Below are positions 1-64,000 of a DNA stretch of 64,000 nucleotides, one piece after another (the stretch's first letter is position 1; each line of letters opens with the position of its first letter). The position numbers and the translations under genes are program-made. The stretch is from Calditrichia bacterium. GTDB lineage: Bacteria > Calditrichota > Calditrichia > RBG-13-44-9 > J075. The stretch covers positions 372,001 to 436,000 of the forward strand of contig JANQQU010000043.1 of NCBI GenBank assembly GCA_028284905.1, given 5' to 3'. Below the pieces are notes generated by a model that made no database searches, had not been told where the DNA came from, and worked only from the letters and a program-made list of their open reading frames with translations.

Positions 1-1471
1 CGCGAAACAGATCGGGGATTTCCCTGGGATACATCCGGTTAAGGCGAAGGTTATTTCCAACTGACACCTCGATATCCGTTAGCACCGGCGCAGAAACCTT
101 GCGATAAAAATTGGATATTTTAACCTCGATATCTTCATCGGGCGTTATGTAAGATCTTACGGCGTTGGTTTGTTCCGTTATTTTGTCCAGCAAGTGCGTG
201 TTAATGTCTTCCCCGATGCCAAAGGTGAAAATGCGGACATTTTGATGGTTGCGCTGGCTAATTTTTTTTAGGAGTTCTTGTTCATCGTAGGCGCCCACCG
301 TCGGTTTACCATCGGTAATAAATATGATGAAGTAAGGGCGATTCTCTTCTTGCGGTCGGTCAAGGGCTAGTGTGAGCGCTTCATCGATGTTTGTGCCGCC
401 AATCGCCTTCAGGTTTTCGATAAATGCCAAAGCATCTGATTTACTGCGTTTATTATATGGTGACAGTTGGTCGAAAAAAGCTTCCGCCTGTGTAGAGAAA
501 CGAATGATTTGAAAACGATCCTGCTTGTTGAGGTTCTCAATGCAGAAGCTAAGAGCAGATTTCGCTTTAGCCAGTTTCTCGCCGGCCATACTGCCGGAAA
601 CATCCAGCACGAATGTGATATCTTTGGCAGCAATCTCCTGGTTTAATTCGGGAAATCCCGGACTTAGCGTTAGCATAAAATAGCCTTCTTCACCCTTCTG
701 CTGCATGGAAAGCAAAGAAGCGCCAACTTGATCTTCCTGAGTTAGAAAATATAAATGGAAATCCCGATTAGGCTTGACATTTTTTTCCTCAAAACCGACT
801 ATTGAATGAAAGGCATTCTTACTATTGATGTCCGTTTGATGAGATGGACAATATACCGCCTTGATCTTTTGAGAAGATTTGATCTCTACAGAAATACTCA
901 CTTCCTCCAGCGGCTTTGAAGAGAATTTTTCGGTGTTTAGCGGATAAGTGTAGGCCGTTGTGCCAAAATCCTTTTCTAAAACTTCCGAATAGGTAATGCG
1001 GATATTTTTCTCTGCATTTGGCTCAATAGGAAAGATGCGCACTTTTAGCAAGCCCTGTCCGGTATATTCCAACAGGGCGGGATCAACCATGCGGCGGACA
1101 ATATCCTCATACATTTCCCGGGCTTTCTCCGCATCCAACAATTCGGCTGCAGTTTCCTTGCCGTCGATGAACATTGTAAATTTATCGATGGTAGCATTCT
1201 TCGGAATAGGAAAAATATAGTATCCCTGAAGCTGCCGGGAGGTCGGGTTTAGAAACGTTTGATCGATATTGGTTACGGCGGCCTGGTCTTCAATCGTTAC
1301 ATTGACAATATGATTCTTTACTGCCAGGGGAAATGGCTGGAAGGAAACCGCAGGCGGCCTGGGACGCGGTGGTTCGATAATGATAAAGCCATCTGCGAAC
1401 AAAGGCAGCGCGCTTGTCAGTAGCAACAGCCAAATCCAGCGTAACGGAGACTTTGATTTTCCGGTATACAT
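1..1471 (-). CDS. VIT and von Willebrand factor A domain protein (partial, C-terminus outside window)
   Basis: Only the first 490 codons are visible; the frame stays open to the left edge. The ATG at 1471 is chosen because GGAG lies five bases upstream. A hydrophobic leader (about residues 13-27, ending LFADG) indicates export. Residues about 35-165 resemble a VIT domain (inter-alpha-trypsin type), with FLNPTSRQLQGYYIFPIP and later AEKAREMYEDIVRRMVDPAL. A VWA domain follows, with the metal-site motif D290-V-S-G-S, the GGTNIDEAL threonine region and ITDGKPT. VIT+VWA proteins of this plan are known in bacteria but mostly lack an assigned role; protein binding at the cell surface or periplasm is likely. 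It starts 10 bases after the stop of a second VWA gene, so the two are probably cotranscribed and may interact. The family is clear, the function is not. Confidence 0.85.
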   Translation of the reverse strand, partial: MYTGKSKSPLRWIWLLLLTSALPLFADGFIIIEPPRPRPPAVSFQPFPLAVKNHIVNVTIEDQAAVTNIDQTFLNPTSRQLQGYYIFPIPKNATIDKFTMFIDGKETAAELLDAEKAREMYEDIVRRMVDPALLEYTGQGLLKVRIFPIEPNAEKNIRITYSEVLEKDFGTTAYTYPLNTEKFSSKPLEEVSISVEIKSSQKIKAVYCPSHQTDINSKNAFHSIVGFEEKNVKPNRDFHLYFLTQEDQVGASLLSMQQKGEEGYFMLTLSPGFPELNQEIAAKDITFVLDVSGSMAGEKLAKAKSALSFCIENLNKQDRFQIIRFSTQAEAFFDQLSPYNKRSKSDALAFIENLKAIGGTNIDEALTLALDRPQEENRPYFIIFITDGKPTVGAYDEQELLKKISQRNHQNVRIFTFGIGEDINTHLLDKITEQTNAVRSYITPDEDIEVKISNFYRKVSAPVLTDIEVSVGNNLRLNRMYPREIPDLFR

Positions 1472-1481
1472 TTTGTCTCCT

Positions 1482-2594
1482 TTACTCGAATTGATAAGAC
1501 TTACTAATTGCCTGTTGACGGACGGTTTGAATAATCGCATCCTCCAAGGTCTGCTCTTCGCTTAATTCTTTTCGCTTTTTCGCGATATATGCCCGGCGGG
1601 AATTACTCAATTCCTGAATGCGTTGCTTGATCTCCTTGCGCTTTGCAGCTTGCTTTTTAATTAATGCTTCCCGCTCTTCTTTCGATAGTTGTTTCATCTC
1701 TTCCGGCAGTTCATCTTCAGCGACTTCTTCTAGAGAGACTTCACCATCTTCGACCGCATCAACAAGGTCCCAACCACTATTCTTGTAATTGCCGGAAGAC
1801 TTCGAGATCGCTCGTTGAGCGGCGTTCGCTGCACCAAATGAAGAGGCATTTTTGTCCTGGGTACGTTGGCGCTCAGCATAATAACTACGTTTTTTCCCAT
1901 AGAAGAGATAAGTGTCATTTAATTGATTGTTCAGGCGATTAATGATGCTATCCTGGGGAGCGTCTACATGGACAATCGTTTTATCCTGATCGATATTCAT
2001 GTATTTGCCATCGGCCAAATCTGCGCCCCTTTTCCATTGAGTGTTGATGCCTTCCTGAAAATCCCCGCAGAAGATGGTATTTACGATAATTCCTTTACTT
2101 ATCGCTTCCCGGCAAATATTGGCGTAATCCACTTTCCCTTGGGTAAACGGTTCATTGCCGGCAATGAAAATAACTTTGAGAACATCCGGGCTTTCGTCCC
2201 ATTTTAAATCGCTGCTGGCCGAACGGATAACCCAGCCACAATATTCGCTGCCACCGTTAGTTGTCAGCTGAAAAAGCTGCTCGGATATTAAATCTAGGTC
2301 ACCGGTCAATGGCGCTACCTGGCGCAGGTAGCCTTCTTCACGAACGAGACCGTCGTTGCCATACTCGTATAGGGCTATTTCCAACTGTGGTGATTGTCCG
2401 TTTTGTTTCGCCAGGGCAAACTCATTGACAACTTTCCAGAGTTGTGATTTCGCCTGATCAATTAAGCCATCCATACTGTTGCTGGTATCCAATAGAAGCG
2501 CCAGCTGGATTTTCGGTTGAGTGTCCGCGTGGAGCAGAGCGGAGGTGAGCAGGCCTATTAATAATAAGCTGCGGAAGAAAAATGTTTGCTTCAT
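1482..2594 (-). CDS. Secreted von Willebrand factor A domain protein with coiled-coil tail
   Basis: This is a 370-aa protein. A signal peptide (residues 1-23, ending LLHA before DTQPK) is followed directly by a VWA domain whose metal-ion site D36-T-S-N-S starts only a dozen residues after the predicted cleavage site. The VWA fold runs to about residue 215. The last 90 residues are rich in E, K, R and Q (EELPEEM, EEREALIKKQAAKRKEIKQR) and probably form a coiled coil. There is no transmembrane anchor after the signal peptide. It is the first gene of a tight pair with the downstream VIT-VWA gene. A binding or scaffolding role in the envelope is inferred from the domains; no enzymatic motif is seen. 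Confidence 0.85.
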   Translation of the reverse strand: MKQTFFFRSLLLIGLLTSALLHADTQPKIQLALLLDTSNSMDGLIDQAKSQLWKVVNEFALAKQNGQSPQLEIALYEYGNDGLVREEGYLRQVAPLTGDLDLISEQLFQLTTNGGSEYCGWVIRSASSDLKWDESPDVLKVIFIAGNEPFTQGKVDYANICREAISKGIIVNTIFCGDFQEGINTQWKRGADLADGKYMNIDQDKTIVHVDAPQDSIINRLNNQLNDTYLFYGKKRSYYAERQRTQDKNASSFGAANAAQRAISKSSGNYKNSGWDLVDAVEDGEVSLEEVAEDELPEEMKQLSKEEREALIKKQAAKRKEIKQRIQELSNSRRAYIAKKRKELSEEQTLEDAIIQTVRQQAISKSYQFE

Positions 2595-2723
2595 AATTCC
2601 CTCAGAATGTTTCGTTCCTGGATAATGATCTATAACTATAACGCTCGAACCGATCTTCTGGTTCTAATAACAAAAGTATGCATCAATATTGCCGGAATTA
2701 GACAGATGATATCGCTGACGAGA

Positions 2724-2779
2724 GGAAAAAATAAAGGCTCATTCCCTAATAACCGTTTCCGGAATTAGACAATGAGCCT
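2724..2779 (-). terminator. Rho-independent-like terminator after the zinc-ribbon/TPR gene
   Basis: Arms AGGCTCATT (2735-2743) and AATGAGCCT (2771-2779) pair perfectly, and an inner stem CTAAT/ATTAG (2746-2750, 2764-2768) extends the hairpin. Read on the minus strand, the hairpin is followed by TTTATTTTTT, so it should end transcripts coming from the gene at 2812-3705. Confidence 0.7.
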
Positions 2780-2811
2780 CGTGTATGATTTATTGAGGAG
2801 AATGAGCGAAG

Positions 2812-3705
2812 TTAGCGCCGATTGGCAAGTTGCATTGTTGTTTCAAGCTTTTTCAACGTTGCTTTGTCGCGCGGCATGATTGTTAAAATATTCTGATAAA
2901 ATTTAATTGCAGATTTATAGCGTCTTTTCTTCCGGGACGATTCTGCCTGATCCTGATAGAAGGAGACGACAAGTGCTTGCAATTCCATCGCACCGGGATG
3001 CCTTGCATCAAGCTTTAAAACATTATTTGTGTAGTAAACAACATTGTTGTTTGCCGGGACGAGATATCGCTGCTTCTGATATGCCTCCCGGGCTTTTACC
3101 ATCCATTCGGTAATGTCAGCTTCTTTTTGCTGCTTCTGTAACGTCATTTTATTGCTGATCTCAGAAATGCGGGAATGGGCAATCTGGGTAAGATGATCTT
3201 CCGGGAATTTCTGCACAAATTCGTGATATAGCACCAGGGCAGCCGACAACTCATCGGAGTTTAATGTGTGTTCTGCCTGGGCAAACAAGTTACTGGCACT
3301 CTGTGCATCATCTTGTTGGGATATTTGGAATGCAACAGCTGTAACCATCATCATTGCCACGATTGTGAGCACTACAAATATGGCGGTTTTCCCGCGGGTT
3401 AACGGGGAAATCTTGACCGGGGCACGTTCTGTAGAAACAACCCGTTCCGGTTCCGGCTGCGGTTTGGGCGCCGGTTGTTCGGGTTCATTAAAGTAGGGTG
3501 CATTGTTCGCGTATTGATTGCGGGCACCGTTGCCGGACATTTCTTCAACAGGCTGCAAGTTTGGCTCGCCTGCATGCCGGAGTGGTGATTGAATAATAGA
3601 ATTGGAATAGTCTGTGGTTTGAGTTGCTTCCCGCAACACAGTATAGCAGCTGCGGCAGCGCCAACTATTAGTATTGTTTGTAGCACTGCATTTTGGACAC
3701 ACCAT
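2812..3705 (-). CDS. Zinc-ribbon membrane protein with TPR-like periplasmic/C-terminal region
   Basis: I choose the ATG at 3705 (297 aa) because AGGAG lies six bases upstream; an in-frame ATG one codon earlier (3708) is also possible. The N-terminus is a four-cysteine zinc ribbon: CPKC at residues 3-6 and CRSC at 17-20. A low-complexity linker rich in P, E and Q (PEQPAPKPQPEPE) leads to a single membrane helix (IFVVLTIVAMMMVTAVAF). The C-terminal 150 residues are helical and TPR-like: HTLNSDELSAALVLYHEF, then KYKSAIKFYQNILTIMP-type repeats. This zinc-ribbon, linker, helix and TPR plan suggests a scaffold linking the cytoplasm to the envelope. I do not recognise a named family. A terminator-like hairpin follows it, so it is probably a single-gene unit. 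Confidence 0.75.
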   Translation of the reverse strand: MVCPKCSATNNTNSWRCRSCYTVLREATQTTDYSNSIIQSPLRHAGEPNLQPVEEMSGNGARNQYANNAPYFNEPEQPAPKPQPEPERVVSTERAPVKISPLTRGKTAIFVVLTIVAMMMVTAVAFQISQQDDAQSASNLFAQAEHTLNSDELSAALVLYHEFVQKFPEDHLTQIAHSRISEISNKMTLQKQQKEADITEWMVKAREAYQKQRYLVPANNNVVYYTNNVLKLDARHPGAMELQALVVSFYQDQAESSRKKRRYKSAIKFYQNILTIMPRDKATLKKLETTMQLANRR

Positions 3706-3992
3706 CATTGGCTCCTTTTTATTTTCCCAACTTGTTGCTAAAAAATCCCACATCTTGTGGTGTTGTATCCCGGGGTATGTTAACCCAAACCAAATGCTCT
3801 TTCCATGACCATTTTCTTAGAAAATTAGTTAATATAAGATTTCAAAATCGATGTGCTGGTACGCATCGAAACCAAAAAACGAAATTTGAAAATGCCCTCA
3901 AATTGGTGCCGGGGAAGAAAATGAATTTCGCTTTTACTGAATCGTGCCATTGATTAAATTCTCGGCAGAAAACATGAGGAGTTTAGAAGATT

Positions 3993-5453
3993 ATGAGTAA
4001 AATTTTATATGAAGGGCTAACATTTGAGGATGTGCTTTTATTGCCCGCTAAATCAACGATTCTGCCCAAAGATGCAGCATTACAGACTCGTTTTACCAAA
4101 AATATTGATTTGAATATTCCGCTGCTTTCTGCCGCAATGGACACTGTAACAGAATCCTCCATGGCTATCGGCATTGCCCGGGAAGGGGGCATCGGGATTA
4201 TCCATAAAAACCTGACTCCGGAAAACCAGGCCGCGGAAGTGGATATGGTGAAGCGTTCTGAGAGCGGTATGATTATCGACCCGATCACTTTACCACCGGA
4301 CCGCCCAATCCAGGAAGCGCTGGCCATGATGCGCCGCTTTCGCATTTCCGGCATTCCCATTGTAGAGGGCGAAAGATTGGTTGGGATTATCACCAACCGT
4401 GATCTGCGATTCGAGATCAATCTGGAACAGCCGATCAAAAATCTGATGACCAGCGAGAATTTGATTACCGCACCGGTCGGTACCACATTGGACGATGCGC
4501 GACTGATCCTGCAAAAGCATCGCATTGAAAAACTCCTGGTTGTAGATGATCAAGGACACTTAAAAGGGTTGATTACCGTTAAGGATATTCAAAAGAAGCA
4601 AGACTATCCAGATGCCTGTAAAGACAGCCTGGGACGTTTGCGGGTCGGTGCGGCAATAGGCGTTGGAGGTGCAGCATTAGAGCGAGCTGCTCATTTGGTT
4701 AATAAGGGCGCTGATGTTATCGTTGTCGATACGGCCCATGGGCATTCGCAAAAAGTGCTAGATACCGTAGCGGAATTCAAGCGACAATTCCCGGATACTG
4801 ATGTGGTTGCCGGTAATATCGCGACTTATGAAGCTGCGCGAGATTTAATTAAGGCTGGCGCCGATGCTGTTAAAGTGGGGATTGGTCCCGGATCGATCTG
4901 CACAACGCGGATTGTAACCGGCGTTGGTGTGCCGCAAATTTCGGCGATTATGGAAGTCTCCCGCGCTTGTAAAGAATCCAATACGCCATTGATTGCTGAT
5001 GGCGGCATTAAACATACCGGCGATATTCCGAAAGCGCTAGCTGCCGGTGCCGACACTGTGATGATCGGCAGCCTATTTGCCGGCTCGGAGGAAAGCCCGG
5101 GGGAAACGATTCTGCTCGATGGCCGTCAGTACAAGCAGGTCCGTGGCATGGGCTCGATCGGTGCAATGAAGCTCGGTAGTAAGGACCGATATTTCCAGGG
5201 AGAAGTTCGCGAAACTGAAAAACTGGTGCCGGAAGGCATTGAAGGTATTGTGCCTTATAGCGGGCGTGTAAAGGACACAATCTACCAGATGATTGGCGGT
5301 CTACGATCGGCAATGGGATATACCGGTTGCAAGGATATTCCCGCTTTACGTTCGGAAAGTCGATTCATTCGGGTGACGGCCGCCGGTGTTCGGGAAAGTC
5401 ATCCGCATGATGTAAAAATAACTCAGGAATCACCTAACTATAAAGTACGCTGA
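3993..5453 (+). CDS. guaB: Inosine-5'-monophosphate dehydrogenase
   Basis: GuaB oxidises IMP to XMP with NAD+, the committed step of GMP synthesis, in the cytosol. The 486-aa protein has the usual length for the CBS-containing form. The N-terminal strand [17 protein letters not shown] is diagnostic. Two CBS domains occupy about residues 93-205 ([25 protein letters not shown]). The catalytic loop [13 protein letters not shown] carries the nucleophile Cys303, and [18 protein letters not shown] and GMGSIGAMK are the phosphate-binding and flap segments. The ATG at 3993 follows GGAG by 11 bases. The gene leads a likely operon with the epimerase gene 25 bases downstream. Nothing is missing. Confidence 0.98.
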
Positions 5454-5478
5454 TCCCCAAAAAATGGGAGGACGAGTC

Positions 5479-5880
5479 ATGCTTAAGAAGATCGACCATG
5501 TTGGTGTTGTTGTTCATTCTCTTGCTGAAGTGAAAGCGATGTATAAAGCATTGTTTGATCTCGAACCGGTTTTTGAAGAAGTAGTTGAATCTCAAAAAGT
5601 TCGGGTGGCCGGATTTAGTGTTGGAGAGTCAAACATCGAATATCTGGAACCCACCGCGGATGATAGCCCGATTGCAAAATTCCTCGAGAAACGTGGAGAG
5701 GGGATGCATCATATTGCCTTATCTGTGGATGATGTTCAGGGCACGCTCAATCGTATGAAAGATGAAGGCGTTCGCCTGATTGATGAGTCTCCGAAGATTG
5801 GTGCGGAAGGTAAAAAAATTGCCTTCGTCCATCCCAAGAGTATGAATGGTATTTTGCTTGAACTGTCCCAGGAAGCCTAA
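5479..5880 (+). CDS. mce: Methylmalonyl-CoA epimerase (VOC superfamily)
   Basis: The enzyme interconverts the (S) and (R) forms of methylmalonyl-CoA in propionate and odd-chain or branched amino-acid breakdown, or in reverse in propionate production. I start at 5479 (133 aa) because GGGAGG sits seven bases upstream; an ATG five codons earlier overlaps that site. The paired beta-alpha-beta-beta-beta VOC repeats are visible, with metal-ligand histidines in KKIDHVGVVV and MHHIALSVDDV and the terminal glutamate in GILLELSQ. The length matches the family. It lies between guaB and a peptidoglycan glycosyltransferase, neither metabolically linked to it, so the order looks like operon packing only. 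The mutase was not seen in this window. Confidence 0.93.
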   Translation: MLKKIDHVGVVVHSLAEVKAMYKALFDLEPVFEEVVESQKVRVAGFSVGESNIEYLEPTADDSPIAKFLEKRGEGMHHIALSVDDVQGTLNRMKDEGVRLIDESPKIGAEGKKIAFVHPKSMNGILLELSQEA

Positions 5881-5883
5881 TCT

Positions 5884-6642
5884 TTGAAGGGACGGCTTCG
5901 TAAAATCGCAGTAATTTGCTGGATTCTTGCAAATGTACTATTGCTTGGATTCGTAGCACATATTTTCCTGGTGTTGCCGGATGTTCAAAAACTTGCAGAT
6001 GAAAATCCGGCAACAACTTCTTTCCTCGAATACCGTCTTGCCGAAGCAGAGAGTAACAGCAGATCTTTAAAAATTCAACGTAAATGGGCCGCTTTGAAAA
6101 CAATTCCCCGGCTTTTAAGACGCACCATTGTGGTTGCGGAAGATGCCAGTTTCTGGACACATAATGGCGTGGACTGGCATGAAATTGAAGCTGCACTTCG
6201 GGATTTTCATGAAAAGGGGAAACGCTTGCGTGGCGCCAGCACTATCACGCAACAAACGGCAAAGAATCTCTATTTTACACCGGACCGAAATTTCTATCGA
6301 AAAATTCGAGAGCTGGTTGTTGCCCGGGATCTGGAGAAGCATCTCAGCAAATCGCGTATCCTGGAGCTGTATTTGAATTATATTGAATTCGGTGAAGGGA
6401 TTTTTGGCATTCAGAGTGCCAGCCAGCATTATTTTAAAAAATCGCCAATGGAATTAAGTGTCTTCGAAATGGTGCGCCTGGCAGCAATTATCCCCAACCC
6501 GCTGGAGTTAAATCCATTGAAACCGACGAATGGGTTAAAATGGCGCTGCCGGGTAATCTTAAAACGCATTCATCATTATAAATGGATTAACGACGGTCAG
6601 TTTCGTTCCGCAGAAAATGAAATGAATCGTTTCTTTCGATAA
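5884..6642 (+). CDS. mtgA: Monofunctional biosynthetic peptidoglycan transglycosylase (GT51)
   Basis: This enzyme polymerises lipid II into glycan strands at the outer face of the inner membrane. The start is TTG at 5884, three bases after the preceding stop, with AGGAAG a little upstream in the end of the epimerase gene. An N-terminal anchor helix (ICWILANVLLLGFVAHIFLVL) precedes the GT51 domain. Visible motifs are VVAEDASFWTHNG (catalytic Glu), the RGASTITQQTAKNLY block, RKIRELVVARDLEKHLSKSRILELYLNYIEFG and AAIIPNP. No penicillin-binding transpeptidase domain follows, and 252 aa is normal for MtgA. It ends the guaB-mce-mtgA unit just before a strong terminator. Confidence 0.95.
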   Translation: MKGRLRKIAVICWILANVLLLGFVAHIFLVLPDVQKLADENPATTSFLEYRLAEAESNSRSLKIQRKWAALKTIPRLLRRTIVVAEDASFWTHNGVDWHEIEAALRDFHEKGKRLRGASTITQQTAKNLYFTPDRNFYRKIRELVVARDLEKHLSKSRILELYLNYIEFGEGIFGIQSASQHYFKKSPMELSVFEMVRLAAIIPNPLELNPLKPTNGLKWRCRVILKRIHHYKWINDGQFRSAENEMNRFFR

Positions 6643-6720
6643 CATCTTAAAGCTTTAAACTCCCCGGAAAATCTCATAATACATTTCGTTTAAGAATGTT
6701 TTTTCGATAGGCATAAATAA

Positions 6721-6749
6721 AAAAAGCCTCTCACTTTGAGAGGCTTTTT
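6721..6749. terminator. Bidirectional rho-independent terminator between mtgA and glgP
   Basis: A 12-bp perfect stem (AAAAAGCCTCTC at 6721-6732 with GAGAGGCTTTTT at 6738-6749) closes a five-base loop. A run of T follows on the plus strand and, through the A run, on the minus strand, so it should stop both convergent genes. Confidence 0.92.
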
Positions 6750-6777
6750 GGGTAAATCTATAATTACTTAAAAGCAT

Positions 6778-9378
6778 TTATGCTTCTTGCAATACTTCTT
6801 TGTTCAACCAGGAAACCAGACCGAGTTCAGTTAAATTGACCAGGCGCTTGTGATACGGCAAGACCCGGACGGTGTAGCGATAATTCCCACTATCCGAAGG
6901 CTTGATCGTGGCTTCGTAGAGATAGGTTTCCTCGTCCAGCTGTTTCTTGCGAGTCATTTCGACTAATTCGTATGTCGCTTCCGGAGTGAAAGTGACATGA
7001 TCGAACTCATGACGCAAGAAAACCTGAACGCGTACTTCAGAAGGATCAATGCTGCCCAGCTTAACCTTCGCGCCAAGCTTAAAAGCTTCATTGTATTTCA
7101 GGTTGATTTCCTGTTCCGGATTGATGTTGTCATTCAGCTGAACTTCAACCTGGGACCAGTTGTGCTGCATCTTTTCCCGCCAGTTGGAGAATTCTCGCGC
7201 CAGTTCGTAGTCATTCTTGGCAAATTCTTCACCTTGTTTAATGGCTGGTTGATAGAGCTTGTTGACATAGTCTTTCACCATTCTGTGCGTATTAAAGTTC
7301 TTCGATACGGTGATGATCGATTCTTTCATCATCTTAATCCACTTGGTCGGTAAACCTTCTTCATTGTGATCATAATAGAGCGGAATTAAGTCGTTTTCCA
7401 GAATGTCGTAAATGCCTTCGCTATCCCAATGATCGAGCTCGTCAAGGTCGCGATAGTCTTCCCGGTCTCCGAAAGCAAAGCCATTCTTGCTGTTGTAGCC
7501 TTCAACCCACCAGCCGTCTAATACGGAAAAGTTCACGCCACCATTCATGCCAACTTTCTGGCCACTGGTACCGGAAGCTTCCTGGGGACGACGCGGGTTG
7601 TTCAACCAGACATCAACGCCGGAGATAAGGTCTCGCGCCAGGCTCATGTCATAATTTTCAACAAAGAAAACCTTGCCGCGGAAACCGTCTTCCATGGAAA
7701 TGTTGTTGATTGCGCGAATAAGATCCTGACCACCAAGATCTTTCGGGTGTGCTTTCCCGGAAAAGATCAATTGAACCGGGCGTTCAGGGTTATTCAGGAT
7801 GCGCTTCAAGCGCTCCTTGTTGCGGAAAATCAGAGTGCCGCGTTTGTAAGTGGCAAAACGACGGGCGAAGCCGATAGTGAGCACATCCGGCTTAAGCATA
7901 TCCTTCAAACGGCGGATCTGCAATGTACCGACTTTGTTGCGAATGATTTGCGCTTCAAAACGCTCCCGCAGGTGGTTAAGCATTTTTTCTTTGACTTCGC
8001 CTTTCACTTTCCAGAGCGCTTCATCGGGAATTCCCATCACGCCTTTCCATAGAAAGCTTTCATCGAGGTGGTTCACCCAGTCATCACCGAGGAATTCATC
8101 GTAAAGCTTGCGCATTTTGTAAACGGTCCAGGTGAAGGTGTGCACACCATTGGTGATGTGAGTAATCGGAATTTCATCGGTTGGGATATTCGGCCAAACA
8201 TCTTTCCAGAGGCCACGGGAAACTTCACCGTGCAGCTTACTAACCCCATTGCGGAATTTCGCCAGTTTCAGTGACAATACCGTCAGATTGAAAATCTCGT
8301 ATCCTTCCGGCTGCACCTGGGAACCGAGCTCCATGAACTGGTAACGACGGATACCGATTGATTCCCAATAGCGCTGGAAATACTTGTCCATCAAGTTCAA
8401 CGGAAAAGCATCGTTACCGGCCGGCACCGGTGTGTGTGTGGTAAAAATCGTGTTTGCAGCGACTGTTTCCAGTGCCTCATTAAACTCAAAGTTTTGTTCA
8501 CGGATTAAATCTCTGATCCGCTCCAGCGCCAGGAATACTGAATGTCCTTCATTCATATGCCATGCATGCGGAGTAATGTTCAGTTTTTTCAGCAGCTTAA
8601 CGCCACCCATACCGAGAACAATTTCCTGGGAGATGCGCATTTCCTGATCGCCACCATACAAGCGGGAGGTGATCATACGATCTTCCGGGGCATTTTCCGG
8701 TAAATTGGCATCGAGGAGATAGGCAATAATACGGCCGACTTGCACTTTCCATGCGCGCAGATAAACGGTGTGGTTGGCAACCTGAACAGAAACTTTTAAG
8801 GGCTCTCCTTTTTCATCCAGCACAGGCGTCAGCGGCAATGCCTCCGGATCCTGGGGGATGTAAAGGGCAATCTGATTGCTGTGTGCATCAATTTGCTGCG
8901 TAAAGTAGGTCTGATGATAGAAAAGACTCACACCAATCAACGGCAGTGCAAGGTCGCTGGCAGATTTCAGATGATCGCCGGCAAGAACGCCGAGGCCACC
9001 GGAATAAATCGGTAAGGACTCATGAAAACCGAATTCGGCAGAAAAATAAGCGATTATCTTCTTTTTATCTTTTGGAAATGTTTCGTTATACCATGTGCTG
9101 GATGCACCCATGTAAGCATCATAGGCTTCCATTACTTTTCGGTATAGCGTTAAATAAGCGGGATCTTTGCTGCAATTTTCAAGATCAGTTTGTTGTACTT
9201 CCCGTAAAAATTTCACCGGGTTGTGGTTGATGCTGGTCCAAAGCTTTGGGTTGATCAAACGGTAAAGCTGACGCGCTTCCGGCGTCCAGGAAAAATAAAG
9301 ATTGTAAGCCAACTCCTCCAGTCGCTTGATCTCTTCGGGCAGTTCAGGTATTACTCGTAACGTTCCCAAATACTGCAT
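6778..9378 (-). CDS. glgP: Alpha-glucan phosphorylase (GT35, DUF3417-type)
   Basis: This enzyme releases glucose-1-phosphate from glycogen or maltodextrin using phosphate and PLP. The 866-aa protein is of the archaeal/thermophile-like alpha-glucan phosphorylase type. The N-terminus (LPEEIKRLEELAYNLYFSW, about 10-130) is the DUF3417 region. Core motifs include YFSAEFGFHESLPIYSGGLG, HMNEGHSVFLALERI, TTHTPVPAGND and THITNGVH. The PLP site is RRPQEASGTSGQK, with the likely Schiff-base lysine K608, followed by DGWWVEGY. After the catalytic core is an extra C-terminal beta region (about 740-860) with VRVQVFLRHEFDHV and RYTVRVLPYH, as in many bacterial members. The start at 9378 follows an AGGAGG-like site (TTAGGAGGCACATAG). 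The long upstream gap carries a palindrome that may be an operator. Confidence 0.95.
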   Translation of the reverse strand: MQYLGTLRVIPELPEEIKRLEELAYNLYFSWTPEARQLYRLINPKLWTSINHNPVKFLREVQQTDLENCSKDPAYLTLYRKVMEAYDAYMGASSTWYNETFPKDKKKIIAYFSAEFGFHESLPIYSGGLGVLAGDHLKSASDLALPLIGVSLFYHQTYFTQQIDAHSNQIALYIPQDPEALPLTPVLDEKGEPLKVSVQVANHTVYLRAWKVQVGRIIAYLLDANLPENAPEDRMITSRLYGGDQEMRISQEIVLGMGGVKLLKKLNITPHAWHMNEGHSVFLALERIRDLIREQNFEFNEALETVAANTIFTTHTPVPAGNDAFPLNLMDKYFQRYWESIGIRRYQFMELGSQVQPEGYEIFNLTVLSLKLAKFRNGVSKLHGEVSRGLWKDVWPNIPTDEIPITHITNGVHTFTWTVYKMRKLYDEFLGDDWVNHLDESFLWKGVMGIPDEALWKVKGEVKEKMLNHLRERFEAQIIRNKVGTLQIRRLKDMLKPDVLTIGFARRFATYKRGTLIFRNKERLKRILNNPERPVQLIFSGKAHPKDLGGQDLIRAINNISMEDGFRGKVFFVENYDMSLARDLISGVDVWLNNPRRPQEASGTSGQKVGMNGGVNFSVLDGWWVEGYNSKNGFAFGDREDYRDLDELDHWDSEGIYDILENDLIPLYYDHNEEGLPTKWIKMMKESIITVSKNFNTHRMVKDYVNKLYQPAIKQGEEFAKNDYELAREFSNWREKMQHNWSQVEVQLNDNINPEQEINLKYNEAFKLGAKVKLGSIDPSEVRVQVFLRHEFDHVTFTPEATYELVEMTRKKQLDEETYLYEATIKPSDSGNYRYTVRVLPYHKRLVNLTELGLVSWLNKEVLQEA

Positions 9379-9508
9379 CTATGTGCCTCCTAATTATCAT
9401 TTTTAAACGTTTCCGGCTCCCCAGGACAATTTATTCGGGGCAAATTTAGGAAAGTAAATCTCACATTCCAAGCCTGTTGAATCTTTACTTTTTGCGCCCC
9501 GATTTTTG

Positions 9509-9528
9509 GTCACTCTAAAATGAGTGAC
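9509..9528. promoter_or_regulatory. Candidate operator palindrome
   Basis: Arms GTCACTC (9509-9515) and GAGTGAC (9522-9528) flank TAAAAT. The perfect dyad of 7-6-7 layout lies about 130 bases upstream of the glgP start and 180 upstream of yicC. The form fits a dimeric transcription factor, but which regulator binds, and for which gene, cannot be told from sequence. Confidence 0.4.
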
Positions 9529-9599
9529 TAATATAGGAAAAAAATAACAAGGCGCAACATTTTTTTACGACCGGACCAAAAAGAGAAGGGGGTTTAAAT

Positions 9600-9657
9600 C
9601 CTCCGTCGCAACGGAAAATCGTTTGCGCTGGAGGCCGGTGGCGCGTATATTCCACCG
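9600..9657 (+). promoter_or_regulatory. Tandem imperfect hairpins upstream of yicC
   Basis: The first hairpin pairs CCTCC (9600-9604) with GGAGG (9630-9634) and CGCAACG with CGTTTGCG (one bulge). The second pairs CGGTGG (9636-9641) with CCACCG (9652-9657). They lie 50-110 bases before the yicC start, so they would sit in its leader if the promoter is further upstream. No known riboswitch class is recognised. Confidence 0.35.
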
Positions 9658-9707
9658 CCGAAAAAAGTGTATCGGCAAACGTTCATGAAAGTCCATAGGA
9701 AGCAGTG

Positions 9708-10595
9708 ATGACAAAGCAAATTTACAGTATGACCGGTTTTTCGACCGAGAGAATTCAATTTCAGGAGAGTGAATTAACTTGCGAAATCCGCTCGTTAAAC
9801 TCCCGATTCCTCGAGATTAATGCGAAACTACCTTACGGAATGAAGGCCCTGGAAGATAATGTGAAATCCTGGATTCGCAGCCGCCTGGATCGGGGTAAAA
9901 TAAACTGCGTGATCAGTTATGAAACGACCGAACAATTATTGCAGACCCTTAAGCTCAACAAGGGCGCATTATCAATGTATACTGAACTGCTTGAGGAAAT
10001 TCGCAGTCAAACCGGCATCAACACTCCTGTGCAGCTTTCCGATCTACTTTTCTTCAAAGACATCTTTACGCCGGATGATAGCGGGCTGATCAACGACGAA
10101 TTTGAAGCCGCGTTGGAAAAGCTTGTTAACAATACCCTGGATCGCTTGAATACAACGCGCTCTCAGGAGGGAGGAAATCTTCGGCGGGATTTGGAAGAGC
10201 GCCTGAAAACCATCGAAACGCTGAATGAAGAAATTAAGGAAATGTCGAAAGACAATGCCCGCATCGAATTTGAAAAATTACATCAACGGTTGATTTCCCT
10301 GATCGGCGAGCAGAAAGTTGATGTGAATCGTCTGGAGCAGGAACTGGCCCTTATATCCGATCGTGTAGATATCAATGAAGAAACGGTTCGAATGGATAGC
10401 CATATTGGCCTATTCCGGAAAAATCTGGAGCAGGGTTCTCCAATCGGAAAAAAACTCAATTTTATGCTGCAGGAAATGCATCGGGAAGCGAATACGATCT
10501 CAACCAAAAATACATTGATTGGTATTAGTCATCGTATTGTTCAGGTCAAAGAAGAGATTGAAAGAATGCGGGAGCAGGTGCAAAATATCGAGTGA
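9708..10595 (+). CDS. yicC: YicC family endoribonuclease
   Basis: YicC-family proteins are stress-related endoribonucleases acting on small RNAs and mRNAs in the cytosol. The ATG at 9708 is preferred over an overlapping GTG at 9705, since AGGAAG lies five bases upstream of the ATG. The N-terminal YSMTGFSTER and the EIRSLNSRFLEINAKLP segment are the YicC_N signature. The C-terminal region (DUF1732) ends with GKKLNFMLQEMHREANTISTK and a helix VKEEIERMREQVQNIE, both hallmarks. At 295 aa it is of normal length. It is followed by gmk after 121 bases, the usual yicC-gmk pairing across bacteria. Confidence 0.95.
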   Translation: MTKQIYSMTGFSTERIQFQESELTCEIRSLNSRFLEINAKLPYGMKALEDNVKSWIRSRLDRGKINCVISYETTEQLLQTLKLNKGALSMYTELLEEIRSQTGINTPVQLSDLLFFKDIFTPDDSGLINDEFEAALEKLVNNTLDRLNTTRSQEGGNLRRDLEERLKTIETLNEEIKEMSKDNARIEFEKLHQRLISLIGEQKVDVNRLEQELALISDRVDINEETVRMDSHIGLFRKNLEQGSPIGKKLNFMLQEMHREANTISTKNTLIGISHRIVQVKEEIERMREQVQNIE

Positions 10596-10716
10596 TTTCT
10601 CTAATATGTTTATGATTGTAACGATTCTCGTAAGTTAGCTTGCTGAATCTCGCAATACAGGCTTCTATTTTTCCGCGGTTCATTAGTATATATTATCCAC
10701 TTTTAAGTATAGATCG

Positions 10717-11292
10717 ATGCATATGAGCGAAAGTCAAAAAACACAACCTCGCCTCGTTGTCCTTTCTGCGCCTTCCGGTGCCGGAAAGTCCACAATCTGC
10801 AAATTGTTGGTAGAACAAAACCCAATGTTTCGGATATCCATTTCAGCAACCACCCGGGCGCCACGTCCATACGAAACAGACGGTGTACATTATTACTTCC
10901 TGGAAGAAGCGGATTTCTTCCGGAAAGTGGAAGAAGGCGATTTCCTGGAGCACGAAAATGTGCACGGCAAGTATTATGGCACGCTAAGAAGTACCGTTAA
11001 TGAAGGCCTTGCAAACGGATTTACTATTTTGCTGGATATTGACGTGAACGGAGGGTTGGAAATCAAACGAAATTATCCGGATGCGTTGTTGATTTTTATT
11101 AAGCCGCCGTCAATGAATGAATTACAACGACGCCTGGAAGATCGTAAAAGTGAATCTGCAGAAATGATCGCCAAACGTCTGGAGCGTCTGCCGCTGGAGT
11201 ATGAAAAAGCAGAAAAATTTGATGTTGTTGTTGTCAACGATGATCTGGAAAAAGCTGTTCGGGAAATAGAATCAATTATTAAAAATCATTAA
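10717..11292 (+). CDS. gmk: Guanylate kinase
   Basis: Gmk phosphorylates GMP to GDP with ATP. The 191-aa protein starts with the P-loop SAPSGAGKST. GMP-binding residues lie in SATTRAPRPYETDGVHYYF and the EHENVHGKYYGT segment, followed by LLDIDVNGG and IFIKPPSMNELQRRLEDR (lid). The start is uncertain: ATG at 10717 and ATG at 10723 are both possible, and neither has a strong ribosome site. It is followed after 12 bases by coaBC. In many bacteria rpoZ (omega) lies between gmk and coaBC; here there is no room for it. GuaB, upstream in this window, feeds the same GMP-GDP route. Confidence 0.97.
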   Translation: MHMSESQKTQPRLVVLSAPSGAGKSTICKLLVEQNPMFRISISATTRAPRPYETDGVHYYFLEEADFFRKVEEGDFLEHENVHGKYYGTLRSTVNEGLANGFTILLDIDVNGGLEIKRNYPDALLIFIKPPSMNELQRRLEDRKSESAEMIAKRLERLPLEYEKAEKFDVVVVNDDLEKAVREIESIIKNH

Positions 11293-11304
11293 CAGCAGGG
11301 ATGT

Positions 11305-12519
11305 ATGTTTCCTAGCAAACTGCTTGAAAAAAAACGCATTCTGGTTGGCATTACAGGAGGTATTGCCGCTTATAAAGCCTGCCTTTTTATTCGTCATCTG
11401 GTCACTGCCGGTGCAGAAGTGCGCGCGATGATGACCGCCAGTGCCGAGAAGTTTATCACCCCACTCACCATAGAATCACTCTGCCGTTATCCGGTATACC
11501 GGGATTTATTTCCGGAAAATCAGTTTGCTGCTACCCATCATATAGAACTGGCGGATTGGGCGGATGCTGCGGTTATCATTCCTGCGACGGCCAATATTAT
11601 TGGAAAGACGGCGAATGGTATTGGGGACGATTTTTTCTCTACAAACATGTTAGCTTTGCATTGTCCGATTTTATTCGCACCAGCAATGAACAGCAATATG
11701 TGGAAAAACGCTGCCGTGCAAAGAAATATTGCCTTTTTGAAATCCGACGGATATTTTATCTGTGATCCGGAAGAAGGATTCCTCGCAGAAGGGTATTCCG
11801 GTGTCGGGCGCCTGGCGCGTATGGAATATGTTCTACAGCATCTTTACCGGGCGATACATCCCGGCGGGCAGGCATCCCTCCAGGGAAAGACAGTGATGAT
11901 TACGGCGGGCGGCACCAGGGAATTTCTCGACCCGGTACGAATGCTTACCAATCGTTCCAGTGGTAAAATGGGCTTTGCCCTCGCCTGGGAAGCGTTTGCC
12001 CGCGGTGCAAAGGTCATCCTCGTTCATGGACCGGGAAATATTTCACCGCCGGTTGGTGTAAAAAATATCTCGGTAGTTTCCGCTGAAGATATGTATCAAG
12101 TGGTTGACGAGAATTTTGCTGACTGTGATATTTTTATCAGCGCGGCAGCAGTTGCGGATTATCGTCCGGATGCCTTTTCGAAAGACAAAATCAAAAAGGG
12201 AAAAGGACCAATGAACATTCCAATGCAGCGGACGAAAGATATCCTGCAAACAATGGGGGAGCGGAAAGCGGCACATCAGAAGTTGATCGGTTTTGCTGTT
12301 GAAACTGTTGATCCGGAGGAAAATGCCCGGAAGAAGCTGCGTAAGAAACAGCTCGATATGATCGTCCTGAATAACCCGCACGTTAAAGGGGCAGCCTTTG
12401 AGGGGGATACCAATCAGGTGACGCTGATAACTGAAAAAGATTCGCAGCCGGTCGAAATGGGATACAAGATTGATATTGCCAGAGAAATCCTTGAGGCAGT
12501 GATTGCAGGGGAGAAATAA
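11305..12519 (+). CDS. coaBC: Bifunctional phosphopantothenoylcysteine decarboxylase / phosphopantothenate-cysteine ligase
   Basis: CoaBC makes 4'-phosphopantetheine for coenzyme A: the ligase half joins 4'-phosphopantothenate and cysteine, the FMN-dependent half decarboxylates the product. The decarboxylase domain (residues 1-185) has GITGGIAAYKA, the active-site histidine in THHIELADWAD, and PAMNSNMW. The ligase domain follows with ITAGGTREFLDPVRMLTNRSSGKMG (nucleotide site), AAAVADYRP, the lysines of KDKIKKGKGPM, and IGFAVET. At 404 aa it has the expected fused length. The ATG lies close behind gmk (12-base gap) with AGCAGGGATGT-type weak spacing. The following gene begins one base after its stop, so translation may be coupled. 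Confidence 0.97.
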   Translation: MFPSKLLEKKRILVGITGGIAAYKACLFIRHLVTAGAEVRAMMTASAEKFITPLTIESLCRYPVYRDLFPENQFAATHHIELADWADAAVIIPATANIIGKTANGIGDDFFSTNMLALHCPILFAPAMNSNMWKNAAVQRNIAFLKSDGYFICDPEEGFLAEGYSGVGRLARMEYVLQHLYRAIHPGGQASLQGKTVMITAGGTREFLDPVRMLTNRSSGKMGFALAWEAFARGAKVILVHGPGNISPPVGVKNISVVSAEDMYQVVDENFADCDIFISAAAVADYRPDAFSKDKIKKGKGPMNIPMQRTKDILQTMGERKAAHQKLIGFAVETVDPEENARKKLRKKQLDMIVLNNPHVKGAAFEGDTNQVTLITEKDSQPVEMGYKIDIAREILEAVIAGEK

Positions 12520-12520
12520 T

Positions 12521-13198
12521 ATGAGCCGGGAAGTCTTCGATAAATTAAACGGTTTTCTGAACTGGTATCAGGACTTATATGGTAAGGAATGGTTCGTCCG
12601 TAATGGCGACATTCTAGCTGCCATTCGCAATGGCGAAATTGGTTTGTCTCCGCTGCAAGTGTTTAAAGGACGTATTCAGGATTGTCAAAAGTGTTCGCTG
12701 GGAAAAACCCGGAAAAATTTTGTGTTCGGTCATGGTAATGAAAACGCTGATATCATGTTTATCGGGGAGGCGCCCGGTCATGAAGAGGACATGAAGGGTT
12801 TGCCCTTTGTAGGGAAATCCGGACAATTGCTCAATCAAATGCTGGAGAAAATCACCCTGAAGCGTGAGGATGTCTTCATTGCTAATATTCTGAAGTGCCG
12901 GCCGCCTAATAATCGCGATCCGTTGCCGGAAGAAGTCAGCACTTGTATTCCATATCTTCACAAGCAAATAGAGATGGTGCAGCCGAAAGTTCTAATTGCA
13001 CTCGGTAGAGTTGCAGCGCAAAATTTGTTGAAATCGCAGGAAAGTTTAACACGCTTAAGAAATAGATCCTGGCAATATCAAAATATTCCCTTGATCGTTA
13101 CTTTCCACCCCGCCTATATTTTAAGAAATATGAGCGCACTGGATGATGGTGTTAATGACCTGAAGCTGGCCATTGCCCAATATGAAAAAGTTCGTTAA
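12521..13198 (+). CDS. Family 4-like uracil-DNA glycosylase (iron-sulfur)
   Basis: The enzyme removes uracil from DNA to start base-excision repair. The ATG at 12521 (225 aa) has GGGGAG eight bases upstream, inside the end of coaBC. About 45 N-terminal residues precede the catalytic fold. Cysteines in DCQKCSLGKTR (C-x2-C), ILKCRPPNNRDPLP and STCIPYL match the four ligands of the 4Fe-4S cluster of family 4/5 enzymes. The uracil-binding motif GEAPGHEED and the C-terminal FHPAYILRN motif place it in family 4. An amino-terminal extension resembling the one in this gene is also seen in fusions with DNA polymerase-like domains, but no such domain is present here. Confidence 0.93.
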   Translation: MSREVFDKLNGFLNWYQDLYGKEWFVRNGDILAAIRNGEIGLSPLQVFKGRIQDCQKCSLGKTRKNFVFGHGNENADIMFIGEAPGHEEDMKGLPFVGKSGQLLNQMLEKITLKREDVFIANILKCRPPNNRDPLPEEVSTCIPYLHKQIEMVQPKVLIALGRVAAQNLLKSQESLTRLRNRSWQYQNIPLIVTFHPAYILRNMSALDDGVNDLKLAIAQYEKVR

Positions 13199-13269
13199 AT
13201 CTTGATTCTAAGATTGACTGTTTAACGATAAAATTCGTTTAATAAAAATCATTAATAGAAGGACCCGGT

Positions 13270-14688
13270 ATGGCAAGAAAGTCGAAAAAGACGCCATCAG
13301 ATGAAGCGTTACAGTTTGGCGGAAAATTGCCGCCACAGGCAGTCGACGTGGAAAGATATATCCTTGGCGCAATTTTGCTCGATAAAGAAGCGGTGGCAGT
13401 AGCGCTGGAGGAAATGGAAGAAATCTACTTTTACCGGGATGCGCATCGCCAAATTTTTGAGGCAATGCTTTTACTCTATCGAAAAAATGAACCGATAGAC
13501 TTAATTACCCTGACCCAGGAACTCCAAAAGATGGAAATCCTTGAGGCTGTCGGCGGCGCCCACTATCTAGCCGAATTAGCTTCAGCAATTCCTTCTGCTG
13601 CCAATATTGAATATCATATCCAAATTGTTAAAGAAAAGGGGCAATTGCGCCGCCTTATCCGTTCTTGCAACGACATCCTGAAAGATGCCTATGATAGTCA
13701 GGCGGATGTTGAAGGCGTAATGAGTAAAGCGCAGCAGGAAATTTTTGATTTATTGAAAGATCAAAAGAAGAAGACTTATCAGGACATTAATTCGGTGCTG
13801 AACGAGACATTTGCGGAAATCGAACGATTACATCATCTTGACCATACTGGTATTATCGGAGTACCTTCCGGATATAGCGACCTGGATGGCATGACGGCCG
13901 GTTTTCAGAAAGGCGACCTCATTATTCTTGCCGGACGACCGTCCATGGGGAAAACAGCTTTCTGTTTGAATCTGGCCCGGAATGCAGCCATCGAAGGTGG
14001 GTTTGGTATTGGCATCTTTAGCTTGGAAATGAGTGCGATGCAATTGGTGCAAAGGATGCTTTGCGCGGAAGCAGAAATCGATTCCCAGCGCCTTCGTACC
14101 GGCCGGCTCCGTGAAGATGAATGGCCGAAATTGTCCCGAAAAGCCGGTGTGCTGGCAGAATCTCCAATTTTTATCGATGATACTGCTGGCCTGGATGTCT
14201 TGAAGCTGAGTGCGCGTGCCCGGCGAATGGTGTTGGAACAAAATGTTGGTTGTATTATCGTCGATTACATGCAGTTGATGGAGGCCCCAAAAGGTTTTGA
14301 TAACCGTCAGCAGGAGATCTCTTTTATTTCCCGTTCCCTGAAAGGATTGGCGAAACAGCTGGACGTGCCGGTGATATCTCTTTCCCAGCTTTCCCGTGCG
14401 GTAGAATCCCGCCCGGATAAACGACCGATGCTCTCGGACTTGCGTGAGAGTGGGGCCATTGAGCAGGATGCCGATCTGGTGATGTTTGTTTACCGGGAAG
14501 AGTTCTACATTAAAGATCATGATGACCCTCGTTTTGCCGAAGTGGAAAATATGGCGGAAATTATTGTCGGTAAGCACCGTAATGGCGCGGTGGGAACGGT
14601 AAAACTGACCTTCCAGAAAAACTTTGCAAAATTCCTCAATTACATGTCAGACGATTCTGCCGGCTTCGGCCAATCCGTGGAGTTTTAA
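13270..14688 (+). CDS. dnaB: Replicative DNA helicase DnaB
   Basis: DnaB is the hexameric 5'-3' helicase at the replication fork. The 472-aa protein has a normal plan: an N-terminal helical domain (PPQAVDVERYILGAILLD to about residue 120), a linker, and a RecA-like C-terminal domain with Walker A GRPSMGKTAF, Walker B CIIVDYMQLM, and the DnaB motifs SLKGLAKQLDVPVISLSQLSR and DKRPMLSDLRESGAIEQDADLVMFVYR. No intein is present. The ATG at 13270 has AGAAGGA upstream. The next gene starts with GTG directly after its TAA, so the two are cotranscribed. Confidence 0.98.
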   Translation: MARKSKKTPSDEALQFGGKLPPQAVDVERYILGAILLDKEAVAVALEEMEEIYFYRDAHRQIFEAMLLLYRKNEPIDLITLTQELQKMEILEAVGGAHYLAELASAIPSAANIEYHIQIVKEKGQLRRLIRSCNDILKDAYDSQADVEGVMSKAQQEIFDLLKDQKKKTYQDINSVLNETFAEIERLHHLDHTGIIGVPSGYSDLDGMTAGFQKGDLIILAGRPSMGKTAFCLNLARNAAIEGGFGIGIFSLEMSAMQLVQRMLCAEAEIDSQRLRTGRLREDEWPKLSRKAGVLAESPIFIDDTAGLDVLKLSARARRMVLEQNVGCIIVDYMQLMEAPKGFDNRQQEISFISRSLKGLAKQLDVPVISLSQLSRAVESRPDKRPMLSDLRESGAIEQDADLVMFVYREEFYIKDHDDPRFAEVENMAEIIVGKHRNGAVGTVKLTFQKNFAKFLNYMSDDSAGFGQSVEF

Positions 14689-15561
14689 GTGAGCGATCTT
14701 TTTGATGGCCAGCTACCGGCAATGCTAAAATTGCTGGACGATGATAATGCGGAAATCCAGAAGCTTCTCAGGGAAAATATTCTCCGCCAGGCGATAGCGG
14801 TGATCCTGGAAAAAGATCTATTGCTAAAGCAGTTGGAAAAACCCGATGCAAATCGATTACGGGGCTTTTTGCGTGAGTTACACATTCCAATTGTCACCCA
14901 GGCAATTAAATCGCTCTTAGATGCAAAAATGGATGACATTGATCTGGAAAACGGCGCAATGATTCTTTCCTACTGGTTTGATCCTGATACTTCCTGTACC
15001 TCTCAAAAGCTTCACCTAGATATGCTTGCTGACGATATTGACGCCATACTGCCGGAGAATGCTGCCGCAATCGATGTTATTGGGCATATGAGTAATTATC
15101 TTTTCGCGAAGAAGTTCTTTCGGGGGAATACAAGCGATTATTATAATCCGGGAAATTCAATTCTGCATCGAATCCTTGAAACGGGGCAGGGGATTCCCAT
15201 TTCTTTATCGATGCTCTATATGCTCATCGCCCGCCGCTTAAGAGTGCCAATCTATGGCGTTGGCGTTCCGGGACATTTTATCGTGAAATATGATGATGGG
15301 AAAGAAGAGATCTTTTTTGATCCCTATAATAAAGGCCGGGTGTTCACGAGGGCGCATTGCCAGGATTTGCTAATGCAGCTTAATGTGGAGGACCCGGAAG
15401 CTATTTTGGCTGGTTGCACTAATCTGGATATGCTGGCCCGAATGCTGCGAAACCTGCATATGATTTATACTTCTCATTCTGCGGAAAAAGAAAAGGCGAA
15501 GGAGGTAAAGTCTTTTCTGTCTCTGTTTGAGGCCGTGAGTGCCCGGGACAGAACCCGCTAG
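14689..15561 (+). CDS. SirB1 family transglutaminase-like protein
   Basis: The GTG start at 14689 abuts the dnaB stop, and the ribosome site would lie in the dnaB end (CCGTGGAG). The 290-aa protein has a helical N-terminal part and a SirB1/transglutaminase-like fold (about residues 95-230): FFRGNTSDYYNPGNSILHRI, GIPISLSMLYMLIARRL, PIYGVGVPGHFIVKY and FFDPYNKGRVF. The transglutaminase histidine (GHFIVK) and aspartate (FDPYN) positions are kept, but the cysteine is replaced in GIPISLS, as is usual in this family, so enzymatic activity is doubtful. The biological role is unknown. Confidence 0.85.
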   Translation: MSDLFDGQLPAMLKLLDDDNAEIQKLLRENILRQAIAVILEKDLLLKQLEKPDANRLRGFLRELHIPIVTQAIKSLLDAKMDDIDLENGAMILSYWFDPDTSCTSQKLHLDMLADDIDAILPENAAAIDVIGHMSNYLFAKKFFRGNTSDYYNPGNSILHRILETGQGIPISLSMLYMLIARRLRVPIYGVGVPGHFIVKYDDGKEEIFFDPYNKGRVFTRAHCQDLLMQLNVEDPEAILAGCTNLDMLARMLRNLHMIYTSHSAEKEKAKEVKSFLSLFEAVSARDRTR

Positions 15562-15573
15562 GAATCATTCCGT

Positions 15574-15924
15574 TTAAATCAAACTTTCAATTTTGGCAAT
15601 GAGTTGTTTCGGCATAACCGGCTTTTTGAGGTAGCCGTCTGCACCACTGATCTCACTGATGCTGTCATCGCCGGTAAGCATGATCACCTTGGAAGGTAAT
15701 TGTCGTTTACGGATTTCCGCTAACACCTGCTGGCCGGATATATCCGGAAGATTCAGGTCCAGGAAAATCAATTGGGGTTTATGGGTAAGTGCATTGCGCA
15801 GGCCGTCCATACCATTGTATGCTGTATAAATTTCAGCATCATCAAAATGGATATCCAACATGGATTCAACCCCATCTACCAAATTCTCATTATCATCAAT
15901 AATCAATATACTTAGATCACTCAT
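15574..15924 (-). CDS. Receiver-only response regulator
   Basis: A 116-aa stand-alone phosphoacceptor domain. The ATG at 15924 is chosen because GAGGAG lies nine bases upstream; an in-frame TTG at 16026, right after the epimerase stop, would add an unlikely 34 residues. The receiver landmarks are complete: acidic pair in ILIIDDNE, phosphoacceptor aspartate in LIFLDLNLPDISG, threonine in VIMLTGDD and lysine in GYLKKPV. There is no DNA-binding or enzymatic output domain, so it must act through partner proteins. No histidine kinase gene lies nearby. It follows the epimerase gene after about 100 bases. Confidence 0.9.
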   Translation of the reverse strand: MSDLSILIIDDNENLVDGVESMLDIHFDDAEIYTAYNGMDGLRNALTHKPQLIFLDLNLPDISGQQVLAEIRKRQLPSKVIMLTGDDSISEISGADGYLKKPVMPKQLIAKIESLI

Positions 15925-16026
15925 TACCAGCATCTCCTCTTGCAGTAATAATTGAAACCCGGACTGCAAGCGCGAACTTACAATCCGGGTAAAAGTTTCA
16001 AGGCTTTCCGGTCCGATGTTGATCAA

Positions 16027-16947
16027 CTACATCTTGTCGCGGAAAAAATCTACGGTACGTTCCAAACCGGTCTTGATATCTACTGTCGGCTCCCAGCCCA
16101 ATTCTTCCTGAATACGGGCGGCTGTCAGCACGCTGCGGAGCTGTTCGCCGGGCTGTGCATCAGCGTGAACTTCTTCAACATCATAATCCATTTTGCTTGC
16201 GATTGTGCGGAAGAGCGTATTGACATCAGTTTCGATGCCAGTGCCGATGTTGTAAATACGATTGTCGCCACCAGTAAGCGCCAGTTCGTTTGCTTTAACG
16301 ACGTCGCCAACAAAGACGTAGTCGCGGGTCTGGGTACCTTCACCATTAATGCGCGGTTGCTCTTTTCTAAGCATGCGCTGGCTGAAGATTGCTACAACGC
16401 CAGCTTCGCCGTGCGGATTCTGCCGGGGACCGTAAACGTTGGCATAACGCAGGATGGTATAATTTAAACCATACACATGATTATAGAAGAAGAGATACTT
16501 CTCCGTTGTCAGTTTGGTGATGCCATACGGAGAAAGCGGGCGATTGGGATGTTCCTCATCGGCCGGAAAATAATCCTGCTCACCGTAAATTGCCCCGCCA
16601 GTAGAAGCGAAAATTACTTTCTTAACTTTGTATTTAACGCAGTTCTGGAGGATGTTCAAACCACCAATAACGTTCACATTGGCATCATATGCGGGATCCG
16701 CTACAGATTTCCGCACATCCATTTGCGCGGCATGGTGATTGACAATGTCCGGCTTTTCGGCTTCAAAAACATTTTTCAAAGCTTCGTCGCAAATATCCAT
16801 TTCATAAAACTTCGCAGCCGCCGGAATATTTTCCTTCTGGCCGGAAATCATATTATCTACAATAACAACCTCGTGTCCGAGCTCCAGGTAGCGGTCGGCA
16901 ATATTGGATGCGATAAATCCCGCACCGCCGGTGATTAATACTTTCAT
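16027..16947 (-). CDS. NAD-dependent epimerase/dehydratase (UDP-glucose 4-epimerase-like)
   Basis: A 306-aa extended short-chain dehydrogenase likely acting on a nucleotide sugar for surface polysaccharide. The Rossmann motif GGAGFIAS is at residues 7-14, VDNMISG marks the end of strand 2, HHAAQMDVRKSV the NAD-contact region, ASTGGAIYG carries the catalytic Ser/Thr, and Y141-G-I-T-K145 is the active-site pair. RYANVYGPRQ and EELGWEP are typical of the GalE-like/sugar epimerase branch. Exact substrate (glucose/galactose or an N-acetyl or uronic form) cannot be read from sequence. The start at 16947 follows AGGAGAATTAGGG. Gene context (response regulator, barrel protein) gives no further clue. 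Confidence 0.9.
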   Translation of the reverse strand: MKVLITGGAGFIASNIADRYLELGHEVVIVDNMISGQKENIPAAAKFYEMDICDEALKNVFEAEKPDIVNHHAAQMDVRKSVADPAYDANVNVIGGLNILQNCVKYKVKKVIFASTGGAIYGEQDYFPADEEHPNRPLSPYGITKLTTEKYLFFYNHVYGLNYTILRYANVYGPRQNPHGEAGVVAIFSQRMLRKEQPRINGEGTQTRDYVFVGDVVKANELALTGGDNRIYNIGTGIETDVNTLFRTIASKMDYDVEEVHADAQPGEQLRSVLTAARIQEELGWEPTVDIKTGLERTVDFFRDKM

Positions 16948-17127
16948 CCCTAATTCTCCTTTTAATTAAATAGCTGAGAAAACCATTTTCACATAATTTC
17001 ATCTACAGAATTAACAGTTGCGCTATAAATATAGGATAATTTACAGCAAAAAATTTACCTGTATCACATTTGCAAATTGCGCTTCTGAAACCATGGAAAA
17101 GGCACTTCCAGTATTTATCATACGACG

Positions 17128-18966
17128 CTAAAACCGTAAAGAGAAAGATAGTCGCAACTGCTTTAAAAAATCACTGGTCAGGATTTCCTGATCACTGGTG
17201 TTGCCTAAGAAACCGAGCAGATCTATCTGCAGATGCTCCGTCGGTTGATATCCCAGGCCATAGACGAAACTGGTGATGCTAACTGCGTTTTTTCGAAAGC
17301 TGCTGGTTGATTCATACGTGTTGTCAAAAAACTGGGTTTGCACGCTGCCATCACCAGACGTTGTGGTTACAACAAGTGGGCGTGCATCCGAAATGTCGCG
17401 GGCATCGCTTTCAGTGAATTCTGTGTAGGTAAAGATGCTGCCGACCCGGAAACGCCACTTTTGGCTACGGGTGAAACGATACTCAATGCCTACCGGAAAG
17501 CTAAATATGCGATCAGTTCGCTCATAAGTGCGGGTTGCATCAATGCCCTGAGTGCTAAAAATATCCTGGTCGTTGGTGGTGAAGGTATCTGCAACCTGAA
17601 TGCTGAGGACATTTTCCAGTGATTCCATTTGGCGGGTATTTCTTTCCAGGTCTGCATTTGAAAATTGAACACCGATTCCAAGACTGATGTTGTCGTCCAG
17701 GGGAATATTAACCAGGCCGGCAAGTTTGATGCGGAGACTGCTGCCATCGCCAATGTCGGTAGATCTTTCCTGCAAGCTCAGATTGTCGGAAGAGCTAACC
17801 GGTGTGGGCAGTGAAGTGTCGTTGAAAATGTCCTGAGTCGTGAGGTTGCGCAGATTGCGCACTTCATAATCGAAAGAATATCGATCGATGCCAATCTGCG
17901 CCCGCCAGAAGGCATCATCCTTTCGTTCTTCCCCTTTTTGTAATACTTGCCTGGCAGAAAACGCCAAGGAAAGTCCTGTGCCAGACTGGTGCAGGTCGTT
18001 CACCTGGCTGACGCGTTCCAAAAAGCGATCCTGGAATGCGGGAGAAGCAGGATCGAAGTTATCAAAACTGCCACCGTAAAAATTGTCGCTATCCTGCCGG
18101 GAATCGATCTGTCGGAAACCAAGATCCGCCCGGAATTCGATGATGCGTTCCGGCATGATTTCCATTGGACGCATAACTGCCATATCAAACTGCAGGAAAT
18201 CCTCTTTCAGGCGGGTCAAAAATTCTCCCGATTCATTTTGATTAAAGTTCAAAAAGTTGTTGTCCACTGCAAAGAGATCAAAGTTGAGATTGAATGACGG
18301 GCTGCCAAACGGTGCACCAAGTAATGGACCAAAGCCACTGCCGAGATTAAACGCCGAAGTTGTATTTTCCGTGCTGGATACGCCATAAGTTGCTTTTAAA
18401 CCGAGCGTCCAGGCATCTCTCAACAATACGGTATTGTTTAGCGAAACGAAGGTGTTGCGATTGCGGCTGAAATTCCGTTTCTCCTGATCGATGACGCGCT
18501 TAATGTCGAAGAGACCATTGCCATCTGTATCGAGAAAGGCTGTAAAAATATCGCGAAATTGACCTTGCTGAAAGATATCCGCCAATCCGTCGAGATCCCG
18601 ATCAACCAGCAAAGTGTTGGAAGTGCGTGCGTTACGATAGCGCACTAAAATAGAAGTCCAGAGATTTCTTACCCATAAATTCCGGCCGGAAAACCCCAGG
18701 AGGAACTCGTTATCGGAAAGGCCATTAAAAAGCTCTTCTCGGGTTGAGGTGAGATTACTCAAATTAGTATAGAGCCGGTAGCCGTCGACAAAACGGAGTT
18801 CTATCGGGTCATAAACCAGATCGAGATCGTCGAGAATTGTGCCACCAAGGGCCTGACTGCGAAATGACAGCGGCGTATTTTCTGCGACAGGTTCCAGCGT
18901 TTGCGCGGACAAGATAGTTGTTAATGCCAGGATTATGAATAAGCAACGGTTGCAGCTGTTTTGCAT
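17128..18966 (-). CDS. Putative outer-membrane beta-barrel protein with calcium-type loops
   Basis: The ATG at 18966 is chosen (GGGAG five bases upstream), giving 612 aa. A signal peptide (FIILALTTILSAQ) is followed by a protein dominated by alternating polar/hydrophobic strands with aromatic ends, finishing in LRLSFSLRF, the terminal phenylalanine typical of outer-membrane barrels. An odd insertion near residues 125-165 contains two Dx[DN]xDG-type loops (DRDLDGLAD and DTDGNGLFD) like thrombospondin-3 or EF-hand calcium loops, probably extracellular. No named family is recognised. It starts 30 bases after the FN3 gene, so the FN3 protein and the barrel are probably made together and may form one surface complex. 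Confidence 0.7.
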   Translation of the reverse strand: MQNSCNRCLFIILALTTILSAQTLEPVAENTPLSFRSQALGGTILDDLDLVYDPIELRFVDGYRLYTNLSNLTSTREELFNGLSDNEFLLGFSGRNLWVRNLWTSILVRYRNARTSNTLLVDRDLDGLADIFQQGQFRDIFTAFLDTDGNGLFDIKRVIDQEKRNFSRNRNTFVSLNNTVLLRDAWTLGLKATYGVSSTENTTSAFNLGSGFGPLLGAPFGSPSFNLNFDLFAVDNNFLNFNQNESGEFLTRLKEDFLQFDMAVMRPMEIMPERIIEFRADLGFRQIDSRQDSDNFYGGSFDNFDPASPAFQDRFLERVSQVNDLHQSGTGLSLAFSARQVLQKGEERKDDAFWRAQIGIDRYSFDYEVRNLRNLTTQDIFNDTSLPTPVSSSDNLSLQERSTDIGDGSSLRIKLAGLVNIPLDDNISLGIGVQFSNADLERNTRQMESLENVLSIQVADTFTTNDQDIFSTQGIDATRTYERTDRIFSFPVGIEYRFTRSQKWRFRVGSIFTYTEFTESDARDISDARPLVVTTTSGDGSVQTQFFDNTYESTSSFRKNAVSITSFVYGLGYQPTEHLQIDLLGFLGNTSDQEILTSDFLKQLRLSFSLRF

Positions 18967-18996
18967 AAGAACTCCCGTTATAATCGCCAAATGCGG

Positions 18997-20484
18997 TTAT
19001 TGATTTAATTGCACCGAAACATCATCAATGCCAATGCCATCCGTGGGAAAAGGGAAATTATCCTGCTGTTGAAATCGAATATGATAATTCGCGCTGTAAG
19101 GTTGTGTGGCAATGAAGTCCTGAAGATTAATCATTGCTTCCGTCCAGACAAATGGAGATGCTGTCATAATGAAAACAGTTTCCCAATTGACGCCGTCGCT
19201 GGAAATATCTACTAGCTCTTCCAATGGACTCACTTCATCATCGAAGGTATTGTAGAAAAAGGATAACACGACCGATTGGGTATTGGAAATTTCAGAAAGG
19301 TCCAACCTTAATATGGCATGATTTAGATTCACCACCCCATCCTGCGAAACGTCCATTAGCAGCATTTGTTGCCCGCTGTTCGCCCCTAATGGAGATGGAA
19401 TAATACGTCCTTCCGGCGCTGAGGAGATAAATTGCCATTCGCTGCCGGGCGGTTGCTCAAAACTATCGGAAAAACCATCAAAGGAACTGGGAACGCCAAT
19501 GGTTAATGTCAGGGGATTGGAAAGCAGGGATTCGTTAGTGGCATCAAAAGCGGAAACTGCATAGGTGTAAGTTGTGCCGAGAACAAGGCTGCTCGTTGTA
19601 TCGTTATCAAGATAATGCGCGCTGTTGGTGGAAGCCGTATCAATCACGGCATAAATCCCTTGTTCATCTCTCCGCCAGATGCGAAAACCATCTTCGCCGC
19701 TGGCATTATCATCCCATTCAATGCGCACGGCGCGGCTGGCCTGTTGCTGTGTAATGCCGCTGAGCGTAGGAGAAGTCATGGTGTAAGTCGCTTCAAAGGT
19801 CAGCACTTCCGAGAAGCCGGTTGATTCAAAATCATTCGCTGCGGAAATACGATAATCATACACAGCACCGCCTACAATGGAGATGTCATCTGTAAAAGTA
19901 GTGTCGGTAGACGTGCCAATAAGAAAGAAACTGCTTAGCGGTTCGTTGCTAAGTTTTCGATAAATGTTGAATCTGTTGATCGCCTCTGCCTGGTTTGTCC
20001 AAAAAATGCGAATAGCGCTGGCTGATGCGCCCAAAACTTGTCCGCCGGGTTTGGCAGGTGGATCCCACTGTGGCGTTTTTAGCAGAATAGTATCTGCTGT
20101 TGAAAGCCCTTGTGGCGTCAGTAAGGATAGTTTGTAAGTGTAAAAGGTGTTTGGCGTCAGGCCAATGCTGTCCGTGTAGCTACTCAGCTGGCGGTCGTTG
20201 ATTGTCGCTAATAAAACCTCATTGCGAAAAACGCGATAAGAGGAAAAATCCGCGGCATTTACCGGAGACCAGTTAATGGTTATCCGGTCGCTGCGTATAT
20301 TGCCGCTTTCGTAGCCGGGAAGAAAACTACCGGCTGTCTTTAAATTATCCCGATCGATTTCCAGAGCAGATGTCGGAGGTGTAGGCGTGTAGCCACTGAT
20401 GTTAATAGCAGATTTCTTTTCGCAATGCATCAGCATAACGGCCAATAAGAGCATCATCCAAAAAAACGGAGAGCGTTTTATCAT
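18997..20484 (-). CDS. Secreted fibronectin type III repeat protein, putative lipoprotein
   Basis: A 495-aa exported protein. The signal peptide ends LLAVMLMHCEKK; Cys21 could be lipidated, but histidine at -1 is a poor lipobox, so this is uncertain. Three FN3-like domains follow (about 60-155, 158-245, 246-345), with typical ITINWSPV, IRIFWTN and VRIEWDDNASGEDGFRIWRR strands. The last 140 residues form a different beta-sandwich (FSDSFEQPPGSEWQF, LSFFYNTFDDE, IGIDDVSVQLNQ) resembling MAM or laminin-G-like ligand-binding modules. AGGAGG lies six bases before the ATG. It precedes the outer-membrane barrel gene with a 30-base gap, and purD ends 44 bases upstream. A surface binding role is inferred. 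Confidence 0.75.
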   Translation of the reverse strand: MIKRSPFFWMMLLLAVMLMHCEKKSAINISGYTPTPPTSALEIDRDNLKTAGSFLPGYESGNIRSDRITINWSPVNAADFSSYRVFRNEVLLATINDRQLSSYTDSIGLTPNTFYTYKLSLLTPQGLSTADTILLKTPQWDPPAKPGGQVLGASASAIRIFWTNQAEAINRFNIYRKLSNEPLSSFFLIGTSTDTTFTDDISIVGGAVYDYRISAANDFESTGFSEVLTFEATYTMTSPTLSGITQQQASRAVRIEWDDNASGEDGFRIWRRDEQGIYAVIDTASTNSAHYLDNDTTSSLVLGTTYTYAVSAFDATNESLLSNPLTLTIGVPSSFDGFSDSFEQPPGSEWQFISSAPEGRIIPSPLGANSGQQMLLMDVSQDGVVNLNHAILRLDLSEISNTQSVVLSFFYNTFDDEVSPLEELVDISSDGVNWETVFIMTASPFVWTEAMINLQDFIATQPYSANYHIRFQQQDNFPFPTDGIGIDDVSVQLNQ

Positions 20485-20528
20485 ACCAGTCCTCCTTTTC
20501 TAAATATGATATACCTGGCGGGCTACAT

Positions 20529-21800
20529 TCAAATGTGCCAGGCACGCCGGGCAATATCGGTACGGAAATGCGCATCTTCAAATTTAATATCCGCCAAAGC
20601 TTCATATGCCTTTTCTGTCGCTGCTTTGAGGTTGTGCCGGGAAAGTGCTGTTACTGCCAACACTCGTCCGCCACTGGTGACGATTTGATCGTCGATCAAC
20701 TTAGTGCCAGCATGGAAGACTATTAAGTCGTCGCGGTTTTCCGGTAATCCGGTTATGGTTTTGCCGGTCTCATACTTCTCAGGATATCCACCGGATGCCA
20801 TCACGACACTGGCAGCATGCCCGGGATTAATATCAATTTTTAATTTGCCTACTTCTCTCCGCTCAACCGCCTGGGCAATTTCCAGCAAATCACTGTTGAG
20901 CAGTGGTAAAACAACCTGGGTCTCCGGGTCGCCAAAGCGGCAATTGTATTCAATCACGGAAGGACCATTTGGGGTTAGCATTAATCCGCAATAGAGCACA
21001 CCGGTGTAATCGATGCCTTCAGACTGCAGGGCGGATAATGTTGGCTCGACCACTTTGCGAATGGACTCCCGACGTAGTTCGTCGGTTAAAAACGGGGTAG
21101 GGGAATAGCTGCCCATGCCGCCGGTGTTTTTGCCAAGGTCATTGTCCAGCGCTCTTTTAAAATCCTGTGCTGGGGTAAGGGCGACATAATCGCTACCATC
21201 TGTTAAAATAAAGAGACTTACTTCTTCGCCGGTCATGCATTCTTCAATAACGATTTTACTGCCTGCAAGATCAAAAATGCGTTGATTCATCATTTCATCA
21301 ACGGCTGTCAGAGCACCTTCCGTATCTTTGCAGACGACACTGCCTTTACCGGCGGCAAGACCATCCGCTTTGACGACAATTGGCTGATTCGGCAAACTTT
21401 TTAAATATCCAATGGCAGCTGCAGGATCATCAAACTCAGCAAAAGCGGCGGTGGGAATGCCGTACTTGGCCATCAGTCTTTTCGAAAATATTTTGCTGCC
21501 CTCCATTTGGGCTGCCTCTTGATTGGGACCAAATATCGGATAATTTCTGGAGCGGAAAAAATCGACAATACCATTTACCAAAGGCTGCTCCGGCCCGACA
21601 ATTGTAAAGTCGATGTTCTTTTCCTCTACAAATGCTGCGAGGGTGGGAAAGTCTCCGGCATTAAGGTTATGGCACTCCGCTATGGTGGCAATTCCGGCAT
21701 TGCCCGGGATGCAGTAGATGTTCTTCACGTCAGGATTTTGGCGTATTTTCCAGGCTATCGTATGTTCGCGACCGCCACCGCCTATCACTAAAATATTCAT
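20529..21800 (-). CDS. purD: Phosphoribosylamine-glycine ligase
   Basis: PurD (GAR synthetase) couples phosphoribosylamine, glycine and ATP in step two of purine synthesis. The 423-aa protein has the normal length. The N-terminal nucleotide-binding motif is VIGGGGREHTIAWK; the ATP-grasp domain has KADGLAAGKGS, EECMTGEEVSLF, the PAQDFKRALDNDLGKNTGGMGSY block and the metal-binding segment EYNCRFGDPETQ. The C-terminal domain ends in the PurD pattern KAYEALADIKFEDAHFRTDI. It lies between unrelated genes (TPR gene 29 bases upstream, FN3 gene 44 bases downstream), so it is probably read in a long minus-strand transcript. No purine riboswitch was seen. Confidence 0.97.
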   Translation of the reverse strand: MNILVIGGGGREHTIAWKIRQNPDVKNIYCIPGNAGIATIAECHNLNAGDFPTLAAFVEEKNIDFTIVGPEQPLVNGIVDFFRSRNYPIFGPNQEAAQMEGSKIFSKRLMAKYGIPTAAFAEFDDPAAAIGYLKSLPNQPIVVKADGLAAGKGSVVCKDTEGALTAVDEMMNQRIFDLAGSKIVIEECMTGEEVSLFILTDGSDYVALTPAQDFKRALDNDLGKNTGGMGSYSPTPFLTDELRRESIRKVVEPTLSALQSEGIDYTGVLYCGLMLTPNGPSVIEYNCRFGDPETQVVLPLLNSDLLEIAQAVERREVGKLKIDINPGHAASVVMASGGYPEKYETGKTITGLPENRDDLIVFHAGTKLIDDQIVTSGGRVLAVTALSRHNLKAATEKAYEALADIKFEDAHFRTDIARRAWHI

Positions 21801-21829
21801 TTACCTAGTCCTGTAAATTTGTTCGCATA

Positions 21830-23434
21830 TTATTTGTTCTTCCGTTGTTCCAGTAACTTTTGGCGCTCTTTGTGTTTCTTTTCTCGCGACGAAAGCATGT
21901 ATTTCTCCCGCTGAACAATTATCTTGGTAAAGCTGTCATCAAGGTCGTTGGCTTTATTCAGATATTTTTCGGCGAGATCAAATTCATTTAATTGACGCAG
22001 ACAACGGCTGTAATGAATGTAATACCATGCCTTACGAAAATTGTCTTTCATTTTGCCAACTTGAGATAATTTATTCTCAAATGCGGCACGGGAATCATTC
22101 AATCGTCTTTTGTAATGATGATTGCGCCCCAGTAAGTCATATACCAGAAAAGGAAAATTGGGATTGATGCTTACAGCACCACTATCCAGGTCGGATACCA
22201 TCGCAAGTGTGGCCTGATAACTCTCATTGTATTTCCGGCTACCTAAATAATTTTGAGCGACGATCCAGTCCTGCATTAGTGTATCCACCGGATAATCAAC
22301 ATACATCCGGGAAAGTAAATACCAGTATTGGGTTTGTTTGCTATCTTTGATTTGGCTGTAGTAGGAAAGTGCTGCTTCGCGTTCGCCGTTAAAGTCCTTT
22401 AAGTGCCCCTGGTAAAAATATATTGCCGCCTGATAGTATGGAGATTTTCGCGTTGGCAATTCCGCGAGAATTGTAAATATCGAATCGGCCCGCTGGAAAT
22501 CATTTAAATCATAATAGCAAACGGCCATGTTATAGTATTTAAGATTAGTCAACTGGGGCAGCTGGTCGCTGTAATCGTCTGTAAATTGCTGGCAATAATT
22601 CAGGCACTTCTCCAAATAGCCGGTGCGGCGATAATGATAAGCGATGATGAGGCCAATCGCTTGATTTCCGGGATATTCCCGATACATCTTTTCCAGCGAA
22701 GCAATTGACTTCCGTTTTTCACCTTCCAGAAAATATTCGATACAATGATAAATGAAGCGTCCTTCTACCTGAAAATAGCGGCCTTTGTCGGCAGAGAACC
22801 GCACCTCTTGTTTCCCGAGCTCCCTGTCGCCACCAAATCCGAGAATGCCGGCAAAGAATTTTAAAGCGCCGGGCAGAAGATCTGCATAATAATGGAACAT
22901 GCCCAGTCCGATATAAGCATCGTAATAGGTTGAGTCGAGCTTAACAGCCTTCTCTAGCCCTTTCTTGGTGCTGCGCCCGCTCCAGTATGCCCGGATGAAG
23001 TTACGATTGACAACATGATAAACCGCCCGAATGCCATTGGCCATTGCTTGCATAAAATGACTTTCAGGATTGTCGCCATTTTCGTCTTTGAACTTCTTTG
23101 CGATTTCCTGCGCCTGTTTCACCTGAATATCCAACAATGAATCCAATTGCTTATTGCTCTGATCCATCGTGTAATTTAAAACAGTGATATAGGCCTGATA
23201 GACATAGCCATGGGGGTAATCCGGGTATTCCTGACGGATTTGGCTAAATATTGAATCTGCCTGATTGAAACGCAGATCGTAGATGTTTTCTTTGCCAACA
23301 ACCAGGAGGCTGTCAAGTTGCGGTGTGACGACATTCGCCCATGCGGAGCTGCTAATCAGGAATAGCATTAATGCAATTGTCCTGATAACACCGTTTAAAA
23401 ATGGTTGATCTTGGGAGGTATGCGAAAGGTTCAT
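21830..23434 (-). CDS. Exported TPR-repeat protein
   Basis: The ATG at 23434 is preferred (534 aa; GGAATAACA precedes it) because the longer frame would overlap uvrB and place 15 extra residues before the signal peptide. The leader (TIALMLFLISSSAWA) indicates export. The mature protein is almost all helical repeats: DLRFNQADSIFSQIRQEYPDYPHGYVYQA, AIGLIIAYHYRRTGYLEKCLNY and AVCYYDLNDFQRADSIFTIL are clear TPR units. The C-terminus is strongly basic (SSREKKHKERQKLLEQRKNK). It probably acts as a periplasmic or outer-membrane-associated scaffold. Specific partners are unknown. It sits between uvrB and purD. Confidence 0.8.
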   Translation of the reverse strand: MNLSHTSQDQPFLNGVIRTIALMLFLISSSAWANVVTPQLDSLLVVGKENIYDLRFNQADSIFSQIRQEYPDYPHGYVYQAYITVLNYTMDQSNKQLDSLLDIQVKQAQEIAKKFKDENGDNPESHFMQAMANGIRAVYHVVNRNFIRAYWSGRSTKKGLEKAVKLDSTYYDAYIGLGMFHYYADLLPGALKFFAGILGFGGDRELGKQEVRFSADKGRYFQVEGRFIYHCIEYFLEGEKRKSIASLEKMYREYPGNQAIGLIIAYHYRRTGYLEKCLNYCQQFTDDYSDQLPQLTNLKYYNMAVCYYDLNDFQRADSIFTILAELPTRKSPYYQAAIYFYQGHLKDFNGEREAALSYYSQIKDSKQTQYWYLLSRMYVDYPVDTLMQDWIVAQNYLGSRKYNESYQATLAMVSDLDSGAVSINPNFPFLVYDLLGRNHHYKRRLNDSRAAFENKLSQVGKMKDNFRKAWYYIHYSRCLRQLNEFDLAEKYLNKANDLDDSFTKIIVQREKYMLSSREKKHKERQKLLEQRKNK

Positions 23435-23471
23435 TGTTATTCCAAAAAAGCATGCTGTTTGCCGAAGCAAA

Positions 23472-25466
23472 TCAGCCAATCTTGCCCTTGAGCTTCAATA
23501 TTTCATCCCGGATTTGTGCCGCGCGTTCGAATTCCAGATTTTTGGCTGCGGCTTTCATTTCTTCTTCCAGTCGTTCGATTAACTCCTGGCCGGTAAGTTT
23601 GTCCATATACTCAAATTCTCGGGCAGTCTTTTTCTCTTTGGTTTTATAGGAACCGCGTACATCGGCCACAGCCGTTGATTGCATGATCTCTTCAACGGTC
23701 TTGTAAACGGTTTGCGGGGTGATGCCATTTGCTACATTATAATCATTCTGCAGCTCACGCCGTCGGGCTGTTTCGTCCATGGTCGTCTTCATCGCCTTGG
23801 TGATTTTATCAGCGTAAAAAATCACAATACCATTGGCATTACGAGCGGCGCGACCGGCGATCTGCAAGAGAGAGACCTCCGAGCGCAGGAAGCCTTCCTT
23901 ATCTGCATCAAGAATGGCGACGAGAGATACCTCCGGGAGATCGAGACCTTCCCGGAGCAGGTTGATGCCGACAAGAACGTCATGCTCTGCCAGGCGAAGA
24001 TCACGAAGCAGGTCGACCCTTTCCAGGGCACTGATTTCTGAGTGAATATAAGCGACTTTAATGCCGAGCCCTTTCAGGTAATCTGTGAGATCTTCGGACA
24101 TGCGTTTTGTCAAGGTAAGGACCAGCGTGCGTTCTTTACGTTCAATTCGCTGGCGAATTTCTTCGATCAGATCGTCAATTTGTCCATCAGAAGGACGTAC
24201 TTCGATAACTGGATCGATAAGCCCGGTGGGGCGAATGATCTGTTCAACGACGACTCCCTGGCTTAATTCAATTTCCACTGGCGACGGGGTGGCCGAGACA
24301 AATATCGTCTGCTTAATCCTCTCCATAAATTCGTCATACTTTAGTGGACGGTTATCCAGCGCACTGGGCAGGCGGAATCCATAATCGACCAGGGTTGTTT
24401 TCCGGGCGCGATCACCATGATACATGCCGCGCACCTGCGGGAGGCTTTGGTGTGATTCGTCGAGGAAAAATACAAAATCATCGGGAAAGAAATCGATTAA
24501 AGTGCTGCCGGGGCTTCCTGCCGGGCGACCGGCTATCGGGCGCGAATAATTTTCAATGCCACTGCAGTAGCCCAGTTCCTGCATCATTTCCAGGTCAAAG
24601 TTGGTGCGTTGCTCCAGGCGTTGTGCTTCCAATAGTTTTCCCTGGGAGCGCAGTTCTGCCAATCTCTCAACCAGCTCGGCCTTGATTCGCTCAATCGCGA
24701 CCTTCATCCGGTCTTCTGTGGTAACAAAGTGACTGGCCGGGAAAATGAGCACTTCTCCCACTTCCTCCAGCACTTCCCCGGTAACACTGTCGATGTATTT
24801 CAAGCTCTCGATTTCATCACCAAAAGTGTCGATGCGAACGGCATATCGTTCATAAGCTGGATAAATTTCAATGATGTCACCTTTAACGCGGAAGGTGCCG
24901 CGTTCACGACTCATGTCGTTGCGGGTATACTGAATGTCAACTAGCTTGCCAAACACTTCATAGCGATTGATCTCCTGACCTTTTTTCAGAAAAACCATCA
25001 GGTTGTAATAATCCTGGGGAGATCCGATACCGTAAATACAGGAAACACTGGCGACAATGATAACATCTCTACGGGACATTAAAGAAGCGGTGGCTTTCAG
25101 GCGAAGGCGGTCGATCTCTTCGTTGACGGAGCTGTCTTTTTCGATATAAGTATCGCTGGTTGGGACGTAGGCTTCCGGTTGATAGTAATCGTAGTAACTG
25201 ATGAAAAACTCAACGGCGTTGTCCGGAAAAAATTGTTTGAATTCCCCAAAAAGTTGTGCTGCCAAGGTTTTATTGTGGGACATAATGAGAGTCGGACGAT
25301 TCAATTCTGCAATCACATTGGCCATGGTAAATGTTTTTCCACTACCGGTAACACCGAGCAAGGTCTGGAATGGCGCACCGCTATTAAGGCCTGCGACCAA
25401 TTCCTTGATTGCCTGCGGCTGATCACCCGTCGGCTTGTATTTTGAGGCCAGTTTGAATCTATTCAT
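23472..25466 (-). CDS. uvrB: Excinuclease ABC subunit B
   Basis: UvrB verifies DNA damage handed over by UvrA and recruits UvrC in nucleotide-excision repair. The ATG at 25466 (664 aa) has AGGGAC seven bases upstream; a frame 16 codons longer lacks such a site. Walker A is [12 protein letters not shown], the damage-probing beta-hairpin is [21 protein letters not shown], the DEAD-like box is FLDESHQ, and the helicase motifs [14 protein letters not shown] and QIAGRAARN are present. The C-terminal UVR domain that binds UvrC ([27 protein letters not shown]) is intact. uvrA and uvrC are not in this window. Confidence 0.98.
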
Positions 25467-25643
25467 TTTGTCCCTTTTTGGCCTAAATTTAGGAGAAGCC
25501 GATGCGCAATGCAAGGGGAAGATAATCCGTTAAAATTTTCAGGAGATAAATGATTGAATAGTGGAACTTAACTTTGTGCTTGCTTCTTTCCGGGAAAAAA
25601 TACTACTTTGGCGAAAATAAATAAATTTATGGGGAGTTTGCGA

Positions 25644-26300
25644 TTGAACATCCGGCGATATTCACTCTATCTGTTAGTAATGCTTGTTTTGCAGATCAGC
25701 ACTTTGTACAGTCAGGTTTCTTTCGAAAAGGGCTTTGTGGCTGGTTTGAGTAGCGCAACCATCGATTTCAAGCCTGATGCAAATCTTCAGGTAGAATCCA
25801 GCACCAACGTTTTGGCTGGAGTGTATGGTGAGGCGGTTCTTCCGGGGCCACTTTCAGTGCAACTCGATATGCTCTATATGCAAAAAGGCGCTGCTATTAA
25901 AGTTGAAGATGGCGAGGATGTTTATAGTGTGAACTATCTGGAATTTCCCATTCTGGCCAAGCTGTCCTTTGCGATGGCACCGACGGTTTCTTATCATTTC
26001 TATGGAGGGCCGGCGCTTGCTTTAAAGCTAAGTGAAACCATTCCCGGCAGTGATGACACAGCGCCATTGGAAGATGCTTTCAAAAGCACCGATCTGGGCG
26101 TTGCTGTTGGGGCGGGATTCAGCGTATCTACCGGTAAGGGCGCATTAAACATTGGCGCGCGATATACCCAGGGGCTGAGTAACGTCTATACAAATAATAA
26201 CACTGATATTGATGATGACAAATTTACCGGCGAAGCGGAGGGAGAAGATCCCGAATTGAAAAACAAGGTTTTTGCAATTTTGTTTAGTTTTGGCTTTTAA
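25644..26300 (+). CDS. PorT-like outer-membrane beta-barrel protein (paralogue 1)
   Basis: A small outer-membrane barrel of the PorT/outer-membrane protein beta-barrel family. I choose TTG at 25644 because GGGGAG lies seven bases upstream and the signal peptide (YLLVMLVLQISTLYSQ) then begins near the N-terminus; ATG at 25629 is an alternative. The mature part has SFEKGFVAGLSSATI, GVYGEAVLPGPLSVQLDMLYMQKGA, YLEFPILAKLSF, YHFYGGPALALKLSE, DLGVAVGAGF and a final FAILFSFGF barrel strand, a pattern shared with the next gene. The two are tandem paralogues about 100 bases apart. The eight-strand barrel is inferred from pattern. Function unknown. Confidence 0.82.
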   Translation: MNIRRYSLYLLVMLVLQISTLYSQVSFEKGFVAGLSSATIDFKPDANLQVESSTNVLAGVYGEAVLPGPLSVQLDMLYMQKGAAIKVEDGEDVYSVNYLEFPILAKLSFAMAPTVSYHFYGGPALALKLSETIPGSDDTAPLEDAFKSTDLGVAVGAGFSVSTGKGALNIGARYTQGLSNVYTNNNTDIDDDKFTGEAEGEDPELKNKVFAILFSFGF

Positions 26301-26402
26301 TAAAAGATTATCATTCCTTTAAATTAATATAAACTAATATATTAACCATTGAATAAAGAAGCTTTATTCACGTTTACTAACCTAAAGATGGAAGGACTTC
26401 CT

Positions 26403-27011
26403 ATGTTGAAAAGATTTACAGCAATTATGATGATTCTTGGCTTGTTCCTGATGGTTACTAATGCTCAGGCGCAGTTGTCAATCAATAAAGGCCTGAAAGC
26501 TGGTTTGAATTCCGCTAACGTCAGCGTCGATCCTGACCAGAATTTTGAGCTGGGATCTCGTACCGGCCTGGCCTTCGGCGGTTACCTGGAAATCGATCCG
26601 CTTGGCCCGTTAGGTGTGCAGGCAGATGTGCTCTTTTCCCAGAAAGGGACGAAGCTTAGCCAGGGGAGCCAAGAATCAACTGTGAAGATTACATATATTG
26701 AGATTCCGGTGGTTGCAAAACTCAGCATTCCGCTGGCGCCGACGATGACTTATAATGTCCATGCCGGCCCGGCACTGGGCTTTAAGTTGAGCGAAGGATT
26801 TGATCCTGATCAGGATAACGGTGATGAAGATAGTTTCAAAAGCTCGGACCTGGGACTGGTTGTTGGCCTTGGATTGACTGTGAATGCCCTGGTTAGCCAT
26901 GTGCAAATCGATGCTCGCTATACGCTCGGTTTATCGGATATTAATGTTGAAGGCAGTGATTTTGAAGCCAAGAATCGTTCGTTGACCCTTTTGGTTGGAA
27001 TTGGCCTCTAA
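26403..27011 (+). CDS. PorT-like outer-membrane beta-barrel protein (paralogue 2)
   Basis: The ATG at 26403 (202 aa) follows AAGGA by eight bases and is immediately followed by a signal peptide ending TNAQAQ. The mature protein repeats the plan of the upstream gene: SINKGLKAGLNSANV, GGYLEIDPLGPLGVQADVLFSQKGT, YIEIPVVAKLSIPLAPTM, YNVHAGPALGFKLSEGF, SSDLGLVVGLGLT and RYTLGLSDI. It ends RSLTLLVGIGL. It is the second of two tandem copies of one ancestor, the divergence being largest in the loop regions and the leader. A rho-independent terminator follows, so the pair probably forms a bicistronic unit. Function unknown; PorT itself takes part in type IX secretion. Confidence 0.84.
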   Translation: MLKRFTAIMMILGLFLMVTNAQAQLSINKGLKAGLNSANVSVDPDQNFELGSRTGLAFGGYLEIDPLGPLGVQADVLFSQKGTKLSQGSQESTVKITYIEIPVVAKLSIPLAPTMTYNVHAGPALGFKLSEGFDPDQDNGDEDSFKSSDLGLVVGLGLTVNALVSHVQIDARYTLGLSDINVEGSDFEAKNRSLTLLVGIGL

Positions 27012-27059
27012 AAAATTGTTGGATTGTCTGCTTAATGCAGGCGTGATTTGATGACTTTA

Positions 27060-27100
27060 GCCGGGAAGCGCGGATATGTTCGCGTTCCCGGCTTTTTTGT
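27060..27100 (+). terminator. Rho-independent terminator after the tandem barrel genes
   Basis: GCCGGGAAGCGCG (27060-27072) pairs with CGCGTTCCCGGC (27081-27092, one mismatch/bulge), and is followed by TTTTTTGTTTT. It lies 50 bases after the second barrel gene stop. Confidence 0.9.
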
Positions 27101-27106
27101 TTTAGA

Positions 27107-27191
27107 AGAAATGTAAAATATCCAATATCCAATTTTCAATGTAAAAGTGCAGAAATGTAAAATATCCAATATCCAATTTTAAATGTAAAGG
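27107..27191. repeat. Tandem direct repeat (two copies, 44-base period) downstream of PAP2
   Basis: Two nearly identical units, 27107-27147 and 27151-27191, each contain AGAAATGTAAAATATCC followed by AATATCCAATTTT and AATGTAAA. The opposite-strand related pattern (TTGGACATTTTACATTGGG and TATTGGATATTGAC) occurs at 27211-27250, so the block is partly self-complementary. It lies between the barrel terminator and the 3' end of the PAP2 gene. Confidence 0.75.
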
Positions 27192-27254
27192 TAGGACTCA
27201 TCGCATATAATTGGACATTTTACATTGGGTGTTTTATATTGGATATTGACGCCT

Positions 27255-28028
27255 TTAAAGTCCGCGCACCCAATGCACCAAATACGCACAACCAACCCCC
27301 AGCGCCGCACCAGCAAGGACATCTGAAGGAAAATGCTTACCACCAGCAATCCGGGAAATCCCCGACCAGGAGGCAGCGCCCAGCGCAAAATAGCGTTGCG
27401 TTTTATTCGCTTTATTTCCTTTGCTTAGTAGATAGCTGGTGGCAATAGAAAAGGCAAAGGCAGTATCGCCGGAAGGCATCGAACGAAATGCCTCTCTTAG
27501 CCCGGCTTCGTCTTCCTCGAGGATTTTGTCTGTATAAAAAATGGGGCGGCGCCGGTGAAAAATCTCCTTGAATAAAACGCTAAACCCGACAGCGGTTAAT
27601 CCGGATTCAAACGATGCTCGGAAGTGGGAAAATCCGTTTGGTTGATTCCGCCAAAGATCCTGCCAGGAATAAAAGCCAAATGCCGCCAATCCTGTCCAGC
27701 CGGTTACTTGCCAGCCGATATTCTCGTCGTGAATTGTCCAGCGATCGAAGAAGGGAACTTCACTTTTCGCGCAGGGGGCACAGCCATTCAGATCTGCTTC
27801 CGGAAGAGCGTCTCCGATCATAATTAGGCCAACGCTGCCCAGCCAGATGGAGGCTTCCCGTAATCCGCTCAGGGGCACGCTGTTTGCTTTCTTAGCCGAG
27901 GCTGCCTCTGAAGAAATAAGCAGCCGTTGTTTGCTAAACGACAATTGATCGCTGTTTAATTGCGGGAAGGCTGATGAACATAAAACGAACATCAAGCTGA
28001 ATATTGTGATATTGATTTTTTTATTCAT
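27255..28028 (-). CDS. PAP2 family phosphatase
   Basis: An integral-membrane or exported type-2 phosphatidic acid phosphatase-like protein of 257 aa. A leader (INITIFSLMFVLCSSAFPQ) is followed by several hydrophobic helices. The three PAP2 signature blocks are all visible: KEIFHRRRP (KxxxxxxRP-like), SMPSGDTAFAFS (PSGxx, where the family usually has His; here Asp follows Gly), and SRIAGGKHFPSDVLAGAALG (SRxxxxxHxxxD). The replacement of the usual histidine of PSGH by aspartate is notable, since that histidine is the general acid. Substrate may be undecaprenyl pyrophosphate or another lipid phosphate. Repeat-rich DNA lies on both sides. Confidence 0.85.
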   Translation of the reverse strand: MNKKINITIFSLMFVLCSSAFPQLNSDQLSFSKQRLLISSEAASAKKANSVPLSGLREASIWLGSVGLIMIGDALPEADLNGCAPCAKSEVPFFDRWTIHDENIGWQVTGWTGLAAFGFYSWQDLWRNQPNGFSHFRASFESGLTAVGFSVLFKEIFHRRRPIFYTDKILEEDEAGLREAFRSMPSGDTAFAFSIATSYLLSKGNKANKTQRYFALGAASWSGISRIAGGKHFPSDVLAGAALGVGCAYLVHWVRGL

Positions 28029-28069
28029 AATTGGATTGCTTTGGTGGTTTGTTTTTTCTTTTTCCCAAT

Positions 28070-28180
28070 GCAGCCGCTTTGCGGCAGGATTGGGCGTTGT
28101 ACTGTATCGCCTTTGGCGAAAGTCTTTTGCGCCAACGAAGGTTTATGAAAGAATTCAAACAACGAACAACGATCAACGAA
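28070..28180. repeat. Intergenic block of short hairpins and an iterated CAACGA word
   Basis: Between the PAP2 start and the next stop lie short hairpins: GCCGC-TTT-GCGGC (28073-28085), TCGCC-TTT-GGCGA (28107-28119), and TTGGCG paired with CGCCAA further on. The last 22 bases (28159-28180) repeat AACGA three times: ACAACGAACAACGATCAACG. No coding function is seen. Confidence 0.55.
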
Positions 28181-28780
28181 TTATTCCACTTTCTTAATCA
28201 ATACCTCCGGCCCCAAGGAGCCTTTCAGTAGCTTGATTTTCGACTTGCTGGAAAAATGCCAGGGCAAATATTCGCTGGACGGTAAAGTGGTATCCAATAA
28301 TCCCATCCGCTGATAAGCTTCCGCGATGAGCTCGCTGCAGAATAAGGTAGACAGATCATGCCCATTGTCGCCAAAAGGGCCATCGTAAGCAGCTCTTAAT
28401 AATGTGATCATGTCATCGTCATAAGGACGCCCTTTTAACTCTTCCCGTAATGTGGAGAGTGATTTTAACATGGCATCGCTGCGCCTTAACTTTAGGAGGC
28501 GTACGGCAATGTTACCGTCATAACTTTTCACGCGTTGACTGAGCGGCACCAGTTGTACGCCTTTAGTCTCCTTGCCTGTGGCAATATCCCGGATATCATT
28601 TAAAACCGTCGACTCCCAGAGCAGAATGGTGCGTATTTCCTTTACCCGCACAACCATGCCGACATGGGACCAGGGACTTCGGGTTGCCCAGCGAATACCG
28701 ATGCTGAGACTGCTGCGCCCTCCAAACAGAACGATATCACCCGTTTTTAATTTCGATCGAATTTTTTCGTAAGCAGTCAT
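28181..28780 (-). CDS. YiiX-like permuted papain-fold (NlpC/P60 superfamily) hydrolase
   Basis: A 199-aa protein resembling the YiiX/YebB permuted NlpC/P60-like amidases or peptidases. The permuted active-site order is seen: the histidine in WSHVGMVV (about residues 38-45) comes first and the cysteine in LFCSELIAEAYQRMG (about 148-162) comes near the end. The entry motif TGDIVLFGGRSSLSIGIRWAT is typical. No signal peptide or membrane helix is present, so it may act inside the cell. Substrate is unknown. The start codon at 28780 lies in the divergent region facing the beta-galactosidase gene, and it stands upstream of PAP2 with a 152-base repeat-rich gap. Confidence 0.78.
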   Translation of the reverse strand: MTAYEKIRSKLKTGDIVLFGGRSSLSIGIRWATRSPWSHVGMVVRVKEIRTILLWESTVLNDIRDIATGKETKGVQLVPLSQRVKSYDGNIAVRLLKLRRSDAMLKSLSTLREELKGRPYDDDMITLLRAAYDGPFGDNGHDLSTLFCSELIAEAYQRMGLLDTTLPSSEYLPWHFSSKSKIKLLKGSLGPEVLIKKVE

Positions 28781-28915
28781 AGTTCTCCGTAGTTGCAGAT
28801 GATTGTCCGGCAGTATGAATCAAAGATGACAAATTTTATGAGAAATGCAAAAAAAATCCCCGGGAAAATCGATTTTACCCGATGGCGCTAAAACTAATAT
28901 TTACGATTTCTCTGA

Positions 28916-32191
<3,276 letters not shown>

Positions 32192-32231
32192 AATTGACGC
32201 TAATGATGCAGTAGCTGGCATTCATCGTTTG

Positions 32232-32639
32232 CTACTGTAATTGAATCGATAAGGCGTAATTGTCAAAAGGGTGCGCATTAATACTGATTTCGACAACGCT
32301 GCTACCGGATGTGCCCTCTTTGACTGTAAACTCACAGTTGCTAATGGTGCCTTCAGCATCAGTCTTGGTGTCCATGCTGGAGGTGCCGTCTCCGGAGATG
32401 TAAAATTGCAGATTGTTCTCTGCCGGCCGCACGGTGATCTGGTATTTTTCCCCGGTATTCGCCTGGATGACATATAAGTCGGTATGCTCACCACCGACCG
32501 CGCCATCGATTTCATACCCCTGTTTGCAACCGTTGAAATTGATAGTGGTGATCGTCTGGGACAGTTCGTTTTTTGTTTCAACCGCTGGCTCGCAGCATCC
32601 TGCTAAAAAGATAAAAAAAGCTAGTAATAACAATCGCAT
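32232..32639 (-). CDS. Small predicted lipoprotein of unknown function
   Basis: A 135-aa protein with a clear lipobox: FIFLAGC, the cysteine at residue 15 followed by a second Cys. The mature part is a predicted beta-sandwich with NFNGCKQGYEIDGAVGGEHTDLYVI and a PPC-like pattern (TGEKYQITVRPAENNLQFYISGDG) resembling secreted pre-peptidase C-terminal domains. Paired cysteines may form a disulfide. Its ATG overlaps the stop of the upstream hydrolase gene by one base (TAATG), so the two are translationally coupled and may act together at the outer membrane. Confidence 0.8.
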   Translation of the reverse strand: MRLLLLAFFIFLAGCCEPAVETKNELSQTITTINFNGCKQGYEIDGAVGGEHTDLYVIQANTGEKYQITVRPAENNLQFYISGDGTSSMDTKTDAEGTISNCEFTVKEGTSGSSVVEISINAHPFDNYALSIQLQ

Positions 32640-34216
32640 TATTCGTCCTCGTTGCTTAGTAAAATATAAACGGGCCTGTGGGTTAAAGTTAAATCAATCG
32701 CGCCATCGATAACGTCCAGAGAACGCCTCTCCGCCCTGGACTGCCCGATTTCTGTGATAACCGGTTCAATTAACACCCTGGCCGCCGGAACCGTAATGTT
32801 GACCAGTTTTTCCGATACATCTCCCGGTAAAACAACTTTTTGGGGATCGAGCCAGGCAATCATAAAATCCCCCCTCCCATGTGCCAGGTGATAAATTCGT
32901 ACCGCATCATTTTCATGGGTAATTCGCTGAATTTCAGAATAGCCATTAAAGTGTCCCATTAGTTGCTGGATGGCATAATAGAGCGGATACTTTTCTTTAA
33001 GCTTCCCGGTAAACAAGTTAACATTCAACGCTCCTCCCCAGGCAGCGATACCGGCTGCGCCACGTGCCAGGCGCGAGGTGAGCCCCGGTAAATCGCCGGT
33101 AAAGGAAAGGTTGATTAAGCGAATATCCTGCTCTGCGGCGATGATTGTTCGCTGAACATGATCTGCCGCAATAAAGCCGCGCGTCCAGTGCAATGTTGCT
33201 TTATCTTTTCTGGTTAGTTTAGTGAAATAGTCGGCAAGCCGGCAGCGATCAGCTTCTGTCGCTGGTGGGGCCAGAACGCCTCTGATCTTCGCTTCACAAT
33301 CGGTCGCCTGTCCCCAGCCTATGTAGGAGGTCGGCACAGTGTCGCTGATAATAATCGGCTTACTGTAGCCGCGTTGCGCTGTCTCATATTGAACCCAGCG
33401 AACCAGGTGCTCAATTTCGTAAGGTGAGCCTAGATTGTGCAGATTGATGACGTCAAAAATGTCCGGGTTGTCCAATATCATCCGCATGTCGGCAAGGTCG
33501 TGATGCTTGTCGTGGCGAGGCGTGTTTATCCATACACTGTCATAATCCGCCGGATCATCTACGTCCATATCGGTAGGGGTAGTTAGAAAAGCGGCGTGCC
33601 CGATGATTACATTCTCAGAAGCTTGATGGGCAGCCTGGTAGGCGTGGCGCAGTGTCTCAATGTATTCCGCAGCCGGCTCCGGTTGATAACTGGAAAATTC
33701 CGTCCCTATCTCAATATAACGAACCGGCCAGCGTAATCCTTCCATGTCGTCAATGCCGTCGCCATCATAGCGCTCAACGATGCCACTGACCCATGCTTTG
33801 AAATGGCCCAGATATTCAGGTTTCGGACTGGCGTTGCTGGTCTTCAAACGAGACACTTTTTTTGAGCCCCAGCGGCTATGCGGTTTTAGGGCGATGGTTA
33901 GTTCACTAAACCCGTTGTTTTGGTATTCCCGGATAAACAAATCGAGGTTTTTGTAATTGATAGCCTTGTCGGGGCCTTTCTGCATTTTGCCCCAGGAAAC
34001 GGCATCAGGTAAATGCTTCATGCCGGGCATGCCGGTTTCAGCGAAAGCCGCTGCCATTGTTTTCACGGACTGTGGATTGTTGGTAACTGCATACTCCAGG
34101 CCGACGATCAATCCATCACCTGCAAACCGGCCCTCCGTTAACCCTTGCGAGTGTAGGAATGTTGATAATAAGGCAGCTAAAGCAATACTGAGGTACTTAT
34201 TCAAGTAAGATTTCAT
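32639..34216 (-). CDS. Secreted GH-A clan-like (beta/alpha)8 glycoside hydrolase
   Basis: A 525-aa protein with signal peptide (ALAALLSTFLHSQ). Residues about 40-400 look like a clan GH-A TIM barrel related to family 39-like hydrolases: the ERYDGDGIDDMEGLRWPVRY segment precedes the putative acid/base site YIEIGTEF (167-174; E173 by position). The usual Asn before that glutamate is Thr here. The second carboxylate is probably in the TRGFIAAD or later segment but is not clear. The rest includes a small beta domain (ITVPAARVLIEPVI). Exact substrate is not evident. The gene follows aceK after 69 bases and is coupled to the small lipoprotein gene downstream. Confidence 0.7.
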   Translation of the reverse strand: MKSYLNKYLSIALAALLSTFLHSQGLTEGRFAGDGLIVGLEYAVTNNPQSVKTMAAAFAETGMPGMKHLPDAVSWGKMQKGPDKAINYKNLDLFIREYQNNGFSELTIALKPHSRWGSKKVSRLKTSNASPKPEYLGHFKAWVSGIVERYDGDGIDDMEGLRWPVRYIEIGTEFSSYQPEPAAEYIETLRHAYQAAHQASENVIIGHAAFLTTPTDMDVDDPADYDSVWINTPRHDKHHDLADMRMILDNPDIFDVINLHNLGSPYEIEHLVRWVQYETAQRGYSKPIIISDTVPTSYIGWGQATDCEAKIRGVLAPPATEADRCRLADYFTKLTRKDKATLHWTRGFIAADHVQRTIIAAEQDIRLINLSFTGDLPGLTSRLARGAAGIAAWGGALNVNLFTGKLKEKYPLYYAIQQLMGHFNGYSEIQRITHENDAVRIYHLAHGRGDFMIAWLDPQKVVLPGDVSEKLVNITVPAARVLIEPVITEIGQSRAERRSLDVIDGAIDLTLTHRPVYILLSNEDE

Positions 34217-34285
34217 CGGTAAACTCTCAGTTCAGATTTGCAAAACATACCGATTTTAGTGGACTGAGGCAAATTGCGCATTTCT

Positions 34286-36034
34286 CTATTGCTGAGATGG
34301 AGGTAGTTGCAGTCGTTTCTTCAGCGGGTAAGGAAAAATGTGGATTATTTCGCCGGACTCAATCCGTTCCTGCAAATGCTTCCAAAATTCTACAGAAAAC
34401 AGGTCCTCGTGATGCTGATAGAAGGTTTGCAGTAATACGCCGCCTAATCCCAGGAAATGGCGAAATTCTGTCGGGAAGATATCATTCTCTGCTATGGAGA
34501 ACCAGGGTTCGGACGAAAGCTCCTCATCAAGGCTGGGTGCCTTGGGAGGATTACGAAAATTACATTCGGTAATCATGCAGAGTTCGTCGTAGTCATAGAA
34601 TACGACCCGGCCATGGCGGGTAACACCGAAATTCTTCAGCAGCATATCGCCGGTAAAAATATTGCTAGCGGCGAGGTCTTTAATGGCGTTGCCGTAGTCG
34701 ATGATGGCCGCTTTCGCTGAATCCAACTCCGCCTGGGCTGCGTAAATATCCAGGGGAATGACCCGTCTTTCAATATAGGCATGTTTAATGATGACATTAT
34801 CACCATCGAACTCAACCGTTTTCTTGGCTTCCGTTTTCAGTTCTTCCAGCAACTCTTCAGAGAAGCGGCTCTTTTCGAATTGTAAATATTCAAACTCCTG
34901 GGCATCGACCATACGGCCAGCACGATCGTGTAGGAAAACCAGCTTGTATTTGTCAAGAACCGTCTGTCTGCTTATTTTTTTGGGATATGCCGATTTATCA
35001 CGAATCAGTTTGAAAACAACGTCATATCCTGGCAACGTGAAGACGATCATTACCATCCCTTTTTTACCGGGAGCTACAACGAATTGCCCGTCGGAACGCG
35101 CAAGATGGTGGAAGATGTCGCGAAATAATTCAGTCTTCCCATGTTTGTGAAACCCGATGGATATGTATAGCTCTGCCAATCTTTTTCGCGGCATTACTGA
35201 TTTTAAAAACTGTACGAGATCGTAAGGGCGTTCTACGGCGACGTGGAAAGAGGCCCGAGTAAAACTAAAGACAATGCTGGCCTCATTTTCCGTAAGTAAT
35301 ACTGCGTCGAGAAAAATGCCGCCCGTTTCGTTCATTAATACCAATACCAGCGGAAAAATATGTGTACCGCTAAATATGCGCCCTACGATGTGAGCACTTT
35401 TTCCCCGATAGAAAACTGCGTCAACGACTTCGACCCGATCGATGATTTTTAAGGCACCGATTTCCCGGAGATGTGCTTCGATGATCGTGGTTGCGGTAAC
35501 GGCGTCATTTTCGAGATTAGGGTAGGGGGCACTAAATGGATAGTCTTTTAAGATGCCGCGAATCAAGTGCAGATTGCCGCCGGTGCTATGGTAGCTGCGA
35601 TATATCGGCTGGCGGGCCTGGGTGGGTGGTGTCTCAAAGTCGGTGTCGACGAATTCTATCTGAATGTCAACACCGACGGTGGTGAAGATACGTCTGGTGA
35701 CGGAATTGAAAAATGTTTCGGCCAGTTCCCAGTCATTCCTGCCGGTGATCAAGCCGGAATAAACCGCCTTTAAGCCGGCCCAAATCAGCTTGTCTTCCCG
35801 ACGATCCGCAAGTAGCTCCTGGATTTCGGTGGCGATTTCCCCGATGATTTCCCGGTAAAGATCCAGCCGCTCAGCAGCGTCCGCCTGCAGTCCATGCCAG
35901 TCCATTGTTTCAAAGCGCTTGCGCGCCCGATGAATTATCTCATGGTGACGCTGTTGGTAGCGTTCGAACGCGGCAATGATTGCCTGCGCACATAAATTGG
36001 AAAGGCGGCTGTCGGAGATGCGCTGCTGATGCAT
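34286..36034 (-). CDS. aceK: Isocitrate dehydrogenase kinase/phosphatase
   Basis: AceK phosphorylates and dephosphorylates isocitrate dehydrogenase, steering isocitrate between the TCA cycle and the glyoxylate bypass. The 582-aa protein matches the E. coli length (about 578). The nucleotide-site segment APGKKGMVMIVFTLPGYDVVFK carries the ATP-binding lysine, and the C-terminal kinase core is highly conserved: AYIERRVIPLDIYA, then NIFTGDMLLKNFGVTRHG and RVVFYDYDELC, with the DxxxxN and DYD metal ligands. The N-terminal regulatory domain (residues 1-300) is more divergent. It follows a HemN-like gene by 14 bases. No icd, aceA or aceB is in this window. AceK is chiefly reported from Proteobacteria, which makes its presence here noteworthy. 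Confidence 0.94.
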   Translation of the reverse strand: MHQQRISDSRLSNLCAQAIIAAFERYQQRHHEIIHRARKRFETMDWHGLQADAAERLDLYREIIGEIATEIQELLADRREDKLIWAGLKAVYSGLITGRNDWELAETFFNSVTRRIFTTVGVDIQIEFVDTDFETPPTQARQPIYRSYHSTGGNLHLIRGILKDYPFSAPYPNLENDAVTATTIIEAHLREIGALKIIDRVEVVDAVFYRGKSAHIVGRIFSGTHIFPLVLVLMNETGGIFLDAVLLTENEASIVFSFTRASFHVAVERPYDLVQFLKSVMPRKRLAELYISIGFHKHGKTELFRDIFHHLARSDGQFVVAPGKKGMVMIVFTLPGYDVVFKLIRDKSAYPKKISRQTVLDKYKLVFLHDRAGRMVDAQEFEYLQFEKSRFSEELLEELKTEAKKTVEFDGDNVIIKHAYIERRVIPLDIYAAQAELDSAKAAIIDYGNAIKDLAASNIFTGDMLLKNFGVTRHGRVVFYDYDELCMITECNFRNPPKAPSLDEELSSEPWFSIAENDIFPTEFRHFLGLGGVLLQTFYQHHEDLFSVEFWKHLQERIESGEIIHIFPYPLKKRLQLPPSQQ

Positions 36035-36048
36035 AATGTCACCTCAGT

Positions 36049-37398
36049 TTAGGTGTAGCGAGCGTCGCGGTACTTCTCCTCGTAAAATATGGGTAACAGT
36101 TGATCAACCTGTAATAATCCCTGGCGGCTGAGCGTGATTTGCCGGTCATTTACGGAAAGCATACCGTTTGCCTGGAGCCGTTGATAGGCTTCGCTAAATT
36201 CATCGAGAATATCTACCTGGAATTTATCCTGAAAATAGTTTGCACTAATATCGCCCAATTTAAGCTGTAAAATCATTTCCCGAATCAAACGTTCCCTTTC
36301 GGAGGTGGCAAAAGCGCGTGTGATGGGAAGTTGACCGGAATCTACTTTTCCGATATACTCTGCCCAACGGCTGGAATTCTGGAAATGAACTCCGCCAATG
36401 TGGCCAAAAGAAGATACGCCGGCAGCAAGCATGTCACTTCCCCGCCAAAGCGCATCCCGATAAATGAATTTCTTATTGCTGCTTTCTTTCTTAACCATTG
36501 TATAGGCACTGGAGACCATGTAGCCCGCTTCGCTGAGGCGGTCGATTGCATAGCTGTGCCATTCCCGCTTGGTTGCCCAATCGGCAACCGTCAGCTTTTC
36601 GCCTTCACGAATGTGACGGGAATAAACGGCGTTAAAGGGGAGCTCCAGTTGATAGATGGTGACGCTGTCCGGATCAAACTCAATTGTTTCCTCGACAGCC
36701 GCTTTCCAGGTCTCGAAATTATCGCCGATCATTCCGGAGATCAAATCAATATTCACCTGATCGAAGCCGATCTCTTTGATCCATGGCTGGACGCGATATA
36801 TCTCTTTTGAGACGTGCGCCCGGCCGTTTTCTTTCAAAATGTCATCATTGAAATGTTCGACGCCCACGCTAAGACGAGTCACCCCAATTTCCCGAATCGC
36901 TTCCAGCTTACTGCGGGAAAGCGTGCCTGGTTCGCATTCAAAAGCAACCTCTTCTACGGCATCCCAGGAAATAGCGTCTTTAGCACGTTCAACCAGCCAC
37001 TTCAGGTGCTTTACACTAATGAATGACGGTGTGCCGCCACCGAAGTAGACGTATTTTAATGGGCGATGTTGTACGGCATGCTGGGAACCGTAGATCTCCA
37101 ATTCCCGGACAAGAGCATCGAGATAATTCTGGATTTCATCGCTGTTTTTCCCGGTGTAAACCTTGAAATAGCAGAATTTGCATCGCTTCCGGCAAAAGGG
37201 GATGTGCATATAAAGGCCCAGCGGCTTATCAATATGCGCCGGATGTTGAAAGGCCTGCAGCGCTTTTTCGATATCCGTATCATTCCAGAAGGAATAGGCA
37301 GGGTAATTGGAAACAAATACACTGCCGATTTCTGTGGATGTTTTTTTCTCCAGACTGGTCGCCGGATCTTTGAAAATTGGGGTAGGGGTATCACTCAT
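36049..37398 (-). CDS. HemN-like radical SAM protein (coproporphyrinogen III oxidase family)
   Basis: A 449-aa radical SAM enzyme. The 4Fe-4S/SAM motif C69-R-K-R-C73-K-F-C76 is preceded by LGLYMHIPF, as in HemN/HemW proteins. Further family motifs are YVYFGGGTPSFIS, FECEPGTLSRSKLEAI, GVTRLSVGVEHFN and VNIDLISGMIGD. The C-terminal HemN_C-like part (SERERLIREMILQLKLGDISANYFQDKF) is present. It is longer at the N-terminus than HemW (about 55 extra residues). Candidates are an anaerobic coproporphyrinogen oxidase, a heme chaperone or a heme-modifying enzyme; sequence alone does not decide. The gene is cotranscribed with aceK (14-base gap). Confidence 0.85.
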   Translation of the reverse strand: MSDTPTPIFKDPATSLEKKTSTEIGSVFVSNYPAYSFWNDTDIEKALQAFQHPAHIDKPLGLYMHIPFCRKRCKFCYFKVYTGKNSDEIQNYLDALVRELEIYGSQHAVQHRPLKYVYFGGGTPSFISVKHLKWLVERAKDAISWDAVEEVAFECEPGTLSRSKLEAIREIGVTRLSVGVEHFNDDILKENGRAHVSKEIYRVQPWIKEIGFDQVNIDLISGMIGDNFETWKAAVEETIEFDPDSVTIYQLELPFNAVYSRHIREGEKLTVADWATKREWHSYAIDRLSEAGYMVSSAYTMVKKESSNKKFIYRDALWRGSDMLAAGVSSFGHIGGVHFQNSSRWAEYIGKVDSGQLPITRAFATSERERLIREMILQLKLGDISANYFQDKFQVDILDEFSEAYQRLQANGMLSVNDRQITLSRQGLLQVDQLLPIFYEEKYRDARYT

Positions 37399-37509
37399 TC
37401 TGGCTATATCCTATCTCTTTAGTTTCAGATTCTACGACATCTTGTAATAACCTTGCACGTATAATATTCGCTTTAGTTTCCCAGCCATTAAAGAAGTTGC
37501 AGTAAGCAC

Positions 37510-38502
37510 TTACTGAAGTTTGATGTCGTGAGCACCGCGATACTTGGCGATGATTTTTCGAAGCTTGTTTATGTTCAGGTTTCCTCCGCTCAAAACCAGG
37601 ACAATCTTCTTCCCGCGGAATCTTTCTTTATAACGTATCGCTGTAGCCAGAGGGATCGCCCCGGCACCTTCGGCAAGATTGTGTGTATGCTTGAGATACA
37701 ACAAAATCGATTCTTCAATTTCATTGTCATCAACTAGGAGAAAATCGTCTAAATGTTCTCTCATGATGCGTTGGGTATTCGGGAAGGGGACCCGGGTCGC
37801 AACGCCTTCGGCAAACGTCTCCATTTGGGCGCTGATTATCTCGCCGGATTTCCAGCTAAGCTGCATCGATGGCGCTTGAGCGGACTGGCAGCCAAAAACT
37901 TCGATCTTCTCATTGATGGATTTGCAAACAATTCCGGCAGCACTGGCACTGCTGCCCCCACCAACGGGAACTATAATTGCTTCTACGTCGGGTAAATCAT
38001 CGAGAATTTCCAATGCGTAACTGCCGACGCCGCAAATAAGTGCTTCTTCCGTTGGCCCGATAAATTTCCCACCCTTTTCCTCGGCCATCGTCATAATCAT
38101 TTCCCGGGCAGTGTCAAAGTCTTTGCCATGAAAGATGATCTCTGCGCCCATTCGGCGCATAGCTTTCACCTTGGAGGGGTTAGCTCCTTCCGGCACTGCG
38201 ATGGTTGCCTTAATGCCATACGCCCTGGCTGCAAAAGCAATACTCTGCCCGTGGTTCCCGGTAGACGCCGTATACAGGCCTGCAGCCTTTTCCGAAGCGG
38301 AAAGATGGGCGGCAAGATTGACACCACCACGAACTTTAAAAGCGCCCACCGGATGATGGTTCTCATGCTTCACCCAAACCTTAGCGCCAATCAGTTCACT
38401 CAGTGTACTGTAATAATGCAATGGGGTTGGTTTCAAGTATTGATAGACAATCTTTCTTGCAGTGATGATGTCATGAAGCGTCGGTGTAGGATTCAACTGC
38501 AT
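37510..38502 (-). CDS. Threonine/serine dehydratase (PLP, fold type II)
   Basis: A 330-aa enzyme that deaminates threonine or serine to a keto acid and ammonia. The ATG at 38502 has GGAG five bases upstream; an earlier in-frame ATG at 38529 is less likely. The PLP lysine is K56 in PVGAFKVRGG. Other markers are STGNHGQSIAFAAR, ATIAVPEGANPSKV, the PLP-phosphate loop VPVGGGSSAS and LVLSGGNLN. There is no C-terminal ACT domain, so it resembles the catabolic (TdcB-like) or related racemase/dehydratase enzymes rather than the feedback-regulated IlvA. It is upstream of the HemN-like gene with a 110-base gap, so may be separately expressed. Confidence 0.88.
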   Translation of the reverse strand: MQLNPTPTLHDIITARKIVYQYLKPTPLHYYSTLSELIGAKVWVKHENHHPVGAFKVRGGVNLAAHLSASEKAAGLYTASTGNHGQSIAFAARAYGIKATIAVPEGANPSKVKAMRRMGAEIIFHGKDFDTAREMIMTMAEEKGGKFIGPTEEALICGVGSYALEILDDLPDVEAIIVPVGGGSSASAAGIVCKSINEKIEVFGCQSAQAPSMQLSWKSGEIISAQMETFAEGVATRVPFPNTQRIMREHLDDFLLVDDNEIEESILLYLKHTHNLAEGAGAIPLATAIRYKERFRGKKIVLVLSGGNLNINKLRKIIAKYRGAHDIKLQ

Positions 38503-38736
38503 GGAGTCTCCGGTGAAATTTTTGTCCAAGTGGCAAGAAATATTTTAATTAGGGAAAGAATAAATATCAACCGCTTTGTTAAAAATTAACTGAGAAATAT
38601 CAAAATAAATCACTAAATATCTCCTGCCAGCGTCGTTATATTATGATCGTCTTGGTTGTATAACACCAGAAAGTAAATGGTTGCTATTATATATGTTTGA
38701 AATTGAATTGTTGATTTATCCCGGCGGAGGACTGGT

Positions 38737-41700
38737 TTGATATTACGTCTCTGCTGTTTCCTGCTGTTGGTTATCTCTCTGCTGCTTAGTGACGCTTTTT
38801 CCCAGGAAATTATTATCCGTTTTAAATCCCCGGTAAATATTCAGTCTACTAAAAACGCTGGTGGAGAAACGGTTTGGAATGTGGATAAACCTGCCATTAA
38901 AGAAATGCTGGGCGCTTTCCCACCCGCGTCGATCCAGCCTTTTCGCAAATCACCCGCACAAGAATTACCCGAGTTTTTGGAAAATATTCAAATTTGGCAA
39001 TATTCAAATGCCGCTGCTTTCTCTGAAGCAGTAGAAAATCTGAAAAGTCATCCTGAAGTGCTCTATGCTCATCCAAACACTCGTTATCGTATCGATGTAA
39101 TACCGAATGATCCCTCTTATGGCGACCAATGGTATTTGCCGGCAATAAATGCCGATAGTGCCTGGGGAATTACGACAGGAAATACTGCCGTGATTGTCGG
39201 GGTAATCGATACCGGTGTGGATTACTTGCATGAGGATCTTTTAAGTAGTATCTGGGTGAATCAAGCCGAAGATTTAAATGAAAACGGGCAGTTGGATGCG
39301 GCGGATTTAAACGGTGTGGACGATGACGGTAATGGTTACATTGATGACGTGATAGGCTGGGATTTTACTGATGCGCCCAATTTCCCCGATCAGGGGGATT
39401 ATCTGCTGCCGGACAATGATCCCATGGATGAATTCGGCAGTGGGCATGGGACACCGATCGCCGGTATTATTGCGGCAACGCAAAACAATAATCTTGGGAT
39501 TTCCGGCCTGGCGCCCGGGTTGAAGGTGATGAATTTACGGGCCGGCACAGCTTCCGGCTTTTTGGAGGAAGATGACGTTGCCGAGGCCATCGTTTATGCG
39601 GTTCAGAACGGCTGCAAAGTAGTTAATATGAGTTTCGGCGATGTGGCACAATCTTATTTGATTCGCGATGCCATTCAATATGGCGAAGCAAATGGGGTTG
39701 TTTTCGTCTCCTCCTCCGGAAATGCCGGGAATGCCACTTTAAACTATCCGGCTGCGTATGATGCCCCGATTTCCGTAGGATCGATAAACAATAGTGGACA
39801 GTTGAGTAGCTTTTCCAGCTATGGCAGCAAGCTGGATCTGGTTGCGCCGGGTAGTGAAATTCTTGCCACCGAGAACGATGACACTTACGGCACTCATAAC
39901 GGCACTTCATTTGCCGCTCCGCTGGTAAGCGCTGCTGCCGGACTGTTGCTCTCAAATAATCCGGAAATGACGCCGGCCCAAATTAAAGGGGCTTTATTCG
40001 CCGGTTGCGAGGATCGTGGCTTGTTTGGCTGGGATGTTTTTTGGGGACACGGATTGCTGAATGTTCATAAAAGCTTGCAGGTTGCTGATGGCGGATTCGC
40101 GGAAATCGCTTCCCCGGCGACCGGCGATGGCACTGCTGCAGAAACAATAGCTATTACCGGAACAGCATTCAGTCCCACGATAACCGGTTATACTCTGGCT
40201 TACGGCGTTGGGGAAAGCCCGCTTTCGTTGACTGAAATTGCTGCTGTGCCCGCACGACAAGTTTTGCAGGACACGCTGGCGATATGGTCTTTGAATGGAC
40301 TGCCGGATACAACATATACACTTGAGTTGAAAATGCTGCAAGCGGATTTAAATCCGATTGTCGATCGAACGGTGTTTACCATCGACCATACCCCTCCGCA
40401 ATTGTTTGATCTGGAAATTACCGAAATGCTTGTTGGCCCGGAAAATGGCGTGCTCATTCGCTTTCGGAGTGATGATCAAACCCGGGCGACGGTAAAATAC
40501 CGCTCAGCCGGCAGCGCTACATTTAGTGGTCAGAAATCGTCCCGGTATTTCGAAAAGGCCCACAATTTTTTACTGACGCAAAGTGATGCCGCTGGTCTCA
40601 CCGAATTTTACCTGGAAATGGAAAATGCTGCCGGATTAACCAGCATTTTGGACAATAACGGCAGTTATTACCAATTTGATCTCCCGGAGAACTTCCCTAC
40701 CGGCAGTATCCTGAATGAAGTCGTGCAACTGCCTGTCAGCGGCTATTTGATGCCAAAGACCACGGACTTTGACAATGACCTTTTTCCTGATTTTGTTTTC
40801 TCGGAATTAATCAATAACGAACAGTTCGGCCCTGTTCAAATTGGCGATTATCAGAATAGCCAGTTCATAACAGAGCAACTAACCGGATTTGCAGCAATCC
40901 CCAGAGATGCCGGGGTGATCAATGCCGGAGAAGGGGTTTCTCTTTTAGCCGGGTTTGGCAGTAATGGTATTTTGCTTGGGGGGAATGCGCCCGGTATGCT
41001 ACCGAATAGTGTGGTCTGGGACGATACTGTCAGTTTCTGGAGCAGTCGCTTGTATAACTATGATGCGGATCCTGAGCTGGAATTACTTGGCATTAAGCTC
41101 GGATTGTGGCGAATTTTTGATGTTAGCAGGAATGGGACTGTCTCGGAGCTGCAAACCCTGCAACCAGGGACTGCTGGGAATAACCAGTATGGTGTGCCCT
41201 GGTCTCTGGTGACGGATTTGGATATGGACCAACAGCAAGAAATCGTCATCGAAGATTTGGATGGAGACGTTTATCTGTACGAAGCTTCTTCCTCCGGACA
41301 GTATGAACTCGTCTGGAGCGAGCGGATGACTGGCAAAGGTGGAAATAGTTTGCTGGAAAGTGGCGATATTGATGGGGATGGTGTGCCGGAGCTAATCAGC
41401 GTTGTCCGAAATGAGCCGGCAGCTTTGCTGGAATCGAATATTAATACCCGCTATTGGCAGATGACCGTTTGGCGAAGTAATGGGGATAATTCCCTGGAAA
41501 AAGTGTGGACGCAAAACATTCATGGCATTACAGTGCAAACCGGGGTGCATAATGGCCTAAGCCTGGGTGATGTTGATGGCGATGGTTTGCAGGACATTGT
41601 CTTGACGCTTTTCCCGGATGCATACCTCTTCCAGTATAAAAACGGGACATATCGCTTAAGCTGGTATCGCGATGCCGTGAATAGTAATACTGCCCTCGTC

Positions 41701-42936
41701 GCCGATTTTGACCGAAACGGCAAAGCTGATCTGATGATGAGTAGCGATGCGGGGATTACTGTGTTTGAATTTAATGGAGATGATAATCGCCCACAACCGC
41801 CATTACAATTACTTGCTGCCCCGCGGGACACTGCTAGTGTCGAATTGAATTGGGCGGCAATTGCCGGTGCCGAAAGTTACAATATCTATCGACGTACGGC
41901 AGGAGGTGAATTTGCGTTTCTGGCGAATCAAGGGGTAAATATTTATCTCGATTCGGTTGTTGTTAACAATGTTTTATACGAATATGCTGTTAGTCAGATC
42001 GATAATGCTTTTCCGGTGCCGGAAAGCCCGCTTTCAACTATTGCTGCCGCGCGGCCAAATCATCCCCCGATATTGAATGGTGTCCAAGTATTGAATGGAC
42101 GGCAATTGCTTGTCGAGTTTAATGAAACGATGTCGGCGTCCGCATTTCAAAATGAGCACTATCTTTTGTTGCCGGATAGTAATAATACCGCCAGCGCTGT
42201 CCGTGGGAAAAACAGTAGTGAAGTGTTGCTTTCTTTTCCGGATCATTTCCCGGAAGGCGTAAATACTTTGCTGGTCAAAAATGTTCGGGATGCTGATAAT
42301 ACGCCACTCACCGGAAATATAGTGCAAGAGACGTTTATAGCTACAGCTCCTGCAGAATCGTTTTATCTCGAATCGCTGGAGATTATTGATAAATCCGAAC
42401 TGAAAGTGCAGTTTAATCGGCCGCTGGATCCGGTCTCTGCAGAAAAGGTTGAAAATTATCTATTGTCTCCGGATGGAGAGGTGCTCTCGGCAAGATTATT
42501 GACGGATACACCTAACACGGTGTTGCTGACGCTGGACAGTAATAATCGAATCGGCAGTTTGGGCGTTGCTTATTATCTGACAGTTAAAAACCTGAATGAT
42601 GTTAATGGCATACTAATGGATAATGCTGCGGGAAATCGCTTGCGGATTATCCAACAGGTGAATGACCTGGACGAAGTCGTCGTCTATCCAAATCCTTATC
42701 GCTTGAATACTGTTAATCAGCCCTTAATGTTCGGAAATTTACCGGCCGGCAGTGAAATTTATATTTATAGCAGCAATGGAACGTTCTTACGTAAGCTAAA
42801 TGAAAACAATGGCGCTGGCGGTATCTCCTGGGATGTTAAAAGCGAACAGGGAGACATTGTGAGCAGTGGTGTTTATCTATATATTATCCGGTACGAGAAT
42901 TCGGAGCACAAAGGGAAAGTACTGATTCTTCGCTGA
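38737..42936 (+). CDS. Large secreted subtilisin-family (S8) protease with type IX sorting tail
   Basis: A 1399-aa modular protease starting at TTG 38737 (GGAGG six bases upstream). A signal peptide (CFLLLVISLLLSDAFSQ) and a propeptide (about 25-125, with a FLENIQIWQYSN/Inhibitor I9-like fold) precede the S8 domain with D158 (VIDTG), H237 (SGHGTPIAG) and S391 (GTSFAAP). Calcium-type loops (DLNENGQLDAADLNGVDDDGNG) lie within it. Next are beta-sandwich domains, FG-GAP/VCBS-like repeats (DFDNDLFPDF, DLDMDQQQEIVIEDLDGD, DIDGDGVPELIS, DVDGDGLQDIVLTLF), an FN3 domain, and two Big_5-like sandwiches. The last 80 residues (VVYPNPYRLN to KGKVLILR) fit a type IX type-A sorting signal, so it is likely exported to the surface. 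It stands divergent from the dehydratase gene. Confidence 0.95.
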   Translation: MILRLCCFLLLVISLLLSDAFSQEIIIRFKSPVNIQSTKNAGGETVWNVDKPAIKEMLGAFPPASIQPFRKSPAQELPEFLENIQIWQYSNAAAFSEAVENLKSHPEVLYAHPNTRYRIDVIPNDPSYGDQWYLPAINADSAWGITTGNTAVIVGVIDTGVDYLHEDLLSSIWVNQAEDLNENGQLDAADLNGVDDDGNGYIDDVIGWDFTDAPNFPDQGDYLLPDNDPMDEFGSGHGTPIAGIIAATQNNNLGISGLAPGLKVMNLRAGTASGFLEEDDVAEAIVYAVQNGCKVVNMSFGDVAQSYLIRDAIQYGEANGVVFVSSSGNAGNATLNYPAAYDAPISVGSINNSGQLSSFSSYGSKLDLVAPGSEILATENDDTYGTHNGTSFAAPLVSAAAGLLLSNNPEMTPAQIKGALFAGCEDRGLFGWDVFWGHGLLNVHKSLQVADGGFAEIASPATGDGTAAETIAITGTAFSPTITGYTLAYGVGESPLSLTEIAAVPARQVLQDTLAIWSLNGLPDTTYTLELKMLQADLNPIVDRTVFTIDHTPPQLFDLEITEMLVGPENGVLIRFRSDDQTRATVKYRSAGSATFSGQKSSRYFEKAHNFLLTQSDAAGLTEFYLEMENAAGLTSILDNNGSYYQFDLPENFPTGSILNEVVQLPVSGYLMPKTTDFDNDLFPDFVFSELINNEQFGPVQIGDYQNSQFITEQLTGFAAIPRDAGVINAGEGVSLLAGFGSNGILLGGNAPGMLPNSVVWDDTVSFWSSRLYNYDADPELELLGIKLGLWRIFDVSRNGTVSELQTLQPGTAGNNQYGVPWSLVTDLDMDQQQEIVIEDLDGDVYLYEASSSGQYELVWSERMTGKGGNSLLESGDIDGDGVPELISVVRNEPAALLESNINTRYWQMTVWRSNGDNSLEKVWTQNIHGITVQTGVHNGLSLGDVDGDGLQDIVLTLFPDAYLFQYKNGTYRLSWYRDAVNSNTALVADFDRNGKADLMMSSDAGITVFEFNGDDNRPQPPLQLLAAPRDTASVELNWAAIAGAESYNIYRRTAGGEFAFLANQGVNIYLDSVVVNNVLYEYAVSQIDNAFPVPESPLSTIAAARPNHPPILNGVQVLNGRQLLVEFNETMSASAFQNEHYLLLPDSNNTASAVRGKNSSEVLLSFPDHFPEGVNTLLVKNVRDADNTPLTGNIVQETFIATAPAESFYLESLEIIDKSELKVQFNRPLDPVSAEKVENYLLSPDGEVLSARLLTDTPNTVLLTLDSNNRIGSLGVAYYLTVKNLNDVNGILMDNAAGNRLRIIQQVNDLDEVVVYPNPYRLNTVNQPLMFGNLPAGSEIYIYSSNGTFLRKLNENNGAGGISWDVKSEQGDIVSSGVYLYIIRYENSEHKGKVLILR

Positions 42937-43407
42937 GAGGCTTCCCGTAGTTTATTGAATCTAATTATTTGTTTGAAAAAATGTGACTTATCGCTTCAAC
43001 CCACCTTTAAAATTTATTAAGTAAATGAATATAGAAATTTTTGTGGCGCTCTCAATAGTCCCTGTTGATAGACGGTTTTTGAGGCGCTTCTTATATTCGA
43101 TATTTGATATTATACCATTTCTTAGCTTCAATCCATTTATTTGATCCTATTTTAATGAGTTGCAGTTCATGGCTATTCGCCTGTGAATACAAGGCGAGTA
43201 CGGCATGCAAGGTTGTTGTCCGGAGCTCTATTTCGGCCACTGCTTTAAGTGACTAGTTATTGACGGCTTACTGCTATCCCTATTATCTGCATGCCATAGA
43301 AAATGGTATATCACAAAATGTCAGTGTCTCCTGATTGCAGGTGCAATTTGGTGCCGGAAGTATTATTTCAGAAAAGTATAGAATTCTTGAGGAAGGAAAT
43401 TTAGGGT
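42937..43407. other. Intergenic region between the subtilase and the CotH protein genes
   Basis: 471 bases with no convincing gene; the AT content is higher than in the neighbours. A weak hairpin (GCGC-T-CTCAA at 43046-43055 with TTGAG-GCGC at 43079-43087) could be a terminator for the protease gene, and a small inverted repeat (TCGCCT/AGGCGA, 43177-43197) is present. The promoter for the next gene is expected here. Confidence 0.5.
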
Positions 43408-46400
43408 ATGCGTAAGATGAATCATCTGTATATTGTGCTCTGGGCTTTTTTGTTGGTGTTAACGATAACAATGACTGAGGTATTTGCTCAAGTAACCCAT
43501 GAAGAGACAGAAGCCGGCGTTTCATCAGGCGTCGGTAGTATAAGTACTACGTCTACACTGGTCAGCGCCGCAGATCACCTGTATCTGGCAGCAGTAACGA
43601 CGCGTTCAAATGTTTCAGTCACCTCAGTCACCGGGTTGGGATTAACCTGGACGTTGATAAAAGCGCAGTGTGCCGCCCGGAGCCAGACAGGCATTGAAGT
43701 TTGGGCAGCAATCGGTACACCGACTGGCGATGATGTTGTTTCAGCGGTTTTTAGCGGTACACCGACAAATGCAGTAATAACCGTGTCTCGCTTCTCCGGT
43801 ATAAACACCGCAGATACCTTGGGCATGGCGCTTGCTGTAAACACTCTTGGCACTGATGGCGCCTGTAGTGGCGGCACCGATGGGAACAGTTACAGCTTTT
43901 CCCTAACGCCTGAAAGTAGCGATGGATTGATTTATGTTGCAGCTGCCCTGCGAAACCGTACCCATACACCAGGCGCCTCCTACACAGAGCTGGCAGAAAA
44001 TTCCACCGGTAGCGGAGGAAATATTGTCGGCGCAGCAATAAATTCTCGCACGCTAAGCAGCGGTGGTGCCATTACTGTCGACGGTACATTCTCCGGCACT
44101 GTCGACTGGGCAGTAGTTGCATTAGAGATTAAAACTGGCGCTGCCGGCCCCACAGATATATTCCTCTCAAACGATACCATTCCGGAAAACAGTGCTGACG
44201 ATAGCGTTGTCGGAACTTTAACCACAGAACATGCCGATCCGGGAGCAACTTTTACTTATTCACTGAACAATGATGCCGGCGGGCGGTTTAAGATCGTTAG
44301 CGATGAGCTTCAGGTTGCTGATAGCACTCTCCTGGATTTTGAAACAACGAAAAGTCATGTTGTCAATATCCGTTCTACCGATAATCTCAGTGCATTTACG
44401 GACAAGGCGATTACTGTTTACCTAAGCAATGTTTTTGATGAAACACCCACCGATATCGCCCTTTCCGACACTACTGTTAGCGAAACTGCTAGCAATGGGG
44501 CGGTTGTAGGTACATTTTCTACAACCGATAGCGATTCCGGTGATACTTTTACTTACACACTGATCAATAATGCCGGCGGTCGCTTCCAAATTTCCGGCAA
44601 CGAATTGCAGGTCGCAAATAGCAGCTTGCTCGATTATGATACAGATTCTACGCACTCAATCACTGTTCGCTCTACCGATAATGGTGGTTTATATCTGGAA
44701 AAGCCATTTACCATCCTATTACTGGATAGTGCTGCCTCTGCCGCTTCATTTGAGATTCGGGAGTTTATGGCGAAAAACGCTGCTTCCCTGAAGGATGAAG
44801 ATAGCACCTATCAGGATTGGATTGAGATCTATAATTCCGGTGCATCGAGTGCAAATATCGGAGGATGGTATATCAGCGATTCTACCGGTTGGTTAACCCG
44901 CTGGCAATTCCCGAGTACCGTTATACCGTCTGGTGGCCGTCTGGTGGTTTTTGCTTCCGGAAAAGATCGCACCGGAAGTGAACTTCATACCAATTTTAGT
45001 CTTAAACGGGAGGGAGAATACCTCGCGCTGACAGCGCCAGACGGTGTGTCGATTGCCAGTGTGTTTTCCCCGACCTTTCCTTTACAAACAGATGATGTTT
45101 CTTTCGGTGTATCAAGTGGCGATACAATGTATTTTTCTCCTGCCACCCCGGGTTCGGTAAATGTGGCGGGCAGTTTTGATGTGCTTCTCTCGGACAGCAC
45201 AGTTGAGGAAAACAGTGCAAATGACACTTATATCGGGACACTGATTCCTCTACATCACGACATCAATGATATTTCCGGCTATAGTTTGCTGGACGATGCC
45301 GGCGGCCGCTTTAAAGTTGTCGGCAGCGAAATCCAGGTCGCGGATAGTAGCTTGCTGGATTATGAGGCAAATACCAGTCACACAATTGAAGTCCGCACAA
45401 CGTATGGCGGTGGTACGCTGGACAAAACATTTACCATAAATGTCCTGAATCTTTCCGAGCAGCCCACCGGCGTAATAATCACCGAATTTGTAGCCAACAA
45501 TACCACCGGTTTGCTGGACGATGATGGTGAGTATTCTGATTGGATCGAAATTCTAAATAATAGTGGACAAACGGTGAATCTAACCGGGTGGTTTCTCACG
45601 GATGATTCCGATTCGCTTCACAAGTGGGCGATGCCATCCCGATTTATTTCCGATGGGGAATATTTGATCGTTTATGCGTCCGGAAAAGATCGAACAGTGC
45701 CACAGCTGCATACAAATTTCAAGTTGGGATCTGGCGGGGAATACCTGGCATTGATTCAACCGGATACAAATACCATTGCATCGGAATTCGACCCGGAATA
45801 CCCTGATCAAATGTCGGATGTTTCTTACGGTCTTTTCAATGGCGCTTATATGTATCTAAACTCACCGACGCCAGGCGCGGCGAATACCAGCGGTAGCTTC
45901 GACCTGGCGATTTCCAATGATGAAATAACTGAAAATAGCCCTGATAGCACTACTGTTGGTAAACTTTTCCCCTTACATCATGATGCGAGTGATGCCTTTA
46001 CGTATACCCTGTTGGACGACGCCGGCGGTCGCTTTCATGTGGTTGGGAATAAGATAGAAGTGGCGGATAGCAGCTTACTGGACTATGAAACTAATACCAG
46101 CCATACCATTGAAGTGCGTGTATCGTATAATGGCGGCAGCACTTTCGATAAAACCTTCACCATCAATGTCCTGAATTTGTCCGAGTTGCCGGATGGGGTC
46201 ATCATCAACGAATTTCTTGCCAGCAATGACGCTGTCCTGGCAGATCTGGATGGGGAATACGAAGACTGGATTGAAATCTATAATGGCAGTGGTCAAAATC
46301 TGAACCTGGGAGGATGGTTCCTTAGTGACGATCCGGATACTTTGTATAAATGGACACTGCCATCCGTTACAGTGAATGATGGAGATTACCTGATCGTTTT

Positions 46401-49400
46401 TGCCTCCGGGAAAAATCTGACTGGCTCGGAACTTCACACAAATTTTAAATTAAGTTCCGGTGGCGAGTATCTCGCATTGACCCAGCCGGATACCATAACG
46501 ATGGCGAGCATCTTCTCGCCGGAATTCCCGGTGCAATTAACGGACATCAGTTATGGGAAAATGGCCGGTGGGTATGGCTACTTTAGCACACCAACACCAG
46601 ACGCTGTGAATACGATCGCATCTGTAGATATTGCCCTGACGGAAAGCTCCGTAATTGAAGGCGCAGCTACAGGCACCCTGATCGGAAATTTTATTACCAT
46701 GAATACGCCGGACAGCGGTTTTACTTATACATTGTTAGATGATGCCGGCGGGCGTTTTCAATTGTCCGGCAGTGAATTGCAGGTAAACAATGGATCTTTG
46801 CTGGACTACAGCGTCAACACTTCTCATACTATCTCTATTCGCTCTCAGTATGGCGTTGGGCAAATGGTGGATAAGAACCTTAGTATTACGGTAATGCAAT
46901 ATTACCCGGATTCTCTGGAAATCAGTGAGTTTATGGCAAGTAATGATGCCACGATACAGGATGAAGATGGCGATTATTCCGACTGGGTGGAAATCCATAA
47001 TACCGGCAGTGTCTCCGTAGATCTTGATGGCTATTATTTGACGGATAGCGACGGAAACCTGACCAAATGGGAATTCCCTACAGTAACCCTTCAAGCAGAT
47101 AGCTACCTGGTTGTTTTTGCCTCGAGTAAAGACAGAACCGGTTCGGAATTGCATACCAGCTACAAGCTCAGTGCCGGAGGTGAATATCTCGGTCTGGTAT
47201 TACCGGATGGCGTGACGGTTATCTCGGAATATTCTCCGCAATATCCGGCACAATCCGCAGATATCTCTTATGGATTGTTTAACGGTGCAGAGCAATACTT
47301 TAATACGCCCACACCGGGATCGGTAAATACCGATGGCACATTGCCGGTGGCTGCGCTGAATTTCAGTAGCAAGAGGGGCTTTTATAGCAGCAATTTTAAT
47401 CTTGCTATTACGACATCCACACCCAGTGTAAATATTCGTTATACCCTGGATGGGAGCACCCCAACCGAAACTCATGGTACATTGTACACCGGCGTCATCC
47501 CGATTACAACAACAACCGTAGTTCGGGCGATCGGATATTTGGCTGGTTATGAATCGACTGCAGTCGAGACCCATACCTATCTTTATCTGAATGACGTATT
47601 GACCCAGCCAGATTCTATAAGCGGTTATCCGATCATAGATTACAGCTTAGGTGGCGGAGATATGGTGCCGCATGACCATGAAATGGATCCGGTAATTACC
47701 GGCGATCCCGCTTATAGCAGCAGCCTCATCAAGGGATTAGAAGATATCCCTTCGATGCTTATCTCGGTAGATCCGGACAGTATATATGGTGTTGATGGAT
47801 TTTATGATGGCGATGATGTGATAAGAAGAATGTCCGTGGAACTTTTATATAAAAACGATCCCAGCAAGAACGATCAGGCAGATGGTGGTGTTCAGTCTCA
47901 CAGTCATCTTCGATTGAAACGTTCTCTGCGACTCGATTTTAGCAGCGACTACGGCCCGTCAAAATGGAAGACAACGCTTTTCGAAGATGCGCCCTTGAAT
48001 GGCGAAACTGCTGCGGATGAAATTAAGCATATCATTCTACGCGGAGGTAATAACCGTGCCTGGACGCGTAAATGGAATCCGGACAACTCGGCTTTCACTG
48101 AAGACCAATGGTTCCGGGATAGTCAAATAGCGATGTCCGGATTTGGTTCACGAGGGAACTTCGTCCACCTGTATATTAACGGCATTTATTTTGGATTGTA
48201 TAATCCGGTCGAACGCCTAGATGATCACTTTAGTGCGACTTACTTTGGCGGTGAAGATGAAGATTGGTACGCGGTTAGTCACAGTGGATCAAAAGCCGGT
48301 GGTGATGATACTCGCTACGATTATCTCACCGACGATTTGGTCGATCTCGATATGTCCAACTCAACGAATTATGATCAGTTAAAAGCATATCTCGATGTTA
48401 CCAGCTACAGCGATTACATAATGCTTGCCTGGTATGGGGCCATTACCGACTGGCCGGACAATAACTGGTGGGGCGGAAATCGCAATACGCCCGTATCACC
48501 CTTCCGTTATTATTTATGGGATGGAGAATGGTCCTGGGATGTAACCAAGGATTTTGATGACGTCAACGGTGGGTGGGTGCACCCGGAATTTACCGAAACG
48601 GAATCTAATGATCCCATTGCAGAAATTTGGATTGCCGCTCGCGATAATCCGGATTTTATGATGCTTTTCGCGGATCGGGTTTATAAGCATTGTTTTAATA
48701 ATGGTGCATTAACCGATAGTAATTCCATTGCCCGCTGGGATGTCCTAAATGATTATATTGCAGATGCAGTGATTTTGGAGTCCGCCAAGTGGGGCGATAG
48801 CCAGGAATCACTGGGTGAACCCTTGAGAACCCGTGATGAAGACTGGCAGGATGAAGTAGATGCCATTCGTGATATCATGGATGGAAACGTCGCCAGATTT
48901 ATCACTGCACTTCGGGCTGAAGGTTATTACCCAAGCCTTGATCCCGCAACTTATAGCCAAAGAGGCGGCAGTGTAACCTATGGCTATAGCTTAACCCTGA
49001 GCAACCCCAATGCAACCGGCACGATTTATTACACACTGGATGGTAGTGATCCCCGGGCGGATGGTGGCGGCATTAGTGGCTCTGCTCTAACTTATAGCGG
49101 CGGATTTATGCTAACCAGTGATGTGACAGTGCGAGTGCGGGTGAAGGATGGTGCCGTCTGGAGCGCGATCGACGAGGCGAGCTTTACAGTCGATGGTTCG
49201 GCTGTCGTCGTTAATTTGAAAGTGATGCTGGAGGGACCGGCGCAAGCTGATTCCATGAAAACAAACATAAACAGCAGTTTGCCGTTGAGCCAGCCATTCA
49301 ATCAAAGCCCCTGGAATTATAGTGGTACGGAAACGGTTAGTTCCATGCCGTCAGATATCGTCGATTGGGTGTTAATTCAATTAAGAACGGCAACTGACAG

Positions 49401-49917
49401 TCCGGCAGTTGCTACCCGGGCAGCATTATTGAAAAGCAACGGCACGGTTGTCGATAAGGACGGCAGCAGTCTGCCTGGTTTTTCCGGTGTCTCATCCGGA
49501 ACGTATTATGTCGTCGTTTATCATAGAAACCACCTGGGCGTTATGAGCAGCAGTGCTGCGGAAGTCAACGGATCTCCAACGCTTTACGATTTTAGCGCGG
49601 CGATGGGAAACTCCTATGGTACTGATCCGGTTAAGAGCATCGGTGGCGGTAAATTTGCGTTGTTCTCCGGAGACTGTAACAGCGATGGCGGTGTCGATGC
49701 ATTGGACAAAAATCAGGTTTGGCGCCCGGAAAACGGCACTGCCTGGTCGTATAGTAAACTGTCAGATTTAAACCTGGATGGTGGCATTGATGCGCTGGAT
49801 TTAAACCTCTTTTGGAGAGCAAGTAATGGTAAGGCGTCTCAAATTCCGCCGGAAGCTGCTCCGGCAACGCCAACGACCAAGATAAAAATTAAGCAAAAGA
49901 AAACGGTGAGTGACTAG
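43408..49917 (+). CDS. Giant secreted protein: cadherin-like and lamin-tail repeats, CotH kinase-like domain, dockerin-like tail
   Basis: A 2169-aa surface protein. Order: signal peptide (1-28); module A (about 29-242), also in the 3251-aa neighbour; two cadherin-like repeats (250-445, each with SLLDY/LLDFE); then four lamin-tail domains (starts at about 448, 689, 931, 1170, typical WIEIYN and LHTNFKL motifs) separated by three further cadherin-like repeats, the composite period being 239-242 residues; a chitobiase/hexosaminidase-like C-terminal domain (about 1316-1390); a CotH spore-coat-kinase-like domain (about 1446-1850; RGGNNRAW, GIYFGLYNPVERLDD, WDVTKDFDD); a second chitobiase-like domain (1853-1930); and module B (1933-2169), with a dockerin-like pair at 2087-2142. 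The tail is short and basic (KIKIKQKKTVSD) with no YPNP signal. The start ATG 43408 is uncertain (43417 possible). Confidence 0.9.
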   Translation: MRKMNHLYIVLWAFLLVLTITMTEVFAQVTHEETEAGVSSGVGSISTTSTLVSAADHLYLAAVTTRSNVSVTSVTGLGLTWTLIKAQCAARSQTGIEVWAAIGTPTGDDVVSAVFSGTPTNAVITVSRFSGINTADTLGMALAVNTLGTDGACSGGTDGNSYSFSLTPESSDGLIYVAAALRNRTHTPGASYTELAENSTGSGGNIVGAAINSRTLSSGGAITVDGTFSGTVDWAVVALEIKTGAAGPTDIFLSNDTIPENSADDSVVGTLTTEHADPGATFTYSLNNDAGGRFKIVSDELQVADSTLLDFETTKSHVVNIRSTDNLSAFTDKAITVYLSNVFDETPTDIALSDTTVSETASNGAVVGTFSTTDSDSGDTFTYTLINNAGGRFQISGNELQVANSSLLDYDTDSTHSITVRSTDNGGLYLEKPFTILLLDSAASAASFEIREFMAKNAASLKDEDSTYQDWIEIYNSGASSANIGGWYISDSTGWLTRWQFPSTVIPSGGRLVVFASGKDRTGSELHTNFSLKREGEYLALTAPDGVSIASVFSPTFPLQTDDVSFGVSSGDTMYFSPATPGSVNVAGSFDVLLSDSTVEENSANDTYIGTLIPLHHDINDISGYSLLDDAGGRFKVVGSEIQVADSSLLDYEANTSHTIEVRTTYGGGTLDKTFTINVLNLSEQPTGVIITEFVANNTTGLLDDDGEYSDWIEILNNSGQTVNLTGWFLTDDSDSLHKWAMPSRFISDGEYLIVYASGKDRTVPQLHTNFKLGSGGEYLALIQPDTNTIASEFDPEYPDQMSDVSYGLFNGAYMYLNSPTPGAANTSGSFDLAISNDEITENSPDSTTVGKLFPLHHDASDAFTYTLLDDAGGRFHVVGNKIEVADSSLLDYETNTSHTIEVRVSYNGGSTFDKTFTINVLNLSELPDGVIINEFLASNDAVLADLDGEYEDWIEIYNGSGQNLNLGGWFLSDDPDTLYKWTLPSVTVNDGDYLIVFASGKNLTGSELHTNFKLSSGGEYLALTQPDTITMASIFSPEFPVQLTDISYGKMAGGYGYFSTPTPDAVNTIASVDIALTESSVIEGAATGTLIGNFITMNTPDSGFTYTLLDDAGGRFQLSGSELQVNNGSLLDYSVNTSHTISIRSQYGVGQMVDKNLSITVMQYYPDSLEISEFMASNDATIQDEDGDYSDWVEIHNTGSVSVDLDGYYLTDSDGNLTKWEFPTVTLQADSYLVVFASSKDRTGSELHTSYKLSAGGEYLGLVLPDGVTVISEYSPQYPAQSADISYGLFNGAEQYFNTPTPGSVNTDGTLPVAALNFSSKRGFYSSNFNLAITTSTPSVNIRYTLDGSTPTETHGTLYTGVIPITTTTVVRAIGYLAGYESTAVETHTYLYLNDVLTQPDSISGYPIIDYSLGGGDMVPHDHEMDPVITGDPAYSSSLIKGLEDIPSMLISVDPDSIYGVDGFYDGDDVIRRMSVELLYKNDPSKNDQADGGVQSHSHLRLKRSLRLDFSSDYGPSKWKTTLFEDAPLNGETAADEIKHIILRGGNNRAWTRKWNPDNSAFTEDQWFRDSQIAMSGFGSRGNFVHLYINGIYFGLYNPVERLDDHFSATYFGGEDEDWYAVSHSGSKAGGDDTRYDYLTDDLVDLDMSNSTNYDQLKAYLDVTSYSDYIMLAWYGAITDWPDNNWWGGNRNTPVSPFRYYLWDGEWSWDVTKDFDDVNGGWVHPEFTETESNDPIAEIWIAARDNPDFMMLFADRVYKHCFNNGALTDSNSIARWDVLNDYIADAVILESAKWGDSQESLGEPLRTRDEDWQDEVDAIRDIMDGNVARFITALRAEGYYPSLDPATYSQRGGSVTYGYSLTLSNPNATGTIYYTLDGSDPRADGGGISGSALTYSGGFMLTSDVTVRVRVKDGAVWSAIDEASFTVDGSAVVVNLKVMLEGPAQADSMKTNINSSLPLSQPFNQSPWNYSGTETVSSMPSDIVDWVLIQLRTATDSPAVATRAALLKSNGTVVDKDGSSLPGFSGVSSGTYYVVVYHRNHLGVMSSSAAEVNGSPTLYDFSAAMGNSYGTDPVKSIGGGKFALFSGDCNSDGGVDALDKNQVWRPENGTAWSYSKLSDLNLDGGIDALDLNLFWRASNGKASQIPPEAAPATPTTKIKIKQKKTVSD

Positions 49918-49936
49918 CGCTAACTGTAGAATTATA

Positions 49937-49983
49937 AAAAGAGAAAAGCGGAACCCTTTCTGGAGTATCCGCTTTTCTCTTTT
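49937..49983. terminator. Strong bidirectional terminator after the CotH protein gene
   Basis: A perfect 16-bp stem pairs AAAAGAGAAAAGCGGA (49937-49952) with TCCGCTTTTCTCTTTT (49968-49983), with a 15-base loop. A and T runs at the two ends fit termination in both directions, here for the giant gene and the convergent small gene at 50026-50589. Confidence 0.93.
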
Positions 49984-50025
49984 ATAGAGCAATACGTTTG
50001 AAAATCATACCTGATTTTGCTTTTA

Positions 50026-50589
50026 TTAAGAAGCGTCATACGCCGCTTTTAGCCAACCGGTTAATTCATCATCAACTTGAGAGATCTCAGTGATTCTCAC
50101 CCGATGACTAACCATCGCATTAAAACTGCCACTGGCTTCCAGGCGATCGGTTGCCGGAGCGTCTTTGAGATTGATGCCAACATCGACACGGGTTTTGGTT
50201 GATGGTTGAATAATTGCAAACTGCTTGTTGCGCCGTAGACTGACATAGGCTTTCTTTGGCGCAATTTCCACATCATTTCCAAAACTGTTTATTCGTTTAA
50301 TCAGCGCATCATAAACCGGGCGTAGGCCTTCCTTTGCACCGGAATATTGTAATGTAACCAGGTCTGTCGGTGCTTCATCTGCCTTGCCGGCATTGAGTGT
50401 CTTGTGGGCGATGAGGCTGGCAAATCCATGAGTGACACCATGCTCACTCTTCAAGTGGTTAAGAATCGCCCGGTGCTTCTCCAGCCCTAGCGGAATGGTA
50501 ATCTTAAGCCATTCTTCTAAGGATTTTCCTGTTTTCTCGGGCATGTTTGCGATCATCGATGCAGCCATTTCTTCCGGTGATTTAGCCAT
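50026..50589 (-). CDS. DUF4287/DUF5655 domain protein
   Basis: A 187-aa cytosolic protein. The N-terminal half (MIANMPEKTGKSLEEWLKI and KHRAILNHLKSEHGVTHGFAS) is the DUF4287 pattern, and the C-terminal half (YDALIKRINSFGNDVEIAPKKAYVSLRRNKQFAIIQPSTKTRVDVGINLK) is the DUF5655 pattern. The two are commonly fused in bacteria and nothing is known of the function. A strong RBS (AGGAGG-like GGAGGCTTTT upstream of 50589) precedes the ATG. It is the only gene on the minus strand between the two giant genes and is physically isolated by the terminator on one side. Confidence 0.88.
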   Translation of the reverse strand: MAKSPEEMAASMIANMPEKTGKSLEEWLKITIPLGLEKHRAILNHLKSEHGVTHGFASLIAHKTLNAGKADEAPTDLVTLQYSGAKEGLRPVYDALIKRINSFGNDVEIAPKKAYVSLRRNKQFAIIQPSTKTRVDVGINLKDAPATDRLEASGSFNAMVSHRVRITEISQVDDELTGWLKAAYDAS

Positions 50590-50879
50590 AAAAGCCTCCT
50601 GTCTCGCATGTTGTAAAAATATTGGTTTTGTTCGCTGTAAACTAAAAACAAACTTTTTCTTGATGCCTCACCACTCTAGGAAAATTTTTTAATAAGAGCA
50701 ATAAAAAAGTGCTTGAATCCCTAAAAAATTTGGCAAAAATCAGCCCCAAAATTAAGATTTGTGAATCCAGTCATCAAAGTCACTCCTCAATATCCTAAAT
50801 TATGTTGTTTTATGATGTACTGGATAATCGATCCTCACTAAAATTGATTTAAGGGATTAGTGCAGAAGGGATTCTATTC

Positions 50880-53800
50880 ATGTTAGCGTTAATACGTGAA
50901 AAACTTGTTTTATATATTCTCGGCATTTTATTAGGAATATCAACGACAACTCTCGCTCAAACGACCTATACCTGGAATAATTTATTAAGCGGCAACTGGA
51001 CCGATGCCTCCAACTGGCTCCCCAATGGAGTGCCCGGCACTGGTGATTTTGTAGTGCTAACCGAAGGCACAGTCGTATTGGACAGTAACTTAAGTGTATG
51101 CACGTTGGAAATGGTTACAAATAGTATCCTTTCCGGCAGCGGCGCTATTACGATTACCGATACCCTGAACTGGTTTGGTGGCGATATGATTGGCAACGGG
51201 ACGACAATTCTCCCGGATTCTGCCATCGCCAATGTTAACAATAACACCACGATTGATTTGGATGTCCGGACGTTTGAAAATTATGGCACTGTTCTTTGGG
51301 ACGGCACCGGTAAATGGAAGTTTAAGAATTACGCGTTATTCAACAACTATCTTGGTGCAGTCTTTGACATTCAACGAGATGGTGTGTTTGACTATGTGTT
51401 GGAAGATAGCGGTGGCAGTTTTATCAACTATGGCAGCGTGAAGAAAACAGCAGACGATGGCGATCGTCTGGAATTTGACATCACTTTTACAAATGCCAGC
51501 ACCGGTACCGTTCAGGCCAGCAGTGGTAATCTAAGATTTGAAAGAGGCAGCACCACTGCCAGCAAAGGGAGCTTCATTGTTGATAGCGGCGCCATTATCC
51601 AGATTGCCGAGCGGCCGTTTATGCTGGACGGTGTCACCTTCAGTGGCGGGGGTACTGTTGAGATTGTTGACCGAACCAATTTCCAGGTTGTTGGCAGTGG
51701 TATAACCGTCGCCAGCGGCACGACGCTGGAAATGAATACAGATGATTCCGGGGGAGAAGGCTTTCTCGAAGGAGATGGTGACATAACCATCAATGGCACC
51801 TTTGACTGGACGGAGGGAACGCTCCAGGGTAGCGGCGATTTAATTATTAACGGTACGCTTCAGACAGTCTCGGGGGGAACGCGCATTCTTAACGGGAAAA
51901 CCATCGAAAATTATGGTAGTGCGATTTTTGATCAAACTTTCCGGATGGCTGGTAATAGCGTTTTTGACAACCGTGTCGGCGGCGTTGTCGAAACCAGGGG
52001 GCCGTATCAAATTGTATCCGTCGATCCGGATGGTGGCAGCATCACCAATGCCGGCACTTGGATCCGTAAAACGGCCAGTGGAGAAGCTAAGGTCGACGTC
52101 CCGTTTACAAACAGCGGTTTGATCGATATTGAAATGGGAGAACTCCGCTTCCGGGATGATATAACCAATGAAGTAACCGGCATTATTAGTGGTGTAGATA
52201 CTTTGGAAGTTACCGGAGTGACATTCCTTAATAATGGAATTATTCGGCCGGGAGCATCTCCGGGACAATTGGTCGTTCTCGGAAATTTACAGCAAGGCAG
52301 CACCGGTCAGATTGATCTGGAGGTCGGCGGCACCACTCCCGGTAGTAACTTCGATCAACTGTTGGTGAGTGGCAGTGTGCAATTAGATGGGATCCTGAAT
52401 CTATCATTAATTAACAGTTTTGAACCGGCAGCAACGGATACCTTCCCGGTAATTAGCTATGCCAGCAGCAGCGGGTCATTCTTTTCGATTAATAACGCTT
52501 CTTTAAATGGAAATGGTGTTTTCAAAGTCAATTATGATAGTGATTCTCTACGACTCTCAGTGGATAGCATTCCCCGGTTTGCCCTGGATGTCGACACAGT
52601 CGGCGGCGGTGGTGTAACGCTTTCGCCAGCCGGTGGTGAATACGATACTGCAACAACGGTTATCCTTACAGCGACGGCGGATTCCGGTTTTACATTCTCC
52701 AGCTGGAGCGGCGATCTAACCAGCGCCGGTAATCCGGATACACTGGTGATGAACGAAGCAAAATCAGTCACGGCAACTTTCCTTGAACTGCCGGACTTTA
52801 ATGTTGTCGCAAATGTTGTCGGTTCCGGTAGTATTACCCTGGATCCTCCCGGGGGTGTCTATGACAGCTCTTCAACTATCACTGCTACCGCAAACCCCGC
52901 TGCTGGTTATTACTTCACCGGTTGGAGCGGCGATTTAAGCGGTACGGATAATCCGGATACGCTGCTCATTGACGATAATAAAACAATCACTGCAAATTTT
53001 GCGACGCTTCCACAATTCGTCCTGGATGTTGATACGGTTGGTGTTGGTGGAGTAACGCTCGATCCCGCCGGCGGCACCTATGACAGTACTTCAACGGTAA
53101 CCTTAACCGCTACGCCTGGCGCGGGATATTACTTTCACAGCTGGAGCGGCGATCTTGCCAGCGCTAATAATCCGGATAGTATCGTCATAAATGGCAATAA
53201 AAATGTTACCGCCAATTTCCTCGAATTACCGGATTTTCAACTGACAACAACCGCTGTAGGAGGGAGCATCGTTCTTAATCCCGCCGGCGGTACCTATGAT
53301 AGCACCACCACGGTTGTGCTCAGTGCGGTTGCGGATTCCGGCTACTACTTCAGCCATTGGACTGGCGACGTAAACGGTGAATCAAACCCGGAAAACCTGC
53401 TAATGGATGGTAACAAAAGCGTTACAGCTGTTTTTATTCCCCGCTTTTTGTTGAGTATGGATTCCATTGGCAACGGTACTGTAACCGTTACGCCGGATTC
53501 TTCTGGCAGAATATATGACAGCTTAGATGTTGTCTCTATAAGCGCAACACCAGCGAGCGGATATTATTTTAAGCAATGGAGTGGCGACTATTCCGGGACA
53601 GATAATCCCGCTTCTGTTGAAATGAATAGCGACAAGTCAATTACCGCTGAGTTTATCAATTTGCCTGACTTTGTGCTGGATATCGACACAGTTGGCAGTG
53701 GCGGTGTCTCGCTCTCGCCTGCCGGTGGTGTTTATGATAGTACTACCCAGGTAACCCTGACTGCGACAGCAGATCCCGGTTATGCGTTTACCGGTTGGAG

Positions 53801-56800
53801 CGGCGATTTAGCAAGCCTGGAAAATCCCGTGATGATAACGATGGATAGTCCAAAGAACATTACGGCTACTTTCGAAGAGGTCGCTTCATTGTTTACGCTG
53901 GATGTCGACACCGTTGGCAATGGTGGCGTAACTTTGTCTCCCACCGGGCCCTCTTTTAATTCTACTGTGATGGTTACTTTAACCGCGACGGCAGATCCTG
54001 GCTACTATTTTGTCGGTTGGAGTGGCGACCTGGTTAGTGCAAACAATCCTGATAGCATATTAGTTGATGCAAATAAGAACGTTACTGCAACATTTGCCGA
54101 ATTGCCGGACTTCACATTGACGACGAATACCAGTGGGCCGGGCAATGTTAGCCTCAGCCCTTCCGGCGGCGTTTATGATAGTACCACTGTTGTAACGCTT
54201 ACCGCAACTGCCAGTGATCCCGACTATAAGTTTAGTCACTGGAGTGGGGATCTAAGCAGCTCCTCAAATCCGGCGGATTTAGTAATGGATGGTAATAAGT
54301 CTGTAACCGCTAATTTTGTTTTGGAAGGTGAATCATACGAGTGGAATACGGTTGATGGTGATTGGGATATCGCCAGTAACTGGACACCAAACGGCATACC
54401 AGGTGCTCAAGACACTGCCTGGATTAAGGCCCAGGTTGTTACCCTGAACACCAACAAAAGCGTGGCAATGCTGAAAATTAGCAATGGTGGTGCTTTAAGT
54501 GGCGACAGCACTCTGACAATCACTGATTCGCTCAGTTGGGTGTCCGGGGATATGAATGATAGCGGTAAAACTGTTATCGCTGCTTCTGCCCGGGCAAGTA
54601 TTTCTCACGGCGGTAATACCATCGATTTAAATGCCCGAACGCTGGAGAATTATGGCACGATCGTCTGGGAGGGCACCGGCGTCTGGAAATTGAAAAACAA
54701 GGCCTTTATTATCAACCGTCAAGGGGGCACTTTCGATGTTCGCCGTGATGGTATTCTCGATTATGTGCAGGATTTAACTGGTGGAAACTTCGTTAATCAA
54801 GGCACATTGATGAAGACCTCCGGCAGTGGCCGCATTGAAATTGATCCGACATTTTACAATGACGACACCGGCGTTGTCTGGTCCCGCAGCGGTACTTTAC
54901 GCTTTGAACGTGGGGACTCTGTGGAAGTTAGTAGTGGCACTTTTCGTGCAGATAGCGGTCATATTGTGCAGCTCTCAGAGCGGCAATTTATGATTGATGG
55001 CGCAACTTTCTCCGGGGATGGTGTGATTGATATGGTTGATCGTCCTAACGTGCAAATCTCCGGCAGTGGTCTAACCGTCGATAGCGATGCGACATTTGAG
55101 CTAAATACGGATGATTCCGGCGGCCAGGGTTTTCTGGAAGGTAGTGGTCCTATAAACGTAAACGGCACTTTTTTGTGGACACGAGGGACTGTTCGTGGTA
55201 GTGGTGATCTCAATATTGCCGGCAGCTTAACAACCAGCTCGACCAGCACAAAGGTACTGGATGGCCGACCTTTGAATATTAGCGGCGACATGATCGTGAC
55301 CAGCACGATCCGGGTAACTGGTAATGCCGCCATCACTAATCTTGCCAGTGGCACCATCGATTTTCAAAACAATGTGAATTTTGTAAATATTAGCCCGGGT
55401 GGCACAATTACCAATACCGGATTGGTGACCAGAACGGCAGGTACAGGCACCGCCGAAATTCAACTGGATTTTACCAATAATGGAACTGTCGGTTCAGACG
55501 CCGGAATTTTGGCCTTTGATGAATTGTTTGATCATAACAGTGGTGCGGCTATTCAAGGTAGTGATACCCTGGATTTTACCAGTGCCAGCGTTTCTTTTGA
55601 CGGTGATGTCAATCCTGGCACTTCGCCAGGTATTCTGGTCGTTTCCGGTGGTTTCAATCCCTCCTCAAGCACAACCGTGAACATCGAAATCGGCGGCACC
55701 ACAGTCGGTAGTGAATACGACCGCTTTGTTGTGCCCGGCACTGCCAACCTTGACGGTACGTTAAATATCTCTCTGATTAATGGCTACTCACCTCCAGCAG
55801 GTGAAACATTTACGGTCTTTACTGCCGGCACCAGAAATGGTCAGTTTGCAACGGTGAATGTGCCATCATCAGGAGGCAGCGATGTCTTTGACGTTACTTA
55901 TTCCGGAGATGACATCATTCTAACAAGTCAGCTCAATCCACAATTTACCGTAACGCTCGATACCATCGGAAATGGCGGTATTACCTTAAACCCGGACAGA
56001 AGTGGTTACTATCGCGATGAAGAAGTTGAAGCGACCGCGACAGCGGATTCCGGCTATCGTTTTCTTAGCTGGGGCGGCGATCTAAGTGGCAGTGATAATC
56101 CGGATACGGTCATTGTGGATACTAACAAAACGATTTCTGCCAGCTTTATTCGCCAATATAAAATTAATACCACGATTGTGAGCGGCGGGAGCATTCAATT
56201 TAGCCCTACTGCGATAAATGGTGGTTTTGACAGCCTCTCTACGGTAACGTTGACGGCTGTGCCGGATTCCGGATATATCTTTGTTGGCTGGAGTGGCGAC
56301 CTGAGTGGATCCGGTCTGACGGATTCCCTGGTAATGACCCAGGATTATAATGTGACAGCAACTTTCCAGGCACGCTTTGCATTGGCGACAACAACTGTCG
56401 GAAATGGAAGTGTTGTACTGTTACCAGCAGGAGGCGTCTATGATAGTTCTGTCGTTGTTACCCTAACGGCAACCCCGGGAGCAGGCTATGCTTTTGCCGG
56501 CTGGAGTGGCGATCTCTCCGGCAGCGCTAATCCGGATAGTGTGACGATGGATAGTGATAAGAATGTAACCGCACTTTTTGTCCCGCAATATTCTGTTATG
56601 CTCGACACCATTGGAGGCGGAGGCTTGACGCTTAGTCCCAGTGGAGGTATTTACGATAGTTCAACAACTGTTGTCGTAACCGCGACTGCGGATTCCGGCT
56701 TTGCCTTTGCCAATTGGAGTGGCGATTTATCCGGCAATGCCAATCCGGATAGCCTGATAATAAATAGTAACAAACAAATTACCGGGCGTTTTATTCCTAC

Positions 56801-59800
56801 CTATACGCTAACGACGGTTGTCGATTCCGGTGGTGTTATATCTCTCTCTCCGAACAATCCTGGCGGCGTTTTTGACAGCGCTACGGTGGTTACACTTACA
56901 GCGACTGCGGACTCCGGGTTTGTCTTCGATAGTTGGAGCGGCAATTTGTCCGGCACTGAATCGATCGATAGTTTAACCATGAATACTGACAAATCAGTAA
57001 CGGCTGTTTTTACAAAACTTGCTGAACTACAGTTTACCGTTACTATAGATACCGTTGGTCCGGGTGTTATCACACCCTCGCCCAATGATACCGCTTATGA
57101 TGGCGGCACTATTGTCGAATATACAGCCACGCCAGATTCCGGCGCACGTTTCGTTGGCTGGAGCGGCGATCTCTCCGGGACTGCCAATCCGGACAGCCTG
57201 ACAATTGATGAAAATAAAGCGATTACCGGCACATTTATCCGGCAGTATCTGCTAACATTGAATGGCGACGCTGGCGGTGCAATTACAACAGTGCCGGACA
57301 CCAGTGGCGGTGCAATTTATGATAGCTTAACTCAGATTATATTCACTGCTACGCCGGACAGTGGTTATCGTTTTGCTAGCTGGAGCGGCGATCTCTCCGG
57401 GACTGCCAGCCCGGATAGTCTGATCATGGACGCAGATCGAACAGTGAATGGAGATTTTCTGCGGCAGTATCGACTGATTGTCGGGGAGGCGCAGGGTGGC
57501 TTAGTGCAATTGAATCCCGACACCAGTGCCGGTGGTCTCTATGATAGCGCAACCGTTGTGCAGGTAACCGCAATTCCCGATTCCGGATATACTTTCCTGA
57601 GCTGGAGTGGTGACTTATCCAGTGCAGATTCGACAGATAGCTTGACGATGAATGGCGACAAAACCATTACACCACAATTTTTCCGGCGATTTACACTTGC
57701 TGTGGATTCGACAGCCGGGGGAGGGGTGACGGTTTCTCCGAATGATACAATCTTTGATATAAATACCGTTGTTACATTAACTGCCAACCCGGATAGCGCA
57801 TATCGTTTTAACGCCTGGAGCGGAGACTTGAGTTCAACGGTAAGTCCGGACAGTGTTGTAATGGACGGCGATAAGCAGGTAACAGCCAATTTTCTCCGAC
57901 AATTTAGTCTTGCGCTGGATAATGGGACCGGTGGTAACATCAGTGTATCTCCGGATACAGTAGGTGGTTCGTTATATGATAGCCTTTCCCGCCCGGTTTT
58001 TACCGCGATTCCGGATAGTGGATATCGTTTTCTTAGCTGGGGTGGCGATCTCAGTGGTAGTGCAAATCCCGATAGTTTGCTCATCACGGCGAACAGTCTG
58101 GTCTCTGCCAGTTTTATCAAACAATATAAATTAACCGTTGTAAATGCTGCTGGCGGTTCAGTGCAATTAAACCCGGATACCAGTAGCAGCGGTACTTATG
58201 ATAGTGCTACTGTTGTTTATGCAACTGCAATGCCCGATTCGGGATACATCTTCCTCGGTTGGAGCGGTGATCTTAGCGGGACGGATACCACCGACAGCCT
58301 GACAATGGATGGCGACAAATCTATTGCTCCGCAATTCCTGGCACGCTTCGCTCTAACGGTAGATTCCACCGCTGGTGGCAGCTTAACAGTTTCATCCAGT
58401 GATACTATCTTCGATAGTTTAGCTGTCGTCACTTTTACCGCTACAGCAGACAGTGCATATCGTTTCTCCGGTTGGAGCGGTGACCTTAGTGGTAGCGCTA
58501 ACCCGGATAGTATTGTTATGAATAGCGACAAACAAGTAACCGCTAATTTTATTCGACAATTCACATTAGCAACCTCTGTTGCTGGAGATGGCTCAGTCAG
58601 CCTGGATCCCTCCGGAGGTGTTTATGACAGCGCAACCGTTGTTACCATGACCGCAACGCCGGGGCCCGGCCGAGTGTTTTCCGGGTGGAGTGGGGATACG
58701 ACTGGCACTGAGGCTGCAATTGCTATTCCGATGAATTCAGATAAGCAGTTTACCGCTTCATTTGCGATCCCAACTGCAATTACCTTTGAGGAAGTGGAAA
58801 CCGGCACAAGTAGCAGCAGTAGTAGCGTGACGACATCATCCGCCCTTACCGCAGAAAATGATCACCTATATATTGCAGCGATTTCCACGCGTTCTCATGT
58901 TTTAGTAGACACAGTGACCGGCTTAGGACTTAGCTGGCAGTCAGCAGATGAACAATGCGCCGGACGCAGTCAAACCGGTGTGGAAGTCTGGTATGCGGTC
59001 GGAACACCCAGTGGAAACAGTACTGTCACAGCAACATTAACCGGTTCTTCTCAGAATACTGTGCTGGCAGTCAGCCGTTACTCCGGTGTCGACCCAGCTC
59101 AGCCAATCGGGGCGATAATATCCGGCAATACCAATGGATTAGACGGTAGCTGTAGCGGTGGTTCCGATAGTGATTCATATGCCTTTAACATCACCACATC
59201 GATTGATGGCGCCTACGTTTACAGTGCTGTGGGCATTCGCAATAAAACACATACATCGCCGACTGCATATACCGAACGGGCGGAAGTGAATAAAGGCGGT
59301 AGTTTAGGATCGGCAGCGACACTTGCAGTCCAGGATCGCGAAGCGGAAACAGCCGGATCGATTCTCGTTAATGGTGGCATTAGTGATGATGTCGATTGGG
59401 CAATGATCGGATTGGAAATTCGTCCGCAAGTTGTGGTGAATACTTATACCCTGACGGCATCTGCTGGCAGCGGTGGTAGTATTACACAAAGTCCGCAGGA
59501 TTCAACTTATGATGAAAATACTGTGGTAACATTGACGGCTGTAGCAGATAGTGCCTATCGATTTGTCAGTTGGGGTGGCGACCTAAGTGGTAGCGCGAAT
59601 CCCGATAGCATTACGATGGATGGTAACAAAACGGTCTCCGCCAGTTTTATTCGTCAATTCTCTTTGACAACGACTGTTGACAGTGGCGGCAGTATTACGC
59701 TTTCACCCTCCGGCGGTGTTTATGACAGCGCGACGGTGGTAACCGCGACGGCAGTGCCGGACAGTGGCTATAGTTTTGTTGGCTGGAGTGATGCGCTGGG

Positions 59801-60635
59801 AGGAATTGTTAATCCGGATAGTGTTCAGATGGATTCTAATACTGTCATTGGGGCAATCTTCCAACAGAATCTGCCACCAGTGGTAAATGCAAAGGTTTGG
59901 CTGGAAGGCCCTTATAATGCCGGTGAAATGGACACCACATTGGCTGCCAATGCGCTGTTACCAGTACAGCAACCGTTTAATACTGCACCATGGAATTATA
60001 CCGGCGATGACAGTGTTGTAACCATGCCGACCAATGTTGTTGATTGGGTGCTAGTGGCATTGCGAAATACGCCCACCGGTTCGGACACATCCCGACGAGC
60101 GGGCTTGTTGAAAAAAGATGGCACAATCACTGATATGGATGGCAGCACTTTAACCTTCGACGGAATGACCGCCGGGGATTATTATGTGGTCATTATGCAT
60201 CGGAATCATCTGGCGATTATGAGCAGCAATGCGTTGTCCTTAAGCGATAGTAGTTCTCTTTACGATTTCACCACTTCCCAGGGCACTGCCTATGGCAGCG
60301 ATCCGTTAACGGAAGTTAGCGCCGGTGTTTTCGGAATGTATTCCGGGGATGGTAATGCCGATGGAGGTATTGACGCTACAGACAAGAATACTGTTTGGCG
60401 TGCGCAAAATGCCACATTGTGGAATTATAGCAAATATTCGGATTTTAATCTCGATGGTGGTGTTGATGTGCTGGATCTAAACGTCGGCTGGCGAGTGAAC
60501 AATGGGGTTTCTACCCAGGTGCCTTCCGGCGGAATGGCAAAGAATAGTACGACCGGTGGGGGAAAGGGGAAAACGTCCGGTAGTAAATCTCCGCCCGTTG
60601 GTGCAATCCTGCCAACAGAAAACCGCACTCGATAG
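50880..60635 (+). CDS. Giant 3251-aa secreted protein: duplicated beta-helix-like module, 23 InlB-type repeats, dockerin-like tail
   Basis: An exported protein: signal peptide 1-26 (ending TTLAQ). Modules: a roughly 540-residue beta-solenoid-like region (30-566, starting YTWNNLLSGNWTD) that is repeated as a second copy (1153-1688, starting YEWNTVDGDWD; both hold LRFERG, NTDDSGG and LENYGT-type motifs); eight InlB-type repeats (567-1150) between the copies; thirteen more (1689-2633); then module A (about 2636-2855), shared with the CotH protein; two further repeats (2856-2996); and module B (2999-3251), with the dockerin-like loops at 3155-3210. A repeat is about 72 residues with YDS, VTLTATADSGY, WSGDLSG, NPDSL and VTATF. 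It has no YPNP tail. The protein should be very long, acidic and rich in Ser, Thr, Asp and Gly, fitting an adhesin or surface fibre. Exact role unknown. Confidence 0.9.
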   Translation: MLALIREKLVLYILGILLGISTTTLAQTTYTWNNLLSGNWTDASNWLPNGVPGTGDFVVLTEGTVVLDSNLSVCTLEMVTNSILSGSGAITITDTLNWFGGDMIGNGTTILPDSAIANVNNNTTIDLDVRTFENYGTVLWDGTGKWKFKNYALFNNYLGAVFDIQRDGVFDYVLEDSGGSFINYGSVKKTADDGDRLEFDITFTNASTGTVQASSGNLRFERGSTTASKGSFIVDSGAIIQIAERPFMLDGVTFSGGGTVEIVDRTNFQVVGSGITVASGTTLEMNTDDSGGEGFLEGDGDITINGTFDWTEGTLQGSGDLIINGTLQTVSGGTRILNGKTIENYGSAIFDQTFRMAGNSVFDNRVGGVVETRGPYQIVSVDPDGGSITNAGTWIRKTASGEAKVDVPFTNSGLIDIEMGELRFRDDITNEVTGIISGVDTLEVTGVTFLNNGIIRPGASPGQLVVLGNLQQGSTGQIDLEVGGTTPGSNFDQLLVSGSVQLDGILNLSLINSFEPAATDTFPVISYASSSGSFFSINNASLNGNGVFKVNYDSDSLRLSVDSIPRFALDVDTVGGGGVTLSPAGGEYDTATTVILTATADSGFTFSSWSGDLTSAGNPDTLVMNEAKSVTATFLELPDFNVVANVVGSGSITLDPPGGVYDSSSTITATANPAAGYYFTGWSGDLSGTDNPDTLLIDDNKTITANFATLPQFVLDVDTVGVGGVTLDPAGGTYDSTSTVTLTATPGAGYYFHSWSGDLASANNPDSIVINGNKNVTANFLELPDFQLTTTAVGGSIVLNPAGGTYDSTTTVVLSAVADSGYYFSHWTGDVNGESNPENLLMDGNKSVTAVFIPRFLLSMDSIGNGTVTVTPDSSGRIYDSLDVVSISATPASGYYFKQWSGDYSGTDNPASVEMNSDKSITAEFINLPDFVLDIDTVGSGGVSLSPAGGVYDSTTQVTLTATADPGYAFTGWSGDLASLENPVMITMDSPKNITATFEEVASLFTLDVDTVGNGGVTLSPTGPSFNSTVMVTLTATADPGYYFVGWSGDLVSANNPDSILVDANKNVTATFAELPDFTLTTNTSGPGNVSLSPSGGVYDSTTVVTLTATASDPDYKFSHWSGDLSSSSNPADLVMDGNKSVTANFVLEGESYEWNTVDGDWDIASNWTPNGIPGAQDTAWIKAQVVTLNTNKSVAMLKISNGGALSGDSTLTITDSLSWVSGDMNDSGKTVIAASARASISHGGNTIDLNARTLENYGTIVWEGTGVWKLKNKAFIINRQGGTFDVRRDGILDYVQDLTGGNFVNQGTLMKTSGSGRIEIDPTFYNDDTGVVWSRSGTLRFERGDSVEVSSGTFRADSGHIVQLSERQFMIDGATFSGDGVIDMVDRPNVQISGSGLTVDSDATFELNTDDSGGQGFLEGSGPINVNGTFLWTRGTVRGSGDLNIAGSLTTSSTSTKVLDGRPLNISGDMIVTSTIRVTGNAAITNLASGTIDFQNNVNFVNISPGGTITNTGLVTRTAGTGTAEIQLDFTNNGTVGSDAGILAFDELFDHNSGAAIQGSDTLDFTSASVSFDGDVNPGTSPGILVVSGGFNPSSSTTVNIEIGGTTVGSEYDRFVVPGTANLDGTLNISLINGYSPPAGETFTVFTAGTRNGQFATVNVPSSGGSDVFDVTYSGDDIILTSQLNPQFTVTLDTIGNGGITLNPDRSGYYRDEEVEATATADSGYRFLSWGGDLSGSDNPDTVIVDTNKTISASFIRQYKINTTIVSGGSIQFSPTAINGGFDSLSTVTLTAVPDSGYIFVGWSGDLSGSGLTDSLVMTQDYNVTATFQARFALATTTVGNGSVVLLPAGGVYDSSVVVTLTATPGAGYAFAGWSGDLSGSANPDSVTMDSDKNVTALFVPQYSVMLDTIGGGGLTLSPSGGIYDSSTTVVVTATADSGFAFANWSGDLSGNANPDSLIINSNKQITGRFIPTYTLTTVVDSGGVISLSPNNPGGVFDSATVVTLTATADSGFVFDSWSGNLSGTESIDSLTMNTDKSVTAVFTKLAELQFTVTIDTVGPGVITPSPNDTAYDGGTIVEYTATPDSGARFVGWSGDLSGTANPDSLTIDENKAITGTFIRQYLLTLNGDAGGAITTVPDTSGGAIYDSLTQIIFTATPDSGYRFASWSGDLSGTASPDSLIMDADRTVNGDFLRQYRLIVGEAQGGLVQLNPDTSAGGLYDSATVVQVTAIPDSGYTFLSWSGDLSSADSTDSLTMNGDKTITPQFFRRFTLAVDSTAGGGVTVSPNDTIFDINTVVTLTANPDSAYRFNAWSGDLSSTVSPDSVVMDGDKQVTANFLRQFSLALDNGTGGNISVSPDTVGGSLYDSLSRPVFTAIPDSGYRFLSWGGDLSGSANPDSLLITANSLVSASFIKQYKLTVVNAAGGSVQLNPDTSSSGTYDSATVVYATAMPDSGYIFLGWSGDLSGTDTTDSLTMDGDKSIAPQFLARFALTVDSTAGGSLTVSSSDTIFDSLAVVTFTATADSAYRFSGWSGDLSGSANPDSIVMNSDKQVTANFIRQFTLATSVAGDGSVSLDPSGGVYDSATVVTMTATPGPGRVFSGWSGDTTGTEAAIAIPMNSDKQFTASFAIPTAITFEEVETGTSSSSSSVTTSSALTAENDHLYIAAISTRSHVLVDTVTGLGLSWQSADEQCAGRSQTGVEVWYAVGTPSGNSTVTATLTGSSQNTVLAVSRYSGVDPAQPIGAIISGNTNGLDGSCSGGSDSDSYAFNITTSIDGAYVYSAVGIRNKTHTSPTAYTERAEVNKGGSLGSAATLAVQDREAETAGSILVNGGISDDVDWAMIGLEIRPQVVVNTYTLTASAGSGGSITQSPQDSTYDENTVVTLTAVADSAYRFVSWGGDLSGSANPDSITMDGNKTVSASFIRQFSLTTTVDSGGSITLSPSGGVYDSATVVTATAVPDSGYSFVGWSDALGGIVNPDSVQMDSNTVIGAIFQQNLPPVVNAKVWLEGPYNAGEMDTTLAANALLPVQQPFNTAPWNYTGDDSVVTMPTNVVDWVLVALRNTPTGSDTSRRAGLLKKDGTITDMDGSTLTFDGMTAGDYYVVIMHRNHLAIMSSNALSLSDSSSLYDFTTSQGTAYGSDPLTEVSAGVFGMYSGDGNADGGIDATDKNTVWRAQNATLWNYSKYSDFNLDGGVDVLDLNVGWRVNNGVSTQVPSGGMAKNSTTGGGKGKTSGSKSPPVGAILPTENRTR
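52578..54329 (+). repeat. InlB-type tandem repeats, block 1 (8 units)
   Basis: Eight consecutive in-frame units of about 72 codons, the first FALDVDTVGGGGV and the last ending NKSVTANF before VLEGES. Conserved words are SPAGG, YDS, TLTATADSGYYF, WSGDL, NPDS and NKSVTATF. They sit between the two copies of the large N-terminal module. Confidence 0.9.
55944..58779 (+). repeat. InlB-type tandem repeats, block 2 (13 units)
   Basis: Thirteen in-frame units (F/Y-start, ending ..IRQ, ..LRQ or similar). Units 15-17 and 18-20 of the protein (counting from block 1) look like a repeated trimer: the NPDTSxGG unit and the DSTAGG/NDTIFD unit recur in the same order. This block has a consensus ending (RQ) different from block 1 (LPD), so it expanded separately. 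Confidence 0.85.
59445..59867 (+). repeat. InlB-type repeats, block 3 (2 units)
   Basis: Two more units follow module A: YTLTASAGSGG... and FSLTTTVDSGG.... They bring the total to 23. The second has a less conserved core (WSDALGG instead of WSGDLSG). Confidence 0.85.
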
Positions 60636-60651
60636 TAGATTTCCCTGACAA

Positions 60652-60687
60652 TTTCGCCAATGCTGATATTCTTCAACATTGGCGAAA
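60652..60687. terminator. Hairpin between the giant gene and the DUF885 gene
   Basis: TTTCGCCAATG (60652-60662) pairs with CATTGGCGAAA (60677-60687), an 11-bp perfect stem. The flanking U-run is poor on either strand, so it may be a weak terminator or mRNA 3' end structure between the convergent genes. Confidence 0.5.
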
Positions 60688-60721
60688 AATATGTCTAAAA
60701 AATTCCACCTAAACAGATGCC

Positions 60722-62488
60722 TTATTCCGGAAGAGATAATTTTGCCTGAATAAACTCGTTGATGATGCCTTCGAGTACATCCAACGGAATTGCCCCGTTT
60801 TCAAGGATTTTATCATGGAATTCCCGAATGTCAAAACGATCGCCGAGCGAATTCTCGCAACGCAAACGCAACTCTTTTATCTTTAACTCGCCAATTTTAT
60901 AAGCAAGCGCCTGTCCCGGCCAGACGATGTAGCGATCAACTTCATTGGAGATGTCATGTTCGGTTTTCGCTGTATTCTCTTTCATAAAGTCAATCGCCTG
61001 CTGGCGGGTCCACTGAAAATAATGCATGCCGGTATCGACGACCAGCCGACAGGCGCGCCACATCTCGTAAGTCAATTGCCCAAACTTGGAATAAGGATCC
61101 TGATACAGGCCCAGGGTTTCTCCCAGGCTTTCTGAATACAATGCCCATCCTTCCACAAAAGCCGTGGAGTTGCCGCGTTGCCGGAAAGTCGGCACATTCT
61201 CCAACTCCATCGCCAGGGCGATCTGCAGGTGATGTCCCGGCATCGCTTCGTGGATTGCTAATGCTTCCATCTCATACTTGGGGCGGGTTTCCAGTTTGTA
61301 AGTATTCGCATAAAAATAGCCGGCCCGTTTACCATCGGCTGAAGGCCGATTATAATAGCCGGTATAGGTAGTCGGCGCTTCAAATGCCGGTATTTCCCGA
61401 ACCCCGTAAGGTGTGCGTGGCAGTTTGCCGAATAGTGCAGCTAGCTCCGGGTCAATACGTTTGCAAATATCCCGATAGCCCATTAGCAGATCCTCAGCCT
61501 TTGTATAGTAAAATTGTGGATCTGTGCGCAGGAAATAGAGGAAATCCTGAAAGCTGCCTTCAAAGTTCAGAGAAGAAATGATTGCTGCCATTTCGCCGCG
61601 AATTCTGGCGACTTCCTTTTTACCAATCTCATGAACTTCGGTGGGGGAGAGGGAGGTTGTTGTATAAAAGGCAACCCGATTCTCATAAAACGCCTTCCCA
61701 TTGGGAAACTGCCAGGCGCCAGCCTTTGCATATGCTGCCGGGTAATAGGTGTCAACAAAATAGCGATGCAGTTTTTTGAAAGCAGGGATAAAATGAGTTT
61801 CTAATGCATTTCTCCCCTGGGTAATCAATTGCTCGCGAGTTTCCTCATCGATTCTATCCGGAAAATTTAAAAAAGGGTGAAAGTATCTCAGGGAATCGGT
61901 GGGGCCGGCATACTGCGCCTCGATTTGTGCAGCCACGCCACGCAAGGGCATCTGAGTATGCATCCAGCCGGTTTTTCTGCCGGCTTCCATCAAGTCGATA
62001 ATCTCGTTGAGATAGCGCGGCACTGCAGCAAGCCGCTTGATGTAAGCGTCATAGTCTTTTTCAGTTTCGAAGGGAGTTATAGAAACAAGGCCAGGAAAAC
62101 TCAACTGAGGGCCTCCCAATTGATCTATCGGGAGTAAATGTTCAAAAAATTCAGCGTCTGCAACCGCAATACGAAAGTTTCTGCTAAAAAGATCATAATT
62201 TAACTGATCCACCGGAGGGAGATCATCCCGTTTGATTTCTGAAAGTTTGTTGAGCATCTCTTTGTTGTAAGCCTGGCGTGCAGCAATAGCGGTAGGGCGA
62301 TAATCCGTCAATCGGTGATTTGAAGTTTTAATACCCCGATAAGTAGCCCTTTCCGGGTATTCTGCCAGTAGATAGGATTCGTGGCTTTCGAATAATTCAT
62401 GTAAGGTTTTTTGAGAAGGGGAAGGCTGTGCGACGGCAAATTTTAGAGTGAAAAGTAATATTGCAATAATGAATACCAGATGCTTCAT
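60722..62488 (-). CDS. DUF885 family putative metallopeptidase
   Basis: A 588-aa protein with signal peptide (LVFIIAILLFTLKFAVAQ). DUF885 proteins are predicted zinc metallopeptidases; here the metal motif HEAMPGHH (residues 413-420) is present, followed by a second region FVEGWALYSESLGE with the third ligand glutamate. The N-terminal helical part contains LLAEYPERATYRGIK and DYRPTAIAARQAYN. Full length is normal for the family. It is exported, so it probably degrades peptides released by the large subtilase or others. The start at 62488 follows AGGAGAATTT. It is divergent from the potassium channel gene. Confidence 0.92.
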   Translation of the reverse strand: MKHLVFIIAILLFTLKFAVAQPSPSQKTLHELFESHESYLLAEYPERATYRGIKTSNHRLTDYRPTAIAARQAYNKEMLNKLSEIKRDDLPPVDQLNYDLFSRNFRIAVADAEFFEHLLPIDQLGGPQLSFPGLVSITPFETEKDYDAYIKRLAAVPRYLNEIIDLMEAGRKTGWMHTQMPLRGVAAQIEAQYAGPTDSLRYFHPFLNFPDRIDEETREQLITQGRNALETHFIPAFKKLHRYFVDTYYPAAYAKAGAWQFPNGKAFYENRVAFYTTTSLSPTEVHEIGKKEVARIRGEMAAIISSLNFEGSFQDFLYFLRTDPQFYYTKAEDLLMGYRDICKRIDPELAALFGKLPRTPYGVREIPAFEAPTTYTGYYNRPSADGKRAGYFYANTYKLETRPKYEMEALAIHEAMPGHHLQIALAMELENVPTFRQRGNSTAFVEGWALYSESLGETLGLYQDPYSKFGQLTYEMWRACRLVVDTGMHYFQWTRQQAIDFMKENTAKTEHDISNEVDRYIVWPGQALAYKIGELKIKELRLRCENSLGDRFDIREFHDKILENGAIPLDVLEGIINEFIQAKLSLPE

Positions 62489-62578
62489 AAATTCTCCTGT
62501 GGATATGTCCTTTGCTTTTAGTAAAATACTGTTTATTTTTGAAATAGGAAATTAGTTAAGCGAATATTTTGGGAATGT

Positions 62579-63406
62579 ATGGATAAGGGCGCGGAAAAGA
62601 GCAGATACCAGGGGTGGCGGCTGCGAACGCATGAAATTATTTTTGAAGCGGAGACACCCGCAGGTAAAACATTTGACCTGATGCTAATCACCGTCATTCT
62701 GTTGAGCGTTGTCGTCGTGATGATGGAAAGCACTGCCTTAATGCGCGATAATTTCGGGGAAATACTGCGCATTCTGGAATGGGGCTTCACCATACTTTTC
62801 ACCATTGAATATTTTCTCCGACTGACAACTGTTGGCAGACCATGGTTGTATGCCCGGAGTTTTTACGGGCTTGTCGATCTGCTTTCAATTATTCCCACCT
62901 ATTTAAGCCTGATAGTACCGGGCAGCCAATATCTGCTGGTTATTCGGACCCTGCGAATTCTGCGGGTTTTTCGCATTTTGCGCCTGGTGCGTTATATGAC
63001 CGAAGCGAGTTTGCTCTACCGGGCTATTTATGCCAGCCGGCGAAAAATATTTGTTTTTTTGTATGGAGTAATGATTCTGGTAATCATCGTCGGATCGTTG
63101 ATGTATGTTGTTGAGGGGGAAGAAAACGGGTTTACCAGCATTCCGAGAAGTATCTACTGGGCAGTGGTTACGCTAACGACTGTTGGCTATGGCGATATTG
63201 CCCCGCAAACCATCCCCGGGCAACTTCTCGCTGTTATTGTCATGATTATGGGGTATGGGATTATTGCTGTGCCAACCGGGATTGTAACATCGGAACTCTC
63301 GCAGATGTCCCCACAAACGTTCAATACAAAAACTTGCCATAACTGCAGTGCTGAGGGGCATGACAAGGATGCTGTCTACTGTAAGTTCTGTGGCGAAAAA
63401 GTCTAG
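62579..63406 (+). CDS. Voltage-gated potassium channel with C-terminal zinc ribbon
   Basis: A 275-aa inner-membrane channel of the Kv/KvLm-like type. Helices S1-S6: S1 FDLMLITVILLSVVVVMM, S2 LEWGFTILFTIEYFLRL, S3 FYGLVDLLSIIPTYLS, S4 RTLRILRVFRILRLVRYM with arginines every third residue, S5 IFVFLYGVMILVIIVGSLMY. The selectivity filter is T200-T-V-G-Y-G-D206, followed by S6 LLAVIVMIMGYGIIAVPTGI. The last 25 residues are a four-cysteine zinc ribbon (CHNCSAEGHDKDAVYCKFC). The channel core is typical; the zinc ribbon is less so. The gene stands divergent from the DUF885 gene. Confidence 0.95.
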   Translation: MDKGAEKSRYQGWRLRTHEIIFEAETPAGKTFDLMLITVILLSVVVVMMESTALMRDNFGEILRILEWGFTILFTIEYFLRLTTVGRPWLYARSFYGLVDLLSIIPTYLSLIVPGSQYLLVIRTLRILRVFRILRLVRYMTEASLLYRAIYASRRKIFVFLYGVMILVIIVGSLMYVVEGEENGFTSIPRSIYWAVVTLTTVGYGDIAPQTIPGQLLAVIVMIMGYGIIAVPTGIVTSELSQMSPQTFNTKTCHNCSAEGHDKDAVYCKFCGEKV

Positions 63407-63441
63407 AATAATTGCTTGTTTCTTTGGGAAAAGAGATGTTT

Positions 63442-64000
63442 ATGAACGAATACATTGTGAAAAAGATAAAGCTGACCGGTTTGTTGGCCTTTATCTTTTT
63501 AGTTAGCCTTTCCAGTTGCAATGCGCCGCAACTGGGAAAATCCTTCTTTGTTGCTCGTTTCAAGATGGATGGCCGCCTGGATAAATCTTTCCAAAACGAA
63601 GGTGTTGCTTTTGCTGCTTTCGATGAAGGCAGTGCCTTTGGGAATATTGGTTCTGCGCCGGGAAATGGTTCCGCAGCAATGGCACATGCCGTAACGATCG
63701 ATAAAAATATGCGTGTTGTCGCAGCGGGGTGCGCAAATGTGAAGGGGCGGAACCAAATTGCCCTGGCCCGCTTCGAAGAAAAAGATGGCGCTTTGGATGG
63801 CAATTTTGGCATTGGAGGCCGCAGTCTCTCTGGGTATGATCTGGGCGAATTCTGTGAGGCACGGGCGCTGACAATTGATTTTCAGAATCGGATTTTGACC
63901 GCCGGATTCGTTCAAAAAAGTGAAGGGCCGGATTATTCCGATCTCGCCATTGTTTGTTACACGGAAGATGGTAAAGTGGATAGCAGCTTTGGGTATGAAG
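63442..64000 (+). CDS. Delta-60 repeat lipoprotein (partial, runs off the right edge)
   Basis: Open frame to the end of the window (186 codons visible). ATG 63442 has AAGAG six bases upstream; ATG 63436 in the same frame is also possible. A lipobox is present: VSLSSC (Cys about residue 30). The mature part has delta-60 repeats: FFVARFKMDGRLDKSF, QIALARFEEKDGALDGNFG and DLAIVCYTEDGKVDSSFG, each preceded by a strand AVTIDKNMRVVAAG or ALTIDFQNRILTAGF. Such repeats form beta-propeller-like folds and are common in large exported proteins of this type of bacterium. Function unknown; its full length lies outside the window. Confidence 0.82.
   Translation, partial: MNEYIVKKIKLTGLLAFIFLVSLSSCNAPQLGKSFFVARFKMDGRLDKSFQNEGVAFAAFDEGSAFGNIGSAPGNGSAAMAHAVTIDKNMRVVAAGCANVKGRNQIALARFEEKDGALDGNFGIGGRSLSGYDLGEFCEARALTIDFQNRILTAGFVQKSEGPDYSDLAIVCYTEDGKVDSSFGYE

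Follow-up and report, generated by a model that had tools for sequence, protein, structure and literature searches.

Intergenic heptad hairpins of a Calditrichia bacterium and their link to S23/IVP four-helix-bundle genes

REPIN/RAYT systems combine short intergenic palindromes, present in many copies, with one protein gene that carries the same end sequences, and the RAYTs themselves are Y1 tyrosine transposases. Cyanobacterial STRR are heptanucleotide arrays in intergenic DNA, and we know of no element or protein partner described for them. S23/IVP proteins are four-helix bundles of solved structure whose function is not known, and no enzyme activity is known for them. The hairpin family described here, from a Calditrichia bacterium, shares with STRR the intergenic heptanucleotide arrays and with REPIN/RAYT systems the multi-copy intergenic palindromes and a gene with the same ends, although in this case the gene encodes an S23 four-helix bundle with no known catalysis.

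The same protein family is found within terminal complementary sequences in the 23S rRNA intervening sequences of Coxiella and Leptospira which carry an S23p reading frame, and the portion of PMC4990558 considered here terms these sequences selfish and quotes an older proposal that the S23p reading frame serves mobility. They are described there as lying in 23S rRNA and being excised by RNase III, whereas the present units are intergenic, with word-coded 7-base arms and many gene-less copies, and our copy lies between protein genes and not inside a 23S rRNA gene. The TAACTGA repeats of Beggiatoaceae, cyanobacteria and Bacteroidetes (MacGregor 2015, PMC4679880) belong to a word family that we also find (CAGTTAT), and are intergenic with a scattered phylogeny. 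As the passages of that paper used here have it, they are mostly direct repeats before start codons, with one indirect repeat among 170 sets and no protein partner, whereas the present arms are inverted, lie close to stop codons and flank an S23 gene. The GGGAATC and GGGGA(C/T)T heptads of Xanthomonas and Nostoc (Rehm 2015, PMC4692102) are likewise intergenic and near stops, and in the sections drawn on here many are ≤50 bp from stops, 70 and 75 convergent pairs are given for two Xanthomonas genomes, and the repeats are read as G-quadruplexes. It should be noted that X. campestris encodes an S23 protein (XCC0516). The terms 'S23' and 'four helix' are absent from the main texts of PMC4679880 and PMC4692102, and a search of full-text papers, few of them from subscription journals, listed none that joins S23 and heptads; this is weak evidence that the link is new, heptad repeats as such having been described without S23 in the main texts of these two papers.

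The hairpin beside the PAP2 gene and its family

The window, by which we mean the whole 64,000-nucleotide stretch of DNA analysed, contains a hairpin at 27107–27248 made up of two direct arm copies and one inverted arm. The first 5' arm (27107–27148, plus strand) is a direct repeat of a 7-base unit reading AATATCC AATATCC AATTTTC AATGTAA AAG, and the second (27151–27192, plus strand), which was also matched by the covariance model described below, is 95% identical to it at an offset of 44 nt. The inverted 3' arm (27210–27248, minus strand) reads AATATCCAATATAAAACACCCAATGTAAAATGTCCAAT on its own strand and is irregular, while the 5' arms end in AATGTAAAAG and AATGTAAAGG. A double repeat with a 44-base period and a partial reverse complement at about 27211–27250 had been reported in the first-pass annotation, and both were recovered, the latter as inverted partners of the 42-nt direct repeat at 27210–27226 and 27218–27248. 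Tandem Repeats Finder listed AATATCC ×2.4 at 27117–27133 and again at 27161–27177, and placed 7-base units on both sides of the PAP2 gene.

The hairpin separates two convergent genes, an outer-membrane β-barrel gene to the left (26349–27011, plus strand; Pfam PF13568 and PF13505) and the PAP2 gene to the right (27255–28028, minus strand; PF01569), whose stop codon is 7 nt from the inverted arm. Outside the element, a G+C-rich hairpin followed by T6 can be read off the plus strand at 27060–27098 and is likely to be the terminator of the β-barrel gene (the terminator scanner, with a loop limit of 8, does not list it). The window hairpin, whose arms are A+T-rich, is also absent from the sites of this intrinsic-terminator scanner under the same loop limit. 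No Rfam family reached its gathering score (the best were RF02583 Teg23 with 23.9 bits against 166, and RF01382 with 20.6 against 31), and a search of plasmid DNA with 27015–27260 gave nothing better than E 0.7 among the best 20 of 24 matches. A PAP2 paralogue region is located elsewhere in the genome (C67:9000–16000).

The far side of the PAP2 gene has different repeats. A one-armed CGTT (CAACGAA) tract on the minus strand (28133–28180; unit 28133–28139) includes AACAACG ×3.3 at 28158–28180, and directly abuts the TTA stop codon (28181–28183) of a YiiX-like C92 peptidase gene (28181–28780, minus strand; PF05708), as first suggested. Of the three small hairpins with TTT loops proposed for this region, we see two in 28029–28180: GCCGC-TTT-GCGGC at 28073–28085, from a sequence scan, and TCGCC-TTT-GGCGA at 28107–28119, from both a hairpin scan and the sequence scan. 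Tracts like the CAACGA tract recur elsewhere in the 2.17 Mb of genome scanned, and the window's inverted-repeat list holds no inverted partner for it. The tract would belong to another word family, as a remnant with one arm, and no gene was found for that family.

The words of the hairpin are not confined to this locus. The 14-mer TATCCAATATCCAA occurs seven times in the 8.55-Mb genome, two of these in the window (the reversed control has none), and the plan of arm, spacer and inverted arm is found at four of the other five places. When up to two mismatches are allowed there are six matches in the window, with 0.85 expected and none of 100 shuffles having six. We built a covariance model, R1, from 13 CAAT elements from which the window element was excluded, and when the best 150 of 3311 candidates were scored this gave 145 rows at no fewer than 75 distinct places in the 8.55-Mb genome. 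The window element belongs to this family (45.8 bits, E 1.4e-4; C61:399154–399247, equal to window 27154–27247). The 13 elements align as AATRTCC AATRTCC AATNYTC AATKTNC AATGTNG AAG with unrelated loops, and 139 of 150 CAAT arms have five 7-base steps, with the AAG end present in 110 of these.

In 1.94 Mb we counted 74 tracts of period 7, 59 of them intergenic, and 26 of period 8, all 26 intergenic, compared with 0 to 8 tracts for each of periods 5, 6 and 9 to 13; the 60 tracts of period 14 are a harmonic, and two low-complexity period-7 tracts had been removed before the count of 74. These densities are not genome averages, as the contigs (C42, C21, C3 and C10) were chosen for TATCCAA matches. 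An inverted flank partner was found for 27/74 period-7 and 9/26 period-8 tracts and a direct partner for six and one, respectively, whereas 3.5% of random intergenic flanks attain the inverted-partner score. The earlier description of dispersed low-complexity elements is right as to dispersal, while 'low-complexity' undersells the regular 7-base words; the connection with a protein could not be seen from the letters of the window.

Similar families are built on other 7- and 8-base words (CAGTTAT, GTTCAGA, ATTCCGC and AAATGGGC). Variation in five heptad families is mostly confined to two or three of the seven positions, giving CAGT+(TAT/GAA/TGT), GTTC+(AGA/AAA/AGC), ATTC+(CGA/CGC/GGA), CGTT+(GTT/GAT/CTT) and CAAT+(ATC/TTC and others), with an octad form A[AG]AT..GC; in this analysis phases were registered with reference words and the chi-square treats adjacent units as independent. 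Among 42 period-7 inverted repeats, ATTC words were found in both orientations, and the reverse strand never formed the 5' arm for CAAT, CAGT, CGTT or GTTC (0/42).

S23/IVP genes between inverted arms

Nine PF05635 (S23/23S_rRNA_IVP, four-helix-bundle) genes are among the matches listed in this genome, and eight of the nine have inverted flanks scoring at least 19 (the ninth, L339, scores 10.5), whereas none of 168 size-matched control genes attains a flank score of 14. The arm words differ from gene to gene: GTTCAGA (L337), TTAGGGGA (L338), AGGCTTT in weak form (L339), CAGTTAT (L340), a long arm without heptads (L341), ATTCCGC (L342), AAATGGGC (L344) and the related AGATGAGC (L345). The remaining gene, L343 (C33:48779–49075), lies between CAAT arms, which is the window's own word; the window hairpin has the same arms and a loop without a gene. 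Extra arm matches were found in 2.17 Mb for eight of the nine S23 loci, filling between 1 and 27 bins (300 bp each), with the loci's own sites partly included. No S23 gene among the nine listed was assigned to the CGTT word or to the 10-base CACGGAT word.

A second genome of the same class (G032) also has a small gene between hairpins, and its protein is TIGR02436, four helix bundle protein (S23/23S_rRNA_IVP). Tandem arrays of whole hairpins were seen right behind a reading frame at L321 (G031:C630) and L323 (G032:C30), with steps of about 112 bp and about 100 bp, respectively. Five chains are present in each of the solved S23 structures, 2rld and 2gsc (XCC0516), and the Xanthomonas S23p is a toroidal homopentamer according to the part of PMC4990558 used here. 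The Avd protein of diversity-generating retroelements was matched by two of ten S23 proteins, and this makes a link to reverse transcription worth considering.

We extended the comparison to plasmids of other phyla, taking 18 S23 loci from 41 rows so as to span genera. A flank score of at least 14 was attained by 14 of the 18 genes, compared with 25/306 for swapped flanks. The arm words included AATTCGT, AATTCAA, AATCCCC/AATCGTA, GAAAGTG, GATTTTA, CAGTGAC, GGGAAAA, TTAGCTT and GGGTGTA, in Cyanobacteriota, Spirochaetota and Chloroflexota, and the number of arm units in these other word families differs from five. Four further S23 genes, three of which attain 14, were found in stretches of a GTDB collection taken for the CAAT hairpin pattern (a single protein seeded this search of 75 stretches, and distant genes may escape it). 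Altogether 25 of the 31 S23 elements attain 14, and 25 are 7- or 8-periodic on both sides as against 2/168 controls.

Among the 25 elements with clear arms, similar proteins have similar words: the 16 pairs with a protein similarity of at least 0.5 have a mean same-sense arm score of 12.1 versus 6.15 overall, with an antisense score of 7.2, and none of 20,000 permutations was as high. CAGT words, for example, are common to the proteins of L340 from Calditrichota and L357 from Euhalothece. L352 is an exception in that its near relatives carry other words, and the rank correlation between protein and word over all pairs was not significant (0.077; 786/5000 permutations).

The unit of arm, gene and arm is missing from collinear relatives at four plasmid sites, all of them involving gene-bearing copies; the searches covered five plasmid loci (L346 to L349 and L358). 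The only clean site is that of L358 compared with L364, where 503 bp are extra, the flanks are 93–96% identical and ATG is found on both sides; compared with L368, the same locus has 510 bp extra and seven other bases. At the other sites, other bases stand in place of the unit: 25 for L349 (502 bp extra versus L366 and L369), 61 for L347 (586 bp versus L367, between cas2 and cas1) and 188 for L346 (422 bp versus L365). On cyanobacterial plasmids, CRISPR genes adjoin several of the S23 genes on one or both sides (L347, L351, L354, L359 and L361: cas2|cas1 twice, cas1, cas6|cas4 and cas10|cmr3).

Possible origins of the hairpins

Given the family membership of the window hairpin, its word structure, the association of gene and arms, the match between word and protein among similar proteins and the presence or absence of whole units on plasmids, we consider it probable that the window hairpin derives from a selfish S23-encoding element, of which it is a REPIN-like form without the gene, and that such copies are tolerated after stop codons. 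The full element would run from a heptad arm through an S23/IVP four-helix-bundle gene to an inverted heptad arm, each S23 gene having its own word and several of the words also occurring as gene-less hairpins in intergenic DNA. We infer that S23 rings read these words and drive their spread: the ring protein may recognise its own word through some four fixed positions per heptad, and may somehow bring about the copying or insertion of DNA enclosed by arms. Copies without a gene could then borrow the protein of a full copy, by analogy with the dependence of REPINs on RAYTs, and survivors would be found mainly between convergent genes or right after stops, where insertion harms little. That each subunit reads one heptad of the five-step CAAT arms is a guess only, as other families differ in number. 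The weak flanks of L339 (10.5), the long non-heptad arms of L341 and the CGTT and CACGGAT words which have no S23 gene all count against this explanation, and so do the other bases at three of the four plasmid sites, the non-significant rank correlation over all pairs, the exception of L352, the unit numbers other than five in other families and the fact that S23 has no known enzyme activity.

The arms might instead be older than the S23 genes or independent of them, and be targets in which such genes have settled rather than the ends of an element. An IS481-like insertion sequence lies in heptad arms at 10/10 of its readable flanks, four of which are CAAT hairpins of the model set (the call rests on words, lag-7 periodicity in the last 20 nt before the element being only 5 to 11 of 13), and this indicates that arms do attract insertions; the S23 gene of L323 also lies between complete hairpins and not between single arms. 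However, the clean empty site of L358/L364 has no prior arms, arms and gene come and go jointly, and similar proteins have similar same-sense words across phyla while the S23 genes of one genome differ in word, and we regard such settling as unlikely. Retention of the hairpins for RNA structure behind stops, as bidirectional terminators or 3'-end RNA stabilisers, would agree with their placement. Of at least 75 R1 places, 67 could be classed as 18 convergent, 42 tandem and 7 divergent, compared with 83, 531 and 142 of 756 gaps of at least 60 nt, and convergent gaps are enriched (18/67 versus 83/756, p 6e-4; divergent, p 0.10). The tandem places are nearer the stop in 27 of 42 cases (p 0.09), and heptad hairpins in tandem gaps are ≤25 nt from the upstream stop in 21/29 (genes were taken from a simple codon-score caller, which makes start distances rough and missed the S23 gene at C12:13455). 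In addition, the fold of 27105–27255 beats 199/200 shuffles (z −2.7 as DNA and −2.95 as minus-strand RNA), and arms, although preselected as the best inverted repeat, are more alike within an element than between elements (0.61 versus 0.42), with 16/40 beating all others. There was no sign of RNA-level selection in pair covariation, however, as 80.7% of cells pair in the 13 elements compared with 82.5% when partners are shuffled (493/500 at least as high), nor in the transcribed strand of tandem gaps, where 29 G.U and 38 A.C were counted (39 and 34 in comparison repeats, a weak test with little power). The β-barrel gene moreover already has its G+C-rich hairpin and T6. Our reading is that words are kept more than pairing, and we find an RNA role quite improbable; the first-pass proposal of 3' UTR structures is right about the position behind stop codons and finds no support in covariation or G.U counts.

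Plain slippage, in which 7-base tandem repeats rise and decay locally and template switching produces the inverted pairs without any system, is very improbable to our minds. Work cited in the portion of PMC4679880 used here ranks heptads first in frequency among the longer simple repeats of bacteria, and some of our tracts are long perfect arrays, but slippage sits poorly with ordered five-step arms common to at least 75 places, with variation at fixed positions only, with the lack of any reverse-strand 5' arm among CAAT, CAGT, CGTT and GTTC elements, and with the S23 link. A REPIN/RAYT system with a Y1 transposase would suit many-copy intergenic palindromes by stop codons, and the genome does have two Y1_Tnp genes, but no heptads were seen in the 3.3-kb loci around these and the arms surround S23 genes instead, making this explanation extremely improbable. 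The three readings offered by the first-pass annotation included mobile mini-repeats, and this is the best supported of them, given that the family is dispersed, that a gene is enclosed by the same arms, and that gene-bearing relatives are present or absent at collinear sites. Recombination sites, another of the three, would be a possible reading, and the IS481-like element does insert into such arms.

If the hairpins do derive from S23-encoding elements, a more general proposal can be made tentatively: bacteria may harbour a class of selfish element whose spread involves neither a known transposase nor a known recombinase. In this class a five-subunit S23 ring would read a private word, set by some four fixed positions per heptad along the arms, and every pairing of ring and word would make up a separate family that includes followers without the gene. 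We view this as possible, if somewhat doubtful. Heptad repeats have been reported piecemeal with no common cause and the function of S23 is a puzzle of its own, and if the pairing of S23 with words is true, both puzzles merge. S23/IVP proteins, rRNA intervening sequences and heptad repeats (STRR, TAACTGA and GGGAATC) would then have a joint account, which would extend to many of the intergenic repeats labelled 'low-complexity' and to orphan genes annotated as 'four helix bundle protein', and it might lead to a way for DNA to spread with no transposase involved.

Distribution of the hairpin pattern and other repeats

The pattern CCAATATCCAA-N10-40-TTGGATATTGG was found in 75 stretches of the GTDB collection compared with about 0.5 expected for uniform bases, in records titled Chloroflexi, Lentisphaerae, Saprospiraceae, Omnitrophica, Gemmatimonadetes, Calditrichaeota, Verrucomicrobia, Kiritimatiellae and others, though several of these stretches are unlike heptad elements by eye (L170, L193, L200, L216, L219 and L220 among them). 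Ten are convergent, 25 tandem (15 nearer the stop), three divergent, 17 within reading frames, 20 at edges and one far, and placement by stop codons is weak in this set. With the genome itself included among both the counted and the matching, CAATATCCAATATCCAA was found in 3/30 genomes, the CAAT hairpin pattern in 2/40, R1 in 14/40 and the TAACTGA triplet in 1/40. We rejected viral spread, as viral contigs gave no match to the CAAT hairpin pattern and no relative of the L343 protein was confirmed, and also the idea that words travel together, since of nine other word patterns only one (CACAGAG) matched one of the 75 GTDB stretches. The Lentisphaerae MAG AS06rmzACSIP_375 (L168, L174, L175, L178 and others) carries numerous CAAT hairpins that are almost identical and whose loop is conserved, several of which adjoin a 6-base ATCGAA-like repeat, and these are seemingly a recently amplified subfamily.

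Other repeats were noted in the Calditrichia genome. Inverted repeats with a 10-base period (CACGGAT plus three) form a dispersed family (C13:30827, C13:53485, C13:231813 and C21:14366), and a non-heptad palindrome, CATCGCGAGGCGCTTTTTGCCGAAGCGATC, is found in many copies (including C13:19783, C13:107218, C6:14661 and C10:35068). CCTAAAG arrays, whose word resembles the weak arms of L339, break the assembly at four contig ends (the end of C42, the start of C13, the start of C44 and the end of C78); a telomeric nature was rejected as both orientations occur at contig ends and the array is also found inside a contig (C3:41378). The IS481-like insertion sequence is 1.5 kb long with ends TGTTATGTGTTGTTAAGTCGTACCCC (C14; L059:1–1494), and its transposase scores 93.8 bits, short of the 224 set as cut-off for the family. 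Copies of it also meet the contig ends of C1, C4, C6, C8, C10, C20, C30, C78 and C79, and C30 and C14 look like opposite sides of a single copy with a duplication of 4 bases, ACCC.
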